In this document: positions 1-64,000 of the stretch, piece by piece | How the letters are laid out: the number at the start of each line of letters is the position of its first letter | Position numbering within the stretch: the first letter of the stretch is position 1 | Source: Methylophilus sp. QUAN | GTDB taxonomy: Bacteria; Pseudomonadota; Gammaproteobacteria; Burkholderiales; Methylophilaceae | Assembly (NCBI RefSeq): GCF_015354445.1 | Contig: NZ_JADKYT010000001.1 | Coordinates: 124,001 to 188,000, forward strand | DNA length: 64,000 nt | Reading direction: 5' to 3' | The notes under the pieces: generated by a model | Database searches by the model: none | Told to the model about the DNA's origin: nothing | The model's input: only the letters and a program-made list of their open reading frames with translations | Translations under genes and position numbers: made by a program

Positions 1-1559
1 TCGAACAATGAATACTCATGCTCCAAAGGCTTACCAAAAACAGCGACCTGTGTTTCACGTGAAACAATTGTATGTTGTCCTGCGGGTTGGCCATTATCCG
101 GCTGCAAGAATGTACGTTTCAACCTGGCTTGTTCACGCGCAACCGCTTCCTGTTTTTTACAGAACGCTTCCCAACGCACATCATCGACCAAGCCAAGCTC
201 GCGGCCTTTTTCCGTCAGACGCATATCGGCATTATCTTCACGCAACTGTAAACGATATTCTGCGCGGCTGGTAAACATACGGTAAGGCTCATTCACCCCA
301 GTCGTAATCAAGTCATCCACCAGCACCCCAAGGTAAGCTTGTTCGCGCGAAGGGCACCAGCCTTCTTTGTCCTGCGCAAATAGTGCGGCATTTGCCCCTG
401 CGAGCAAACCCTGCGCAGCAGCCTCTTCATAACCCGTAGTACCATTAATTTGCCCGGCAAAAAACAAGCCACGCACAGTTTTTGTTTCAAGAGTCGACTT
501 CAAGCCTCTAGGGTCATAATAGTCGTATTCAATAGCGTATCCGGGGCGCAGGATGTGCGCATGTTCCAAACCGCGAATAGAACGCACCAACGCCAGTTGA
601 ATATCAAATGGCAGGCTGGTAGAAATACCATTAGGATAAATTTCGTGTGTGGTTAGGCCCTCAGGCTCCAGAAATACCTGGTGCGACTCTTTATCTGCAA
701 AGCGATGAATTTTGTCTTCTACCGATGGACAATAACGCGGCCCCACACCCTCAATCACTCCGGTGTACATAGGCGAGCGGTCCAGACCACTGCGGATAAT
801 GTCATGCGTTTGTTGATTGGTATGGGTAATCCAGCAAGGTAATTGCTGCGGGTGTTGTGCTGCATTGCCTAAAAAAGAAAATACCGGTACTGGCGTATCA
901 CCAGGCTGCTCAGTCATGACACTATAATCAATGGAACGACCATCAATACGTGGAGGGGTGCCGGTTTTCAAGCGCCCGGCCGGGAGGCCAATTTCACGCA
1001 GGCGTGCAGCGAGCGAGATGGCTGGCGGATCTCCGGCGCGACCAGCACTGTAATTTTGTAAGCCCACATGCACCAAGCCGCCCAAAAACGTACCTGCCGT
1101 CAAGACAACGGATTTTGCGTAAAAACGCAGGCCAATTTGCGTAACGACACCGGCAGCACGATCACCTTCCAGAATAATGTCATCCACCGCTTGCTGGAAC
1201 AGCCACAGGTTAGGTTGGTTTTCCAGGCGGTGGCGAATAGCGGCCTTATACAGGATACGATCAGCCTGGGCGCGCGTCGCGCGAACCGCCGGACCTTTGC
1301 TGGAGTTCAAGATACGGAACTGTATGCCACCCTCGTCAGTGGCCGCCGCCATGGCGCCACCAAGGGCATCAACCTCTTTCACCAGGTGACCTTTACCTAT
1401 GCCGCCAATAGAAGGGTTACAGGACATTTGTCCCAATGTTTCAATGTTGTGGCTTAACAACAGCGTTTTCTGCCCCATACGGGCGGCCGCCAGCGCAGCC
1501 TCGGTACCGGCATGGCCGCCACCCACCACAATGACATCGAATCGATCAGGAAAGTCCAT
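1..1559 (-). CDS. mnmG: MnmG (GidA), tRNA uridine-5-carboxymethylaminomethyl modification enzyme, 3' end missing
   Basis: FAD-dependent enzyme that with MnmE installs the carboxymethylaminomethyl group on wobble U34 of certain tRNAs in the cytoplasm. Translation from the ATG at 1559 gives [20 protein letters not shown], the dinucleotide-binding GGGHAGTE motif of the family, followed by the expected CNPSIGG segment. The frame stays open to the left edge for 519 codons; the family is about 630 residues, so roughly the last 110 are outside. Near the edge the protein reads [11 protein letters not shown], matching the conserved C-terminal part. The stretch VSRET is encoded by a perfect parS palindrome. 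The gene is divergent from cycA across a 229-bp gap holding a phased repeat array. Identification is firm; only the end is unseen. Confidence 0.96.
51..66. promoter_or_regulatory. parS centromere site 1 (inside mnmG)
   Basis: Perfect 16-bp palindrome TGTTTCACGTGAAACA, the ParB-binding parS consensus. It lies in the mnmG reading frame, where it encodes part of VSRET. ParB spreads from such sites and recruits SMC for origin segregation; this function is known for the motif and inferred here. parA and parB are not in the window; in many bacteria they lie just beyond mnmG. Confidence 0.93.
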
Positions 1560-1641
1560 CATAAAGAATCTTGAACTGTTTGATTTAAAAAGAATTGTGA
1601 TTTTAGCGTAAACTAATCAAATGGTCATTTAATTCGCTGCT

Positions 1642-1725
1642 TTGATACACTTGTTCCATGTTTTAATATGGATTGATACGGTCTTAATACAAAATTATTA
1701 CGGTTTAATACAAATCAATTACAAG
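1642..1725. repeat. Helically phased TTNATAC repeat array upstream of cycA
   Basis: Four imperfect 21-bp units begin at 1642, 1663, 1684 and 1705 with TTGATAC, TTAATAT, TTAATAC and TTAATAC. Weaker half-unit copies lie between them at about 1673 (TTGATAC), 1695 (TTATTAC) and 1716 (CAATTAC), giving a spacing of about 10.5 bp, one helical turn. The array sits between divergent mnmG and cycA and ends about 63 bp before the cycA start. A cooperative regulator-binding site or intrinsically curved DNA upstream of the cycA promoter would explain it. The repeats are seen directly; the function is inferred. Confidence 0.6.
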
Positions 1726-1788
1726 CAGGCCATATTTACTTAACATAAAAAGAATAGAATTTTTTAAAACAACCAAGGAGCTCTTACC

Positions 1789-2223
1789 ATGAAAATCAAA
1801 ACAATTATTGCTACATTCGGGGTCTTGTTTTCTGTACATGCAATGGCTGATGTGACCAATGCCGAAAAACTGGTATACAAGTACACCAACATTGCACACT
1901 CCGCTAATCCTATGTATGAAGCACCTTCTATTACAGACGGTAAAATTTTCTTCAACCGCAAGTTCAAAACACCTAGCGGTAAAGAAGCAGCTTGTGCATC
2001 CTGCCACACCAACAACCCAGCCAACGTGGGCAAAAACATTGTGACCAACAAAGAAATTCCACCATTGGCACCACGTGTTAACACCAAGCGCTTTACCGAC
2101 ATTGATAAAGTGGAAGATGAGTTCACCAAGCACTGTAACGACATTCTGGGTGCAGATTGCTCACCTTCAGAAAAAGCCAACTTTATCGCTTATCTGTTAA
2201 CAGAAACTAAACCTAGCAAATAA
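1789..2223 (+). CDS. cycA: Cytochrome c'' precursor (SHP-type monohaem cytochrome c)
   Basis: Periplasmic monohaem cytochrome c, 144 residues. A 20-residue signal peptide ending AMA precedes a mature protein starting DVTNAEKL. In mature numbering the haem motif CASCH spans C49-H53, the second axial ligand is His95 (in TKHCND), and Cys96 and Cys104 form the disulphide known from Methylophilus methylotrophus cytochrome c'', whose His95 detaches on reduction. I recall that protein as nearly identical over its length, which is the main clue to the genus. A strong AAGGAG ribosome site lies at 1775-1780. The gene is followed after 5 bp by a cytochrome b gene, suggesting co-transcription. Its physiological partner is not established; the symbol cycA is from memory of the Methylophilus locus. 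Confidence 0.93.
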   Translation: MKIKTIIATFGVLFSVHAMADVTNAEKLVYKYTNIAHSANPMYEAPSITDGKIFFNRKFKTPSGKEAACASCHTNNPANVGKNIVTNKEIPPLAPRVNTKRFTDIDKVEDEFTKHCNDILGADCSPSEKANFIAYLLTETKPSK

Positions 2224-2228
2224 TCTAA

Positions 2229-2813
2229 ATGCTACGGTATGTCTGGGATCCTTTCATTAGGATCTTCCACTGGTCTTTAGTGGCGGCGTTTGGGTATGCA
2301 TTTTATACCCACGCCTCCATGTGGGACCGCCTACATCATGCTTATGCAGGGTATGTCGCTGGCACACTGATCGTCGCGCGTATTATCTGGGGATTGCTTG
2401 CTACCGGCTACGCCAGCTTTCGCAGCTTTCCACTGAACCCGGTGTGGGCAGTCAAACACCTATTCAAGCTACTCAAAGGCACCGCCCGGCACTACATTGG
2501 CCACAACCCAACAGGCTCAATTGCCATTTACGCCATGCTAGGCTTGGGTATCATCACTGTTGGCTCCGGTTGTATCGTTTACAACAATGGCTGGGGCATC
2601 ATTGATGACGAGATGAGCCAGGTGCTACATCACTATGCCACTTGGACCTGGCTGGCAGTGGTGGTGGTGCATGTGTTCGGGGTTATTTTTGAAAGTTTTA
2701 TTAATCACGACAACCTGATCTGGGCCATGATTACCGGCTGCAAGCGTGTGTGCAGCATTGATGAACGCTTTAATGAACGCAATACGCCATTCCCAAGAAA
2801 AAAAACCCGCTAA
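2229..2813 (+). CDS. Membrane cytochrome b (b561 / Ni,Fe-hydrogenase b-type family)
   Basis: Integral membrane dihaem cytochrome b, 194 residues with four predicted helices. Candidate haem-ligand histidines lie in the first helix (RIFHWSLV), the second (LHHAYAGYV) and the last (LHHYATWTW and VVVVHVFGV). This is the layout of the cytochrome b561/Ni-Fe hydrogenase b subunit family, which passes electrons between quinol and periplasmic c-type partners. It starts 5 bp after the cycA stop with no clear ribosome site, so translation may be coupled to cycA. The natural inference is that it is the redox partner of cytochrome c''. The gene ends at a terminator shared with the convergent mnmE. Confidence 0.85.
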   Translation: MLRYVWDPFIRIFHWSLVAAFGYAFYTHASMWDRLHHAYAGYVAGTLIVARIIWGLLATGYASFRSFPLNPVWAVKHLFKLLKGTARHYIGHNPTGSIAIYAMLGLGIITVGSGCIVYNNGWGIIDDEMSQVLHHYATWTWLAVVVVHVFGVIFESFINHDNLIWAMITGCKRVCSIDERFNERNTPFPRKKTR

Positions 2814-2824
2814 TGCGGGTTTTT
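2802..2824. terminator. Bidirectional rho-independent terminator between the cytochrome b gene and mnmE
   Basis: The stem AAAACCCGC / GCGGGTTTT with loop TAAT has an A run on the left and a T run on the right, so it can terminate transcripts from either side. Its right arm touches the mnmE stop codon at 2823-2825. Confidence 0.85.
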
Positions 2825-4181
2825 ATTTGCCGATACAAAAACGACTGAAAATTTCCCCTAGTAAATCGTCGGGGGTGAACTCACCTGTAATGGTTCCCAG
2901 CGCCTCTTGCGCACAACGCAACTCTTCTGCCACCAACTCAGCCGCATGCATTTGCAACATGGCTTGGTCCAGATGCTGCTCAACTTCTTCTAGCGCTTGT
3001 AAATGACGCGCCCTGGCCATAAACACACCTTCGCCACCAGGCTGATAACCCACAATTTCCAGAAGCGTTTTTTGCAGGCTGGCAATACCATCACCTGTCT
3101 TGGCCGATAAAAACGCGTGTTGCTCATTTTCGTGTTTTTCAATGCGCGATGTTTCACGTGAAACATCTATCTTGTTATGCACCCAAACTTTTTTCACTTC
3201 TGGCGGCAGTTTGTGCAAAATGGCCTTTTCCTGCGCGCCAATGCCATGCTGGCTATCCACGAGCAACAACGCCACATGCGCAGTTTCTATCGCCTTCCAG
3301 GTGCGAGCAATGCCTACTTGTTCAACCGTGTCTTCAGTCTCGCGCAAGCCTGCAGTATCAATCACATGCAAAGGCACGCCTTCAATCTGGATCACGCTCT
3401 TAATGGTATCGCGCGTGGTCCCTGCAATCGGCGTCACAATAGCCACCTCTTCGCCAGATAGGGCGTTGAGCAAACTAGACTTACCCACATTAGGCTGCCC
3501 AATGAGCACAACATTAATGCCTTCGCGCAACAACACACCTTGCCTTGCCTGGTGAAAAATATGCTGCAAAGCGGCTTGATTAGCCTGCAACTTCTCAAGC
3601 ACCCGGCCCTGGGTAATAAAATCAATCTCTTCTTCAGGGAAATCCAGGCAAGCTTCAACATACATACGCAAATCGACCAACTGTTGCAGCAAGGTCTGTA
3701 TGGCATGTGAAAACTCACCAGAAAGAGAACGTACAGCACTGCGGGCGGCTTCTACCGTCGCCGCATTGATCAGGTCCGCAACCGCTTCTGCCTGCGCAAG
3801 GTCGAGTTTGTCATTTAAATATGCACGCTGGGTAAACTCACCAGCTTGCGCATGACGGGCACCGCATTCTATGCAACGTGCCAGCAATATTTGCATCAGC
3901 GCCGTACCGCCATGGGCTTGCAGCTCAAGCACATCTTCGCCGGTATAAGAGTGTGGGTTAGGGAAGTAAATGGCGATACCACGGTCAATTAACGTGGTAT
4001 CCGCTTGCAAGAAAGGCAGGTAGGCCGCATGCCGCGGGGCAGGGCAGTGGCCCAGGATTTGTGTAGCGATATCTGCAGCCAACGGCCCAGATACCCGCAC
4101 CACACCAATCCCGCCTGCGCCTGGTGCAGTCGCAATGGCGGCAATGGTGTCTGTAGTTAAAGCGACCTGATTATTTGCCAT
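2823..4181 (-). CDS. mnmE: MnmE (TrmE), tRNA modification GTPase
   Basis: Potassium-activated GTPase that partners MnmG in U34 modification of tRNA. The 452-residue product has an N-terminal folate-binding domain ([21 protein letters not shown]), a helical domain, and an inserted G domain with the P-loop GQPNVGKSS, the switch segment GTTRDT, DTAGL and NKID. The C terminus FCIGK carries the invariant catalytic Cys. I start at the ATG at 4181 rather than an upstream frame extension because [15 protein letters not shown] matches the family N terminus. The start overlaps the end of yidC by 11 bp, as expected in the conserved rpmH-rnpA-yidD-yidC-mnmE string. A perfect parS site encodes VSRET inside the G domain region. 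Confidence 0.97.
3150..3165. promoter_or_regulatory. parS centromere site 2 (inside mnmE)
   Basis: Perfect TGTTTCACGTGAAACA palindrome inside mnmE. Read in the mnmE frame it gives VSRET, the same peptide as the parS copy in mnmG. Confidence 0.93.
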
Positions 4182-5769
4182 GCCCTTTTTTTGCCACAGC
4201 TTCAGCATGAATCATGCGGTTGATAGCCCATTGCTGCCAGATAGACAGAATGTTGTTCACCAACCAGTACAACACCAGGCCAGCAGGGAAGAAGAAGAAG
4301 AAAATACTGAATGCCACTGGCATGATTTTCATGACTTTGGCTTGAATCGGGTCGGTCGGTGGCGGATTCAAAAAGGTTTGAATAATCATGGTCGCGCCCA
4401 TCAATACCGGCAACACAAAGTAGGGGTCAGTGGCTGACAAGTCTTGAATCCAGCCAAAAAATGGCGCATGGCGCAACTCAACTGAGCCCAGCAATACCCA
4501 ATACAATGAAATGAACACTGGAATCTGCACCAGGATAGGCAAGCAACCCCCCATCGGGTTGATCTTCTCGGTGCGGTACATTTCCATCATGGCTTGCTGC
4601 AGTTTTTGCTTGTCATCGCCAAATTTGTCTTTCAGCGCTTGCATGCGTGGGGCAATTTCACGCAAATGCGCCATATTGCGGTAACCGGAAGCAGACAACT
4701 TGAAGAAGGCAGCCTTGATCAGAATGGTCAACACAATGATGGCAATACCCCAGTTTTTCACCAATTCGTGAATATGGGTCAACAACCACATCAATGGTTT
4801 GGCAATCACCGTCAGAATGCCGTAATCCACCACGTATTCCAGGCCAGGCGCAGCAGCTTCCAAATCCTCTTGGGCTTGTGGGCCACTAAACAGTTTTGCA
4901 TCTACAGTTTTACTGTTACCCGCAGCAATTTCACCCACAGGCAAAATGGTACCGATAGAGAAATCATGTTCACTCAGCTTGGTCGTGTAGAACTTGCGCT
5001 CAGCTGTGGATTGCGGCACCCAGGCACTGACAAAATAATGTTGTACCAAGCCTACCCAGCCATCTTTGGCATTAATCGACACATCTTTTTTGGCCATTTC
5101 ATCAAATTTGACCTTGTTATATTTATCCGCTTCGGTGAAATAAGCACCACCGGTAAACGTAGGCATCATTTTAGAGCCCTGGTTAGACTCATTATCATGA
5201 ATAATCTGGTAATACACTGACGGTGAAATCGCTTTATCGCTGTTGTTTTTGATTTCATACTGCACATCGATCAGGTATTGGCCACGGTGGAAACGATACA
5301 CCTTATCCACAGCCACACCATTGGTTTCTGGCGCAGTTAAACGCACTTCCAATGTGTCCTGGCCTTCTTGCAGGCTGTAATTGGTCTCAGCCGCAGTAAA
5401 CGTTACATAATGCGTAGGTAAGCCATCACCTTTTAAACCGGTTTGCGCCACATACAACTTATCTGCACTGGCATCACTCATGAGCTCATAAGGGCCAGAG
5501 TTGTCATCTGCCTTATGCTCAAGCAAAGACAACTGACGCAGATCACCGCCCACCGTATCAATCACTGCCGCATAACGGTCTGTTTTCACCGCAATGCGTG
5601 AACCCTGGCTGAGTTTAAAACCATTTTCCTGTGGTTTGTCAGCAGGGGAAGTTTGCACCGCCTCTTGCTGTGCAACTGGCGCAGGCGCGTGTTGCTGCTG
5701 CCAGGCGTCCCATAGCAACATAATTGAGAAGGAAAAGATCACGAACAGAATTAAACGGCGAGTATCCAT
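4171..5769 (-). CDS. yidC: YidC membrane protein insertase
   Basis: Inner-membrane insertase and chaperone that works alone or with SecYEG, 532 residues, normal for proteobacteria. The N-terminal helix ([20 protein letters not shown]) is followed by a large periplasmic beta-sandwich domain (about residues 50-330). The conserved 60KD_IMP core carries the hydrophilic-groove Arg in SASGYRNMA and the [15 protein letters not shown] segment, and the tail is basic. It lies 19 bp after yidD in the leftward rpmH operon and overlaps mnmE by 11 bp. Confidence 0.97.
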
Positions 5770-5788
5770 AAGGTTTCGTTTTTACAGG

Positions 5789-5998
5789 TCAGGGAAGGGG
5801 ATCCACACCACCGGGATGCCATGGATGACAGCGGCCAATGCGGCGCAAAGCTAACAGGCTACCATGCCAGGCACCATAGCGCTGTAATGCCTCAATGGCG
5901 TAGTGTGAACAGGTTGGATGAAAACGACACTGACGGCCCAGCCAGGGGCTTAAGCCCCACTGGTAACATTTCACGAATGTAATCAGTATCGTTTTCAT
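5789..5998 (-). CDS. yidD: YidD membrane protein insertion efficiency factor
   Basis: Small (69 residues) inner-membrane-associated protein that helps YidC-dependent insertion. It shows the family core CRFHPTCSHYAIEALQRYG with its conserved cysteines, and the HPGGVDP end. An amphipathic N-terminal segment (ILITFVKCYQWGLSPWLG) is typical. It lies 8 bp after rnpA and 19 bp before yidC, the universal order. Confidence 0.94.
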   Translation of the reverse strand: MKTILITFVKCYQWGLSPWLGRQCRFHPTCSHYAIEALQRYGAWHGSLLALRRIGRCHPWHPGGVDPLP

Positions 5999-6006
5999 CA
6001 GTATCG

Positions 6007-6351
6007 TTAAGAAACGGGCGCAGTTTTTTTCAGTCTAGCCAGCAATTGTGACAAATCACGTTGTATGGCCGGAAAATCTTCGTGTTGAAAAGCCTTGCGT
6101 ACTTGTAACACAACATCAAAGCCATGACCGGCCAGAGAGGGTTGTGCGCGCAACAATTCTCGCAAAACGCGCTTCATATAGTTGCGCTTGACCGCCAGTT
6201 TGGCGACTTTTTTCGACACGACCAAACCGTAGCGATGATGGTCTTGCTGGTTAGGCATGATGTTGGCAAACAGCCATTCACCATAAAACCGTTTCCTGAA
6301 ACTAAAAACGGATGAAAATTCATCCGTTTTTTTTAGCTTGTACAATGTCAT
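6007..6351 (-). CDS. rnpA: Ribonuclease P protein component
   Basis: Basic protein subunit of RNase P, which trims the 5' leader of tRNA precursors. It contains the RNR-type signature around KRNYMKRVLRELLR and the N-terminal LKKTDEFSSVF segment. I use the ATG at 6351 (114 residues), which agrees with family length; an in-frame TTG at 6369 would add six residues, and neither has a clear ribosome site. It lies 33 bp after rpmH and is probably translated from the same transcript. Confidence 0.92.
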   Translation of the reverse strand: MTLYKLKKTDEFSSVFSFRKRFYGEWLFANIMPNQQDHHRYGLVVSKKVAKLAVKRNYMKRVLRELLRAQPSLAGHGFDVVLQVRKAFQHEDFPAIQRDLSQLLARLKKTAPVS

Positions 6352-6384
6352 GCATTGAGTTTCAAGCAATGCATCCGTCAGGGA

Positions 6385-6519
6385 TTACAGACCCAGACGT
6401 TTACGACCTTTAGCGCGACGAGCAGCAATCACTGCACGGCCACCTTTGGTTTTCATGCGTACCAGAAAGCCATGGGTACGTGCACGACGGGTTTTGGATG
6501 GTTGATAGGTACGTTTCAT
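6385..6519 (-). CDS. rpmH: 50S ribosomal protein L34
   Basis: 44-residue ribosomal protein starting [19 protein letters not shown] and ending AKGRKRLGL, diagnostic of L34. A strong ribosome site (GGCAGGAG) lies about 7 bp before the ATG. First gene of the leftward rpmH-rnpA-yidD-yidC-mnmE string, divergent from dnaA. Confidence 0.97.
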
Positions 6520-6844
6520 TATTAAACTCCTGCCAAAAGTGGCAATTAAACTCTAATCCGGCAACGCTGATTTAACAGTGAATATTTGCCGATTTCAAAA
6601 ACCCTTAATTAAACAGCAAACCGCAACCTTATGTCAATGATTTTTTTTATTTTTTTATAGGCCATGGCTGTGGATAACTCAGGTCAAAACGTTTAGAATG
6701 TCTGCAACAGGTCAAGGTGATAATCGCCACACGGCCACGTCTTCTGCCACTCTTCCCGGCAATTATAACGAATAAACGCAAACAGCGCCTGAAACACGGA
6801 AACGGGCTGACTTTTTGCTGACACTTTTAAAAAGCACTGGAGCA
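6520..6844. promoter_or_regulatory. rpmH-dnaA intergenic region with a perfect DnaA box
   Basis: This 325-bp gap must carry the divergent rpmH and dnaA promoters. It contains an A/T-rich stretch at about 6638-6660 (a long T run) and, next to it, a perfect DnaA box TGTGGATAA at 6669-6677 (reverse orientation). The box could mediate DnaA autoregulation or form part of a bipartite origin. I found no second perfect box here. Confidence 0.65.
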
Positions 6845-8260
6845 ATGGAAAATTTTTGGGCTTATTGTTTGCTCAAGTTCGAAAAAGAACTTTCGGCACA
6901 ACAATACAATACCTGGATTAAACCCCTCAAAGCACGCGTCAATGGCGAGGCGGTGCAGATTGTCGCGCCTAATAAATTTGTCATGCAGTGGGTTAAAAGC
7001 AAGTTTTTTACCCGCATTGCCACCATTGCTACCGAATTATCTCCCACTGCCGTCGTTGAACTGATCGTAGATACCAGTGAGCAGGCTGCACCTGCACCAA
7101 GCACCCCTGCGGTTAAAGCTACCCCCTCCGCGCAATCTCCAGTAGAAGCAGTGGTAGCTGCTGCCACTCAAACCACCAGGGTTATTGATAAAAAACCGGT
7201 GAGCAACCGCGCGCCGGCCAAACACCTCAAATCAGAGAAAAGCAGTGGCTTGAATGACAGTTTCCTGTTTGATAACTACGTCACTGGCCGTGCCAACCAG
7301 TTGGCACGTGCTGCAGCGATTCAAGTAGCTGGCAATCCTGGTCAGGCGTATAACCCCTTATTTATTTATGGTGGCGTGGGCTTGGGCAAAACCCATTTAT
7401 TGCAGGCGATTGGCAATGAGCTGAAAAAAGCCAAGCCGGAAGCCAATATACGCTACCTGCACGCTGAACGTTATGTGTCTGACGTGGTGAAAGCTTACGA
7501 AAATAAAGCGTTTGACGAGTTCAAGCAGCAATATCACTCTCTCGATTTATTACTGATTGATGATATTCAGTTCTTTGCCAAAAAAACCCGCACCCAGGAA
7601 GAGTTTTTCTACGCGTTTAACACGCTGATTGAAGAAAAAAAGCAAATTGTCATTACTTGCGATACTTATCCTAAAGAGATCGCAGACATGGATGAGCGCC
7701 TGCGCACGCGTTTTAGCTGGGGCCTGACCGTGGCCGTTGAACCGCCAGAGCTGGAAATGCGCGTTGCGATTTTGCGCAAAAAAGCCGAAAACCTCAAAAT
7801 CAACCTGCATGAAGATGTGGCTTTCTTTGTTGCCAAACAGATTCGTTCCAGCGTACGTGAGCTTGAAGGTGCACTAAACCGTATTATTGCCATGGCCAAC
7901 TTTACTGGCCACGCCATTGATGTGCACCTGGCCAAAGATGCTTTGCGCGACCTGATCGCTGTGCGCGGCCGCCAGATCACGATTGAAAACATCCAGAAAA
8001 CCGTCGCTGACTACTATAAGATTAAAGTCAGCGACATGTTTAGCAAAAAACGTTCACGTAATGTGGCCAGGCCGCGCCAGGTTGCGATGTCACTGGCGCG
8101 TGAACTGACCAATCACAGCTTCCCGGAAATCGGGGAAGCATTTGGCGGGCGTCATCACACAACCGTGATGCATGCCTGTGAAGAAATTGAACAATTACGC
8201 TTAAATGACCAGACATTAGCGCGAGATATTGGTTTGTTGACACAGGTCATTCGTGACTAG
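6845..8260 (+). CDS. dnaA: Chromosomal replication initiator DnaA
   Basis: AAA+ ATPase that binds DnaA boxes and melts oriC. With the ATG at 6845 the product is 472 residues, starting MENFWAYCLLKFEKELSAQQ. Domain I occupies about 1-90, a variable Ala/Pro/Thr-rich linker about 90-135, the ATPase domain has Walker A GGVGLGKTH and Walker B LLLIDDIQF, and domain IV has the DnaA signature GGRHHTTVMHACEEI. A TTG at 6815 would add ten residues, but the family N terminus and a GGAG before the ATG favour 6845. Confidence 0.97.
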   Translation: MENFWAYCLLKFEKELSAQQYNTWIKPLKARVNGEAVQIVAPNKFVMQWVKSKFFTRIATIATELSPTAVVELIVDTSEQAAPAPSTPAVKATPSAQSPVEAVVAAATQTTRVIDKKPVSNRAPAKHLKSEKSSGLNDSFLFDNYVTGRANQLARAAAIQVAGNPGQAYNPLFIYGGVGLGKTHLLQAIGNELKKAKPEANIRYLHAERYVSDVVKAYENKAFDEFKQQYHSLDLLLIDDIQFFAKKTRTQEEFFYAFNTLIEEKKQIVITCDTYPKEIADMDERLRTRFSWGLTVAVEPPELEMRVAILRKKAENLKINLHEDVAFFVAKQIRSSVRELEGALNRIIAMANFTGHAIDVHLAKDALRDLIAVRGRQITIENIQKTVADYYKIKVSDMFSKKRSRNVARPRQVAMSLARELTNHSFPEIGEAFGGRHHTTVMHACEEIEQLRLNDQTLARDIGLLTQVIRD

Positions 8261-8516
8261 CAAAAAAAATTTAACAAAATAAGCTGTGGATAAGTTGAGA
8301 ATGACGTGTGTTTAAATATTGCGTATAGACTGGATAAAATCAGTTTACAATATCAGCCACAAATAATGCATGTTTAAACCGCAATTTATGCACAAGCTAA
8401 AATGTTTGTAAGTCTTTGAATTAAATTATTTTTTAGACTTACCCACAAAAAAGTTGCACATTACTATTAGTCTTATCTTTTATATATTGAAATAAAGTTA
8501 TTAATCAGGTCAGGCC
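8261..8516. promoter_or_regulatory. Probable replication origin (oriC) between dnaA and dnaN
   Basis: The 256-bp A/T-rich gap carries one perfect DnaA box (TGTGGATAA, 8285-8293, reverse) and two single-mismatch boxes in the opposite orientation (TTATGCACA 8386-8394 and TTACCCACA 8439-8447). They are followed by a very A/T-rich segment (about 8461-8508) that could be the unwinding element. The dnaA-dnaN gap is a common origin site, and nearby parS sites agree. It must also include the dnaN promoter. Origin activity is inferred. Confidence 0.7.
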
Positions 8517-9620
8517 ATGCAAATCAAAATCAACCGTGAGGTTTTGCTTAAACCCCTTAATAGTGTTACTGGCATCGTAGAGCGCAGACATACATTGCCT
8601 ATCCTTTCTAATCTGCTGGTGAACATCAAGCAGCAGGAAATGCATCTGACAGCCACTGATCTGGAAATGCAGATTTCGCTGAAAGTGAATGGCGGGGTAG
8701 AGGGCGAATTAAGTACAACGATCTCTGCTAAAAAATTGCTAGATATTTGTCGCTCATTGCCAGATAGCGCATCTATTGAAATGAATAACCAGGACAACCG
8801 CATCACGCTCAAGGCAGGCAAGAGCCGCTTTAACCTGCAAACCTTGCCAGCCGCGGATTATCCTTTGATGAGTAAAGCCAGTGGCCAGAACATTAGTTTC
8901 AGCCTGGCGCAATCAGAGCTCAAGCGCTTGCTGAAACAGGTTGAATTTGCCATGGCGCAGCAAGATATCCGTTATTACCTCAACGGCTTACTGCTGGAAG
9001 TGAATGGCAACCAGTTGCACGTCGTGGGCACGGATGGCCATCGTTTGAGCTATACCAATACCACGCTGGATCAGAGCTTTGAAAAAACGGAAGTGATCCT
9101 GCCACGTAAAACTGTGCTGGAGCTGACCAAATTACTGGATGAGCAATCTGAAACACCAGTGGTGATTGATTTACTCAATGGCCAGGTCAGCTTTGAGTTT
9201 GGTGATATTCAACTGATCAGCAAAGTGATTGACGGCAAGTTCCCCGACTACAACAGAGTGATCCCAACTGGTCATCAAAATACATTTATGGTGAACCGTG
9301 TGGCAATTTTGAGTGCCTTACAACGGGCTTCGATTTTGTCCAATGAAAAATACCGCAGTATTCGCATGGTGATCACGCAAGGCCTGCTTAAGTTGATTAG
9401 TACTAACACTGAGCAGGAAGAAGCGGAAGAAGAACTGGAAATTGATTACAGCCAGGTTGCACTGGATATTGGTTTTAATGTCACTTACCTGATTGATGTG
9501 CTGAATAACCTTGGCGATGAGCAAATTGAGTTTGCGTTTGCCGATGCCAACAGTAGCTGCCTGATCACGGCGGCCAGCGATGCCAACTATAAATACGTTG
9601 TGATGCCAATGCGCATATAA
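8517..9620 (+). CDS. dnaN: DNA polymerase III sliding clamp (beta subunit)
   Basis: Ring-shaped processivity clamp, 367 residues, the normal length. The start MQIKINREVLLKPL, internal RHTLPILSNLLV and the end ANYKYVVMPMRI are the typical beta-clamp N and C termini. It sits in the classical dnaA-dnaN-gyrB order; recF is absent between dnaN and gyrB. Confidence 0.97.
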   Translation: MQIKINREVLLKPLNSVTGIVERRHTLPILSNLLVNIKQQEMHLTATDLEMQISLKVNGGVEGELSTTISAKKLLDICRSLPDSASIEMNNQDNRITLKAGKSRFNLQTLPAADYPLMSKASGQNISFSLAQSELKRLLKQVEFAMAQQDIRYYLNGLLLEVNGNQLHVVGTDGHRLSYTNTTLDQSFEKTEVILPRKTVLELTKLLDEQSETPVVIDLLNGQVSFEFGDIQLISKVIDGKFPDYNRVIPTGHQNTFMVNRVAILSALQRASILSNEKYRSIRMVITQGLLKLISTNTEQEEAEEELEIDYSQVALDIGFNVTYLIDVLNNLGDEQIEFAFADANSSCLITAASDANYKYVVMPMRI

Positions 9621-9632
9621 TGCCTGCACCCG

Positions 9633-12107
<2,475 letters not shown>

Positions 12108-12130
12108 CGAAATCCGTTTTCACCTGGAAT

Positions 12131-12156
12131 AAAAAAGCGCCCGAGGGCGCTTTTTT
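12131..12156 (+). terminator. Rho-independent terminator after gyrB
   Basis: A/T-flanked hairpin with arms AAAAAAGCGCC and GGCGCTTTTTT around loop CGAG, followed by more T/A. It lies 24 bp after the gyrB stop. Confidence 0.9.
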
Positions 12157-12181
12157 ATTACTCACTTTAAAGCTTAAAAAC

Positions 12182-13072
12182 ATGCAAGACTCAAACCCGC
12201 GCTTCAATCATGCCACGCTAGTCGGTTGTTGCGCCGTGCTGATGTGGAGCGTGACTGTCGGCTTATTCAGGAGTGTGGCTGAAATTTTTGGCCCGATAGC
12301 GGGTGCGGCCATGATTTTTAGCGTTGCCGGGTTATTTGCCAATACGATTATCGGCGCGCCTAAGCTCAAAACGTTCCCCAGGCTATATCTATGGGTAGGC
12401 GGCGGCCTGTTCGTGCTCTACGAGGTCCTGCTGGCGCTTTCTATCGGCACTGCGACTGACAGATGGCAGGTACTTGAGCTGGGGATGATCAATTACCTGT
12501 GGCCCAGCCTGACCATTTTGTTTGCAGTGATAGCTCGTCAGCAACGCGGTCACTGGTTATTGCTACCGGCCATGGCGCTTTGTTTATTGGGTATTGCTTG
12601 GGTGATGAAAGGCGAAGGTGCCTGGTCACCCGCCACCTTCTTGCATAATGTCCAGCGTAATCCCATCGGCTATGGCATGGCATTGTTAGCTGCCATCATC
12701 TGGGCGGTGTATTCGGTATTTACCCGCCGCTTTGGCAAAGGTATCAACGGTGTGCCGCTATTTCTCGTCACCACGGCTGCGGTGCTATGGCTTGCTTACG
12801 GGCTTAGTGACGAAGTGACTTTGGTATTCAATCTGGCCGGGTTACTCCAGGTCTGTGTCATGGGCACGCTGATGGCCACCGCCTATTCGTGCTGGAACTA
12901 CAGCATTCAGCACGGCAACCTGGCACTACTGGCAACGATGTCGTATTTCACCCCAGTATTATCGGTGTTACTGGCCTGCCTATGGTTAGGTGTCGCACCA
13001 GGCGCCGGATTTATGTACGGCGTGGGTTTGGTCACGCTGGGCTCATTACTCAGTGGCCGGGCCAGCCAGTAG
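12182..13072 (+). CDS. yddG: YddG-like aromatic amino acid exporter (EamA/DMT family)
   Basis: Ten-helix inner-membrane transporter of the drug/metabolite family, 296 residues. I recognise the E. coli YddG pattern: VLMWSVTVGLFRSVAE near the start, GMINYLWPSLTILFAV around residue 105, and GNLALLATMSYFTPVLSVLLA near the end. YddG exports aromatic amino acids and some other solutes; substrate here is inferred from the family. It begins 25 bp beyond the gyrB terminator without an obvious strong ribosome site and converges on the downstream hydrolase gene. Confidence 0.85.
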   Translation: MQDSNPRFNHATLVGCCAVLMWSVTVGLFRSVAEIFGPIAGAAMIFSVAGLFANTIIGAPKLKTFPRLYLWVGGGLFVLYEVLLALSIGTATDRWQVLELGMINYLWPSLTILFAVIARQQRGHWLLLPAMALCLLGIAWVMKGEGAWSPATFLHNVQRNPIGYGMALLAAIIWAVYSVFTRRFGKGINGVPLFLVTTAAVLWLAYGLSDEVTLVFNLAGLLQVCVMGTLMATAYSCWNYSIQHGNLALLATMSYFTPVLSVLLACLWLGVAPGAGFMYGVGLVTLGSLLSGRASQ

Positions 13073-13073
13073 T

Positions 13074-13841
13074 TCATGGTGACGACCCGGTAAATTGCCT
13101 GATTAACTGGCAAAGCGTGTCAAAAGCCGGGTGCTGCTGGTTGCTTACATTAAAAGCGCTGTCTTGCAGTCTTTGTACTTGTACCGGTACGCCCGCGAGC
13201 AGCAGTTTCGTGGCATAGGTTTCGGCTTCATCCCTGAGCGGGTTGCTGTCACTGCTGATGATCATCGCAGGGACCAGTCCGCCCAGCCGACAGGAATTCA
13301 CTGGTGACACATACGGGTGCAAGGCATTACTCGCCACCTGCGTATAATCTGCCCAGGCCCGGCGGCACGCGCTATCTGCCACGGCTGTCAGTGACTTTGA
13401 GGTTTGTAGCGCGTCCAGCATGGGGTTGATCAGTATTTGCCCCTGAAGCGTGTTGCGGCAATTCAGGCCACGGTCGCGGAACAACATGGACACCACCGCA
13501 GCCAGGTTACCGCCAGCTTGCTCCCCGCCAACAAATATCCTTTTGGCATCTGCACCTATTGTTTTTGCGTGTGCGCACACCCACGCCAGCGCTTGGTAGG
13601 CGACCTCTATGGTGTCAGGAAACTGCATGGCAGGCGCCAAGGGATAAGCCACACACACCACTACCATGTGTTCAGAGAGTGCATGGGCCAAATCATATGC
13701 CGTTTCAATACTGCCGCAGTTAAACAAGCCGCCATGAAAATAAATCAGGGCAGCTTGCCTGCTTTTGGCATCGCCTTTGCCAAATACCTGCAAAGTAATT
13801 GGTGCGGCACTGGCCGGATATTCAAAGCTTGTGGTCCACAT
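13074..13841 (-). CDS. Alpha/beta-hydrolase of the HSL/acetyl-hydrolase type with degenerate catalytic residues
   Basis: 255-residue alpha/beta-hydrolase-fold protein. The oxyanion-hole motif is present (YFHGGLF, about residue 34), but the nucleophile elbow normally reading GDSAGG is GEQAGG, so the catalytic Ser is replaced by Gln. The acid segment NPLRDEAE is retained, while the position that normally carries the HGF histidine reads DSAFNV. It therefore looks like a non-hydrolytic pseudoenzyme, perhaps binding a ligand, or an inactivated gene. The reading frame is intact, against simple decay. It is the last gene of a leftward SDR-GST-hydrolase group, 3 bp after the GST. Confidence 0.75.
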   Translation of the reverse strand: MWTTSFEYPASAAPITLQVFGKGDAKSRQAALIYFHGGLFNCGSIETAYDLAHALSEHMVVVCVAYPLAPAMQFPDTIEVAYQALAWVCAHAKTIGADAKRIFVGGEQAGGNLAAVVSMLFRDRGLNCRNTLQGQILINPMLDALQTSKSLTAVADSACRRAWADYTQVASNALHPYVSPVNSCRLGGLVPAMIISSDSNPLRDEAETYATKLLLAGVPVQVQRLQDSAFNVSNQQHPAFDTLCQLIRQFTGSSP

Positions 13842-13844
13842 GGT

Positions 13845-14480
13845 TTAAAGTGTGGGCACCGCCATGCCCAGCTTCACTGCAGGGCGTTCGCCTATGCGCT
13901 TCAGCCAGCGTTGCAACGCCGGTTTAGTGTCAAACGAGCCTTTCAATGCCTCTTTAAAATAGACCGTGGCTGCTTGCACCCAAGGGTAACAGGCGATATC
14001 GGCGATGGAGTATTCTTCACCTGCCAGGTAAGCATGGCTTGCTAACTGCTTCTCCATCACGCTGAATAGCCTTTCTGCTTCTTCGATAAAGCGTGCGATG
14101 GCTAATGGCGATTTTTCCTGGCTACGCACCGCGAAAAAACCGAGCTGGCCCAGCATGGGCCCCAGCGCACTGGTTTGCCAGTGCAACCATTCCAGGGCGT
14201 TATAGCGCGCCTGCCCATGCGGTGCCAGAAACTGGCCGTACTTTTCGGCCAGGTAGGTCAAAATAGCGCCGCTCTCAAAAATCACGACCGGGTCACGATC
14301 TGGTTCGGTATCGATGATGGCCGGAATCTTGTTGTTAGGCGAAATCGCACTGAAGTGTGCAGAAAACTGCTCCAGCTTGCCCAGATCAACCGGGCTCACC
14401 GCATAGTCAAGTCCTAACTCCTCCAGCAGGATGGAGATCTTTCGACCATTTGGTGTGGCCCATGTGTATAAGTTGATCAT
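13845..14480 (-). CDS. Glutathione S-transferase family protein (YfcG/YghU type)
   Basis: 211-residue cytosolic GST-fold protein. The N-terminal thioredoxin-like domain starts MINLYTWATPNGRKISILLEE with the Thr/Asn pair used by the nu-class/YfcG group in place of a catalytic Tyr or Cys. It continues with NNKIPAI and the glutathione-binding IFESGAILTYLAEKYG. The C-terminal helical domain has the conserved YSIADIACYPW. Family members are disulphide-bond reductases or glutathione transferases acting on reactive electrophiles. It lies in one group with the SDR and the degenerate hydrolase, downstream of a divergent LysR gene. Confidence 0.88.
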   Translation of the reverse strand: MINLYTWATPNGRKISILLEELGLDYAVSPVDLGKLEQFSAHFSAISPNNKIPAIIDTEPDRDPVVIFESGAILTYLAEKYGQFLAPHGQARYNALEWLHWQTSALGPMLGQLGFFAVRSQEKSPLAIARFIEEAERLFSVMEKQLASHAYLAGEEYSIADIACYPWVQAATVYFKEALKGSFDTKPALQRWLKRIGERPAVKLGMAVPTL

Positions 14481-14497
14481 CTGTTTGCTCTCTAAAA

Positions 14498-15247
14498 TTA
14501 ACGCAAGCCACCGCCTACCAGCAATTGCTCGCCAGTCAGCCAGTAAGAGTCTTCAGAGGCTAAAAAGGCCGCCACTGACGCAATATCATTCGGCTGGCCA
14601 GTGCGCCCCAGCGGTGTTTGTGCCACATAGCCACTCTCCATCTCTGAGCCAATCACGCCCGCCGTCTGTGTGCCTTCCGTGGCAACCAGGCCAGGGTTCA
14701 AGGCATTGACGCGAATCTTGCGTGGGCCCAGTTCTTTGGATAACGAACCGGTGATGGCATCTACCGCGCCTTTAGTGGCGGTGTATACCGCCGCGCCAGG
14801 AGGCGTTAAACGGCTGACCACAGAACCAATGTTGATAATGCTGCCACCTTCAGGCAGATATTTAACCGCCGCTTGCGTGGTGAGCAACAAGCCCAGCACG
14901 TTGATGTTGAATTGTTTGTGGAAGTGTTCAGGGGTGATTTCTTCGATGCTACCGAATTCATAAATTCCGGAGTTGTTGACCAAAATATCCAGCTTGCCAA
15001 AGTTGCTAATCGCCGCTTCGACAATCGCCTGTGCGTCTGCCGCTTCACTCACATTGCCACCCACGGCCACCGCCTTGCCACCCGCGGCTGTAATATCAGC
15101 CACCACTTTGTCGGCACCGGCCTTGCTGGATAAGTAATTGACGACAACGGCTGCGCCATCACGGGCAAAACGTTTAGCGATTTCAGCACCGATGCCTTTA
15201 GATGCACCAGTCACCACGGCTACTTTACCTTCAAGTTTCTTGCTCAT
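14498..15247 (-). CDS. Short-chain dehydrogenase/reductase
   Basis: NAD(P)H-dependent oxidoreductase of the classical SDR family, 249 residues. The cofactor motif TGASKGIG lies near residue 14, NNSG near 90, the catalytic Ser in NIGSVVS and the YTATK motif follow, and the C terminus ends LLVGGGLR. It resembles FabG/glucose-dehydrogenase-like SDRs, but the substrate cannot be told from sequence. First gene of the leftward group, with a 137-bp gap to the divergent LysR gene, which may control it. Confidence 0.9.
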   Translation of the reverse strand: MSKKLEGKVAVVTGASKGIGAEIAKRFARDGAAVVVNYLSSKAGADKVVADITAAGGKAVAVGGNVSEAADAQAIVEAAISNFGKLDILVNNSGIYEFGSIEEITPEHFHKQFNINVLGLLLTTQAAVKYLPEGGSIINIGSVVSRLTPPGAAVYTATKGAVDAITGSLSKELGPRKIRVNALNPGLVATEGTQTAGVIGSEMESGYVAQTPLGRTGQPNDIASVAAFLASEDSYWLTGEQLLVGGGLR

Positions 15248-15384
15248 AAAAATCTCCTAAATAAAAAGTAATGAAGTTGTTTGAAACTGGTGACCACTAT
15301 AAATAAATAAAAAATACAGATAAATCACCTAAATATGCAATCACTGTGCTAATTTATTGGACAATAAGATTGAAAAGGGAGTGT

Positions 15385-16299
15385 ATGGACCGCTTTGACT
15401 CCATGCTGGCGTTCACGCGAGTGGTAGAGCTGGAGAGCTTTACCAAAGCCGCCATGTCACTCAATTTGCCCAAAACTACCGTCTCGGCCCAGGTGCTGGC
15501 GCTGGAAAAACGTTTGCGCGTGAAGTTGCTGCATCGCACCACGCGCCGTATCAGCGTCACCACCGATGGCGCCGCCTATTACGAACGCGCCATCAGATTA
15601 TTAAACGAGCTAGAAGAAACCGAAGCCGCCCTCAACCAGGCCACGGCCAGTGCAAAAGGGCGCCTGCGTGTAAATGTGCCCACGCCATTGGGGCGGTTAG
15701 TGATTATTCCGGCGCTGCCAGACTTTTTTAAAAAATACCCGGAGATACAACTCGAAATCGGCTGTGACGACAGGCCAATTGATTTGCTCGAAGAAGGCGT
15801 CGATTGCGTGATCCGCATCGGCAATTTGCTCGATTCCAGCCTGGTCGCCCGCCGTGTAGGCACCATGCAGTTTTTGCTCGTCGCCTCGCCAGACTACTTA
15901 AAAACCCACGGCACACCACAAACCCCAGACGACCTGCAACGCCACCAGGCTGTGCACTTCTTTTCCTCCAAAACCGGCAAAGTGCGCAACTTTATTCTTG
16001 AGCAAGATGGCGAAGTGCAGGAAATCCCCACCATACGTAAACTGGCCATTAATAATGGCGACGCAATTGTCGCCGCCGCGCTGGCAGGCATAGGCATCTG
16101 CCAGTTGCCCACGTTTATGGTACAAGGCTATTTAACAGAGGGTAAGTTAGATAAAGTGTTGGGCGACAACCCGGCAGGGAGTTTGCCGATTAACGCGCTC
16201 TATCCGCAAAACCGGCATTTATCCTCAAAAGTTCGGGCGTTTATTGAATGGGTGGCAGAGTTGTTTGCTGAGTGCGAGTTGCTGCAAAAGGTTGGCTAA
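15385..16299 (+). CDS. LysR-family transcriptional regulator
   Basis: 304-residue LysR regulator. The N-terminal winged helix-turn-helix reads FTKAAMSLNLPKTTVSAQV, the linker helix follows, and a periplasmic-binding-like effector domain occupies about 90-300 (GRLRVNVPTPLG, DCVIRIGNLLDSSLVARR). The start at 15385 is chosen because AAGGGAG lies 5 bp upstream; the frame runs 13 codons further up without a ribosome site. Divergence from the SDR-GST-hydrolase genes suggests it regulates them, the usual LysR arrangement. Confidence 0.92.
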   Translation: MDRFDSMLAFTRVVELESFTKAAMSLNLPKTTVSAQVLALEKRLRVKLLHRTTRRISVTTDGAAYYERAIRLLNELEETEAALNQATASAKGRLRVNVPTPLGRLVIIPALPDFFKKYPEIQLEIGCDDRPIDLLEEGVDCVIRIGNLLDSSLVARRVGTMQFLLVASPDYLKTHGTPQTPDDLQRHQAVHFFSSKTGKVRNFILEQDGEVQEIPTIRKLAINNGDAIVAAALAGIGICQLPTFMVQGYLTEGKLDKVLGDNPAGSLPINALYPQNRHLSSKVRAFIEWVAELFAECELLQKVG

Positions 16300-16361
16300 A
16301 AAATTATTCTGGAATAATCTAGTTAAAAATATAATCGTCAACATAATTAAGAACAAACTCT

Positions 16362-18743
16362 ATGATTGTTTATTCCGCTACTAAAAGAGAGTTTCTTGAT
16401 GATGTCAGATCCAACAGAATTGCTGAAATCATCGAATCCGAGGTTTTAAGAAAACTCAATCGAAACTCACCAAGAAACGAAAAGCTTTCCTGGGAAAACT
16501 CCCTTCAGTATATGTCGCAGATTCTTTGGGATGAGGATATTCCTCCATCATCTCGGGTAGCGATTGAATATAACTTACCGATGACAAATCGGCGGGTGGA
16601 TTTTATTCTTACTGGTAAGGATCAGGAGCACAATGACACCGCTATTATTGTCGAGCTTAAGCAGTGGCAAGAGGTTGAGAAAACAAATAAAGACGCTATC
16701 GTTAAAACATGGTTGCAGCGTGGCGAAGTAGAAACAAACCATCCCTCATATCAGGCGTGGTCATATGCTGCACTTATTGAAGATTATAACGAAACGGTTC
16801 GAAAAGAGTCCATTCGCTTGCAGCCTTGTGCTTATCTGCATAACCTAAAATCTAGATCGGTTATAGACGATCCTTTTTATGCAAGTCATACAGAAAAAGC
16901 TCCAGTATTTGTATCGCAAGACGCTATTAAGCTTTCCGAGTTTCTAAAGCAGCATGTGAAGTACGGTGATAGTAACAACGTCATGTATCGGATCGAACAT
17001 GGTGTTATCAAACCATCAAAGAATTTGGCTGATGCTTTAGCTTCGATGTTGTCGGGTAACTCAGAGTTTTTGATGATTGATGAGCAAAAGTTGGTCTATG
17101 AAACTGCTCTGGATTTAGCGCACAAAGCTCAGCATGGTAAGAAACAAACGTTGATAGTAAAAGGCGGGCCAGGCACAGGTAAATCCGTGGTTGCTATCAA
17201 TCTATTAGGCGAGCTCACAAATCGCGAAATGCTCGTGCAGTATGTTTCGAAAAATGCAGCGCCTCGAGCAGTGTTTAAGGAAAAGCTAACAGGTTCTAAA
17301 AAGAAAACTCACATTGACCAAATGTTTAAAGGGTCTGGCGCTTATATCGAAGTTGAGCCTAATCAGTTTGGAGCTTTAATTGTTGATGAGGCTCACCGAC
17401 TGAATGAGAAATCTGGTCTTTACAGCAATCTTGGCGAAAACCAAATTAAAGAGCTGATAGCGGCATCAAGGTTTAATGTCTTTTTTATTGATGAAGCTCA
17501 ACGAGTTACTTTAAGTGATATTGGAACTATCAATGAAATTACGCTTTGGGCAGACAAGCTTGGTTCCACGGTTACCGAGTTAGAACTAGTTTCACAATTT
17601 AGATGTAATGGTTCCGATGGTTATCTGGCATGGGTGGATAACAGCTTACAAATTCGCGAAACCGCTAATCCCACCCTTGAAGATATTGATTACGATGTCA
17701 AAATATTTGATGACCCGAATCAATTAAGAGCCGCCATAGTTGAGAAAAACAGAGTTTCAAATAAAGCGCGCTTAGTAGCCGGATATTGCTGGGATTGGGC
17801 TAGCAAAAAAGATAAATCAGCCTTCGATATCATTATCTCTGAGTTTAGTTTCAAAGCTCGATGGAATTTAGATGAAGATGGAAGTTTGTGGCTGATAGCT
17901 GCTCATTCAGTAGAGCAGATTGGATGCATCCACACCTGTCAGGGATTAGAGCTTGATTATGTCGGTGTGATTATTGGCGATGACTTTGTCATCCGTGATG
18001 GTGTTGCAATCACAGATGCCGGAAAACGTTCTTCAAACGATAAATCAATACGTGGCTATAAGACACTATTAAAAAATGAACCCTACAAAGCCAAACAACT
18101 AACTGGCGAAATTATCAAGAATACCTATCGAACATTAATGACTCGAGGGCAAAAGGGTTGTTATATCTTTTGTACCGACGAAGAAACAAGAAACTACTTT
18201 AAAAAGGTAGTAAGTTGCCAAGAGCAAGTCATAAATGATGTGACTACTGAGTATTCCGGTTTGGATTTAAACGTGGTTTCATTTGAGCAAGCAAAACCAT
18301 ATAAAACGCATGTACCAATTTACGATTTAAAAGCTGCGGCTGGTGGCTTTAGTGATTTTCAAATGATGGAAGAATATCAGTGGGTTGAATTACCTAGCCA
18401 TATCAACGTCAGCGAAGGCATGTTCGTGATGCAGGTTGTTGGCGAGTCAATGAATCGTCGTATACCTAATGGATCATGGTGTTTATTTAAAGCTAATCCA
18501 GGCGGTACTCGCAATGGAAAAATTGTGCTTGTTCAGCATCGTGAAATTGAGGACCCTGATCACGGAGGCGAATACACAGTAAAGGTTTATAGCAGCCAAA
18601 AAACTTTTGTTGAAGATATCCCAAAAAACACAAAGATTGTCTTAAAACCAGACACTTCTGCATATGGATATAAGCCAATTGTTTTTGAAAATGATAATGA
18701 AAGTTTAGTCGTACTTGGTGAGTTTCTAACTGTTATTAATTGA
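16362..18743 (+). CDS. Nuclease-helicase-S24 peptidase fusion (DUF2075-type helicase)
   Basis: 793-residue multidomain protein. Residues 1-160 look like a PD-(D/E)XK nuclease: Asp80 in RRVDFIL and Glu98-Leu-Lys100 in IIVELKQW. Residues 240-615 form a superfamily 1 helicase of the DUF2075 type: Walker A GGPGTGKS (268-275), VDEAH (341-345), FFIDEAQ (375-380), SQFRCNG (411-417), HTCQGLELDYVGV (524-536) and NTYRTLMTRGQKG (587-599). Residues 650-793 form a LexA/UmuD-like S24 peptidase: candidate cleavage site Ala660-Gly661 in LKAAAGG, nucleophile Ser696 in VVGESM, and general-base Lys741 in YTVKVY. The mix suggests a nucleic-acid-sensing defence or repair factor whose activity may be released by self-cleavage; that role is inferred. 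It is A/T-richer than its neighbours, indicating transfer. Confidence 0.82.
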   Translation: MIVYSATKREFLDDVRSNRIAEIIESEVLRKLNRNSPRNEKLSWENSLQYMSQILWDEDIPPSSRVAIEYNLPMTNRRVDFILTGKDQEHNDTAIIVELKQWQEVEKTNKDAIVKTWLQRGEVETNHPSYQAWSYAALIEDYNETVRKESIRLQPCAYLHNLKSRSVIDDPFYASHTEKAPVFVSQDAIKLSEFLKQHVKYGDSNNVMYRIEHGVIKPSKNLADALASMLSGNSEFLMIDEQKLVYETALDLAHKAQHGKKQTLIVKGGPGTGKSVVAINLLGELTNREMLVQYVSKNAAPRAVFKEKLTGSKKKTHIDQMFKGSGAYIEVEPNQFGALIVDEAHRLNEKSGLYSNLGENQIKELIAASRFNVFFIDEAQRVTLSDIGTINEITLWADKLGSTVTELELVSQFRCNGSDGYLAWVDNSLQIRETANPTLEDIDYDVKIFDDPNQLRAAIVEKNRVSNKARLVAGYCWDWASKKDKSAFDIIISEFSFKARWNLDEDGSLWLIAAHSVEQIGCIHTCQGLELDYVGVIIGDDFVIRDGVAITDAGKRSSNDKSIRGYKTLLKNEPYKAKQLTGEIIKNTYRTLMTRGQKGCYIFCTDEETRNYFKKVVSCQEQVINDVTTEYSGLDLNVVSFEQAKPYKTHVPIYDLKAAAGGFSDFQMMEEYQWVELPSHINVSEGMFVMQVVGESMNRRIPNGSWCLFKANPGGTRNGKIVLVQHREIEDPDHGGEYTVKVYSSQKTFVEDIPKNTKIVLKPDTSAYGYKPIVFENDNESLVVLGEFLTVIN

Positions 18744-18932
18744 AGGGGTAAAAATGTGTACTTCACAATATTTAGTATTCCCTAGCTTGAAAGTATAACA
18801 AGTACAATTTAAGCTGCAGGGGACTCCGCGGCGCACAACACGAAGTCCAGCTGGTTAGCACACAGTCTCATCGGTATCCCTCTCGGAGTGAATAGTTACT
18901 CCGACTGTGATACTTCGCTTCTCGCAATGATC
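18744..18932. other. Intergenic stretch with a possible structured element
   Basis: A 189-bp gap between two convergent accessory genes. It is richer in G/C than the genes on both sides and contains a perfect hairpin CGGAGT / ACTCCG around the 8-base loop GAATAGTT (18884-18903). There is no poly-T tract and no open frame worth calling. It may be a residual non-coding RNA or mobile-element end; I do not recognise a known family. Confidence 0.35.
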
Positions 18933-20381
18933 CTATGAAGTCACTTCGTTAAGAATCCTTGTTAAAACATCCTCTTCTGGATTAGCTTGATCTGCAAGAA
19001 TCTTATCTAGCATTTCAATCAAATCCGCATCCATTAGTGGGATGATCAAACCTTGACCAGCACCGTAAGCATCTCGACACCGCTTAATCAAAGTGTCTCT
19101 GTCTTGAACGGTTCTACATATAAGCATTCCAAACTTGCCACGATTGACATGAAATCTGCTTATCAGTTGGTCGACTTCAGGATTTGCAACATCATTTCTA
19201 TAATTTTTACATTCAATCATGATGTAAGCACAAGGTATTTGATGGTGTGTTGATAGTCTCCAAAAAATTCCGCTTGATGCTGAATTGTCGAATGTAATGT
19301 CAATTCTTTTTCGCCCCTCATTAATTACTTTTTCAACCGTTAAACAAGTAAGTCTTGGATAAAAGAGCAGCTCAAGAATTGCGGCAACTGTTTTATGATA
19401 TATGGAGGCATTTTCGCTACCAACTCCCAGTGAGGCTAATTGTTCCTTTAAATGTCTTACTAAATCATTAACTTCAGTTCGTGAATCGAGCTCATTATTG
19501 CCTAATGACTGCATGCCTTTAGCCTGATATTGTCTGAAGCGAGCAAAGACTTCTCTATGACTTTGAGTAAACTGTGACAAGAAATCTTTATCAAGGGGTG
19601 CCTCTGCTTCTTTGATGCTTTCTTTAGTTACCCATCTCCTAACCTCCCCATTTCTGTTTCTTTTGCTTTGTACCAAAGCTGAGTTCAATCTTAGATGCTC
19701 GCTTTGTTTGAAGTTAAGGACAAAGTGCTGATGAAATTGTTGATGTGTATATCTTTTCGCATAAGAGACAATGGCCTTAGGAACCAATAGAATTTTTCTC
19801 TCTTGAATTACAAGCATTTCTGTATGAGTTTGCTCCCAACGTCGAGTTTGTCTGTTCCAATACTCACCAGACGCTACTCCATTCTGTAAAGGAAAGCTCC
19901 ACAATTTAGCTTGGCTTTGAGTGTATGCTATGAGCTGCTCTCGAATGATATTTGTTGTCATATCTGAAACCTTATCTTTATCGATATTTTCAACAAAAAT
20001 TCTAAAATCTTCTAAATGTTCAAGTAACCCAGTTTGCAATGCTCTGCTCTGGCGAATGCTTTCAAATATTGCATCAGCATTTTGAGAGCCAATGCCATTA
20101 CCCCTAGGTGTTCCAACAGATAACCCCAAACAAGTTTCATTAGGTTCATGTAGGTGATTGAATATCTCTCTTGCATTATTGATTTCACCTGCTTGCATCA
20201 AATCTATAAATGTTTGAAAAAAACTACCAATAGTTCTTGTAGCTTCTACACTGAATGAATCTGTCCGGTGACTAAGGAAGTATGGGTCAAGAAACAATCT
20301 TGTGTCTCGTTCAATGTCAATATCTATAAAATCCAGTTCGTATTGAGTTCTGTTGAGACCAAATATTTGGCTAATCTTCAT
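18933..20381 (-). CDS. PD-(D/E)XK (Mrr-like) restriction nuclease homologue
   Basis: 482-residue protein of no family I can name. The C-terminal third carries a convincing restriction-endonuclease core: Glu337 (AAILELLF), Asp361 (RKRIDITF), Glu390-Cys-Lys392 (IMIECKNY), then PEVDQLISRF, which fits the Mrr/Card-1-like motif with a Gln after the core. The N-terminal two thirds are helical and charged without recognisable motifs and may recognise a target or partner. The start at 20381 is supported by an excellent ribosome site (GGGAGGT, 7 bp upstream), so an upstream frame extension to 20414 is rejected. It is A/T-rich and convergent with the helicase fusion, so it is probably part of the same defence-like segment. 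Confidence 0.72.
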   Translation of the reverse strand: MKISQIFGLNRTQYELDFIDIDIERDTRLFLDPYFLSHRTDSFSVEATRTIGSFFQTFIDLMQAGEINNAREIFNHLHEPNETCLGLSVGTPRGNGIGSQNADAIFESIRQSRALQTGLLEHLEDFRIFVENIDKDKVSDMTTNIIREQLIAYTQSQAKLWSFPLQNGVASGEYWNRQTRRWEQTHTEMLVIQERKILLVPKAIVSYAKRYTHQQFHQHFVLNFKQSEHLRLNSALVQSKRNRNGEVRRWVTKESIKEAEAPLDKDFLSQFTQSHREVFARFRQYQAKGMQSLGNNELDSRTEVNDLVRHLKEQLASLGVGSENASIYHKTVAAILELLFYPRLTCLTVEKVINEGRKRIDITFDNSASSGIFWRLSTHHQIPCAYIMIECKNYRNDVANPEVDQLISRFHVNRGKFGMLICRTVQDRDTLIKRCRDAYGAGQGLIIPLMDADLIEMLDKILADQANPEEDVLTRILNEVTS

Positions 20382-20469
20382 TACTTTACCTCCCTGAAAT
20401 TTTTTAGCACCCAAAGTTAATTGAAATTGTTTTGAAGTTGGTTAAATCTAATAAAGAGCTTAAATAGAA

Positions 20470-20583
20470 TTACTTTCTATTGTTTTCACCTTCTATCAGT
20501 GCTTTTCTAAGCGTCTCAATTTGGGCTTTAATCCAGCTATCTTGCTGGTCAGTCATGGTGATGGTTTTGCGTACAGTTGCCAT
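20470..20583 (-). pseudogene. ParD-like antitoxin with an internal deletion
   Basis: A 37-codon frame starts MATVRKTITMTDQQDSWIKA, the classic N terminus of ParD ribbon-helix-helix antitoxins, then jumps straight to TLRKALIEGE, the typical C-terminal toxin-binding segment. The usual middle (the second helix region ending in IRRDQ, about 30-40 residues) is missing, as if deleted in frame. No ParE toxin gene follows. The remnant sits directly upstream of the PD-(D/E)XK gene. I read it as a decayed toxin-antitoxin module. Confidence 0.65.
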
Positions 20584-20884
20584 AATGGAGCCTTTAAAAA
20601 TGACGCGTTGAACACGAGGGATGTGTTAATACTATGAAAATATCATACGCACGGCAAGCGGATGTACAGAGCTGCTGGCGAGAACCGTCAAAGTATCGGT
20701 ATGATGTAGGAATACACTAAGAGTAAGTTGAAATCTTTGGCTATAAACCACTAGGCGTTTTTATACGGAGTATCGTTGGCGTGGATGTGAATGCAGCTTT
20801 GACGATGCTGATATGAAGAAGGTGATTCAGTTGGTGGGCGAGGTGAATGAGAATGCGTTGGTCAGGGTTGGATAGTTGGAAAAA
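20584..20884. other. Gap with short gene fragments upstream of rhuM
   Basis: About 300 bp without a full gene. A short frame running to the TAG at 20873 encodes a tail reading DDADMKKVIQLVGEVNENAL and has no start codon close by; it looks like the 3' end of a decayed gene. Another 28-codon frame starts at about 20634 (MKISYARQADVQ). Neither is recognised. The rhuM promoter presumably lies here. Confidence 0.35.
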
Positions 20885-21901
20885 ATGACTCAGTTAATTC
20901 TATATACAAGTGAAGATGGTCAAGCCCAAGTGCAACTTAGAGCTGATCGGGGTACGGTCTGGCTGACTCAGAGGCAAATGGCAGAGTTGTTCGATGTTTC
21001 CACAGATAATGTAAGTCTTCATCTAAAGAATATTTACGAAGATAGTGAGTTAGTCTTGGAGGCAACTACCGAGGATTCCTCGGTAGTTCAAATTGAGGGT
21101 GGTCGTGAAGTGCGGCGAAACGTTTCGCTCTACAATCTTGATGCCATCTTGGCCGTAGGTTATCGCGTCCGTTCACCGAGGGGTGTGCAGTTTCGCCGCT
21201 GGGCCAGCACTGTTTTAGCTGAGTATTTGCGCAAAGGTTTCGTCATGGATGACGAACGCCTGAAAAACCCGGATGGTCGCCTGGATTATTTTGATGAAAT
21301 GCTGGAGCGCATCCGGGATATCCGTGCTTCGGAAAAGCGTTTTTATCAGAAGGTACGTGACCTGTTTGCGTTAGCCAGTGACTATGACAAAACGGATCAG
21401 GCCACGCAGCAGTTTTTTGCTACTGTGCAAAACGTGTTGCTCTATGCCGTCACACAACATACTGCTGCTGAGATCATTCTTGCACGTGCAAACCCGGATG
21501 ATCAGCATTTTGGGTTGTTGACCTGGAAAGGTTCGCAAGTACGCAAGCAGGATATTGTTGTGGCGAAAAATTACCTGACCGAAGACGAAGTTGATACGCT
21601 CAACCGCTTGGTGGTGATCTTTCTGGAAACTGCAGAATTACGCGCTAAACGCCAAACTATCACCACTATGGCTTTTTGGCAGCAGCATGTGGGGCAGATT
21701 ATTACCAGCAATGGCTTTCCGTTGCTGAGTGGCGCTGGCAAGAAAACCCATGCATATATGGAGTCCAAGGTGGGTGAGTTGTTTGCTGATTATGATCAGC
21801 GCAGGAAATTGTACGAGGCTCAAGCTGCGGATCAGCAGGATGAGGCAGAGCTGAATGCTTTGGAAAAAAGGATCAAGAACCGTACGGGTAAGCCAGCATA
21901 A
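20885..21901 (+). CDS. RhuM family protein
   Basis: 338-residue member of the RhuM family (COG3943), named after a Salmonella SPI-3 gene and often found next to type I restriction or toxin-antitoxin genes. The N-terminal part has a helix-turn-helix-like segment (TVWLTQRQMAELFDVSTDN) followed by the family block VKRNV-like REVRRNVSLYNLDAILAVGYRV and RGVQFRRWAS. The C-terminal half is helical; a Fic HPF..GN motif is not present. The ATG at 20885 gives the typical start MTQLILYTSEDG; a TTG three codons earlier is possible. Biochemical function is unknown in the family. Its position next to nuclease and antitoxin genes fits a defence-associated role. Confidence 0.82.
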   Translation: MTQLILYTSEDGQAQVQLRADRGTVWLTQRQMAELFDVSTDNVSLHLKNIYEDSELVLEATTEDSSVVQIEGGREVRRNVSLYNLDAILAVGYRVRSPRGVQFRRWASTVLAEYLRKGFVMDDERLKNPDGRLDYFDEMLERIRDIRASEKRFYQKVRDLFALASDYDKTDQATQQFFATVQNVLLYAVTQHTAAEIILARANPDDQHFGLLTWKGSQVRKQDIVVAKNYLTEDEVDTLNRLVVIFLETAELRAKRQTITTMAFWQQHVGQIITSNGFPLLSGAGKKTHAYMESKVGELFADYDQRRKLYEAQAADQQDEAELNALEKRIKNRTGKPA

Positions 21902-21927
21902 AAATAAACATTGGGCATTTAAAGGGT

Positions 21928-23691
21928 TTATTCAGCACTCGTACTTTCCATTTCCAGCAGGGTTTTCAGATCCTGGCGGCCTTGTTCCATGACGCTGGAT
22001 AACGCTTTTCTGTCATGCCTGATTTTAAGTGTGACTTCCAGTTGTTCCAGGTCGTGTTTTTCAAATTGCTTGATGATTCTGGCCGCGGCGCTGGCGGTTT
22101 CGCCAATGGCGACCAGGGATTGTTTGGCGGCTTCTAGTGAGGAGTAAAACGTTTCCCGGATAGGGTGTAAATCGAGCTCGCGTAAATCAAAGGCTTCGGT
22201 TCTGCTTCTGGCCCTGGCGACAATGGCCACCTGCGGCCAGCGTTGTTTGACCAGTCTTGCCATCTCTAACGCCGCATGGGAGTCATTAACGGCGATCACC
22301 AGTAGTTTTGCTTGGGCAATGCCTGCTTCTTCCAGCAGGTCTAGTCTTGAGGCGTCGCCATAGTAACAGCGCCAGCCAAACTGGCGGGTTAAATCAACCT
22401 GGTTGGGGTCGTTATCAATCAGGGTGGGGGTGATGCCTTTGGCCATGAGGACGCGGCCGACGATTTGCCCAAAGCGGCCAAACCCGGCAATGATGACGGC
22501 GTTATTTTCGGGAATGGCGTCTTTGGGGCGTTCGCTGCATTGCAGGCCGACAAATGCGTCATACAGCAACAGCAATATCGGCGTGGTCAGCATGGAGACG
22601 GCGACCATGGCGTTGAGGATATTGTAGGTGTCGCGTGAAATGGAGTCTTGCGCGAGCGCCAGGCCAAAAATCACAAAGGCGAACTCGCCAATTTGTGACA
22701 GTGATGCGCCGAACAGCAGCTTGTCACGCAGCGGGTATTGAAACAGCCAGCCCAGGCCGACCAGCACCAATAGTTTGGTGAGTACGATAAGCAAGGCACC
22801 GCCAAAAATCAGCAGTGGCTGGTTGGCCACCAGGGCTAAATCGACGGTCATGCCCACGGCAATAAAAAACAGGCCGAGCAGCAAGCCTTTGACCGGTTCG
22901 ATGTCTAACCTCAACTCATAGCGGTACTCAGAGTCGGCCAATAACACCCCGGCCAGGAACGTACCCAGCGCCATCGACAGGCCGACTGATTCCATGGCAA
23001 GCGATATACCAATCACCAGCAATAATGAAAAAGCGACAAAAATCTCGCGCACACCGGTTTGTGCGATCACGCGCATCATGGGGCGCAACACTGTGCGGCT
23101 GGCGAGGATAATGGCGACAATCACGGCAATCGCTTTAGCGACAGCCAACAGGTCAACGCTGGCGCCTGTATGGTTGGGTGCGATAAACGCCAGCAGCATA
23201 AACAGCGGAATCACCGATAAATCTTGGAACAGCAAGGTGGCAAACGCGGCCTGGCCGCCTGTGGTGTGCAACTGTTTTTTCTCAATCAGCGCGGTCAGCC
23301 CAATCGCGGTGGATGACATGGCGACACCCATGCCGATAATCAGTGCTTCAGGCCAGCTAAAATGCAGGCTATGTGCAATGATGGTGACCAGGCCTATGGT
23401 CAGCGTCACTTGCAAGCCCCCCAGCCCAAATAGCAGCTTGCGTAACTCCCATACTTTTTGTGACTCGAGTTCCAGGCCGATCAGGAACAACATCAGCACC
23501 ACGCCAAACTCGGCAAAGTGCAGCACATGTTCTGGGTCGGCAATCAGTTTTAAGGCATAAGGGCCGATGAGAATGCCTGCAATTAAATAACCCAGCACCG
23601 AGCCTAGGCCCAGACGCTTGAATACGGGCACTAAAATGATGGCGGCAGACAGGTAGATTGCGGCCTGGACGAGAAAGCTGGAGGTATTCAT
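21928..23691 (-). CDS. CPA2-family monovalent cation:proton antiporter (KefB/KefC type)
   Basis: 587-residue membrane antiporter. The N-terminal Na+/H+ exchanger domain (about 1-385) has many helices, with FGVVLMLFLIGLELE and the helix LFQDLSVIPLFMLLA carrying the ion-translocating acid. It is followed by an RCK/TrkA-N domain with the nucleotide-binding fold IIAGFGRFGQIVGRVL and IDNDPNQVD. Kef systems release K+ and acidify the cytoplasm in response to glutathione adducts of electrophiles; whether this one is glutathione-gated is unknown. No KefF/KefG ancillary gene is adjacent. The start at 23691 is preferred over a longer frame because MNTSSFLVQAAIYL leads straight into the first helix. Confidence 0.9.
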   Translation of the reverse strand: MNTSSFLVQAAIYLSAAIILVPVFKRLGLGSVLGYLIAGILIGPYALKLIADPEHVLHFAEFGVVLMLFLIGLELESQKVWELRKLLFGLGGLQVTLTIGLVTIIAHSLHFSWPEALIIGMGVAMSSTAIGLTALIEKKQLHTTGGQAAFATLLFQDLSVIPLFMLLAFIAPNHTGASVDLLAVAKAIAVIVAIILASRTVLRPMMRVIAQTGVREIFVAFSLLLVIGISLAMESVGLSMALGTFLAGVLLADSEYRYELRLDIEPVKGLLLGLFFIAVGMTVDLALVANQPLLIFGGALLIVLTKLLVLVGLGWLFQYPLRDKLLFGASLSQIGEFAFVIFGLALAQDSISRDTYNILNAMVAVSMLTTPILLLLYDAFVGLQCSERPKDAIPENNAVIIAGFGRFGQIVGRVLMAKGITPTLIDNDPNQVDLTRQFGWRCYYGDASRLDLLEEAGIAQAKLLVIAVNDSHAALEMARLVKQRWPQVAIVARARSRTEAFDLRELDLHPIRETFYSSLEAAKQSLVAIGETASAAARIIKQFEKHDLEQLEVTLKIRHDRKALSSVMEQGRQDLKTLLEMESTSAE

Positions 23692-23784
23692 TGGTGCCTT
23701 TATGCGTGCGTGATTTTCAGGCGAAATTATCACACTCGCCGGTGAGATGGAAGGTATGTGTATGGCCTGATTTAGCAGCCAAGC

Positions 23785-24123
23785 ATGACAGATTCGCGTA
23801 CGATAGTCATCAAGATGGAAAACTTAGAGCCTACACGCGAAGAAGTGAACACCCTCCCGGGCGCCACCATGCTGGAGTTTGGCGCCAGCTGGTGCGGCTA
23901 TTGCCAGGCCGCGCAGCCGACAATTGTGTCTGGACTGGCCCAGTTTCCCCATGTCCGCCATATTAAAATTGAGGATGGCAAGGGCCGCAGGTTGGGGCGG
24001 TCGTTCCACGTGAAACTATGGCCTACGTTGGTTTTTATGAAAGACGGTGTTGAGTTCAAACGCCTGGTCAGGGACATTGACGCGAGCGAGTTGAGGTTGG
24101 CATTACAAGAGCTTTCAGCGTAG
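23785..24123 (+). CDS. Thioredoxin-like protein
   Basis: 112-residue thioredoxin-fold protein with the active-site motif ASWCGYCQAAQP and a cis-Pro in KLWPTLVFMKDG. There is no signal peptide, so it acts in the cytoplasm, presumably as a disulphide reductase with unknown partner. An ATG at 23815 is an alternative start. Convergent with the GGDEF-EAL gene and divergent from the Kef-like antiporter. A parS-like sequence lies inside the gene. Confidence 0.85.
   Translation: MTDSRTIVIKMENLEPTREEVNTLPGATMLEFGASWCGYCQAAQPTIVSGLAQFPHVRHIKIEDGKGRRLGRSFHVKLWPTLVFMKDGVEFKRLVRDIDASELRLALQELSA
24002..24017. promoter_or_regulatory. parS-like site, imperfect
   Basis: CGTTCCACGTGAAACT keeps the 14-bp core GTTNCACGTGAAAC of parS but differs at both outer bases. 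It lies in the thioredoxin-like gene, about 14 kb from the perfect cluster. It could be a secondary ParB site or chance. Confidence 0.4.
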
Positions 24124-24130
24124 CTGGCGT

Positions 24131-26206
24131 TTATATAGCTTTATTTTCGTGAACAGCAGGCGCCCACGATGCCTGCATATCAATTTCATCAAACGGCTTG
24201 GGTTTACTATAGAAGTAGCCTTGCACCACTTTACAGTCACAGCTTTCTAAAAACTTGGCTTGTTCGGCCTTCTCCACGCCTTCTGCCACCAGTTCTTTAC
24301 CCAAGCTTTTCGCCATGGAAATAATTGCCTGCACAATGAGCCGGTGATCATTGTTGTCTGCGATGCCTTGCACAAATGATTGGTCAATTTTGATTTCGCT
24401 GACGGGGAATTTGTTGAGATAACTCAGCGCTGAATAGCCAGTGCCGAAGTCATCCAGGGAGATTCTGAAGCCCAGGTTATCCAGGCTTTTTAGGGTTTTT
24501 CTAATATGCAGGCTGTCATTTAGCAGCAGGCTTTCCGTGATCTCTAAGGTGATCCAAGCCGGGTTGCAGTGGGTTTTCTTTAACAGGTGCTTGATGGAGT
24601 TGAGCAGGTTGTTATGGATAAACTGGCGGCTGGATAAATTGATGGCGACACTAATGGGGTCTTTGCAGCCAGTGTTCCAGCGGACGGCGTCTTTAAATGC
24701 CGTTTGCATGATCCATTCACCAATCTCGACAATCAAGCCTGAGTCTTCTGCAATGCTGATAAAGCGATTTGGCGGGATCATTTCGTTGTGGTTACGGTTC
24801 CATCTGAGTAGCGCTTCTACGCCGACGATTTTATCGGTCTCTAAATTCACTTGTGGCTGGTAGTGCAGCAAGAACTCGTCGTTTTGCAGGGCGGTGCGCA
24901 GTGAGCGCTCTATGTCTATGCGTTCAATCGTGGTTTGCGATAAGTCGGCGGAATAATATTGGTAGTTATTTCTGCCTTGTTTCTTGGCTTTGTACATGGC
25001 GATATCTGAATACTTCACAATATCGCTGACATCGCTACTGTGGTCGGGGCAAATCACGATGCCAATGCTGGCGGAAATAAACAGTTCTGTGCCACGGATT
25101 AAAATGGGTTGCTTGATGGATTCGAGAACTTTTTTTGCCACACCCCCGGCATTTTTGGGGTCTTTGACGTCTGACAGCACAATGGCGAATTCGTCGCCGC
25201 CCAGTCGGGCAACGGTATCGGTTGGCCTCACCGAGCGTTCAATGCGTCTTGCCATTTCATATAGCAACAAGTCACCTTCGGAGTGCCCAAGCAAGTCATT
25301 GACTGCCTTGAAGCCATCTAAATCCAGCATCAGAAATGCAAATGAACAGCCTGAGCGGTGCGATTTTTTGATGCATTGCTCCAGCACTTCCAGCAAAGAA
25401 ATACGATTGGGCAGCTTGGTAATAGAGTCGAAATACGCCAGGTGATGGATGCGGTCCAGGTTTTCATATGACTGCGTCATGTCCTGGCCGATGGCGATGA
25501 CGGCTTGTACTTCGTGGATGGCGTTAAATTCGGGAGTTAATACCGTGTGCATGATTTTGTGCTTGCCATGTTTGGTGGTCAGCTTGAATGCAACATGTTG
25601 ATTTTCCCCGTTTTGAAATACTTCTTGTATGCTTTTCTCAAGGGCTTTGGCGGAGGTGCCACCGGGATATTGCGACGGCGTTTTGCCTATCAGGCTGGTG
25701 GAGTCGACTTCATAAAACGAGGAGTTGGCTTTGTTGAGAAAGATGCGCTCGCAATCGCGGTTGTATTTGGCGATGCAGTTCGATGAATTTTCTACAATGG
25801 ATTTGTATTCGTTTTCTTTCTGGATGCTTTCGGTCACGTCTCTGGCGTAACCAAGCGAGCCGACCACTTTGCCGTCTACAATCACTGAGGATTTGTAAGA
25901 TTCTATCCAGTAGTACTCGCCTTCTGCGTTTTTAATCGGCACCGTGACCGCGCTCGGCGTGGTACTCAGCATGGCTTTTTTATCACCATCGACATACTCT
26001 TGCGCTAAATCTGGCGGAAAAAAATCAAAGTCTGTCTTGCCAATCAGTTCAGTACTCGAGTGAACACCCACCATGTTGGCGTAGGCTGTATTCGCCACCA
26101 GGATGCGGCTGTTCACATCCTTGAGCCAGACCATGAATGGGAAGTTATCGATCAAGGTCTGGATGTATTGATTATTTTCAATATTCTGATTTTTAATATT
26201 TTTCAT
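24131..26206 (-). CDS. PAS-PAS-GGDEF-EAL cyclic di-GMP signalling protein
   Basis: 691-residue cytoplasmic sensor-effector. Two PAS domains (about 10-130, with IQTLIDNFPFMVWLKD, and 135-250) precede a GGDEF domain with intact RLGGDEF and an EAL domain with GVEALLRW, ITESLL and DDFGTGYSALSYL. Both catalytic motifs are complete, so it may make and degrade c-di-GMP depending on PAS input. No membrane helices are seen. It is monocistronic, converging on the thioredoxin-like gene. Confidence 0.94.
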   Translation of the reverse strand: MKNIKNQNIENNQYIQTLIDNFPFMVWLKDVNSRILVANTAYANMVGVHSSTELIGKTDFDFFPPDLAQEYVDGDKKAMLSTTPSAVTVPIKNAEGEYYWIESYKSSVIVDGKVVGSLGYARDVTESIQKENEYKSIVENSSNCIAKYNRDCERIFLNKANSSFYEVDSTSLIGKTPSQYPGGTSAKALEKSIQEVFQNGENQHVAFKLTTKHGKHKIMHTVLTPEFNAIHEVQAVIAIGQDMTQSYENLDRIHHLAYFDSITKLPNRISLLEVLEQCIKKSHRSGCSFAFLMLDLDGFKAVNDLLGHSEGDLLLYEMARRIERSVRPTDTVARLGGDEFAIVLSDVKDPKNAGGVAKKVLESIKQPILIRGTELFISASIGIVICPDHSSDVSDIVKYSDIAMYKAKKQGRNNYQYYSADLSQTTIERIDIERSLRTALQNDEFLLHYQPQVNLETDKIVGVEALLRWNRNHNEMIPPNRFISIAEDSGLIVEIGEWIMQTAFKDAVRWNTGCKDPISVAINLSSRQFIHNNLLNSIKHLLKKTHCNPAWITLEITESLLLNDSLHIRKTLKSLDNLGFRISLDDFGTGYSALSYLNKFPVSEIKIDQSFVQGIADNNDHRLIVQAIISMAKSLGKELVAEGVEKAEQAKFLESCDCKVVQGYFYSKPKPFDEIDMQASWAPAVHENKAI

Positions 26207-26321
26207 AAAATGAACGAATATTTCTAATATTGATTTATCTGACGCTTCCCATAATAAAATTAATTTACATTGTAATAAATTGTTTTCGGTAATATTTAAA
26301 TTTTCTTAAATATCAAAATAC

Positions 26322-27785
26322 CTAGCCGCCCATGAACGCGGTTTTTAAGGCCAGTACCCCTTTCTCTAACTCGGCGGTAGTGAGACTGCCAAATCCCAAG
26401 CGTATGGCATGCACGCTTTGCTCTGTCTCAGAAAACAAGGTGCCAGGCAAAATGCGCACATGATGTTTCAACGCCTGTCCGGCAACCTGTTCTACGTCGT
26501 AACCTTCTTTTAAACGTAGCCAAATGGCGAGCCCGCCATCGGGGGCGTCGAAGGTGACGTATTCTTTGAGTTCTTTTTTAATCAGCGCAATCAGCAGGTT
26601 TCTGCGCTCGTTATATATCTTGAACGTACGGCGGATATGGCGTTTGATTTCGCCGGAGTGCATGAGTTCGGCCACGGCGAGTTCGGTGATGGAGTTGCCC
26701 TGACGGTCTATGAGCATGACTTCTTGCGCACAGCGATCTATGAGGTTGGGGGTGGCGACCAGGTAGCCCACGCGCAAGCCGGGCGCGAGCACTTTGGAGA
26801 GCGAGCCAACATAGATCACGCGGCCGCCGTGGTTGGTGCTGGCCAGCGGGAACACCGGGTGATATGAAAAGTGGAACTCGTGGTCGTAGTCGTCTTCGAC
26901 GATGGTGAAGTCGTATTGCTCGGCCAGCATCAGCAGTTTTAACCGCCGCTCGGCGGTCATGATGACGGTGGTGGGGAACTGGTGGTGCGGCGTGACATAA
27001 ATGGCGCGGATAGGGTGCTGCTGGCAGAGTTTTTCCAGCGCAACGACATCGATGCCATGCTTGTCTTGTTTGACGGTGAGGATGTTGGCGCCGCAGGACC
27101 TGAAGGCTTCTTTGGCGGCCGGATAGCTGAGTTGTTCGACGACAATATTGTCGTTCGGGCGTGTCAATACACGTGCGGCCAGGAAGATGCCCATCTGGCT
27201 GCCACGCGCAATGCAGATCTGGTCGATATCCACACTCAGGCCTCTTTCCATATTGAGCATGGTAGCGATGGATTGGCGCAGGGCCAGCGTGCCGCGTGGG
27301 TCGCCATATCCTAGGCTTTTGCCTTTGCTGGAGCCGATCAAGGCATGGCGGAATGCCCGCGACAGGATATTGAACGGGATCAGCCGTGCATCGGGGATGC
27401 CGTCATTAAAATCAATCACGCCATCGACCGGCGATTGATAATTGAGTAGCGGGTGCGTCGGGCCTTCCACCACATTGGCGGGTTGATGACTACTTTTAGA
27501 GGTTTGCGCCTGAGTACTAAAGTTGGGCAGGTTGGCAGAGACAAACGAGCCTCGGCGTTGCTCAGACACCAGCCAGCCCTGCGCGATGAGTTCGTCATAA
27601 GCCAGGATCACTGTTTTGCGGTTTACATTGAGTTTCTCGGCCAGCTCCCGCGTGCCTGGCATGGCGGTGGAAGGCGCTAAGCGGCCACGCTGAATTTCCT
27701 CCATGATTTGCTGGGCAATTTGCAGGTACACCGGCAAGCCTGAGGTGTCGGTAATTGTGAGTTTAAGACTCCACGAACGTAGCAT
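26322..27785 (-). CDS. MocR/PdxR-type regulator (GntR HTH fused to aminotransferase domain)
   Basis: 487-residue chimeric regulator. A GntR winged helix occupies the first 75 residues (PVYLQIAQQIMEEIQRGRL, TRELAEKLNVNRKTV). A fold-type I aminotransferase-like domain follows, with the PLP lysine in VGSLSKVLAPGLRVGYL and VEDDYDHEF. Members sense PLP or amino-group ligands and often control vitamin B6 or amino-acid genes. The target here is unknown. It is divergent from moxR across 250 bp, so it could affect the mxa operon, but this is only positional. The start at 27785 (MLRSWSLKL) is chosen; a start four codons upstream is possible. Confidence 0.9.
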   Translation of the reverse strand: MLRSWSLKLTITDTSGLPVYLQIAQQIMEEIQRGRLAPSTAMPGTRELAEKLNVNRKTVILAYDELIAQGWLVSEQRRGSFVSANLPNFSTQAQTSKSSHQPANVVEGPTHPLLNYQSPVDGVIDFNDGIPDARLIPFNILSRAFRHALIGSSKGKSLGYGDPRGTLALRQSIATMLNMERGLSVDIDQICIARGSQMGIFLAARVLTRPNDNIVVEQLSYPAAKEAFRSCGANILTVKQDKHGIDVVALEKLCQQHPIRAIYVTPHHQFPTTVIMTAERRLKLLMLAEQYDFTIVEDDYDHEFHFSYHPVFPLASTNHGGRVIYVGSLSKVLAPGLRVGYLVATPNLIDRCAQEVMLIDRQGNSITELAVAELMHSGEIKRHIRRTFKIYNERRNLLIALIKKELKEYVTFDAPDGGLAIWLRLKEGYDVEQVAGQALKHHVRILPGTLFSETEQSVHAIRLGFGSLTTAELEKGVLALKTAFMGG

Positions 27786-28035
27786 TGCGCTCTCCATCAG
27801 TCACACCAAAAACATGTCATGTCAGGAAGAAATCCCTTTCTTTTACGGGAAATCTGGATTACTCAATCGGCACTATATCGCAAAAATAACTGGACCAGTG
27901 AAGTTCTTGAAACTGGAGGATTGTGGACTAGTGTCACTCTGTTACATTTTTGAAACATTTTGTACGTTCAGATAAATCGTTCGGGGAGATCTTCTCCATG
28001 AGCGTATTTTTAACCGTGGTTAGAAAGGAAGAGTC
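27786..28035. promoter_or_regulatory. Divergent promoter region between the MocR-type regulator and moxR
   Basis: 250-bp A/T-rich gap. It contains an inverted repeat GGAGA-TCT-TCTCC at 27985-27997, about 40 bp before the moxR start, and a tandem CATGTCATGTC at about 27814. GGAAG at 28025-28029 is the moxR ribosome site. I see no convincing gene, although a short open frame overlaps the region. Confidence 0.4.
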
Positions 28036-29085
28036 ATGTCACCTCCATTAGATATCCAACTGACAGATTGGCGCCATCATGCGCTGGAACTTGAAAAGCA
28101 GGTGAACCAGGTGATTGTCGGGCAGAGCAAAGCCATCCGCTTGATGAATATTGCGATTTTTGCCCGCGGCCATGTGTTGCTGGATGGTGGCGTAGGTGTG
28201 GGCAAAACCACCTTGCTGCAATCGATTGCGCGCGGCATTGGTGGCGCGTATGAGCGGATTGAAGGCACGGTTGACCTGATGCCGAACGACCTGATTTACC
28301 ACACCTTTTTGGGGCCAGATGGCAGGCCGCAAATTGATGAGGGTCCGTTGTTGCGCGCCGGGGAAGATTTATCCGTGTTCTTTTTTAACGAGATCAACCG
28401 TGCGCGGCCGCAGGTGCATGCCCTGATGTTGCGGGTGATGGCGGAGCGCCATATCAGCGCGTTCAAAAAAGAATACCGCATGCCGCACATGATTGTGTTT
28501 GCTGACCGCAACCAGGTGGAGAAAAACGAGACGTTTGAGATTCCGTCTGCGGCGCGCGACCGCTTTATGATGGAGATTCCGATTGATATTCCGGCGGACC
28601 GAGAGTTGAAAAAGTCGCTGGTGTTCAATACCAAGTTCCAACACGCCGAAAAACTCACGCAACAGGTGGATAGCAGCATTTTGAAGTTTGACCAGTTAAA
28701 TGCGTTTTCTGACCGACTGCAAAATCATATTCAATCCAGCGATGTGCTGGAGGAATACACCATGGATTTGTGGGAGGCCACACAGCATCCGGAGAAGTTT
28801 GGTGTGACCATGGAGAGTGTGGATGTTAGTCGTGTGATCCAGACTGGCGCCAGTCCACGCGGCATGGGTATGTTGATGAAAGCGGCGCGTGTGAATGCCT
28901 GGCTGAATGGCCGCGACAGTTTGTACCCGGAAGATATTCATGCCGTATTTCACGAGGTGATTTCACATCGCCTGGTGTTTAACGCGGCCTATGAAAACCG
29001 CAGGACAGCCTTGGCCAGGGAGCTGACGAGCAATATTATCCGCACGGTGGCGGTGCCTAGCCTGTCCTTTAGCAAAGCGGCTTAA
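28036..29085 (+). CDS. moxR: MoxR family AAA+ ATPase (MxaR), methanol dehydrogenase maturation
   Basis: 349-residue AAA+ ATPase of the MoxR family, chaperones that usually act with VWA-domain proteins on metal-cofactor enzymes. Walker A is GGVGVGKT (about 55-62), Walker B is SVFFFNEINRARPQ, and sensor-1 Asn/Arg residues lie in the ADRNQVEKNETFEIPSAARDR region. In methylotrophs mxaR precedes mxaSACKL and supports activation or calcium insertion of PQQ methanol dehydrogenase. Exactly those genes follow, starting 2 bp downstream, so the assignment rests on both family and context. Confidence 0.93.
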   Translation: MSPPLDIQLTDWRHHALELEKQVNQVIVGQSKAIRLMNIAIFARGHVLLDGGVGVGKTTLLQSIARGIGGAYERIEGTVDLMPNDLIYHTFLGPDGRPQIDEGPLLRAGEDLSVFFFNEINRARPQVHALMLRVMAERHISAFKKEYRMPHMIVFADRNQVEKNETFEIPSAARDRFMMEIPIDIPADRELKKSLVFNTKFQHAEKLTQQVDSSILKFDQLNAFSDRLQNHIQSSDVLEEYTMDLWEATQHPEKFGVTMESVDVSRVIQTGASPRGMGMLMKAARVNAWLNGRDSLYPEDIHAVFHEVISHRLVFNAAYENRRTALARELTSNIIRTVAVPSLSFSKAA

Positions 29086-29087
29086 GC

Positions 29088-30005
29088 ATGCGTGCCACAC
29101 TCAAAAACGCCTGGAAAAAAGCCGAGCAGAAAACGCCGCGGTATGACGAAGAGGCCGGTTACGCGCGGCCCTTTGAATATGTGGTTGGCTGGAAGTCTGA
29201 CAGCATCCAGCTCGGTGATCATCCCGGCACCCAGCGCGGGATAGGCTCTGACTACCGTGGCACCATCAACCTGGTGGATTACCCGGATGCCAGGCGTATG
29301 GATTTGCGGCAGACGATACGCGACCCGTTTGAGCAGGTGCAGGTGCGGCAGTTTAACCAGGACAGCACAACGCCGATTTATGCCGTGTGTGATTTATCCG
29401 GGTCCATGCAGTTCAGGGGGAGCCAGCGTAAGCTGGATACTGCGGTAGAAATCGCCACGGCGGTGGCGAATTCGGCTTATAACATGGGCGATTTGTTTGG
29501 TTTTATTGGCTACAACCAGCAGGTGCTTGAGGATTTCACCTTGCCGCTGAGCCGAAATTATCACCAGAGCAAACAGACCATCGCCTTGCTGCATGAGTAT
29601 CACTCGCTGCGTATCGGCATGGAGGGCGTCACCGACATGCCTAATTTTCTGGGGCAGACGCGCGCCCTGGTGTTCTGGATTTCGGATTTTCATATGCCCA
29701 TGCAGGTGATCGAGAAAACCTTGCTGGCGATGTCTGCCCATAAGGTGGTGCCGATTGTGCTGTGGGACGATGAGGAATACAAAAAACTGCCCAAGTTTGG
29801 TTTTGGCACCATGATAGACCTGGAAACCGGGCGCAATCGCACGCTGTTTTTCCGCAGCGAAGTGAAAGCCAAATTCATTCACGCCTTTCATGCGCGCAGG
29901 CAGGCATTAGAAGCTTTATTCATGCGTTTTGAGAGTCCGGCGCTGTTTATGCATGGCGACTACAGGCCAGAGCTGATGACGCATTATTTTGAACAAGCAA
30001 TGTGA
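29088..30005 (+). CDS. mxaS: MxaS, methanol dehydrogenase accessory protein (DUF58)
   Basis: 305-residue cytoplasmic DUF58 protein with a VWA-like fold and the metal-site motif DLSGSMQFRG around residue 103. In mxa clusters the MoxR ATPase is always followed by such a protein. It is inferred to link the ATPase to membrane VWA proteins MxaC and MxaL. Start codon 2 bp after moxR stop shows co-translation. Confidence 0.88.
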   Translation: MRATLKNAWKKAEQKTPRYDEEAGYARPFEYVVGWKSDSIQLGDHPGTQRGIGSDYRGTINLVDYPDARRMDLRQTIRDPFEQVQVRQFNQDSTTPIYAVCDLSGSMQFRGSQRKLDTAVEIATAVANSAYNMGDLFGFIGYNQQVLEDFTLPLSRNYHQSKQTIALLHEYHSLRIGMEGVTDMPNFLGQTRALVFWISDFHMPMQVIEKTLLAMSAHKVVPIVLWDDEEYKKLPKFGFGTMIDLETGRNRTLFFRSEVKAKFIHAFHARRQALEALFMRFESPALFMHGDYRPELMTHYFEQAM

Positions 30006-30021
30006 TGGTGAAAAAACAATC

Positions 30022-30954
30022 ATGCTAAAACAGATTTCAAACATAACCGTTCGCAGGGGCATGCAATGCCTGTTACTGGCCGCCAGCGTATTGCTCACGG
30101 CCAATAGCAGCCTGGCAGCTGCCCCTACTTTAAGTGTGGTGAACCCACCCTCGACTTATGGGGTGCATATTGGGGATGTGCTGACCAGAACCCTAGTGGT
30201 TGAGGCTTCCGGCGGAGACACGCTGGCAAAAAACACCTTGCCTAAAAAGGGCCGCAAACAGAATGGCATCGAGCTGGTTGGTATCGCCGTACAAAGCCAG
30301 GCGCAGTCCGGGCATACCCGTTATACCGTGCAATTTGATTATCAGGTATTTGCGGCCAGTGCCACGCCCAGCGTGATGTATTTGCCCGCAGAAAAACTGA
30401 CCGTTGCAGCCACTACAGTGGATATTCCCGCCTGGGGATTCTGGTTTTCACCACTGGTGACGGGCGGGACGACCACCGCCAGGAAGAATATCTTGCCCGA
30501 AGTGAAAACACCCCTGATTGACAGTCATGTGCATCAGCAAGGGTTGGTGGTCAGTCTGAGCATGACGGTGATCAGCTTGCTCGCCTTGCTGTATATCAAT
30601 GCCGATGGCCAATGGTTGCCATTCATGGGGGGGGCATTTGCACGGGCGCACAGGCAACTCAAGCGCCTGGCAAAATCCGCCAAACCAAAAACTGCGGCAG
30701 AAGAGAAAAAAGCGCTGGTCTATTTGCATCAGGCCTTCAACCAGCATTATGGCGCGAATATTTTTGCGCGCGATGTGGATGAGTTTGTGCGCTTGCGACC
30801 AGGCTTTAAAGGCCTGCAGCAGGAGATTACGCAATTTTTTGAGGCGTCCAATCAATCGTTATACGACGTGAAAAACCGCGATAGCCGCCAGGTGATTGCG
30901 CAACTGGTGCAGCTCAGCAAGCGTTTGCGTGATTGTGAGCGGGGCGTGTCATGA
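30022..30954 (+). CDS. mxaA: MxaA, methanol dehydrogenase accessory protein
   Basis: 310-residue protein with a signal peptide (ends SSLAAAP), a periplasmic beta-rich domain (about 30-175), one transmembrane helix near residue 190 (LVVSLSMTVISLLALLYI), and a cytoplasmic helical C-terminal part. MxaA is needed for calcium insertion into methanol dehydrogenase in Methylobacterium. The start at 30022 is chosen because the signal peptide begins right there; the frame extends 11 codons upstream into mxaS. It overlaps mxaC by 4 bp. Confidence 0.87.
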   Translation: MLKQISNITVRRGMQCLLLAASVLLTANSSLAAAPTLSVVNPPSTYGVHIGDVLTRTLVVEASGGDTLAKNTLPKKGRKQNGIELVGIAVQSQAQSGHTRYTVQFDYQVFAASATPSVMYLPAEKLTVAATTVDIPAWGFWFSPLVTGGTTTARKNILPEVKTPLIDSHVHQQGLVVSLSMTVISLLALLYINADGQWLPFMGGAFARAHRQLKRLAKSAKPKTAAEEKKALVYLHQAFNQHYGANIFARDVDEFVRLRPGFKGLQQEITQFFEASNQSLYDVKNRDSRQVIAQLVQLSKRLRDCERGVS

Positions 30955-31919
30955 TCATTTTAAATCCATGGGCATTTGCCCTGTTGCCCATCGCGCTGCT
31001 GCCTTTCTGGTTAAAAGGCCATCAAGGCCAGCATTACAGCTGGCTGGAGCTGATGCCGGAAGACCTGTTTTCTGACCGGCTCAACCTGGCGGTGAAGGTC
31101 ATTATGTCTTTGCTGTTGCTGAGTATCGTGATTGCACTGGCGGCCCCGCGAGGTTCAGATGAACAGGTACCACGCGTAGGCAAGGGTGCCCAAACGGTGA
31201 TGGTGATAGACCGTAGCGTGAGTATGGACCACCCGTTTGCGGGCGATGCTACGGGGGGGCATGTGGCGGAAATCAAATCTGCCGCGGCGCGCCGTATCAT
31301 CACGCAATTTATTGACTCACGTCCGAATGACATGATGGGGGTGGTGGGGTTTACCAACTCGGCGTTGTACGGCATCAAAATCACCACTAACCGTGATGCC
31401 ATTCATGCAGCGATTCTTGCCGCCACCAGTCCTTCGCTCAACCAGACCAACATTGGCGCTGGGCTCACTGAGGCGGTTGGCTTGTTCGATAACATCCAGA
31501 GTTCAGGCTCACGCGCGGTGATTCTGCTTTCGGATGGCGCTGGCAAACTGAGCCCGCGCGTGAAGTATTTGCTCAGCGAGCGCCTGAAAAGCCGCAAGTT
31601 GAGTATTTACTGGATCATGCTGCGTGAACCAGGCGAGCCGAGTATTTTCTCCAAAGATGAATATGAAGAAGACCGCACGCCTAACTCCATCGTGCTGCAC
31701 AAGTATTTCCAGTCACTGGGCCTGAAATACAAAGCCTATGAAGCCGATGACCCGGAAACCTTGCAGTCGGCGATTAACGATATCGACTCGCGGGAGAAAA
31801 AGGCCATTAAATACCACGAGACCATTGCCGGCTATGACTATTCCAAGGTGTTTATGGTCTCTGCGCTGGTGTTGGTGTTGCTGATTCTGGTGATTAAAAA
31901 TGTAAGGGTATACGAATGA
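30951..31919 (+). CDS. mxaC: MxaC, membrane-anchored VWA protein for methanol dehydrogenase maturation
   Basis: 322-residue protein with helices at both ends (IILNPWAFALLPIALLPFWL, a second at about 45-65, and VFMVSALVLVLLILVI at the C terminus) and a von Willebrand A domain between them. The metal-ion-dependent adhesion site is complete: DRSVSMD near residue 87, then a Thr in TNSALYGIK/TNIGAG and LSDGAGK. It overlaps mxaA and mxaK by 4 bp each (ATGA type), indicating tight coupling. Confidence 0.88.
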   Translation: MIILNPWAFALLPIALLPFWLKGHQGQHYSWLELMPEDLFSDRLNLAVKVIMSLLLLSIVIALAAPRGSDEQVPRVGKGAQTVMVIDRSVSMDHPFAGDATGGHVAEIKSAAARRIITQFIDSRPNDMMGVVGFTNSALYGIKITTNRDAIHAAILAATSPSLNQTNIGAGLTEAVGLFDNIQSSGSRAVILLSDGAGKLSPRVKYLLSERLKSRKLSIYWIMLREPGEPSIFSKDEYEEDRTPNSIVLHKYFQSLGLKYKAYEADDPETLQSAINDIDSREKKAIKYHETIAGYDYSKVFMVSALVLVLLILVIKNVRVYE

Positions 31920-32479
31920 AAAACCATTTAACGCGCAAAAACCAGGTGCTGGGATTGCTCTTCATTGTCGGCGTGCTAGGGAGCGCGTATGAAGGCTATC
32001 AGGTGCATACCATCTCTGCGGCCAACGGCCTTTTACAGGCGGGTGAAGTGCTGGCAGGAGACCCGTTTCCTTTTCACCAGAAGTTTGCCGATGCATATCA
32101 GCAAGGCAAAACGGGTAACTACAAACATGCAATACAGAATTTTGGCCAATTGCTGGAGGCGCCGAAACAGCAGGATGCCTCGGTGTTTAAACCCAGCCAG
32201 GCATTAAAGTCGCAGATTCATTTTAATATTGGCAATCATTTGTTCCGCTCTGGTTTGCAGCGCCTGGTCGAGGCGGATGGCTCGATTCAGGAGCAAGCCA
32301 AGTTTGATTATTTACAGGCGCGTGCCGCGTATGAGCAGTCACTCAAGCTCGACCCTGGCAACCAGGCAGCCAAATTCAATTTGAGTTTATTGCACGGCGT
32401 GATTCCCAAACACATTAAAACCGTGCCGCAGGATCCTTCCGGCATGGAGATCAGCAATCTGCCACAGGGGTTACCATGA
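31916..32479 (+). CDS. mxaK: MxaK, methanol dehydrogenase accessory protein
   Basis: 187-residue protein with an N-terminal membrane anchor (VLGLLFIVGVLGSAYEGY) and a TPR-like helical region in the periplasm: YKHAIQNFGQLLEA, then AKFDYLQARAAYEQSLKLDPGNQAAKFNLSLL. In the conserved mxaACKL order this slot belongs to MxaK. Its function is unproven in detail; TPR content suggests a scaffold for MxaC and MxaL. Four-base overlaps on both sides. Confidence 0.85.
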   Translation: MKNHLTRKNQVLGLLFIVGVLGSAYEGYQVHTISAANGLLQAGEVLAGDPFPFHQKFADAYQQGKTGNYKHAIQNFGQLLEAPKQQDASVFKPSQALKSQIHFNIGNHLFRSGLQRLVEADGSIQEQAKFDYLQARAAYEQSLKLDPGNQAAKFNLSLLHGVIPKHIKTVPQDPSGMEISNLPQGLP

Positions 32480-33441
32480 AACGCTTTTTTTCACTGCTTA
32501 AAGCACATTATGAAACCAGTTTATTGTTGGGCGCCATGCTGTTTCTGGTGCTGGCCATGGTCAAGCCGGAGATACAACTCAAACAAGAAGTGCATAACTA
32601 TTTGTTGCTGGCAGATATTTCGCAAAGCATGAATGCCGAGGATATGCACGTTGCCAATAAACCGGCGACGCGCCTAGCCTACACACAGCATCTGATGCGG
32701 CAAGTGGTGAAAACATCGCCCTGCGGCACGTATGTGAGTGTGGGCGTATTTGCGGCTGAGAATGTCGCGTTATTGTTTATGCCATTAGAAGTGTGCGCTA
32801 ACTTTGACATTATTAATGACAGCATTAATCACCTGGAATGGCGCATGGCCTGGAGTGGTAACAGCCGCATGACGTTTGGGGTGAAGGCCGCTGAAGCCAC
32901 GTTTGATTACCTGAATATTCCGGCGCAAATGCTGTTTTTTACCGATGGTGACGAAGCGCCCAAAGCCAATGGCATTAACAAGCTGGATATCAGCGATGTG
33001 CGCATAGGCAAAAACGTGATTTTTGTGGGTGTCGGCGGTAAGGAGCCTGCACCAATCAAGCGCTTTAATGCGAATAACCGCTTTGTCGGCTATTGGGGCA
33101 CCGATGCGGCGGCCGAAAGCGCTGGCGGCGGCGTCAATTACAGCGATGCCAGCAAGGATGATCCTGATCCACCGGTCGCGTATGCCGAGTTTGACCGCTA
33201 TTTATCCAGCCAGGATGTGGACCATTTGAAAGACATGGCGACAGAGATCAAGGGCCAATATATCGAAGGCATAGACGAACCGGCATTTTATCAGTTTGTG
33301 CAGTCGCAAACGCCCGCTGCTAAGTTTGTCACCAGCTATTCGGTGAAGTGGCTGTTTTTAACCCTGGCGGCATTGATGGTGATTGCGACTTACTTGCCGG
33401 ATGTATGGGCATACCGCCTGCGTGACCGCCAGACCGCCTAG
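32476..33441 (+). CDS. mxaL: MxaL, membrane-anchored VWA protein for methanol dehydrogenase maturation
   Basis: 321-residue VWA protein with an N-terminal helix (TSLLLGAMLFLVLAMVKPEI), the adhesion-site motif LLADISQSMNAEDM near residue 46, FFTDGDEAPK, and a C-terminal helix (WLFLTLAALMVIATYLPDVW). Paired with MxaC in the periplasm, it is needed for an active calcium-loaded methanol dehydrogenase. Last gene of the operon; mxaD, which often follows, is absent. Immediately downstream is a long hairpin and the convergent catalase-like gene. Confidence 0.88.
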   Translation: MKRFFSLLKAHYETSLLLGAMLFLVLAMVKPEIQLKQEVHNYLLLADISQSMNAEDMHVANKPATRLAYTQHLMRQVVKTSPCGTYVSVGVFAAENVALLFMPLEVCANFDIINDSINHLEWRMAWSGNSRMTFGVKAAEATFDYLNIPAQMLFFTDGDEAPKANGINKLDISDVRIGKNVIFVGVGGKEPAPIKRFNANNRFVGYWGTDAAAESAGGGVNYSDASKDDPDPPVAYAEFDRYLSSQDVDHLKDMATEIKGQYIEGIDEPAFYQFVQSQTPAAKFVTSYSVKWLFLTLAALMVIATYLPDVWAYRLRDRQTA

Positions 33442-33450
33442 GCTGTGTCA

Positions 33451-33487
33451 GTCTGGATGATGTGTGCTCAGCACAAATCATCCAGAC
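33451..33487. terminator. Long hairpin between mxaL and the catalase-like gene
   Basis: Arms GTCTGGATGAT (33451-33461) and ATCATCCAGAC (33477-33487) pair perfectly, and inside them TGTGC / GCACA adds five more pairs around loop TCA, with one G-A mismatch. The stop codon of the catalase-like gene lies at its tip. There is no T tract on either side, so it is not a classical intrinsic terminator but could end or protect both convergent transcripts. Confidence 0.6.
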
Positions 33488-34577
33488 TGGTCGGCTCATG
33501 CACCGGCGCGCCTGCGGGGGCCGCATTCAGGTTTCTGGACATTTCATAGCTCATTTTTCGCAGCCGCATGACCGAGCCTAGCGGCCGGTGCGATTGAATG
33601 CCATGCCATGGCGAGAACATCATGCCCTCATCAACGACATGCGAACGATAGGGACTCCAGGCGATTTGTGGTTTGGCCGTAATGCGGGCAATCGGGATAT
33701 AAGGCGATACATCTGCCGACCAGATCACCGTCGAGTCCTCAATAGGCATTTGCTTGATGTCGGTGCACAGTTGCACGCGTAACTCCCAGACGGCAGTGTG
33801 GGCAATAAAGTAATCGACGATAGACTTCCTGAGACCATCGGAAGCGAGGGTATCAATCGGTTTGTTAGTGAGTGTGATCAGGTCAGGGGATATCGGTACA
33901 AAGGCGATTTTGGCCATGTAGTTGCCGTATAGAATCGGGTCCTGGCTAAAATAGGTTTCACCTAAGATATTGGTTTCTTGTGGCTGGTGCAGGTTTCTGA
34001 TCAGGGTTTGCTGGCCACTTTTGAGCGATTCGACCAGCTTGGCCGTTGAGCGGAAAATTTGCGACAAAAAATGCCTGAATTCAGTGCTGGTTTCGGGCGT
34101 GGAGGCGATGTGTTTCAGGTTGGAGAGAAATACCTGTACGCTGGATGACAGGAAGCTGGCGCCGTTCACAAATAAAAAATCCTGCGTGATGGCTTTTTCG
34201 CTGCCAGGCAGCCGGTCGCCATCAACGCCAAGTACCTTGATGGCCAGGCTGCGCGGCGTGCAGGTTTTGTCGTGCAAAATATCACCCGGCACCGTTGAAA
34301 AGCGCATGACCAACGGCAAGGTTTGCGCTTTGGCAAACATGCCCTGGGCCAATGACGGGGGAAGGTTATCGTAAATCTCCATTTCGGCAGAGATCAGGCC
34401 ATGACTTTTCACATGTACGCTACGGGCGCTGTAGGCGGCATGCCTGGCTGTGATTTCGGAGATTTTGCGCAGCGTATATTGCAGGTTTTCCCGGCTTTTG
34501 GTTTCGCTTTCGGCCAACACCTCATAGGCTGGTTGGTAGTTGAGTGGTGAAATTCCAATATCAGCAGTTTGTTGCAT
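33468..34577 (-). CDS. Catalase-like haem protein
   Basis: 369-residue member of the small catalase-related family. The distal His region reads RSVHVKSHGLISAEM, followed by VMRFSTVPGDILHDKTCTPRSLAIKVLGV as in catalases. The proximal segment RLRKMSYEMSR keeps Arg-x-x-x-Tyr, so haem binding is likely. The loop that supplies the distal Asn in true catalases reads TQDFLFVN, so peroxide dismutation may be weak and a peroxidase-like role possible. No signal peptide. Convergent with mxaL; methanol oxidisers generate peroxide and formaldehyde stress, but no link is proven. Confidence 0.8.
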   Translation of the reverse strand: MQQTADIGISPLNYQPAYEVLAESETKSRENLQYTLRKISEITARHAAYSARSVHVKSHGLISAEMEIYDNLPPSLAQGMFAKAQTLPLVMRFSTVPGDILHDKTCTPRSLAIKVLGVDGDRLPGSEKAITQDFLFVNGASFLSSSVQVFLSNLKHIASTPETSTEFRHFLSQIFRSTAKLVESLKSGQQTLIRNLHQPQETNILGETYFSQDPILYGNYMAKIAFVPISPDLITLTNKPIDTLASDGLRKSIVDYFIAHTAVWELRVQLCTDIKQMPIEDSTVIWSADVSPYIPIARITAKPQIAWSPYRSHVVDEGMMFSPWHGIQSHRPLGSVMRLRKMSYEMSRNLNAAPAGAPVHEPTSLDDLC

Positions 34578-34703
34578 AATAACCCCCATTTTTTAAACAG
34601 GTCTGGCAGGGGCGTTATAGCAATGACCCCATCAAACCTGCATGGATCTTATTGAACATTGGTTGAACATGGCACTGTGTTGATGCATTAAGAACCGCGC
34701 GAT

Positions 34704-34865
34704 TCAGGATGAGTTATCCTTGGTTTCACCCGCTTGTTTGCGTTGCTTGTTGACGATACGGGCGGCGACTTCTTCTTCGCGGCCGGGGTAGCGGTGGTCT
34801 TTCTTGAACTCGTGTTTGAGGGTTTCGTATTCTTGTTCGCGCTTCGGGTTGGATCCTCTAGGCAT
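34704..34865 (-). CDS. Small charged protein of unknown function (53 residues)
   Basis: Short frame beginning MPRGSNPKREQEYETLKHEF and containing GREEEVAARIVNKQRKQAGE. The MPRGS start and the R/K/E-rich body with the VAARIVNKQR helix recall a widespread small family often annotated as plasmid-stabilisation-like. That annotation has no firm function behind it. An AAGGAG ribosome site lies upstream of the ATG on the minus strand (34871-34876). No close operon partner. Confidence 0.7.
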   Translation of the reverse strand: MPRGSNPKREQEYETLKHEFKKDHRYPGREEEVAARIVNKQRKQAGETKDNSS

Positions 34866-34894
34866 ATGCATACTCCTTCATTCGTTGAGTACAA

Positions 34895-34917
34895 ACGGCA
34901 GCCGTGAAGGCTGCCGT
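34895..34917. terminator. Hairpin between the 53-residue gene and the YcaC-like gene
   Basis: Perfect 9-bp stem ACGGCAGCC / GGCTGCCGT with loop GTGAA. It lies downstream of the leftward YcaC-like gene (217 bp away) and upstream of the 53-residue gene. The T tract on the minus strand is short (TTTG), so termination is only probable. Confidence 0.5.
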
Positions 34918-35133
34918 ATTTGTCTTGTTATGAATGAAACTCGAAATGCATTCGACACTTCATTTCAAACGCGACAATTGCAGATTACGCTAATTGACCT
35001 GAATACTTAATAAGCAATGTTCCTATTGTTGTGTAGGAAATGCTTTATGGCGTGGCGCAAAGAAATGCCATGCAACTATTAGACAAAAAGTATCCAAAAA
35101 AAGTTCCGTGTAGTTCTGCAATTTGCCAATTTT

Positions 35134-35760
35134 TTACCTGGCTTGTTGCGCATTGAATGCAGTCATCAAGTTGCGGTAGTCTGGAATATGATTGGCGCAC
35201 AGGGTACCCAGGCCTTCGATATCGTTGCGCCAATCGCGATGCAACTCGCAGGCCACGCCAAACCAGGTCATCATTTGTGCACCGGCTGCCTCCATGCGGC
35301 GCCAGGCGGCATCGCGCGTCAGTTCGTTAAAGGTGCCTGAGGCATCGCCCACCACAAACACTTCAAATCCTTCTTCAATCGCTGACAGGGCAGGGAAGGC
35401 TACACACACTTCGGTGACGACGCCAGCGATAATCAGTTGCTTTTTACCCGTGGCTTTAATGGCTTTGACGAAGTCTTCGTTATCCCAGGCGTTGATCTGG
35501 CCAGGACGCGCAATATAAGGCGCATCCGGAAACAGTGCTTTTAACTCTGGCATCAACGGGCCATTGGGGCCGGTTTCAAAGCTGGTGGTCAAAATCGTCG
35601 GCAGGTTAAAAAACTTGGCGGCATCGGCCAAGGCCAATACATTGTTCTTAAAACGGTCTGGCTCAATGTCGCGTACCAGCGATAACAGGCCAGCCTGGTG
35701 GTCTACCAGCAAAACGACAGCGTTGTCACGGTCCAGGCGTACATAAGGTTTGTTGTTCAT
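35134..35760 (-). CDS. ycaC: YcaC-like isochorismatase-family hydrolase
   Basis: 208-residue cysteine hydrolase of the isochorismatase superfamily, very close to E. coli YcaC: VLLVDHQAGLLSLVRDIEPD, LTTSFETGPNGPL, ARPGQINAWDNEDF and GVVTEVCVAFPALSAIEEGF. The triad is Asp (VDHQ), Lys (ATGKKQ) and Cys (TEVCVAF). YcaC forms an octameric ring; its natural substrate is unknown. It is 115 bp downstream of the pirin gene in the same direction, a frequent pairing under LysR control. Confidence 0.9.
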   Translation of the reverse strand: MNNKPYVRLDRDNAVVLLVDHQAGLLSLVRDIEPDRFKNNVLALADAAKFFNLPTILTTSFETGPNGPLMPELKALFPDAPYIARPGQINAWDNEDFVKAIKATGKKQLIIAGVVTEVCVAFPALSAIEEGFEVFVVGDASGTFNELTRDAAWRRMEAAGAQMMTWFGVACELHRDWRNDIEGLGTLCANHIPDYRNLMTAFNAQQAR

Positions 35761-35875
35761 GATGAATATCCTCTCAATGGATTTAGTCGGGTGGAGATCA
35801 TGGCCGTCAGCGTAACGCGTGAATGCTGACGGCCGTGTTTCCTTTTTTTAAAATGTTGGACTACTTTACAAGCCG

Positions 35876-36736
35876 TTATGCGGTGACAAAACGGCCTTGG
35901 TTAAAGTCATTAATGGCCTGGTCAATTTCTTCCCAGCTATTCATGACAAACGGGCCATGACCCACCACAGGCTCATTCAGCGGCTCACCGTTGAGTAACA
36001 GCAACACGGTGTCTTGCTGTGCCTGCAATACCAGTTCATTGCCTTCGCGTTGCATCACCGCCAATTCAGCCGGGCGGATGGTATGCACTTCACCGGTTTT
36101 CACCGCGCCATGCAGCACAAAAATGGCGGTGGTGTAGCCTTCCGGCAAGGTGAAGGTGGTGCGTGTACCGGCATTCAGGCGCACATCCCACACATTCATC
36201 GGGCTAAATGTATTGGCTGGGCCTTTTTGGCCTGCATATTCACCGGCAATCACGCGTACTTTACCCGCCTCTTCCGGCAAAGCGACCTCCGGGATCTGCT
36301 CACGGGTAATGCCTTGATAGCCAGGTGCGGTCATTTTGTCCTTGGCCGGCAAGTTGACCCATAACTGGATCATTTCAAACGGGCCACCGCTGCGTGCATA
36401 GTCATCGCCGTGATATTCCTCATGAATAATGCCTTTGCCTGCGGTCATCCACTGCACTTCCCCTGGGCCGATAGTGCCACCGGCATTGGTCGAGTCGTGG
36501 TGTGAGACCTGGCCGTCATAGACAATGGTCACGGTTTCAAAACCACGGTGTGGGTGTTGCCCGACGCCGCGTCTGTGTGTGGTTGGCTCAAAGCTGGCAG
36601 GCCCGGCGTAATCCATCAACAAGAATGGTGAAATATCATTGGCAATGTCACGGTAAGAAAAAATACTTTGTACCGGAAAACCATCACCCACCCAGTGGTT
36701 GCCGTTGCTGCGTTTGATAAAAGCCAGTTTTTTCAT
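35876..36736 (-). CDS. Pirin family protein
   Basis: 286-residue bicupin of the pirin family. The metal-binding cupin block HPHRGFETVTIVYDGQVSHHDS and GEVQWMTAGKGIIHEE carry the conserved His/Glu ligands. The C-terminal pirin domain (about 180-275) follows. Members are Fe-binding proteins; some have quercetinase activity or regulatory roles. Divergent from a LysR gene across 104 bp, with YcaC downstream. Confidence 0.9.
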   Translation of the reverse strand: MKKLAFIKRSNGNHWVGDGFPVQSIFSYRDIANDISPFLLMDYAGPASFEPTTHRRGVGQHPHRGFETVTIVYDGQVSHHDSTNAGGTIGPGEVQWMTAGKGIIHEEYHGDDYARSGGPFEMIQLWVNLPAKDKMTAPGYQGITREQIPEVALPEEAGKVRVIAGEYAGQKGPANTFSPMNVWDVRLNAGTRTTFTLPEGYTTAIFVLHGAVKTGEVHTIRPAELAVMQREGNELVLQAQQDTVLLLLNGEPLNEPVVGHGPFVMNSWEEIDQAINDFNQGRFVTA

Positions 36737-36840
36737 GATGCTTCCCTTTCAGAAATGTTTGCGTGTTTGCATGGTTCACACTATAAACAGATGACTTTTA
36801 AGGTACTAGATGGTTAAATGTGAAATCACTTTTCAATTAA

Positions 36841-37755
36841 ATGAATAATCATTCATTCAGCATGGACTTTAACGAAGCCGCAGTGTTTGTGAAGGTGGTG
36901 CAGGCGGGCAGTTTCAGTGCTGCCGCGCGCCAGCTTGGTTTACCCACGTCTACCATCAGTACACGTGTGGCCAGGTTGGAGCAGCGGCTGGGCGTCACCT
37001 TGTTGCAACGCACCACGCGCCGCTTAAACCTGACAGAGGCAGGTGCCATGTATTTTGAGCATGCGTCTACCGGCCTGGGCTACCTGCTTGAGGCAGAGGC
37101 CGCACTGGATGAAGCGCGCCAGCAACCGCAAGGTGTGCTCAAGGTCACGGCACCTGCTGACCTGGGTGATGCCTTGCTTGGGGGCGTGATGGCGCAGACA
37201 CAGCTGACTTATCCAGCATTGTCGCTGGAGTTGATGCTCACTGAGCGCTATGTGGACCTGGTCGCGGAAGGCGTGGATGTGGCGATTCGGACCGGTGAAT
37301 TGCGTGACTCGAGCTTGATTGCCAAATCGCTGGGCACCATACAATGGGCCTTATTTGCCAGTCCGCAGTATTTGCAGTCTGCCGGGCAGATTGAGACGCC
37401 GGTTGATCTCAGCCAGCATCAATGTGTGCAATTCACGCCTATGGGTCGCCACCAGTGGGATTTGCAACTAGGCACCACGGCCATACGAGTGCCGCTGGCT
37501 GCCCGCACCCTGGTGAACAGTATAGGCGTGGTGCGGGCGATGGCCGAAAATGGCCACGGTGTGGCCTTGCTGCCGACCTTTATTTGTCAGCCCACCGTGC
37601 AAGCGGGCGGCTTGCAACATGTATTACCCGAATGGCGCGGACGCGCCGATGCCGTGCACCTGGTTTACCCCAAGCAACGCTTTATGCCGCCCAAGCTGCG
37701 CGGTTTTATTGATCTGGCGGTGGCTGAGTTAAAACCCTTATTCAGTGCGTCATAA
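36841..37755 (+). CDS. LysR-family transcriptional regulator
   Basis: 304-residue LysR regulator. The helix-turn-helix lies near the start (SFSAAARQLGLPTSTISTRVARLEQRLG), and the effector-binding domain follows (VDVAIRTGELRDSSLIAKSLG). An internal ATG at 36862 is equally plausible and would give MDFNEAAVFVKV, the common LysR start; neither has a strong ribosome site. Divergent from pirin-ycaC, which it probably controls, and followed by the ABM-domain gene. Confidence 0.9.
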   Translation: MNNHSFSMDFNEAAVFVKVVQAGSFSAAARQLGLPTSTISTRVARLEQRLGVTLLQRTTRRLNLTEAGAMYFEHASTGLGYLLEAEAALDEARQQPQGVLKVTAPADLGDALLGGVMAQTQLTYPALSLELMLTERYVDLVAEGVDVAIRTGELRDSSLIAKSLGTIQWALFASPQYLQSAGQIETPVDLSQHQCVQFTPMGRHQWDLQLGTTAIRVPLAARTLVNSIGVVRAMAENGHGVALLPTFICQPTVQAGGLQHVLPEWRGRADAVHLVYPKQRFMPPKLRGFIDLAVAELKPLFSAS

Positions 37756-37798
37756 TGGCAGGTGCAATGATGATTTTCTTTCCGGCAGGAGCCATGTC

Positions 37799-38374
37799 AT
37801 GACTCAACAGGCATTATCCCCAGCGCTACAAGGTGCCAGCGTCGTGATTACCCATCACGTCAGCCCGGCCTTGCAGGCAGAATATGAAATCTGGCTACAG
37901 GAGATTGGCCCCTTATGCCGGGCGTCCGAAGGCCTGCTCGATTGGCATATTATCCGGCCTGTTGCAGGTTACACCGACACTTACTCCGTGATGATTCGCT
38001 ATCAAACGGAACAGCACCTGACGCAATGGCTGGATTCGCCCGCCCGCAAAGCCTTGATCGCAAAAGCGGCTCATTTGCTGGCCGGGCAAGATGAATACCA
38101 GATCAGTAGTGGGCTGGACTTCCTGTTTGCACAAAGCAACCTGCCCGCAGCCAAGCCGCCGGTGCGCTGGAAACAGTTCTTGCTAACCTGGTCGGCGATT
38201 TTCCCGCTGGTAAGTGTGGTGCCCCTGCTGGTGGTTCCGCTGTTGGATGCCAGTGGCCTCCCGCAATCCCGTGTGTTACATACCTTCTTTGTGACGGGCG
38301 TGGTAGTGGCACTGATGGTGTATGTGGTTATGCCACGTTATAGCAAGCTCATGCGACACTGGTTGCACCGCTGA
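37799..38374 (+). CDS. Antibiotic-biosynthesis-monooxygenase-domain membrane protein
   Basis: 191-residue protein: an N-terminal ABM ferredoxin-like domain (about 10-105: VVITHHVSPALQAEYEIWLQEI, GLLDWHIIRP) followed by two membrane helices (AIFPLVSVVPLLVVPLL and VLHTFFVTGVVVALMVYVV). This is the COG3224 architecture, function unknown. The start at 37799 has a good ribosome site (GGCAGGAG); the frame is open further upstream into the LysR 3' end. Probably part of the same LysR-linked stress group as pirin and YcaC. Confidence 0.85.
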   Translation: MTQQALSPALQGASVVITHHVSPALQAEYEIWLQEIGPLCRASEGLLDWHIIRPVAGYTDTYSVMIRYQTEQHLTQWLDSPARKALIAKAAHLLAGQDEYQISSGLDFLFAQSNLPAAKPPVRWKQFLLTWSAIFPLVSVVPLLVVPLLDASGLPQSRVLHTFFVTGVVVALMVYVVMPRYSKLMRHWLHR

Positions 38375-38534
38375 CATTTCTTAGGTTATTTTTGCCATTC
38401 TTCGATGAGAAACAAGCCGTTGGATAGTGTTTTTTTTCAATTTTGAGCGCATGATAAGTGTGTAAACTTAAAGTATCAGCCTGACATAACCGTTGTTAAG
38501 AGATTAACAATAATATATATAGGGGATACGTGCG

Positions 38535-40517
38535 TTGAACACGACGGCGGAATCATCGGCATTGCACGCAGAAATTGTCGGCATGCTGTATGCAAACAAT
38601 CGAAGATCATTGATGGCTGCCATCGTGGTCATGATTGCGCTTTTGCTAGTGCAATGGCACCTCATCGACCATGCTATCCTCGCCGTGTGGTCCAGCATTT
38701 TCTTGGTGGCTTATGGCATTCGTGCTTACCTGACCTATCAATACGAAAAAGACCAGCAACGTGAACTGCATAGCCGCCAATGGCTACAGTGGTTTCGCGC
38801 CAGCACCTGTTTTTGCGGCCTGGCCTGGGGCTTGGGTGGCATCCTTCTTTTCCCAGAAGCCGACACCGCACATCAGGCGTTTCTGATTTTCGCGCTGGTT
38901 GGGGTGTCTGGGGCGGGCATCATTATTTATTCAGTCGACACCTTAAGCACCAACCTGTTTAGCGGTGGCATCGTGTTATTCATGATTCCGCGCTTTTTGA
39001 TTCATGGCAGCTCAGTCTCCCTGGCGCTCGCCGTGTTGTTTATGGTGTATGTGTTCTATGTGACGGTGGCAGGCCGCAGCCTGGCTAACAGCTTACGTGA
39101 AAATATCTCGTTGCGGATTGCCTCCAATCTGGATAACAAAAAGGTACATCAGCTGGCTTATTATGACTTTTTAACCGGCCTGCCAAACCGCCGTTTACTG
39201 ACAGACCGCTTGAATCAGGCATTTGCCCGCTGTGTGCGCCATCAGAGCTATGGCGCCGTATTGTGCCTGGACCTGAATAATTTCAAAGGCCTGAACGACA
39301 GTAAAGGGCACCAGGCGGGAGATGAGTTGTTGCAACAAGTCGCTTTTAGGCTGCAACAATGCTTGCGTAAAAAAGACACCATTGCCCGCATGGGCGGCGA
39401 TGAGTTTATTGCCGTGCTCGACGAGTTATCTACCGACAAGGCAGAAGCGATTACTGCTGCGCAGACCACTGCCGAAAAAATGATGGCAGTGTTTTCACAG
39501 CCTTTCGAGCTGCAAAACAGTAAATACCGTACCGCTCCCAGCATTGGTATTTGCCTGTTTCTGGGCGACTTGTTGAAAGAGGATGAAGTGTTACGGCGCG
39601 CCGATATTGCTATGTATCAGGCTAAAAAATCGGATAACCTCAACAGTATCCAAATGTATGACGAGGCCGTGCACCCGGCGGTAGAAATGCGTGCCACCTT
39701 GGAAAATGATCTGGCATTTGCCTTGCAGAGCAGGCAGTTCTTGTTGTATTACCAGGTGCAAGTCAATGAGTTACAACAGCCTACAGGCGCGGAAGTATTA
39801 TTACGCTGGCAACATCCGACGCTGGGCATGATTCCGCCAGACCAGTTTATTCCGATTGCCGAAGAAACCGGTGAAATTGTCTCGATTGGGCAATGGGTGC
39901 TGGCGCAAGCTTGCCAGCAACTTAAGCACTGGTCACAGTCTGTGCATACTGCCCAGCTTAAATTGTCGGTCAATGTCAGTGCCATCCAATTCAGCCAGCC
40001 GGACTTTGTGCAGATGGTGAAAGAAACCGTGTTGGCGAGTGGTTGCAACGCAAGCTGTTTGCGGCTGGAGTTGACCGAAAGCCTGATTGTGAAAAATATC
40101 GATGAAGTGATCGAGAAAATCAATGCTTTAAAAGTGCTGGGCATCACTTTTTCGCTGGATGACTTCGGCATTGGCCAGTCTTCGTTGTCGGTCTTGAAGC
40201 GGCTGCCGCTGGACGAATTAAAAATAGATCGTAGCTTTATCAAGGACATCGTCCATAACAACTACGATTCATTTATTGTGCAAACCATCATCAACATGGG
40301 CAAAAACCTGAGCCACAGTGTGATTGCTGAAGGGGTGGAGATGCAGCAGCAAATGGTCATGCTGCAAAACATGGGTTGCCACGCCTTTCAAGGTTATTTG
40401 TTTAGCCGTCCGCTGCCTTTGCACGAGTTTGAGGCCAATTTGCAAGCGGCGCTGCATGGCGGCACCGTGTCATCTGCTACCAGTCAGCGTAAAGTATTAC
40501 GTAGCCGACTCAGCTAG
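38535..40517 (+). CDS. Membrane-bound GGDEF-EAL cyclic di-GMP signalling protein
   Basis: 660-residue protein with five or six N-terminal membrane helices (about 28-185), then GGDEF (about 205-375, RMGGDEF intact) and EAL (about 385-640, with GAEVLLRW, LTESLI and DDFGIGQSS). The EAL signature is EVL, which is functional in many enzymes. The start is TTG at 38535: an AGGGGA ribosome site lies 8 bp upstream, whereas the first in-frame ATG (38583) has none. The 3' end overlaps the convergent recG stop by 4 bp. Confidence 0.92.
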   Translation: MNTTAESSALHAEIVGMLYANNRRSLMAAIVVMIALLLVQWHLIDHAILAVWSSIFLVAYGIRAYLTYQYEKDQQRELHSRQWLQWFRASTCFCGLAWGLGGILLFPEADTAHQAFLIFALVGVSGAGIIIYSVDTLSTNLFSGGIVLFMIPRFLIHGSSVSLALAVLFMVYVFYVTVAGRSLANSLRENISLRIASNLDNKKVHQLAYYDFLTGLPNRRLLTDRLNQAFARCVRHQSYGAVLCLDLNNFKGLNDSKGHQAGDELLQQVAFRLQQCLRKKDTIARMGGDEFIAVLDELSTDKAEAITAAQTTAEKMMAVFSQPFELQNSKYRTAPSIGICLFLGDLLKEDEVLRRADIAMYQAKKSDNLNSIQMYDEAVHPAVEMRATLENDLAFALQSRQFLLYYQVQVNELQQPTGAEVLLRWQHPTLGMIPPDQFIPIAEETGEIVSIGQWVLAQACQQLKHWSQSVHTAQLKLSVNVSAIQFSQPDFVQMVKETVLASGCNASCLRLELTESLIVKNIDEVIEKINALKVLGITFSLDDFGIGQSSLSVLKRLPLDELKIDRSFIKDIVHNNYDSFIVQTIINMGKNLSHSVIAEGVEMQQQMVMLQNMGCHAFQGYLFSRPLPLHEFEANLQAALHGGTVSSATSQRKVLRSRLS

Positions 40518-42580
40518 ACCTTGATCCACTCTTCGCCCTGGCTTAACCAGCGCTGCAGGTGCGCAGCGACGGCAGCAGGGTCGCGTTTCAATAGTTGATC
40601 CGCCTGGATCTTGGCTGTCTCCAGTAATTGCATATCGCGTTCCAGATCGGCAATTTTAAGCATGGGTACACCACTCTGGCGCGTGCCCAGCAATTCGCCG
40701 GGGCCGCGGATATGTAAATCGGCCTGGGCAATTTGAAAACCATCGTTACTCTCAAAAATCACCTTCAATCGCTGCCGCCCAATTTGCGAACATTGCTGTT
40801 TGCTATAGAGCAAAATGCAGGTACTCTTGGCTGCGCCACGGCCGACGCGGCCACGTAGCTGGTGTAACTGGCTCAGGCCCATGCGCTCAGCATGTTCGAT
40901 CACCATTAAACTCGCATTCGGTACATCGACACCGACTTCAATCACGGTGGTGGCGACCAGCAGGTGAATCTCATTGGCAGAAAAGGCCTGCATCACCGCC
41001 TGCTTTTCTGCCGATTTCATGCGGCCGTGCACCAGGCCGACTTTGAGTTCCGGGAATGCCTCTTGCATATAGGCAAAAGTGTCATTGGCGGTTTGCAGTT
41101 GCAGCGCTTCCGACTCTTCAATCAGCGGGCATACCCAGTAGGCCTGATGGCCTTGGGCGCAGGCATCATGGACGCGCTGCAAAATTTCATCGCGCCTGTC
41201 ATCGGCCACCAGTTTGGTCACAATCGGTGTGCGGCCAGGGGGCAGTTCATCAATCACCGACACGTCGAGATCGGCGTAATAGCTCATGGATAAGGTACGC
41301 GGAATCGGCGTGGCCGACATCATGAGCTGGTGTGGTTCCAGTAATTGACCACGACCCTGACTGGCCGTGCCCTTTTTGCGCAGTGCCAGGCGTTGGCCGA
41401 CACCAAAGCGGTGTTGTTCATCGACAATCGCTAACCCTAATTGTTTGAACTGCACCTCATCCTGAAACAGGGCATGGGTGCCGACGGCGAGCATGGCTTC
41501 TCCACTGGCAATGCGTGACAGTGATTGCTCACGTTCTTTTTTCGGCTGGCTGCCGGTGAGCCAGGCGATGGTGATGCCTAATGGTTGCAACCAGTCGCTG
41601 AGTTTTTTGTAATGTTGTTCGGCCAGAATTTCGGTGGGCGCCATCATGGCCACTTGCCAGCCGTGTTCTATGAGTTGCAAGGCTGCCAAGCAGGCAACAA
41701 TGGTTTTACCACTGCCGACATCGCCTTGTAACAGGCGTTGCATGGGGTGTGGCTGGCTCAGGTCGTGTTCAATTTCTGCCACCACTTTTTGCTGGGCGGC
41801 CGTCAGTGTAAACGGCAGGCTGGCCAGCAGGCGGGCAACCAGTGTGTGTGAGGCAGAGATGGCAGGTGCGCGCGATTGCTTGCGACGCGCATAATGCTGG
41901 CGCATGGACAGCTGTTGTGCCAGCAGTTCGTCGTAAGCCAGGCGTTGCCAGGCCGGATGCGAGTGGTCCTCCAGTGTTGCCAGAGATATTTCTGCTTGGG
42001 GTTGGTGCAGCAACTGCAGGCTGCTGGCGAAGTCGGGCAATTGCATGGACTGGTATACCCAGCCTGGCAGGGTTTCTTGTAAATACTCTGCTTGTAATAC
42101 ACGGTTGACGGCTTTGCGTATGGTGGACTGGCTTAAGCCGGCGGTAGTTGGGTAGACGGGCGTCAGCGCACTGCTGACCGGGGTATCTTCACCGACTTTA
42201 CGTTGAGTCGGATGCACCATTTCATAGCCGAAAAATCCCGGCCGCACTTCACCAAACACGCGCAAACGCTGGCCGGTTTGCATGGCGGCTATCTGGCTGG
42301 GATAAAAATGCAGAAAGCGCAGGTTGATGATGCCAGTGTCATCCTGCAACCTGACATTGAGCATTTTGCGTGGCTTGTAGGCCACTTCGTTGTGTACTAC
42401 CACGCCTTCGATTTGCGTTTGCTCACCCAATCGTAAATCGCGGATGGCCGTGATGCGGGTTTCGTCCAGGTAGCGCAGCGGTAAATGCAGCAACAAGGCC
42501 TGCACTGAATGAATATGCAGTTTTGCCAGCTGGCTGCACACGGCGGGTGTGAAGCCTTTGATGTCGTTCAAGGGACGCAT
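40514..42580 (-). CDS. recG: ATP-dependent DNA helicase RecG
   Basis: Fork-reversal helicase of DNA repair, 688 residues. The wedge/OB domain takes up the first third (GEQTQIEGVVVHNEVAY). The helicase core has Walker A LLQGDVGSGKT, MAPTEILAEQHY, the DEQHRFG box, MSATPIPRTL and the RecG-specific RLRVIFES-like block QRLKVIFESNDGFQIAQADLHIRGPGELLGTRQSG. Full length. Last gene of the leftward gmk-rpoZ-spoT-recG string, 18 bp after spoT. Confidence 0.96.
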   Translation of the reverse strand: MRPLNDIKGFTPAVCSQLAKLHIHSVQALLLHLPLRYLDETRITAIRDLRLGEQTQIEGVVVHNEVAYKPRKMLNVRLQDDTGIINLRFLHFYPSQIAAMQTGQRLRVFGEVRPGFFGYEMVHPTQRKVGEDTPVSSALTPVYPTTAGLSQSTIRKAVNRVLQAEYLQETLPGWVYQSMQLPDFASSLQLLHQPQAEISLATLEDHSHPAWQRLAYDELLAQQLSMRQHYARRKQSRAPAISASHTLVARLLASLPFTLTAAQQKVVAEIEHDLSQPHPMQRLLQGDVGSGKTIVACLAALQLIEHGWQVAMMAPTEILAEQHYKKLSDWLQPLGITIAWLTGSQPKKEREQSLSRIASGEAMLAVGTHALFQDEVQFKQLGLAIVDEQHRFGVGQRLALRKKGTASQGRGQLLEPHQLMMSATPIPRTLSMSYYADLDVSVIDELPPGRTPIVTKLVADDRRDEILQRVHDACAQGHQAYWVCPLIEESEALQLQTANDTFAYMQEAFPELKVGLVHGRMKSAEKQAVMQAFSANEIHLLVATTVIEVGVDVPNASLMVIEHAERMGLSQLHQLRGRVGRGAAKSTCILLYSKQQCSQIGRQRLKVIFESNDGFQIAQADLHIRGPGELLGTRQSGVPMLKIADLERDMQLLETAKIQADQLLKRDPAAVAAHLQRWLSQGEEWIKV

Positions 42581-42598
42581 GCTGGCATCACCGCTGGT

Positions 42599-44815
42599 TT
42601 ACTGGATACGTTGTTCCAGCTGGTTGCCTTTGACCCGGTTGATGCGCACGATTTGCTGAATTTTGCGCAGGTTGCGGATCAGGGTCGCCAGGTGCACACG
42701 GTTATGCACTTGCACCGTAAAGTTCACATTGGAGTACTGGCTGCCATCACTGGATTCAACACTGACATTATCAATGTTGGCATCTGCATTAGAGATGGTT
42801 GCCGCAATTTTGGCCAGCATGCCGCGCTCGTCGACCACCGTAATGCGCAGGTTGACGCTGAACAGTTTTTTCGGGTCGGCATCCCACTCCACATCCAGCC
42901 ATTTTTCCGGATCCAGCCTGAACTTGCGGATGGCCGGGCAATCGTGGGTATGAATGACCAGGCCTTTGTCTTTATTAATAAAGCCCAGGATAGGGTCACC
43001 TGGAATCGGGCGGCAGCAGGGCGCAAACTGTACGGCCATGCCTTCCGAACCGCGGATGGTAATGGTATCCAGCACTTTGCCGGACTTCTCTTCTGCATCT
43101 GCCGGATGCGCCAGCAACTGGTGTGCCACCATCAGGCTGTTGCGCTTGCCGAGGCCGATGTCGGTCAAAATGGCCTGGCGGGTTTTGCTGCCATAGTCGT
43201 TCATGACTTTTTGCCACTGCTTGTCGGTAATTTCTGCCGGTTCGATATGCATGGCGCGTAAAGCCACATTTAGCATGCGTTCGCCTAGCTGTGCCGACTC
43301 CTCCACCTTCACCGTTTTGAGGTAATGGCGGATATGCGAGCGCGCCTTGCCGGTGACCACATAGTTGAGCCAGGCCGGATTGGGTTTCGCCAGCGGCGCG
43401 GTGATGATTTCGACATGATCCCCGTTGCGCATCTCGGTACGCAGCGGGGCCAGTTCATTATTGATTTTCACTGCGACACAACTGTTACCGACATCAGAGT
43501 GCACGGCGTAGGCAAAGTCGACCGCGGTCGAGCCGCGTGGCAAGGCCATGATGTTGCCTTTAGGCGTGAACACATAGACTTCGTCCGGGAACAGGTCGAC
43601 TTTAAAGTTCTCCAGGAACTCGTGGCTGTCGTCACTCTCGGTCTGGATTTCAACCAGGCGTTGCAACCACTGGTGGGTTTGCTGTTGCAATTTGGTCAGG
43701 TGTGCATCGGTGGTTTTATATAGCCAGTGCGCGGCCACGCCAGCATCGGCAATGTTGTGCATTTCCTGGCTGCGGATTTGTACCTCGATGGGCGTACCGA
43801 AGGGGCCGAACAGCGTGGTATGCAGCGATTGGTAACCGTTGGCTTTAGGGATGGCAATATAGTCTTTGAAGCGGCCTGGAATCGGCTTATACAAGGCATG
43901 CAATGCGCCAAGCGCCAGATAGCAGGCGGCCGTGTCTTTAACGATGACGCGAAAACCGTAAATGTCGCCAATTTGCGACAATTTCATCGATTTCTCAGCC
44001 ATTTTCTTATAAATGCTGTAAAGGTGCTTTTCGCGCCCCTGTACATCATATTCAATCTGGTATTGCGTCAGCTGGTTCTCAATAGCGTCCTGGATTTTGC
44101 TGATGACTTCTTTGCGGTTGCCGCGCGCCAGGCGAATCGCCTTATCAATCACCCGGTGGCGATTAGGGTACAGGTACTTGAGGCTAAGGTCTTCCAGCTC
44201 ATGGTAAATCGGGTTCAGACCCAGCCGGTTGGCAATTGGCGCATAAATTTCCAGCGTTTCGCGCGCGATGCGTTTTTGTTTTTCCGGGCGCATCGCCTCC
44301 AGCGTTTGCATATTGTGCAAGCGGTCGGCCAGTTTGACCAAAATAACGCGCACATCCTGGCTCATGGCCAGCAGCATTTTGCGGAAATTTTCGGCTTGCG
44401 CCTGGGTGGCGGTTTGCAGTTCCACCTTGTCCAGCTTGGTCAGGCCGTCCACCAGGTCAGCCACCTGTTTGCCAAAGCGCTCGGCAATCGCCGCACTGTC
44501 GACCTCTGTATCTTCCACTACATCATGCAGCAAAGCCGCCAGCAGCGTGGGCAAGTCGAGATGCAGTTTGGCCAGGATGCAGGCCACAGAAATCGGGTGG
44601 GTAATGTAGGGTTCGCCGGTTTTGCGGGTTTGACCGGCATGCGCCTGCTCGGCATAGCGATACGCTTGCCAGACCAGTTGCACTTCTTCTTCATTGAGAT
44701 ACTTGCGGATCAGCTGGGTAAGGGGGGAATCCTCACGGTCAGCAGGGAGCAAGTCCACTTCCTCCAGAGGAGGCCTGGACTTGCGATGGGCAGCGTCGCC
44801 TTGGCTTTGCGGCAT
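42599..44815 (-). CDS. spoT: Bifunctional (p)ppGpp synthetase/hydrolase
   Basis: 738-residue Rel/SpoT protein of the stringent response. The HD hydrolase domain is intact (GEPYITHPISVACIL and LLHDVVEDTEV). The synthetase region has RFKDYIAIPKANGYQSLHT, whose RFKD corresponds to the RxKD type of bifunctional enzymes. TGS (DEVYVFTPKGNIMALPRGSTAVDFAY) and a C-terminal ACT domain follow. It sits 6 bp after rpoZ, the classical context of spoT. Confidence 0.95.
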   Translation of the reverse strand: MPQSQGDAAHRKSRPPLEEVDLLPADREDSPLTQLIRKYLNEEEVQLVWQAYRYAEQAHAGQTRKTGEPYITHPISVACILAKLHLDLPTLLAALLHDVVEDTEVDSAAIAERFGKQVADLVDGLTKLDKVELQTATQAQAENFRKMLLAMSQDVRVILVKLADRLHNMQTLEAMRPEKQKRIARETLEIYAPIANRLGLNPIYHELEDLSLKYLYPNRHRVIDKAIRLARGNRKEVISKIQDAIENQLTQYQIEYDVQGREKHLYSIYKKMAEKSMKLSQIGDIYGFRVIVKDTAACYLALGALHALYKPIPGRFKDYIAIPKANGYQSLHTTLFGPFGTPIEVQIRSQEMHNIADAGVAAHWLYKTTDAHLTKLQQQTHQWLQRLVEIQTESDDSHEFLENFKVDLFPDEVYVFTPKGNIMALPRGSTAVDFAYAVHSDVGNSCVAVKINNELAPLRTEMRNGDHVEIITAPLAKPNPAWLNYVVTGKARSHIRHYLKTVKVEESAQLGERMLNVALRAMHIEPAEITDKQWQKVMNDYGSKTRQAILTDIGLGKRNSLMVAHQLLAHPADAEEKSGKVLDTITIRGSEGMAVQFAPCCRPIPGDPILGFINKDKGLVIHTHDCPAIRKFRLDPEKWLDVEWDADPKKLFSVNLRITVVDERGMLAKIAATISNADANIDNVSVESSDGSQYSNVNFTVQVHNRVHLATLIRNLRKIQQIVRINRVKGNQLEQRIQ

Positions 44816-44821
44816 AACTGT

Positions 44822-45037
44822 TTATGCTTGGCCCTTTTTCTCTAACAGCTCTACGCCTACTTTACCGGCGGCGATTTCACGCAGTGCAATCACGGTTGGC
44901 TTGTCTTTTTGTGAATAACCGCTGACTAATGGGTCTGAGCCATTCGCCAATTGTCTGGCGCGGTAAGCGGCGACCAAAGTCAATTGAAAACGGTTAGAGA
45001 TGTTGTCCAAGCAATCATCGACAGTAATACGAGCCAT
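44822..45037 (-). CDS. rpoZ: RNA polymerase omega subunit
   Basis: 71-residue omega subunit: [20 protein letters not shown] and [11 protein letters not shown] are conserved, followed by [16 protein letters not shown]. It assists beta' folding and forms one ppGpp site of RNA polymerase. Located between gmk and spoT as in many proteobacteria. Confidence 0.95.
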
Positions 45038-45085
45038 AAAAACCTCTTAATATATGAGCCTGCACACAGCGGCAGGCGCGCTGGG

Positions 45086-45697
45086 TCAGGTAAGTGATTG
45101 AATCAATGACGCGTGGCAGGCAACCTGGCGGTTTAACTGCAAGCGCTGGGCGCGAACAATCGCCATCAGATCCTGCAAGGCCACGTCAAAATTATCATTA
45201 ATTGTAACATAATCAAACTCATGCACGTGACGCATCTCCTCACGTGCTGCGGCCAGGCGTTGCGTAATCACGGCTTCACTGTCCTGGCCACGATTGTTCA
45301 GGCGGTGCGCCAGCGCTTCAATCGAGGGCGGCAAAATAAAGATGGAGGTGACTTGCGGGAACAGTTTGCGTATCTGCTGTGCGCCTTGCCAGTCGATTTC
45401 AAGAATCACATCACGGCCGGATGCCAGTGCATTTTCCACTTCGCTTTGTGCCGTGCCATAGCGGGCACTGTGTACATGGGCGCTTTCGAGAAAGCCGCCG
45501 TTATCCAGAATGCCCAAAAACTCGGCTTCTGAGACAAAATGGTAATGGATGCCGTCTTCTTCGCCCGGGCGCGGGGTACGGGTGGTGTGTGATACCGACA
45601 GTTTTAGAATCGGGTCTTGCGCCAGCATGGCACGTACCAAGCTGGTTTTGCCAGCACCAGAGGCAGCGGAAATCACATATAAATGACCATGGCTCAT
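45086..45697 (-). CDS. gmk: Guanylate kinase
   Basis: 203-residue GMP kinase making GDP. The P-loop ISAASGAGKTSLVRAML, the GMP-binding SVSHTTRTPRPGEEDGIHYHF and the lid segment are present. I start at 45697 (MSHGHLYVIS); this ATG overlaps the TGA of the Anbu gene in an ATGA junction, so the Anbu cluster and gmk are probably translated from one transcript. A further upstream in-frame start at 45709 would increase the overlap. Confidence 0.96.
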   Translation of the reverse strand: MSHGHLYVISAASGAGKTSLVRAMLAQDPILKLSVSHTTRTPRPGEEDGIHYHFVSEAEFLGILDNGGFLESAHVHSARYGTAQSEVENALASGRDVILEIDWQGAQQIRKLFPQVTSIFILPPSIEALAHRLNNRGQDSEAVITQRLAAAREEMRHVHEFDYVTINDNFDVALQDLMAIVRAQRLQLNRQVACHASLIQSLT

Positions 45698-46431
45698 GAT
45701 GCACACCATTCCGGGTTAGGCAGTGAAGAAAAAACGGATTTCAGGCCTTCGCCCCAACCTTTGCGGATGCAGGCGTAATAAGGATCATCTTCCGTCAGGC
45801 GTTGCCGACAATCGGCGCTAAAGGTGTCAGTGCGGTATATCATCAAGTCAATCGGTAAAGCCACAGAAATATTGCTGCGGATGGTGGAGTCAAATGAAAT
45901 CAGCACGCATTTTACCGCATCTGTGACATTGGTTTGATGTTTGATCACGCGGTCGATGATTGGCTTGCCATATTTGGTCTCGCCGATTTGCAGATAAGGC
46001 GTGTCCGAGGTGGCTTCAATAAAATTGCCTGCCGCATAGACATTAAACAGGCGCGGCTGCTCGCCTTTGATTTGCCCGGCTACCAGAATGCTGGCGCTAA
46101 AGTCTATGCTATGTTCCTTGAGGGCTTTGCCATCGCGCTGATGCACGGTGCGCATGGCTGCGCCGACGACACTGGCTGCTTCAAACAGCGACTGCACGTT
46201 ATGCAGGTGGGCGTGTGGTTCAGGCGATTTGAGCTGTTCACGGCACAGGTTGACCACCGATTGGGTAATCGCCAGATTGCCCGCCGTCAGCAGTACAATC
46301 ATGCGCTCGCCCGGCACTTCAAATAGGTGCATTTTGGGCGCAATCGCTACCTGGTCGACACCAGCGTTGGTGCGCGTATCAGAAGCCAATACCAGGCCTT
46401 GTTGCAGCAAAATACCGACACAATAAGTCAT
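45694..46431 (-). CDS. Anbu, bacterial proteasome-related peptidase
   Basis: 245-residue Ntn-hydrolase of the proteasome beta/HslV superfamily. It begins MTYCVGILLQQGLVLASDTR, so Thr2 becomes the nucleophile after Met removal, and it has the Asp of ASDTRTNAG and a beta-type AAGNFIEATSD segment. Anbu assembles into open helical or ring oligomers; its substrate is unknown. Family knowledge places it with alpha-E, ATP-grasp and transglutaminase genes, and precisely those follow upstream in this operon. That context separates it from HslV, which would lie next to hslU. Confidence 0.9.
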   Translation of the reverse strand: MTYCVGILLQQGLVLASDTRTNAGVDQVAIAPKMHLFEVPGERMIVLLTAGNLAITQSVVNLCREQLKSPEPHAHLHNVQSLFEAASVVGAAMRTVHQRDGKALKEHSIDFSASILVAGQIKGEQPRLFNVYAAGNFIEATSDTPYLQIGETKYGKPIIDRVIKHQTNVTDAVKCVLISFDSTIRSNISVALPIDLMIYRTDTFSADCRQRLTEDDPYYACIRKGWGEGLKSVFSSLPNPEWCAS

Positions 46432-46483
46432 AAGAAAAGAAGAAGGTTAATGTTTAAAAGTCATCATAGCATGCACGGGCAAG

Positions 46484-47320
46484 CTACTGCTGCGCACTTT
46501 GTGCCTGCTGCCGTAGCTGTTGTTTATGCTGCTCGCGCTGTTTATCTGTCAGGCCAATGTGCTGGTTGACACTGACCATGCTCGCCATGCCCTCTGTGCC
46601 GCCACCGATACGCGAACCCGTGATCGGACTGGCGCTACGATAGTCCAGGCCAGAGGCCAATCTGACATGCGTTTCGTTTACCAATGTGCCGTTAGACACA
46701 TCCAGCCCTAGCCATTGATCGTGTTGCCACACATCCACCCAGGCATGCGTTTGCATCAGGTTGCCGTTTTCGGTGAACAGATAACCGCTGACATACCGTG
46801 CGGGCAGCCCCAGGCTATGGCAACAGCCAATAAAAGCATGCGCATGGTCCTGGCAAACCCCTTTGCCAAGCCTGAAGGCCTCGGCTGCCGAGGTATCGAC
46901 CTGGGTCGCGCCTGAGATGTATTGCATCTGCGCGCGCAGTGCCTGCATCATGTCTGTGAGTGGGGCATTGGCAAAACGCTGGGCAAACGTCGTCATGGCG
47001 GCATCGGCCTGGGTCAATGGCGTATCGCGCAGAAAAATCTCCACTGGCAATGGTTGGTGCGCGTCCATATCCGCCACGCCGGTTTCTACTTCGCCGCATA
47101 CGGCGATGAGCAATTCATTATGCGGCTGGTCGATGACCAGGGTATGCGCCAGATTGCCAAAGGCATCCTCAAACGCAGCCAGCTGCCCATTGACCTTGAT
47201 TTGCCAATGGTTGACTTGCTGGCCGTGACCATTGCGTGGTGTCAGGCGCAGTTGCTGAATGGTGTATTGCGCCATATCACTGAAAGCATAGTGGGTCTGG
47301 TGTTCAATATTGAGCAGCAT
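46484..47320 (-). CDS. Transglutaminase-like cysteine protein of the Anbu cluster
   Basis: 278-residue protein with an N-terminal beta-sandwich (TIQQLRLTPRNGHGQQV) and a transglutaminase-like core. The triad is visible: Cys in GKGVCQDHAHAF (about 160), His in QTHAWVDVW (about 198), Asp in GLDVSNG (about 213). Such proteins probably cleave or form amide bonds in the same pathway as the ATP-grasp and alpha-E proteins. The Gln-rich tail is low complexity. Confidence 0.87.
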   Translation of the reverse strand: MLLNIEHQTHYAFSDMAQYTIQQLRLTPRNGHGQQVNHWQIKVNGQLAAFEDAFGNLAHTLVIDQPHNELLIAVCGEVETGVADMDAHQPLPVEIFLRDTPLTQADAAMTTFAQRFANAPLTDMMQALRAQMQYISGATQVDTSAAEAFRLGKGVCQDHAHAFIGCCHSLGLPARYVSGYLFTENGNLMQTHAWVDVWQHDQWLGLDVSNGTLVNETHVRLASGLDYRSASPITGSRIGGGTEGMASMVSVNQHIGLTDKQREQHKQQLRQQAQSAQQ

Positions 47321-47405
47321 GTGTGTGGTGTGCCAAAGTAAAAAAGCGCAGCGCTGTGTTAAACAGTCTGCGCATGAGGGGGTTCATGGCAATCTATTGT
47401 CGTTG

Positions 47406-48350
47406 TCAGGCCGTCGCACTTAAAAAATTGCGTTGTATTTCTTCACCCAGTTTGCGGTTGGCCAGAATAAACTCATCCAAAAAGTGGTGTACGCCATCTT
47501 TGACGATATCCAGCATGCGGCCGTAGTGCAGTTTGGCATGCATTTGTCCGGCCAGGCGCTCGGCCTCGGTTTGGCGGCTACCGGCCACCTGGCGCAAAAT
47601 CGGCATGATTTCAGCGTAACAGGCGTGCAGTGAACGTGGCATGTCTTCACGCAAAATCAGTAGTTCAGACACTTTCATCGGCTCAATCGCATCGCGGTAG
47701 ACTTTCTGGTAGGCCTGGAAGGCTGATACCGAGCGTAGCACGGCACTCCATTCGTAATAATCTACCGCGCCGTCATTGGCCTCCTGCATGGGGATTAAAA
47801 ACTCATATTTCACATCGAGCAGGCGTGCGGTATTGTCAGCACGTTCCATAAAGGTGCCCAGGCGCACAAAGCTAAATGCTTCATCGCGCAGCATGGTGCC
47901 AAAGCACACGCCGCGGAACAAGTGCGAGCGGCTTTTGACCCATTCACAAAACTCGCTCAAGCCAGTCTGTGTCAGGTCCTGCTTGATATATTGGCCAAAT
48001 TCCAGCCACAGCGTATTCATGTTTTCCCAGGTTTCTGTGGTCATGGCCACGCGTACGGCACGGGCATTTTCACGTGCGCTACGCAACGAGCTGTAGATGC
48101 TCGAAGGATTACTGCTATCCATCACCAGATGTTTAATCACATTGGCGGCATTAAGCTCTTTATAGGTTTTGTCATAAATGTCGCGAATACCTGCAATTTC
48201 CAATACCGTATCCCAGAGTTCTTCTTCGTTGCTGCTGTCAGAAGGCAGTAACGACATGTTGTAAGTCACATCCAGCACGCGTGCAACGTTTTCGGTGCGC
48301 TCGATATAACGCGCCATCCAATATAAATGATCTGCGGTACGACTTAACAT
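47406..48350 (-). CDS. Alpha-E domain protein of the Anbu cluster
   Basis: 314-residue all-helical alpha-E (DUF403) protein, starting MLSRTADHLYWMARYIERTENVAR, the family hallmark. Helix pairs with conserved Glu/Arg run through the protein. The biochemical role is unknown, but the domain always accompanies the circularly permuted ATP-grasp and is suggested to help peptide-type ligation. The ATG overlaps the upstream ATP-grasp end by 7 bp. Confidence 0.9.
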   Translation of the reverse strand: MLSRTADHLYWMARYIERTENVARVLDVTYNMSLLPSDSSNEEELWDTVLEIAGIRDIYDKTYKELNAANVIKHLVMDSSNPSSIYSSLRSARENARAVRVAMTTETWENMNTLWLEFGQYIKQDLTQTGLSEFCEWVKSRSHLFRGVCFGTMLRDEAFSFVRLGTFMERADNTARLLDVKYEFLIPMQEANDGAVDYYEWSAVLRSVSAFQAYQKVYRDAIEPMKVSELLILREDMPRSLHACYAEIMPILRQVAGSRQTEAERLAGQMHAKLHYGRMLDIVKDGVHHFLDEFILANRKLGEEIQRNFLSATA

Positions 48351-49837
48351 ATCACGGCCTCTTGATTCGCTTGTTGTGCAGCCATTTGCGACTGCATGGT
48401 TTCTACACTGACATCATCGCGTTCCAGCACCCAGGTATCTTTGGTGCCGCCGCCTTGTGAGGAGTTAACCACCAATGAGCCTTCCTTGAGCGCCACGCGC
48501 GAGAGGCCACCGGGCACCACACTGACGGTTTTGCCCGACAGCACAAAGGGGCGCAGGTCGACATGGCGCGGTGCAATGCCCTGGTCGACCAGCGTTGGGC
48601 AGGTAGACAGCGCCAGCGTAGGCTGTGCAATGTAATTGGACGGTTTGGAGACAATCCGTAAACGGAATTCTTCGATTTCCTGCTTGCTGGCAGTCGGGCC
48701 GACCAGCATGCCGTAGCCGCCGGAGCCTTGTACTTCTTTCACGACCAGCTCGGGCAGATGATCTAGCACGTAGGCCAGATCATCTTCCTTGCTGAGTTGA
48801 TACGTAGGCACGTTCTGCAGGATGGGAGACTCACCCAGATAGAACTTAATCATCTCCGGCACGTAGACATACGTCGCCTTGTCATCAGCCACGCCGGTGC
48901 CTACGGCGTTAGCTAACGTGACGCCACCATTGCGGTAGACGGAGAGCAGACCTGGCACGCCCAACAGGGAGTCGGGCTTGAACACCAGAGGGTCAAGGAA
49001 GTCGTCGTCGATGCGGCGGTAAATCACATCCACCCTTTGCGGGCCTTGTGTGGTGCGCATGTAGACGGCGTTATTACGGACAAACAAATCTTGGCCTTCC
49101 ACCAGCTCGATGCCCATTTGCTGGGCGAGGAAGGCATGTTCAAAGTAGGCGCTGTTATAAGCGCCTGGAGAAAGCAGGACCACTGTCGGGTCAGTGACAC
49201 CGGTTTGCGCGACCGAGCGCAAATTGTTGAGTAACACGTGTGGGTAATGCTCGACCGGTGCAATCGGGTATTTTTTAAATAAATCCGGGAATAACCGCAT
49301 CATCATTTTGCGGTCTTCCAGCATGTAAGAGACGCCTGAAGGCGTGCGCAAATTATCTTCCAGCACATAAAACTGCGATTCGCTGGTGCGCACCAGGTCG
49401 ATACCGGCCACATGCGCATAGACCTGGTTAGGCACATTGACGCCCACCATTTCCGGGCGGTATTGCGAATTGCTTAAAATACTATTGGGGACGATGCCGG
49501 CTTTGATGATTTCCTGGTCATGATAAATATCATGCAGAAACATATTGAGTGCGCGCACGCGTTGCACGGCGCCTTTGGCCAGGTGTGCCCACTCACTGGC
49601 AGAAATCATGCGTGGAATCACGTCAAACGGAATCAAACGCTCGGCACCGTCTTCTTCACCATAAACGTTAAATGTAATGCCCACGCGGCGAAACAATACT
49701 TCAGCTTCGGCACGCTTGGCTGCCAGCTGTTGTGTGGGTACATCGCTTAACCAGCGGTTATACGCCTGGTAAATCGCCCGGACATTGCCCCCATAGCCCT
49801 GCATTTCATCGAAAAACTGTTTGGCCGATTGCGTCAT
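48344..49837 (-). CDS. Circularly permuted ATP-grasp protein of the Anbu cluster
   Basis: 497-residue type 2 circularly permuted ATP-grasp protein (DUF404/DUF407 family). Typical segments include RTPSGVSYMLEDR, RRIDDDFLDPL, the glycine-rich VKEVQGSGGYGMLVGP and APRHVDLRPFVLSG, and VVNSSQGGGTKDTWVLE near the C terminus. It is predicted to ligate amino acids or amines to a carboxylate in a peptide-like product. First gene of the leftward cluster ATP-grasp, alpha-E, transglutaminase, Anbu; a 173-bp gap with the yicC terminator separates it from yicC. Confidence 0.9.
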   Translation of the reverse strand: MTQSAKQFFDEMQGYGGNVRAIYQAYNRWLSDVPTQQLAAKRAEAEVLFRRVGITFNVYGEEDGAERLIPFDVIPRMISASEWAHLAKGAVQRVRALNMFLHDIYHDQEIIKAGIVPNSILSNSQYRPEMVGVNVPNQVYAHVAGIDLVRTSESQFYVLEDNLRTPSGVSYMLEDRKMMMRLFPDLFKKYPIAPVEHYPHVLLNNLRSVAQTGVTDPTVVLLSPGAYNSAYFEHAFLAQQMGIELVEGQDLFVRNNAVYMRTTQGPQRVDVIYRRIDDDFLDPLVFKPDSLLGVPGLLSVYRNGGVTLANAVGTGVADDKATYVYVPEMIKFYLGESPILQNVPTYQLSKEDDLAYVLDHLPELVVKEVQGSGGYGMLVGPTASKQEIEEFRLRIVSKPSNYIAQPTLALSTCPTLVDQGIAPRHVDLRPFVLSGKTVSVVPGGLSRVALKEGSLVVNSSQGGGTKDTWVLERDDVSVETMQSQMAAQQANQEAVIC

Positions 49838-49954
49838 GATGCTGGACCTTTGCCTTACTTGTAAAATTCAATTAAATAAGAGCAAGCCGTGTGCCAGCAA
49901 AGAATAGTGTTTTAAATCATATTGTTATTGATTATTCGCTGTTGCTAAAAAAGC

Positions 49955-49979
49955 AAAACGCACCATTTCGGTGCGTTTT
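49955..49979 (-). terminator. Rho-independent terminator after yicC
   Basis: Perfect 10-bp stem AAAACGCACC / GGTGCGTTTT with loop ATTTC. Read on the minus strand it is followed by GCTTTTTTAGC, a T run fitting intrinsic termination of yicC, which ends 32 bp upstream on that strand. Confidence 0.85.
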
Positions 49980-50010
49980 GGTGTCACGATTTTGGTGCAG
50001 TGTGAGGTGT

Positions 50011-50916
50011 TTATTCAATGTTCTGGATTTGCTCGCGCATTTGTTCGATCAGCACTTTGAGCTGCATGGAAACTTGCGTGGTTTCAATCGCGACCGATTT
50101 TGACCCCAGCGTATTGGCTTCACGGTTCATTTCCTGCATTAAAAAGTCCAGTTTTTTGCCCATGGCCCCACCAGCACTGAGGATGCGGTCCATTTCAGTG
50201 ATGTGAGATTGCAGGCGCGCCAGCTCTTCGTCTACATCAATACGTTGCGCGTAGAGTACGATTTCCTGGCGCACACGGTCGTCATCGGCTTGCATGGCTT
50301 CGCGCAGTTTGGCCGTGAGTTTTTCCTGGTATTGGCTCACCAGCGCTGGCAGCAGGGGTTTCACAATGCTGATTTGCTCACGCACGCCTTGCAGGCGGTC
50401 GAGTAATACCTGTTTGAGCTTTTCGCCTTCACGTGCGCGTGCAGCAATCAGTTCATCAATGCCGCGTGACAGGCCGGTTTGTACGCCTTGTGCCATGGCT
50501 TCGGCATCCACCGCTTCGGTTTGCAAGACGCCGGGCAGTTTGAACACGTCGACCAGGTTGATTGGTTGCGCCTGCGGAAAATGCTGTTGCAGCTCGCTGA
50601 GCGTTTGTGCAATTTGCGCCACCATAGCCGGGTTGAGCGCCAGTGTGGTGGCTGCGTTGTCACTCTTGAGGCTCATGCGGCATTCGATTTTGCCGCGACC
50701 GAGCCTTGTCTGTAATTGTTCGCGAATTTGCGCTTCGAACTGGCGCAGGCTGTCTTCAATTTTGACATTGAGTTCAAGGTAGCGATGATTCACTGCCCGC
50801 AATTCGATCAGCAGCAGGCCACCAGGAAAGCGGGCTTCACTTGCAGCAAAGCCGGTCATGCTTAAAATGGGCTGTGCGTTTTTGGTTTCTTTTTCTGTGG
50901 TTTTGTTGGCAGTCAT
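50011..50916 (-). CDS. yicC: YicC family endoribonuclease
   Basis: 301-residue YicC-like protein. The N-terminal YicC_N domain has SMTGFAASEAR and LRAVNHRYLELNVKIEDSLR, and the C-terminal DUF1732 domain has KKLDFLMQEMNREANTLGSKS. E. coli YicC is reported as an RNase acting on small RNA. In betaproteobacteria it lies near gmk and the rph-rdgB genes, as here. Confidence 0.93.
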   Translation of the reverse strand: MTANKTTEKETKNAQPILSMTGFAASEARFPGGLLLIELRAVNHRYLELNVKIEDSLRQFEAQIREQLQTRLGRGKIECRMSLKSDNAATTLALNPAMVAQIAQTLSELQQHFPQAQPINLVDVFKLPGVLQTEAVDAEAMAQGVQTGLSRGIDELIAARAREGEKLKQVLLDRLQGVREQISIVKPLLPALVSQYQEKLTAKLREAMQADDDRVRQEIVLYAQRIDVDEELARLQSHITEMDRILSAGGAMGKKLDFLMQEMNREANTLGSKSVAIETTQVSMQLKVLIEQMREQIQNIE

Positions 50917-50952
50917 TATCGCGCTCCGGGCAAACGGGACGATTGTATCAAA

Positions 50953-51019
50953 TGCGCTATCGATATGCGAAAATAGCGCATAGATAAAAGAAACCTGCTT
51001 TTATGCGTGCCGGGCACGC
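50953..51019. promoter_or_regulatory. Two inverted repeats in the yicC-kinase divergent promoter region
   Basis: TGCGCTAT (50953-50960) and ATAGCGCA (50973-50980) form an 8-bp inverted repeat with a 12-base spacer. Next to it GCGTGCC-G-GGCACGC (51005-51019) is a perfect 15-bp palindrome. They are placed 55-120 bp before the kinase start and could be operators or RNA hairpins in a leader. Confidence 0.45.
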
Positions 51020-51073
51020 GACTGAATGCAAGGTTTCCCTTAAAAAAGCCATGATTGTGACGTTAAAGCGTTA

Positions 51074-52009
51074 GTGAAGCTCTCTAATAAATTTGATTTT
51101 GCCTTGCCGGTAGGCACTGCGCTGCATGACTACACCATTACACGGGTGTTGAGTCTGGGCGGGTTTAGTTTCGTCTATCTGGCGCAAGATCCGCAAAAAA
51201 ACACCGTTGCCATTAAAGAATATATGCCGGTGACGCTGGCAGAACGTGACGAACATACGCATATCCGCTCCAATGGTAAAAATGAAGCCGCCTACAAACA
51301 TGGCATGAAGTGCTTTTTTGAGGAAGGCCTGGCGCTGGCCAATATCGAGCACAAGAATATCGTGCGAGTGAAAAACTTCTTCCGTGCCAACAATACCGTT
51401 TACATGGTCATGAAGTATGAGCGTGGCAAGTCGCTGCAAGATTACATCATGGCCTTGTCGCAGCCGGTGCCTGAGAGTTTCCTGATCCGCATGTTTGTTG
51501 AGTTGCTCAATGGCTTGCGCGAGGTGCATACACGCAAATTACTGCACCTGGATATCAAACCCGCCAATATTTATATCCGTCTCGATGGTTCGCCTATGTT
51601 GCTGGACTTCGGATCGGCACGCCAGGCCTTGTCTGAGGTGACATTGGCGCCGACTTACACACCGGGCTTTGCGCCGCCGGAACAATATATAGACCGTAAA
51701 CACCTGGGCCCGTGGAGTGATATTTACAGCATAGGCGCCAGCATGTATGCCTGTTTGCAACGTGCATCGCCCATTTCGGCCAATGCGCGCCTGAAAGATG
51801 ATACGCTGGTGCCTGCGACTGAGCTCGGTAAACAGATATACTCTGAGAAATTGCTGGCGATTATTGATGAATGCATGCAGCTGGACTACCTGTTACGGCC
51901 GCAAAGCGTGTTCTCATTACAGAAAAAAATGATCGGCATCCGCGTGGTAGAAGACCCTCGCGGTTCGCTGGTGGATAAAATCATCAAGGTATTGAATAAA
52001 CCGCTATGA
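51074..52009 (+). CDS. Ser/Thr protein kinase (Hanks type)
   Basis: 311-residue cytoplasmic kinase with no membrane helix or sensor domain. The glycine loop reads LSLGGFSFVYLAQD, the ATP lysine lies in VAIKEY, the catalytic loop is LLHLDIKPANIYI, the metal motif is LLDFGSARQ, and the activation-segment anchor reads PGFAPPEQY. Start is GTG at 51074. It overlaps the PP2C phosphatase gene by 4 bp, forming a kinase-phosphatase module. The pair also lies near rph-rdgB in related betaproteobacteria; targets are unknown. Confidence 0.92.
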   Translation: MKLSNKFDFALPVGTALHDYTITRVLSLGGFSFVYLAQDPQKNTVAIKEYMPVTLAERDEHTHIRSNGKNEAAYKHGMKCFFEEGLALANIEHKNIVRVKNFFRANNTVYMVMKYERGKSLQDYIMALSQPVPESFLIRMFVELLNGLREVHTRKLLHLDIKPANIYIRLDGSPMLLDFGSARQALSEVTLAPTYTPGFAPPEQYIDRKHLGPWSDIYSIGASMYACLQRASPISANARLKDDTLVPATELGKQIYSEKLLAIIDECMQLDYLLRPQSVFSLQKKMIGIRVVEDPRGSLVDKIIKVLNKPL

Positions 52010-52923
52010 AATTCACCATTGCACAAGGTAGCCGCCAGGGGCCGCGGCCTTACAATCAGGATCGGCTGGCATATTCTTATCACAGGCACGCCATTTTTAT
52101 GGTGTTGGCCGATGGTATGGGCGGCCACCAGCATGGCGATGTGGCCGCCGAAATCGCGGTGAAAACCATGATAGAGGCCTTCCAGCGTGAATCGCAGCCT
52201 TTAATTACCCAACCTGCACAATTTCTGCGTGAGCAAATTGCCCGTGCGCATGATGTGATCGAAAATGTGCGTTTGCAAAAACGTTTGCTGGAATCGCCAC
52301 GCACCACCATTGTTGTCGCGCTGATCCAGCACAACAAACTGTTTTGCGCCCATGTGGGTGACTCCCGCTTATACCTGTATCGGAACGGCCTGGTCGAGCA
52401 CCAGACCGAGGACCACTCAGTTGTGCAATCGTTATTGCGTGAGGGAAAAATCACGGTAGAGGAGATGGATCATCACCCGCACCGTAATAAAATTTATAAT
52501 TGCGTGGGTGGAGAGCGTCCGCCCAAAGTAGAACTGGCGGCGCCGATTCCGCTGCGCGAAGGCGATGTCATTATGTTGTGCTCGGATGGCGTATGGAACA
52601 CCGTGCCTGATATCAGCATGGCGCAGCATATGCTGGCAGCCGATATCAATGATGGCGTGAACCGTTTATTGGATGATGCCGATGCCGCCAGCATTACTGT
52701 CGGCGATAATATGAGCGCGATTGCCCTGCAATGGGGGCAACGTGTGACCAGTCCGTTGACGATTTCAACACTGGATTTACCAGTAGACGTCACCACCACC
52801 ATGATGAACGAAACCACGGCCCCGCCCAGCCAATATGCGCTGGATCTGACCGATGACGAAATTGAAAAGGCGATTGCCGAAATACAGGAAGCGCTGGGCA
52901 GGACCCGGCAACATATTAAATAG
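52006..52923 (+). CDS. PP2C-family Ser/Thr protein phosphatase
   Basis: 305-residue Stp1/PrpC-like phosphatase. The metal ligands appear in QGPRPYNQDRLAY, VLADGMGGHQHGD, HVGDSRLYLYR, LCSDGVWNTV and VGDNMSAIALQW. The last 50 residues are an extra, poorly conserved tail. ATGA overlap with the kinase gene indicates coupled translation; it presumably reverses that kinase. Confidence 0.93.
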   Translation: MKFTIAQGSRQGPRPYNQDRLAYSYHRHAIFMVLADGMGGHQHGDVAAEIAVKTMIEAFQRESQPLITQPAQFLREQIARAHDVIENVRLQKRLLESPRTTIVVALIQHNKLFCAHVGDSRLYLYRNGLVEHQTEDHSVVQSLLREGKITVEEMDHHPHRNKIYNCVGGERPPKVELAAPIPLREGDVIMLCSDGVWNTVPDISMAQHMLAADINDGVNRLLDDADAASITVGDNMSAIALQWGQRVTSPLTISTLDLPVDVTTTMMNETTAPPSQYALDLTDDEIEKAIAEIQEALGRTRQHIK

Positions 52924-52939
52924 CAGAAAGTTGTAAACC

Positions 52940-53659
52940 ATGATCAGACCAAGCCAGCGTGCCAATGACCAATTGCGCGCCATCGAAATTATCCGCCATT
53001 ACACCAAGCACGCCGAAGGCTCAGTGCTGGTGAAGTTTGGCGATACGCACGTGATTTGCACTGCCAGCGTAGAAGAAAAAGTGCCTGGTTTTTTGAAGGG
53101 CAAAGGCCAGGGTTGGGTGACGGCTGAATATGGCATGTTGCCACGTTCAACAGGTAGCCGCATGGACCGCGAAGCCGCACGTGGCAAGCAAAGCGGCCGT
53201 ACACAAGAAATTCAGCGCCTGATTGGCCGTAGCCTGCGCGCGGTGATTGACCTGCAAAAGCTGGGAGAGCGCACCATCCATTTTGACTGTGACGTCATCC
53301 AGGCTGATGGCGGCACCCGTACTGCCAGCATCACCGGCGCTTATGTCGCCATGGTGGATGCAGTGGGCACCTTGCTGCAAAAAGGCCTGCTCACCGAAAC
53401 GCCCATCAAAGACTCGGTGGCAGCAATCTCAGTCGGTGTCTATCAGGGCACGCCAGTGCTGGATCTCGACTATATCGAAGATTCAGACTGCGATACCGAC
53501 ATGAATGTGGTCATGACCGGCAACGGTGGCTTTGTTGAAATTCAGGGCACAGCCGAAGGTGAGCCATTTAGCCGCGATACTATGAACCAGATGCTGGACC
53601 TGGCTGCCAAAGGCATTCATGAGCTGGGCCAACTGCAAACCCTGGCATTGGCAAAATAA
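52940..53659 (+). CDS. rph: Ribonuclease PH
   Basis: 239-residue phosphorolytic 3'-5' exoribonuclease trimming tRNA 3' ends. Typical segments: [54 protein letters not shown]-rich [16 protein letters not shown] and [19 protein letters not shown]. It lies 2 bp before rdgB. Confidence 0.96.
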
Positions 53660-53661
53660 CC

Positions 53662-54285
53662 ATGGCCTTGCCATTTAATAAACTGGTCATTGCCTCTGGC
53701 AATAAAGGCAAAATCCGCGAGATTGCGCATGTGCTGGCGCCGCTGAATATCGACATCGTGTCGCAATCAGAATTTAATGTGCCGGAATGCCCCGAGCCCT
53801 ACGGCACCTTTATTGAAAATGCCTTGGCCAAAGCGCGTCATGCCAGCCAGCACACAGGCTTGCCTGCGTTGGCCGATGATTCCGGCCTGTGTGTCGATGC
53901 TTTGCAAGGCGCGCCGGGTGTGATTTCGGCGCGCTATGCTGGGCCGCAACCGGCCAATAGCCTGCTCACGCAAGATGAACGAAACAACGATAAACTGCTC
54001 ACAGTATTGTCACGTATCAGCGAGCGCCAGGCGTATTTTTACAGTGTGCTGGTGCTGGTGCGTTCGCCACAAGATCCGCAACCGATTATTGCCGATGGCC
54101 TGTGGCGTGGAGAAATTTTGCGCGAATTTCGCGGCACAGAAGGCTTCGGCTATGACCCGTTATTTATGGATCTTGAAACCCGTAAAACGGTTGCCGAATT
54201 ACCATTGGAAGTGAAAAGCCGCATGAGCCATCGCGGTCAGGCTTTGGTAAAATTGCTGCAAGCCTTGGAAAGAGTCAGTGTATGA
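53662..54285 (+). CDS. rdgB: XTP/dITP diphosphatase (RdgB/HAM1)
   Basis: 207-residue house-cleaning nucleotide pyrophosphatase that removes dITP and XTP. Conserved motifs: IASGNKGKIREI, FIENALAKARHAS, ADDSGLCVDALQGAPGV and GFGYDPLF plus SHRGQAL near the end. Overlaps the next small gene by 4 bp. Confidence 0.95.
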   Translation: MALPFNKLVIASGNKGKIREIAHVLAPLNIDIVSQSEFNVPECPEPYGTFIENALAKARHASQHTGLPALADDSGLCVDALQGAPGVISARYAGPQPANSLLTQDERNNDKLLTVLSRISERQAYFYSVLVLVRSPQDPQPIIADGLWRGEILREFRGTEGFGYDPLFMDLETRKTVAELPLEVKSRMSHRGQALVKLLQALERVSV

Positions 54286-54497
54286 AAAACGAATGGCCAA
54301 AATGGGTACGCGATGACGGTTCGGTGGTCTCTTGCACCGAAAAGGTCAAAGTCATGGCCGAAAATTTTGATGAACTCAAGCAAATCGCGCAGGATGCAAT
54401 GGAAGACGGTTTGCTGATGGAAGTCAGCGAAGAGCAGATGCGTGCTGCGTTGCATGCGCTCGTCGATACTCTGGTTAATCCTTACAACAAGCTATAG
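54282..54497 (+). CDS. Hypothetical protein (71 residues)
   Basis: Small acidic protein starting [20 protein letters not shown] and ending [10 protein letters not shown], with no signal or helix anchor. I do not recognise a function. Coupling by ATGA overlap with rdgB shows it is probably a real gene translated with rph-rdgB. It ends 10 bp before recQ. Confidence 0.75.
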
Positions 54498-54507
54498 GCT
54501 TGCCAAT

Positions 54508-56334
54508 ATGGCAGGTCTCTCACCGCAGCAAATCCTCCACGACGTTTTCGGTTACTCGCAGTTCCGTCACCAGCAGCAAGCCATCGTTGAGCACGTGATC
54601 GACGGGCGCGATGCGCTGGTGCTGATGCCTACGGGTGGCGGCAAATCGCTGTGTTACCAGATTCCTGCCCTCGCACGCGAAGGCCTGGCCATTGTTGTTT
54701 CACCGCTGATCGCCCTCATGCAAGACCAGGTCGAGGCTTTGCAGCAATTAGGCGTCAACGCCGCCTTTTTAAACTCCAGTTTAAGCGCAGAAGACAATAG
54801 CCGCATTACGCGTCAAGTGCTCGCAGGCGAAATAAAGCTCTTGTACGTCGCCCCCGAGCGGCTCATGGTCGGCAGCTTTTTAAGCTTGCTCGACGAAGTG
54901 CACCAGCATGTGGGCCTGGCGCTGTTTGCCATCGACGAAGCCCATTGCGTGTCGCAATGGGGGCATGATTTCAGGCCAGAATATCGCCAGTTGACTGTGC
55001 TGCATGAGCGCTTTCCGCAAGTGCCACGCATTGCGCTCACCGCCACGGCTGATGCGCCTACGCGCGCCGAAATCATCAGCCAGCTCAACCTCGAGAACGC
55101 CGCCCAGTTTGTCTCCAGCTTTGACCGACCGAATATCCGCTACCACGTCGGGATCAAGAATAATGCGCGCCAGCAATTGCAGGCCTTTCTTGAGCGTGAG
55201 CACCCAGATGATGCCGGCATCATTTATTGCCTGTCGCGCAGAAAAGTCGAAGAGACCGCCGCCTGGCTAGTCGAAAAAGGCTGGTCAGCGTTGCCTTATC
55301 ACGCTGGTTTACCCGCGCAATTACGTGAACATCATCAGCGCCGCTTTCTGCGTGAAGAAGGCATTATCATGGTGGCGACCATTGCATTTGGCATGGGTAT
55401 CGATAAACCTAACGTCCGCTTTGTCGCCCATTTAGACCTGCCAAAAAGCATGGAAGGCTATTATCAGGAAACCGGCCGCGCCGGTCGCGATGGCCTGCAA
55501 GCGAATGCCTGGATGGTCTACGGCATGGGCGATGTCGTCTCCATGCGGCAAATGCTTGATAGCGGTGAAGCTTCCGAAGAGCGCAAACGGCTTGAACGCC
55601 TGAAGTTGGATGCCTTGCTCGGTTACTGCGAATCCACCGCCTGCCGCCACCAAACCATTCTGCGCTACTTTGGCGAAAGCCATCCTGGCGCCTGTGATCA
55701 ATGCGACAACTGCCTGCACCCGGTCGAAACCTGGCAAGCCACGCAAGTCGCCCAAATGGCACTTTCCTGTGTTTACCGCACTGGTCAGAGATTCGGTGTC
55801 GGCCATTTAATCGATGTGCTCATCGGCAAACTCACCCCGCAAGTTGAGCGCTTCGGCCATGACAAAGTCAGCACCTTTGGTATAGGCAAATCCCTCAATC
55901 AAGCCCAATGGAGTGGTGTGTATCGTCAACTGATTGCGGCTGGCATGCTTGAGGCCGACATGGCTGCGTATGGCGGCTTAAAACTGACCGAAGCGGCAAG
56001 GCCAGTGCTCAAAGGCGAGCAAGAAGTCTGGCTACGCCGCGATGCAGAACCCGAAAAACGCATGAGCAAAGCCGAGCGCAGCGCCCGCGCCAAAGAAGCC
56101 TTCGCAGGCGCCAACGATGACCCACTCTGGCAAGCGCTTAAAGCCAAACGGTTGGAACTGGCAAGAGAGCAGGGCGTACCGCCTTATGTGATTTTTCACG
56201 ATAGTACTTTGCTGGAAATCCATAACCGCAAGCCGCAGACATTGGATGAAATGGGGCAGATTAGTGGCATAGGACAGGCGAAGTTACAGAAATATGGGGA
56301 TGCGTTTTTGCAGGTGCTTGAAGAAATGGCTTAA
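54508..56334 (+). CDS. recQ: ATP-dependent DNA helicase RecQ
   Basis: 608-residue RecQ helicase. Helicase core with [17 protein letters not shown] (Walker A), [19 protein letters not shown] and TGRAGRDG; zinc-binding region CESTACRH...ACDQCDNC; winged helix; C-terminal HRDC domain (about 525-605). Start is the ATG at 54508 ([14 protein letters not shown]). The last 312 bp (from 56023) are repeated with divergence at 57511-57823 beyond a toxin-antitoxin insert, so the 3' end of this gene is a rearrangement joint. In relatives rdgB is often followed by hemW, so recQ may itself be a local insertion. Confidence 0.95.
56023..56334 (+). repeat. Direct repeat copy 1: recQ 3' end
   Basis: The 312 bp from GAAGTCTGG to the recQ stop align along their whole length with 57511-57823, which has one extra A. 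Encoded HRDC segments match at 84 of 90 residues, but many third positions differ, so the copies are not a recent exact duplication. Confidence 0.85.
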
Positions 56335-56488
56335 ATCAAAAAACTCATATGCATTAAAATCTCCGTTCTACAACGCGTAAAAATCAACAGCACTTTTTAG
56401 CCCATCATTTTGTTAACATATTTTAATAATTGCGTTTAAGATATGAAAGCAAAATATTCCATTGACGGAATGTTTGAGGGGGGCTACG

Positions 56489-56863
56489 ATGGCATGGTTG
56501 GTTGAATATACTGATGAGTTCGAAGCTTGGTGGCATTCACTGAATGAAGACGAGCAAGTCTCTGTTGCCGCTTCTGTAGGCTTGCTTGAATCGTTAGGCA
56601 CCCAGTTACCTTTCCCACATTCATCAGCAATTAACCAGTCACGGCATGGCCACATGCGTGAGTTGAGAACACAGCACGATGGGCGTCCATTCAGGACACT
56701 GTATGCATTTGATCCTCGCAGAGTGGCAATTTTGCTGATAGCTGGCGATAAAACCGGGGATGGTAGATGGTATGAAAAATATATTCCGGTTGCCGATCAA
56801 CTCTATGATGAACATATCAAGGCATTGATAAAGAAAGGACAGATAGATGGCAAAAAACTTTAG
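56489..56863 (+). CDS. RelE/HigB-type toxin
   Basis: 124-residue protein of the phage-derived Gp49-like/HigB family: MAWLVEYTDEFEAWWHSL, ELRTQHDGRPFRTLYAFDPRRVAILLIAGDKTGDGRWYEKYIPVAD. Members are ribosome-dependent mRNA interferases. The start at 56489 follows GAGGGGGG at 56477-56483. The 3' end overlaps the antitoxin gene by 17 bp; toxin-first order is typical for higBA. Confidence 0.88.
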   Translation: MAWLVEYTDEFEAWWHSLNEDEQVSVAASVGLLESLGTQLPFPHSSAINQSRHGHMRELRTQHDGRPFRTLYAFDPRRVAILLIAGDKTGDGRWYEKYIPVADQLYDEHIKALIKKGQIDGKKL

Positions 56864-57155
56864 TGCACTTAAAGCCGCGCTCTCGCCAGAAGCGCAATCC
56901 AAAGTGACTCAAAAAACGGAGCAAATGCTGCAAGAAATGCCTTTGCATGAGTTGCGCCAGGCACGTGGTTTGTCGCAAAAAATGATGGCAGAAGCACTGC
57001 ATATTCAGCAACCTGCTGTGGCGAAAATCGAAAAACGCACCGACATGTATTTATCAACCCTGCGTAGCCATATTCAGGCTATGGGGGGGGAGTTGGAGAT
57101 CGTAGCAAGGTTTCCAGAGGGTTCGGTCAAGATTCAGAGCTTCTCGGATTTATAA
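56847..57155 (+). CDS. HigA-type antitoxin (XRE helix-turn-helix)
   Basis: 102-residue antitoxin: LHELRQARGLSQKMMAEALHIQQPAVAKIEKR is an XRE helix-turn-helix, followed by the conserved LRSHIQAMGGELEIVARFP. It should neutralise the upstream toxin and repress the module's promoter upstream of 56489. Confidence 0.9.
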   Translation: MAKNFSALKAALSPEAQSKVTQKTEQMLQEMPLHELRQARGLSQKMMAEALHIQQPAVAKIEKRTDMYLSTLRSHIQAMGGELEIVARFPEGSVKIQSFSDL

Positions 57156-57178
57156 GTTTGTAGAGCTAGATTCATAAA

Positions 57179-57481
57179 ATGAATGGTGCTTACGAGGGAG
57201 ATTTAATCAGACCATTAGGCCTTGTGACTTTGTATTTTGGTTATGCAGAGTTCGAAGTAAATAGCCTCATTAAATTATTGGGTCAATATGGTGTAAGCAT
57301 AAAGATCTCTGAGACAGCGTCTTTAGGCTTAAGGGTGGAAGCATTGATTAATGCGCTTGAGCCACTAAAGTGCGACGGTGTGGTTGAGGTACTAGAAATT
57401 TTGGCAGAAGCTAAAACGCTTTTAGAGCATCTTAACTCCAAAATTCAACGTCGACTCATTCCTGCCCTGTGCAATCAATAG
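57179..57481 (+). CDS. Hypothetical protein in the toxin-antitoxin insert
   Basis: 100-residue frame starting MNGAYEGDLIRPLGLVTLYF with FGYAEFEVNSLIKLLGQYG and a helical C-terminal part. I do not recognise it. It may be the N-terminal piece of a longer helical protein, truncated when the insert formed. No clear ribosome site; 23 bp after higA. Confidence 0.5.
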   Translation: MNGAYEGDLIRPLGLVTLYFGYAEFEVNSLIKLLGQYGVSIKISETASLGLRVEALINALEPLKCDGVVEVLEILAEAKTLLEHLNSKIQRRLIPALCNQ

Positions 57482-57510
57482 GGATATTAACTTGCTTCGC
57501 TGAAGTTTGC

Positions 57511-57823
57511 GAAGCTTGGCTAACCCGAGATGCTGAATCCGAAAAAACGCATGAGCAAAGCCGAACGCAGCGCCCGAGCCAAAGATGCTTTCGAAGGTGC
57601 TAACGACGATCCGTTATGGCAAGCACTTAAAGCCAAGCGGCTGGAGTTGGCAAAAGAGCAGGGCTTGCCACCGTATGTGATTTTTCACGATAGTACCTTG
57701 CTGGAGATTCATAATCGCAAGCCACAGACATTAGATGAAATGGGGCAGATTAGCGGGATAGGGCAGGCGAAATTGCAGAAGTATGGAGACGAGTTTTTGG
57801 GTGTGTTAGAGGAAATGGCTTAA
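57511..57823 (+). pseudogene. Direct repeat copy 2: orphan recQ 3' end (HRDC domain)
   Basis: Second, diverged copy of the recQ tail. In the recQ frame it begins EAWLTRDAESEK, but one extra A in the A run at about 57540-57545 breaks that frame. A frame from the ATG at 57530 restores the HRDC reading ([20 protein letters not shown]...) to the stop, so a free 97-residue HRDC peptide could be made. It is best read as the original or donor 3' end left behind by the insertion that brought in HigBA. Confidence 0.8.
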
Positions 57824-57883
57824 TCTGCATCAATCCTGACTTTGCCGGATTTCAATTATAGGGTTACAGGTTAAAATGTCCGG

Positions 57884-59092
57884 ATGATCCCGATTTACCC
57901 TGCCAATAGTCTTAAAGATGCACCTTTGCAAGGTGATGTCACTTTGAGTGGCCTCACCAACCCACCACCACTTTCGCTGTATATCCATATTCCCTGGTGT
58001 GTGCGCAAATGCCCTTATTGCGACTTTAATTCGCATGAGGCTCGCCAGGAAATCCCGGAAGCAGCGTATGTGGACGCACTGATTGCAGATTTGGAGCAGG
58101 CGACGCCGTTGGTGTGGGGGCGCAAAATCCGGAGTGTGTTTTTTGGTGGCGGCACGCCCAGCATTTTCTCCGCTGAGGCGATTGATAAGATTCTGAGTCA
58201 TGTGCGTATGCTGACGCCGCTGGAGTATGCTGCGGAAGTGACGCTAGAGGCCAACCCGGGTACGGTGGATATCGCTAATTTTCAAGGCTATCGCCAGGCA
58301 GGTGTGAACCGGGTTTCGCTGGGGATTCAGAGTTTTCAGCCGCAATATCTTAAAGCACTAGGGCGTATTCACGATCGTGAACAAGCACTGGCAGCGGCAG
58401 AATTGGCATTAAATACCTTTGATCAGGTGAATCTGGATGTGATGTATGCATTGCCGGAGCAAAGCCTGGAAGATGCATTGAAAGATGCCGAAACGGCTTG
58501 CCAGATCAAACCGGCGCATTTGTCGTTTTATCACCTGACGCTGGAGCCCAACACGCCGTTTCACCGCACGCCACCGAGTTTGCCGGATGACGATACCAGT
58601 GCCACCATGCAAGAGGAAATTGAGAAGGTTCTTGCCAGCTATGGGTATCAACATTATGAAACTTCTGGTTTTTCACAGTCTGGTCGGCAGTGCCAGCACA
58701 ACCTCAACTACTGGACCTTTGGGGATTATTTGGGCATAGGCGCTGGTGCGCATTCCAAGCTGAGTTTTCACGACAAAATTATCCGCCAGAGTCGACATAA
58801 GCATCCTAAAAAATATCTGGAGAGTGTGGCCAAAGGCCAGATGGTCGATAGTGAGTGGCAGATTGGCCGCGAGGATTTGGCGTTTGAATTTATGATGAAT
58901 GCGTTACGGCTGGTGGATGGTGTGGAAGCGGATTTATTTCAGCAGCGCACGGGATTGCCGTTACGGAGTATCCAATCTACTTTGCAGGAAGCACAGCTGC
59001 AGGGATTGTTGGCGCAAACGAGTGGCGTGATTGCGCCGACGTTAAAAGGGCAGCGGTTTTTGAATGAGTTACTGGGGATGTTTTTGCCGTAA
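57884..59092 (+). CDS. hemW: HemW, radical SAM haem chaperone
   Basis: 402-residue protein related to oxygen-independent coproporphyrinogen oxidase. The radical-SAM motif CVRKCPYCDFNSHE has C-x3-C-x2-C, followed by FFGGGTPS, LEANPGT, RVSLGIQSFQ and the C-terminal HemW domain. It binds haem and inserts it into target enzymes rather than acting as HemN. It ends before a terminator and converges on the RND operon. Confidence 0.94.
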   Translation: MIPIYPANSLKDAPLQGDVTLSGLTNPPPLSLYIHIPWCVRKCPYCDFNSHEARQEIPEAAYVDALIADLEQATPLVWGRKIRSVFFGGGTPSIFSAEAIDKILSHVRMLTPLEYAAEVTLEANPGTVDIANFQGYRQAGVNRVSLGIQSFQPQYLKALGRIHDREQALAAAELALNTFDQVNLDVMYALPEQSLEDALKDAETACQIKPAHLSFYHLTLEPNTPFHRTPPSLPDDDTSATMQEEIEKVLASYGYQHYETSGFSQSGRQCQHNLNYWTFGDYLGIGAGAHSKLSFHDKIIRQSRHKHPKKYLESVAKGQMVDSEWQIGREDLAFEFMMNALRLVDGVEADLFQQRTGLPLRSIQSTLQEAQLQGLLAQTSGVIAPTLKGQRFLNELLGMFLP

Positions 59093-59105
59093 CTCCTGAA
59101 ATAGC

Positions 59106-59139
59106 AAACGAGGCGCAACTCTCAGCACGCCTCGTTTTT
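59106..59139 (+). terminator. Rho-independent terminator after hemW
   Basis: Stem AAACGAGGCG / CGCCTCGTTT with a 12-base loop followed by TT. It lies 14 bp after hemW and may also serve the convergent RND operon on the other strand. Confidence 0.85.
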
Positions 59140-59160
59140 AAGTCACCTGCATTTTTTAGA

Positions 59161-62100
59161 TTACACGTGCTTCCGCGCCAATCTCGCCCAACCGCGCAAC
59201 CAGCCCAACAAATCATCGACATAGGTATACAACACCGGAATCACCACCAGGCTGAGCAAGGTTGAAGTAATCAACCCACCAATCACCGTAATCGCCATCG
59301 GCGAGCGGAAACTGGGGTCAGCACTCCAGCCAAGAGCAATCGGCATCATCCCCGCCGCCATGGCGATGGTGGTCATGATAATTGGCCGGGCGCGTTTGTG
59401 GCAGCCGTCGATAATGGCGTCAAATCGGCTTAACTGCCGCTCTTTTCGCGCCATAATGGTGTATTCCACCAGCAAAATGGAGTTCTTGGTCACCACGCCC
59501 ATGAGCATCAAGAGGCCAATCACACTTGGCATGGAGAAACTGTTATGCGTCACCAGCAAGGCGAAGAAAGCGCCACCTAATGACAAAGGCAGCGCGCCCA
59601 GAATCGTCACTGGCTGCAAGAAGTCGCCAAACAGTAATACCAGCACGACATAGATGCACATGACGCCGATAATCATCGCGCCGCCAAAGCTGCTGAACAA
59701 TTCGTTCATACGTTTGGCGTCACCTGCCTCAAGCTGCTTCACGCTAGGCGGCAGATTTTGCATGGCAGGCAGTTGCTGCACTTCGCGCATGACTTCGCCA
59801 ATCTGACGCTTGTTGAGCTCAATATCAAAGGTGACATTGCGCATGCGGTCCATGCGGTCGATTTGCTGCGGACCGCTGCCCATACGCACAGTGGCGACGG
59901 TTTCCAGACTGACGCTACCGTTGCGTGAAGGCACGCGCAATTGCGCAATCTCCTGCAGGCTGGTACGCACACTCGGGCCCAGACGCACACGAATCGGCAC
60001 CTGGCGCTGCGGCAAGTTTAATTTAGGCATGGTGTTGGTAAAGTCGCCCGACGTCGCCACACGGATCACTTGCGCAATGGACTCCACCGTCACACCAAGC
60101 TCAGCAGCTTTGTCGACATCAGGGATAATCTGTACCTCCGGCCGTTGCAAGCTGGCACTGGAAGTAATATTGCCGACGCCCTTCAGGGTGCGCAATTGCT
60201 GTTGCAACTGCTGGCTGGCACTGGTTAAGGCATTGGCATCATCACTGGCCAAGGTGATTTGCAGCTTCTCGCCGGATTCGCCGATACCGACGGTCACGCG
60301 CGCACCGGGCAGGTTTTTCAGTCGTTCACGCAAGTCCGCTTCAATCTCGGATTGCTTTTGTTTGCGCTCGCTACGGTCAGTCAGGCTAATCACCAAACTA
60401 CCTTTACGCACATCAGTCGTGTTTTGTGACGCATTTGGCCCGCCGCCGCCCGTGCTGGCAGAGCCTGCCGCGCTGAATACCGCTTTCACTTCAGGATGTT
60501 GCTTGACGATCTGTTCGGCCATCTGCACCACATGCCGCGTTTGCGCCAGCGGCGTGCCTGGTTGTAACTCAATATTGACCTTGGTCTGGCTACTGTCAGA
60601 AGAGGGCACAAAGCCTTTAGGCAACAGCGGCATCAGGCTCAACGAACCAATAATAAACAAGATGAATCCTGCCACCACGGTTTTTCGGTGTTGCAAGCAC
60701 CAGCCTACCCAGCGCAAATAGACACGCATGGAAGAGGAATCCTCTTCCTCTTGAGCCGCATGCGGTTTGAGCAGGTAAGCCGACATCATGGGCGTTAACA
60801 AGCGCGCCACCACTAATGAGCCCAGAATAGCGATGGCTGCCGTGATGCCAAACTGTTTGAAAAATTTGCCCGGAATGCCGCCCATAAAGGCGGTCGGCAA
60901 AAAGATCGCGACCAGGGTAAACGTGGTTGCAATCACGGCAAACCCGATTTCATCAGCAGCCTCCATGGCCGCCTGATACGGCGTTTTGCCCATGCGCAAA
61001 TGGCGCACAATATTTTCAATCTCCACAATGGCATCATCGACCAGAATACCGACCACCAAGGCCATGGCCAGCAAAGTCAGTACATTGAGTGAAAAACCAA
61101 AGTACTGCATAAAGGCAAAGGTAGGAATCATGGACAATGGCAAGGCCACCGCAGCAATAATGGTGGCACGCCAGTCGCGCAAGAACCACCACACCACCAG
61201 AATCGCCAGCAGTGCGCCTTCATACAACAGGCGCATGGAGCCTTCGTAGTTATCTTCTACCGGCTTGACCATGTTAAATGCTTCGATAATGCTGACCTGC
61301 GGATGTAATTGTTCAAACTTTTGCAATGCCTCACGCACATCTTTAGCCACGGTGACTTCGCTGGTGCCTTTGCTGCGCGTGATTTCAAAACGGATCACCG
61401 GCTTGCCATCATAGCTGGCATAGGTGGTGCGCTCGGCATAGGTATCCAGCACCTCGGCCACTTGTGACAACTTAATATGGCGGCCATCGCCGAGCGGAAT
61501 ATCGAGATTGCGCACTTCGTCTGCACTGTGCAAGGCCCCCAAGGTACGTACAGACTGGATATTGTCGCCAATATCGCCACGGCCACCAGAGGCATCTTGC
61601 TGCACGCGCTTGAGCTGTGCCGACACATCACTGACATCCACATCCAGCCCAGCCATCAAGGTCGGATCCAGGTTCACCTGCACTTCGCGGTCTACCCCGC
61701 CAGTACGCGTGATTTTGCCGACCCCATTGACCGCCAGCATGGCTTTGCTGACTTCGTTATCCACAAACCAGGACAGTTCGCCCTCATCCATATTATCGGC
61801 CGAGGCGACAAAGGTGAGAATGGCGTTGCCTGAGGTCGTGACCTTGGACACAGTGGGCGTTGTGACGGCGGCTGGCAACTCGGAACGTGCGCTATCCACT
61901 GCATTACGCACCAGGTTGAGTGCCTCTTCACTTTTGGTATCAATGGTGAACTGCACGGCGATGCTGACACTACCATCAGTGATGGTGGTGGTCATATGCT
62001 CAATGCCACCGATGGTCGCAATTTTGTCTTCAATCTTGCGTGCCACTTCGGTTTCCAGCTGCGGCGGCGCCGCACCTTCCAGCGCAGCGCTAACGGTGAT

Positions 62101-62232
62101 GACCGGCAATTCAATATCAGGAAAGTTTTGTTTGCCTAACTGGTTGAGCGATTTCAGGCCGAGAAAACTCAGCACCACAAACAGCAAAATCGCCGGAACC
62201 GGGTTACGGATAGACCAGGCCGAAAAATTCAT
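59161..62232 (-). CDS. RND efflux transporter, permease subunit
   Basis: 1023-residue inner-membrane proton-driven pump of the HAE1/AcrB-like class. It starts MNFSAWSIRNPVPAILLFVV and shows the two-fold repeat: helix IV with VVGILVDDAIVEIENIVRHL carries the paired Asp of the proton relay, and the second half has LLMLMGVVTKNSILLVEY. It exports drugs, dyes or solvents across both membranes with the adaptor and outer-membrane genes that lie in the same operon. Substrate unknown. Follows the adaptor gene by 2 bp. Confidence 0.94.
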   Translation of the reverse strand: MNFSAWSIRNPVPAILLFVVLSFLGLKSLNQLGKQNFPDIELPVITVSAALEGAAPPQLETEVARKIEDKIATIGGIEHMTTTITDGSVSIAVQFTIDTKSEEALNLVRNAVDSARSELPAAVTTPTVSKVTTSGNAILTFVASADNMDEGELSWFVDNEVSKAMLAVNGVGKITRTGGVDREVQVNLDPTLMAGLDVDVSDVSAQLKRVQQDASGGRGDIGDNIQSVRTLGALHSADEVRNLDIPLGDGRHIKLSQVAEVLDTYAERTTYASYDGKPVIRFEITRSKGTSEVTVAKDVREALQKFEQLHPQVSIIEAFNMVKPVEDNYEGSMRLLYEGALLAILVVWWFLRDWRATIIAAVALPLSMIPTFAFMQYFGFSLNVLTLLAMALVVGILVDDAIVEIENIVRHLRMGKTPYQAAMEAADEIGFAVIATTFTLVAIFLPTAFMGGIPGKFFKQFGITAAIAILGSLVVARLLTPMMSAYLLKPHAAQEEEDSSSMRVYLRWVGWCLQHRKTVVAGFILFIIGSLSLMPLLPKGFVPSSDSSQTKVNIELQPGTPLAQTRHVVQMAEQIVKQHPEVKAVFSAAGSASTGGGGPNASQNTTDVRKGSLVISLTDRSERKQKQSEIEADLRERLKNLPGARVTVGIGESGEKLQITLASDDANALTSASQQLQQQLRTLKGVGNITSSASLQRPEVQIIPDVDKAAELGVTVESIAQVIRVATSGDFTNTMPKLNLPQRQVPIRVRLGPSVRTSLQEIAQLRVPSRNGSVSLETVATVRMGSGPQQIDRMDRMRNVTFDIELNKRQIGEVMREVQQLPAMQNLPPSVKQLEAGDAKRMNELFSSFGGAMIIGVMCIYVVLVLLFGDFLQPVTILGALPLSLGGAFFALLVTHNSFSMPSVIGLLMLMGVVTKNSILLVEYTIMARKERQLSRFDAIIDGCHKRARPIIMTTIAMAAGMMPIALGWSADPSFRSPMAITVIGGLITSTLLSLVVIPVLYTYVDDLLGWLRGWARLARKHV

Positions 62233-62234
62233 AC

Positions 62235-63425
62235 TTAAGCCCCGCTACGCTTGCTCAGGGTGACCACTTGCACAGTGTCGCCATCGTTTAAAAATGCGCC
62301 ACCGCTCAGTACCAATTGGGCGTTTGCATTCAGGCTGCCCAGTAACTCAATTTGTTCGCCTCGGGTACGGCCGGTTTGTACCTTGCGCTGAATCACTTTG
62401 TGCAAGCCTTGGGCATCCGCTGCCGTCAACTCAAACACATAGGCAAAGCCATCGCGATAAGTCACGGCACTTAATGGCACGGCCAAGCCGTGTTGCTGAC
62501 CAATATCCACTTGCCCCTGCACATACATGCCAGGCTTGGCGCTGTCTTTAGGAATATCCACATATACCAGCGCATTGCGCGTATTGTTATCCACCGTCGG
62601 CGAAATCAGGCGCACCTTGCCGGTCACCGCGTTGCCACCAGACAAGGTTAAACGCACCGACTGTCCAGCACGTAACGCCGTTTGCTGATCGGCATTCACC
62701 TCTCCGCGCCATTCAATCCGGCCCTGACGCACCAGCCGGAACAACTCGGTACCAGAAGACACCACATTGCCCAGGTTGGCCGAGCGTGACGAAATCACCC
62801 CATCATCCGGCGCAACTACTTTGGTCTGGCGCAAACGGATTCTCTGGTTTTCCAGCTCAGCCTCGGACAATGCCAGGTTTGCTTTCGCGGTTTGCTCGGC
62901 AATCAGGTATTCATTAATTTTTTGGGCCGACAAGGCGCCGCTGTCTTTAATTTCACGTGCACGGTCTGCATTGCTTTTCGCCTCTGCCAGTGCCGCTTTG
63001 TCTTTTTCAACAGTCGCCAACTGTTTTTGCAAATCGGCTTTGACTGTTTCATCGGCCAGCATGACCAAGGCCTGGCCTTTGCTCACTTGCGCACCCACAT
63101 CGGACAACACTTGCTGAATACGCAAACCAGAGATTTCTGCACTCACCAGCGCTTCTTGCCAAGGATAAATGCTGCCGTTGAGCACCAGCGTCATTGGCCA
63201 TTGCACCACCGCGGGCTGTGTCACCTCCACACTCAAAGCAGCTTTAGAGGCCGGCGCCTGTGTGGCTGGGCTAGCCGTCGGCGTGGCAGCCGTTTGGCGG
63301 TTACCACGTTTTTCTGCCAGCTCGGCCTGGTGTAAAGGGTGTTGCCAGAACCACACGCTCACCCCCACCAGTAACGCAGAAATAATGAGAAATGTTGTTT
63401 TTTTTGTCAGTTTTTTTGCCATCAT
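62235..63425 (-). CDS. RND efflux transporter, periplasmic adaptor subunit
   Basis: 396-residue membrane-fusion protein. An N-terminal helix anchor (TTFLIISALLVGVSVWFW) is followed by an Ala/Thr/Pro-rich linker, barrel-sandwich halves (VSAEISGLRIQQVLSDVGAQVSKGQALVML, then VVAPDDGVISSRSANLGNVVSSGTELF), a helical hairpin between them, and beta-barrel and membrane-proximal domains. It couples the RND pump to the outer-membrane channel. The next in-frame ATG, one codon later, is an equal start. Confidence 0.93.
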   Translation of the reverse strand: MMAKKLTKKTTFLIISALLVGVSVWFWQHPLHQAELAEKRGNRQTAATPTASPATQAPASKAALSVEVTQPAVVQWPMTLVLNGSIYPWQEALVSAEISGLRIQQVLSDVGAQVSKGQALVMLADETVKADLQKQLATVEKDKAALAEAKSNADRAREIKDSGALSAQKINEYLIAEQTAKANLALSEAELENQRIRLRQTKVVAPDDGVISSRSANLGNVVSSGTELFRLVRQGRIEWRGEVNADQQTALRAGQSVRLTLSGGNAVTGKVRLISPTVDNNTRNALVYVDIPKDSAKPGMYVQGQVDIGQQHGLAVPLSAVTYRDGFAYVFELTAADAQGLHKVIQRKVQTGRTRGEQIELLGSLNANAQLVLSGGAFLNDGDTVQVVTLSKRSGA

Positions 63426-63427
63426 GC

Positions 63428-64000
63428 TTACCTTTTTTCCATGGGCTTCAGAGGTTTGCCAGTCTGCTGTGTGCCCTGCTGCGTTTCTAGCCAGTCGCCG
63501 CCAAATGCTTTATACAAGGCGATCCACTGTAATACTCGGTTCTTTTGCTGCGTAATCACATTGAGTTCAGCGTTGATTTTCTGACGACGCGCATCTTCCA
63601 GCGACAGCAGATCCAGACCGCCGGATTTCCAGTTAATTTCAGCCGCTTTAAAATATTGCTGGTATTGCTGCGCACTGGCCTGCTCAGACTGTGCACGGCG
63701 CGTGGCGCTGTCCAGGTTAACCAGTGCCTGCTCGACTTCTTTGACGGCAGTTCGCACGTCTTGTTTGTAAGTCGCGAGCAAGCTGTCAAAGTTAGCCCGC
63801 GCCTCGGCGAGATCTGCACGTAAGGTGCCACCATCAAAAATAGGCAACTTGAGCGATGGGCCATAAGACCAGGAATCTGTACGCGTCACCATGCCGTTAA
63901 AATTGGTACGGCGGTAGCCAATCGAACCGGTTAACGTCAAGCTAGGGTACATTTGTGCTTTAGAGACACCAATATTGGCACTGGCTTCGGCCAAGTTGCG
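63428..64000 (-). CDS. RND efflux outer-membrane factor (NodT/TolC family), 5' part beyond window
   Basis: C-terminal 190 residues of an outer-membrane efflux channel. Seen segments: NLAEASANIGVSKAQMYPSLTLTGSIGYRR, WSYGPSLKLPIFDGGTLRADL and DVRTAVKEVEQALVNLD, the second repeat of the OEP family, with alpha-helical barrel stretches. The frame is open to the right edge; the start codon and signal peptide lie outside. It is first in the operon OMF-adaptor-pump, 2 bp before the adaptor gene. Confidence 0.92.
   Translation of the reverse strand, partial: RNLAEASANIGVSKAQMYPSLTLTGSIGYRRTNFNGMVTRTDSWSYGPSLKLPIFDGGTLRADLAEARANFDSLLATYKQDVRTAVKEVEQALVNLDSATRRAQSEQASAQQYQQYFKAAEINWKSGGLDLLSLEDARRQKINAELNVITQQKNRVLQWIALYKAFGGDWLETQQGTQQTGKPLKPMEKR

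Follow-up and report, generated by a model that had tools for sequence, protein, structure and literature searches.

A nuclease-helicase with a predicted self-cleaving S24 module and the recurrence of this module on unrelated DNA-cutting enzymes

A 793-aa protein encoded in the 64-kb stretch of Methylophilus sp. QUAN analysed here (the window) combined a predicted nuclease, a Schlafen group 3 helicase and a LexA/CI-type S24 module. Judging from its sequence and structure model, it is most likely a single-protein anti-phage or restriction-type nuclease-helicase bearing a portable S24 module that is predicted to cleave itself. Every part could be placed in a known family, and the apparent novelty is the S24 module on a defence nuclease-helicase. 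The reuse of the module across unrelated anti-virus DNA-cutting enzymes points to a common putative switch, which DNA damage might throw.

Results

The gene and its surroundings are listed in Table 1. The gene was present in a single copy, as determined with a sequence match search of its own 3.15-Mb genome, and its closest relative found was 91% identical (Methylophilus sp. 13). A Pfam scan of the N-terminal nuclease part of the window protein returned no family. This domain is nevertheless a predicted PD-(D/E)XK-type nuclease: D80, E98 and K100, which form a D...(D/E)xK core, were kept in 50 of 50 rows of alignment A1, and the structure model contained strands at residues 65–71, 78–86 and 92–100. 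The helicase was assigned to Schlafen group 3 (DUF2075) with PF09848 (2.3e-103, 346.7 bits against a cut-off of 24), and its structural matches, among the 50 rows listed in the fold comparison, included FBH1, UvrD and SLFN11. None of these 50 listed rows matched the N-terminal nuclease on its own. The linker had the highest dN/dS of the four parts of the protein (0.289), with a pLDDT <50 for residues 619–629 in the structure model.

Table 1. Features of the nuclease-helicase gene, its island and examples of the MazG-like neighbour. Locations are window positions unless a locus is named.
Feature	Location	Strand	Basis or remark
Whole gene, 793-aa nuclease-helicase-S24 protein	16362..18743	+	Uninterrupted ORF and translation
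PD-(D/E)XK-type nuclease domain (predicted), N-terminal, residues 1–239 (D80, E98, K100)	16362..17078	+	Motif conservation
Schlafen group 3/DUF2075 SF1-type helicase, residues 261–606	17142..18179	+	PF09848
Variable linker, residues 613–649	18198..18308	+	dN/dS, pLDDT
S24 LexA/CI-type module, residues 650–793, predicted self-cleaving	18309..18740	+	Pfam, fold comparison
Predicted cleavage bond Ala660-Gly661 (LKAA-A/GG, cut at the slash)	18339..18344	+	P1/P1' conservation
Predicted nucleophile Ser696	18447..18449	+	Ser in 62/62 modules
Predicted general base Lys741	18582..18584	+	Lys in 61/62 modules
Accessory island with the gene, 5.6 kb, between LysR gene and cation antiporter gene	16301..21926	.	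Flank comparison with L202
PADLOC PDC-M36A candidate (1.2e-42), no Pfam family	18933-20414	-	Adjoins nuclease-helicase gene
RhuM-family gene (PF13310; PADLOC PDC-S05)	20876-21901	+	Same island as nuclease-helicase
MazG-like gene, example	L028:7633-8004		Near Schlafen group 3 gene
MazG-like gene, example	L198:8932-9252		Near Schlafen group 3 gene
MazG-like gene, example	L064:10499-10864		Near Schlafen group 3 gene

The C-terminal part matched Peptidase_S24 at residues 652–777 (Pfam, 1.3e-6, above the family cut-off). In the fold comparison, it took the LexA catalytic-domain fold, and RecA-bound LexA and CI were among the structural matches. Sequence searches of the PDB gave no match with the full window protein, chance-level rows only with the S24 part alone, and LexA at E 0.025 with the S24 profile.

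Conservation of the predicted cleavage residues was determined with 62 distinct modules out of 65 found (ORFs of at least 300 aa, E up to 1e-8). This set included L024 and L038, both of which come from broken or cut genes; the short ends L086 and L082, short duplicate search loci, phage repressors and the second S24 protein of L028 were left out. P1 was Ala in 60 and P1' was Gly in 57 of the 62 proteins, and the window protein contained the Ala-Gly bond. The sole protein without the Lys (L020) had Arg instead and had also lost the Ala-Gly site. In L035, the site was lost and Ser and Lys were retained; both residues were also retained in L096, where P2 was Val and the bond Ala-Thr. The Ser-Lys columns were common to all 46 phage repressors compared. 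Ala at P2 was found in 58 of 62 modules versus 18 of 46 phage repressors. This comparison is phylogenetically non-independent and AAG modules were used to build the profile, for which reasons the P2 Ala may reflect descent. Predicted cleavage would leave an -Ala-Ala end in 58 of the 62 modules, mostly -[AIV]AA. None of the 31 S24-less relatives had an Ala-Ala C-terminus.

A first-pass annotation of this DNA had proposed a nuclease, a helicase and an S24 protease in one chain with an intact self-cleavage site. The architecture was confirmed by the ORF, Pfam, the D80/E98/K100 set and the fold comparison, and the intact site by the presence of Ala660-Gly661, Ser696 and Lys741 in the window protein and their conservation across the 62 modules. 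The comparison with LexA/UmuD structures that it had suggested recovered a LexA/CI fold, and the catalytic pair on which it had staked the idea was conserved in homologues (Ser 62/62, Lys 61/62).

Seventy relatives were found in genome contigs, many of which stopped at 617–657 aa, near the predicted cleavage site. A helicase-core tree with 82 rows comprised 41 PD-type proteins with S24, 31 PD-type proteins without it and 10 GIY-type proteins with it; the 31 S24-less rows included all rows from Bacillota and Bacteroidota. The S24 label of the PD-type proteins required six changes on this tree, which was constructed with a quick search, had 27 of 78 inner branches open and left out L038, L087, L179 and L183. 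Since it was absent from 31 of 82 rows, we consider the S24 tail a regulatory add-on; the tabulation of homologues called for earlier thus identified the module as sporadic. With the module profile (A2 or A3, E up to 1e-12), carriers were detected in 3 of 150 genomes of the window's family, 9 of 369 for the class and 5 of 398 for the phylum; a second class yielded 2 of 78, and two orders 17 of 244 and 1 of 53, respectively. These class, phylum, order and family sets overlap one another.

The S24 part had no match among 50,697 phage records, and the window S24 alone matched nothing in viral contigs. The module profile matched 56 loci in viral contigs; based on score and length, L095 and L096 were long enzymes and the rest were short and repressor-like. 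Among plasmids, the S24 part matched one record, from Halomonas sp. PA16-9, which was also the sole match for the corresponding parts of L083 and L085. On these grounds, a phage or plasmid origin of the module was rejected. The Halomonas plasmid encoded a copy of the window's type (H1; NZ_CP040452.1, 1652241-1654627) at a place where the PLSDB table lists no gene.

A MazG-like gene was located near the Schlafen group 3 gene in 64 of 83 loci (10/10 GIY-type, 32/42 S24-bearing PD-type and 22/31 S24-less), counted if it was encoded on the same strand and no farther away than 300 bp upstream or 1200 bp downstream, with the duplicates L087, L179 and L183 and short search loci omitted. The neighbour was PF12643 in the three that were scanned. 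The window protein shares PF09848 with Schlafen group 3 helicase proteins, but the MazG-like neighbour usual for these was missing: no MazG-like gene was found within the 64-kb window. The Schlafen group 3 nuclease-helicase and the MazG-like gene probably constitute a two-gene system, of which the window would hold a copy without the MazG part.

The same module was detected on several other types of DNA-cutting enzyme. Eleven distinct proteins combined it with a GIY-YIG-like domain and a Schlafen group 3 helicase (L081, L093, L094, L171–L175, L177, L178 and L198). In the three of these scanned with Pfam, the helicase was strong and GIY-YIG scored 20.2–22.6 bits, at or just below the cut-off of 22.6 bits. 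An HNH_4 protein (L083) and four type I HsdR proteins (L084, L085, L095 and L170) also carried the module, L095, from a viral contig, being assigned to HsdR through its likeness to L084 and L085. A type III Res protein with S24 was encoded on another viral contig (L096; PADLOC REase_III, 2e-143), and L169 encoded a 1980-aa S24-bearing helicase with a match to Druantia DruE (1e-117). In L085 and L170, the HsdR-S24 gene shared a gene run with HsdM and HsdS, with an AAA ATPase gene between them in L085.

Adjoining the DruE-like S24 protein, L169 encoded a type IIG restriction-modification (R-M) protein in two pieces approximately 1.5 kb apart (12158-17968, minus strand). In L028, a methyltransferase-HNH_4-S24 protein (4267-6564, plus strand) was encoded three ORFs 5' of a Schlafen group 3-S24 gene, which places two S24 nucleases in one locus; one further ORF and the MazG-like gene lay between the two S24 genes, and matches to ZacC and ZacB followed downstream.

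In L170 (5104-7821, minus strand, followed by HsdM and HsdS), the S24 module was inserted within the nuclease domain of HsdR (residues ~40 to 217). Two S24-less relatives, chosen among 258 matching plasmid records, were compared. Residues 1–37 and 217–545 of L170 aligned as separate blocks with a cyanobacterial plasmid protein (68% and 75%), and residues 4–42 and 218–723 with one encoded on a Methylococcus plasmid (45% and 40%). Both relatives had a short linker at the S24 site of L170, immediately before the GRADYVL...IEAK core of the nuclease. Because the module sits within the domain, cleavage of L170 would sever the first nuclease segment from the catalytic core. Among the individual observations, we consider this insertion the strongest indication of an off switch, although a nicked domain can hold together. 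P2 in L170 was Ser, which predicts a Ser-Ala end rather than -AA.

Upstream regions of the genes, or of their MazG-like operon partners, were scanned for LexA boxes (CTGT-N8-ACAG, the E. coli type) and compared with single-base shuffles, with a few near-duplicate loci included. Boxes with at most one mismatch were found for 2 of 55 S24 loci (expected 5.1) and 3 of 31 S24-less loci (expected 2.1); with at most two mismatches, the counts were 36 of 55 (expected 33.2) and 15 of 31 (expected 17.5). The best match upstream of the window gene had three mismatches to this E. coli-type motif. Since such boxes did not exceed shuffled expectation, transcriptional SOS control was dropped as support. No LexA above the TIGR00498 cut-off was found in the window's own genome (contigs C1–C3), where five places matched the C-terminal part of this family only (best 80.9 bits against 110.95). 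RecA was present.

The LysR gene flanking the window gene had a match in 13 of 22 genomes of the genus, including the window's own, and four of the other 12 were inspected. In one of these (L202), the LysR and antiporter flanks were approximately 24 bp apart, which identifies the intervening window segment as an island. In L199, the same LysR gene adjoined HsdM, HsdS, a Fic-like gene (by eye) and HsdR (Pfam); genes resembling these were located there in L200 (by eye), and a cytosine methylase and a SNF2 helicase in L201 (Pfam). The antiporter was not neighbouring in these three loci. Type I R-M genes thus occurred at the LysR spot in two of the four sister genomes inspected. The window gene sits where R-M systems get exchanged. 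Neither HsdM nor HsdS was found beside it, the other two ORFs of the island being the PDC-M36A candidate and the RhuM gene. Apart from a single 70-bp piece elsewhere, the window resembled Methylophilus sp. 13 only over the ORF and a few additional bases, which suggests that the gene travelled as a unit. The defence-type setting implied by the first reading was supported by the island, the R-M genes at the LysR spot of sister genomes and the PADLOC matches.

The island also contained a short frame (20470-20585, minus strand) with a stop after 37 codons and one copy in the genome, which resembles the start of a ParD-type antitoxin (by eye); it had a 70-bp piece in common with L030. The island begins approximately 4 kb from gyrB (9657-12107, by eye). 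In L198, from the window's family, a GIY-YIG-like, Schlafen group 3 and S24 gene with its MazG-like partner (6752-9252) adjoined gyrB (by eye).

Discussion

Nhi (nuclease-helicase immunity, DUF2075) joins a nuclease and a DUF2075-type helicase in a single protein, and to our knowledge it has no S24 tail. The window protein shares the first two parts and differs by its S24 tail. Its PADLOC match to Nhi was partial (3.4e-8, 30.6 bits, residues 239–387 only); it appears to be related to Nhi, and identity with Nhi is not claimed. The match to PDC-S41, a candidate phage-defence model, covered part of the helicase only (8.6e-19, best stretch 382–604). With LexA, UmuD and lambda CI, the S24 part has the fold, the Ser-Lys pair and the Ala-Gly bond in common; its partner is a nuclease-helicase, whereas theirs is a DNA-binding repressor or polymerase subunit. 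In the open-access literature, we found no account of a defence nuclease with an S24 domain, which is weak evidence of absence as subscription papers mostly lie outside it. Within that literature, the earlier impression that no system of such design had been described was borne out.

S24 repressors cleave themselves at Ala-Gly on RecA-ssDNA, and an -Ala-Ala end is a LexA/ssrA-like signal for ClpXP; a LexA fragment ending in -VAA was reportedly shown to be taken by ClpXP in a 2003 paper on LexA and ClpX. We hypothesize that the module acts as a brake set off by DNA damage, in effect a restriction alleviation that the enzyme itself carries. RecA filaments on ssDNA would trigger cleavage at Ala660-Gly661, as with LexA and CI. 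Upon host DNA damage, self-cleavage would strip the tail and expose a new -Ala-Ala C-terminus, and ClpXP would take this product, withdrawing the nuclease during chromosome repair. That cleavage switches the S24-bearing nuclease-helicase off is a reading to which we give a nearly even chance.

Several observations led us to prefer this direction. The HsdR carriers should act on incoming DNA without prior damage, the L170 module was inserted inside the nuclease domain, and the frequency of P2 Ala relative to the repressors would mostly yield -[AIV]AA ends. Restriction is also known to be calmed after damage: according to the available part of one account, type I systems are suppressed after treatment with UV, 2-aminopurine or nalidixic acid (PMC3874165), and according to that of another, suppression runs via ClpXP, the HsdR degron being unknown (PMC4231737). 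In type I restriction alleviation, it is thus likewise a helicase-nuclease, HsdR, that is removed by ClpXP, for example on DNA damage, and neither an S24 module nor self-cleavage is mentioned for HsdR in the available parts of these accounts (PMC3874165, PMC4231737).

Other observations weigh against a brake. L170 has Ser and L096 Val at P2, and L035 has lost the cleavage site; as L170 lacks the P2 Ala, the insertion and -AA-end arguments never meet in one protein. RecA as the trigger is an assumption, the module is missing from many relatives, and the window's genome, though it encodes RecA, had no LexA above the family cut-off. Restriction alleviation need not use a LexA-type switch, since plasmid-induced alleviation was independent of SOS activation in the available part of a 2024 E. 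coli study (PMC11109961).

The predicted product (residues 1–660) would resemble the natural S24-less enzymes, which fits the release of an active enzyme equally well. The tail may instead keep the enzyme inactive or tethered until RecA* or a phage signal induces self-cleavage, and the freed 660-aa enzyme would then attack phage or host DNA. The length of the product, near the 617–657 aa of S24-less relatives, agrees with such an activation; cleavage activates S24 proteins such as UmuD, and ssDNA arises in phage replication. We consider activation unlikely, though worth retaining, given the module on type I HsdR in gene runs with HsdM and HsdS, its position within the nuclease domain of L170, and the usual -AA end (58/62), which suits removal and not release. 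The first-pass annotation had proposed an enzyme kept inactive by its C-terminal domain and released on cleavage, a direction that these points do not support. The damage-gated suicide role that it had also raised would be a possibility.

The S24 part might also function without regulated cleavage, through constitutive maturation, or through dimerisation or RecA docking, by which the nuclease would be recruited to recombination intermediates. S24 domains dimerise, RecA-bound LexA and CI were among the structural matches, and L035 and L096 lack the Ala-Gly bond yet keep Ser and Lys. The conservation of P1 Ala, P1' Gly and the Lys (60, 57 and 61 of 62) is not expected for docking alone, which makes this explanation rather improbable. 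That the protein is a repair or recombination enzyme tuned by DNA damage and not a defence gene is very improbable: the helicase is structurally like UvrD and FBH1, but the gene is sporadic (module in 3/150 family genomes), its island site is empty in L202 and R-M genes lie beside the same LysR gene in L199–L201, its similarity to the 91% relative extends only a few bases beyond the ORF, and PADLOC matched PDC-S41, Nhi and AbiO.

Returning to the damage-triggered brake, a broader proposal concerns the module itself. A portable S24 cassette may have been joined repeatedly to unrelated immune nucleases as a RecA-controlled fuse against autoimmunity, by which damaged cells would let these enzymes cut themselves and be marked for destruction; we put this forward tentatively, as a possibility of some weight. 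The AAG...GxSM...TVK module could serve as a sequence tag for finding further defence nucleases. If true, a portable fuse shared by many immune nucleases would go beyond a variant of a known theme. Protein self-cleavage, and not transcription, would then link the SOS/RecA signal to these nucleases directly, a coupling testable with one protein and RecA, and this would explain how defence enzymes that attack DNA spare the host chromosome under repair.
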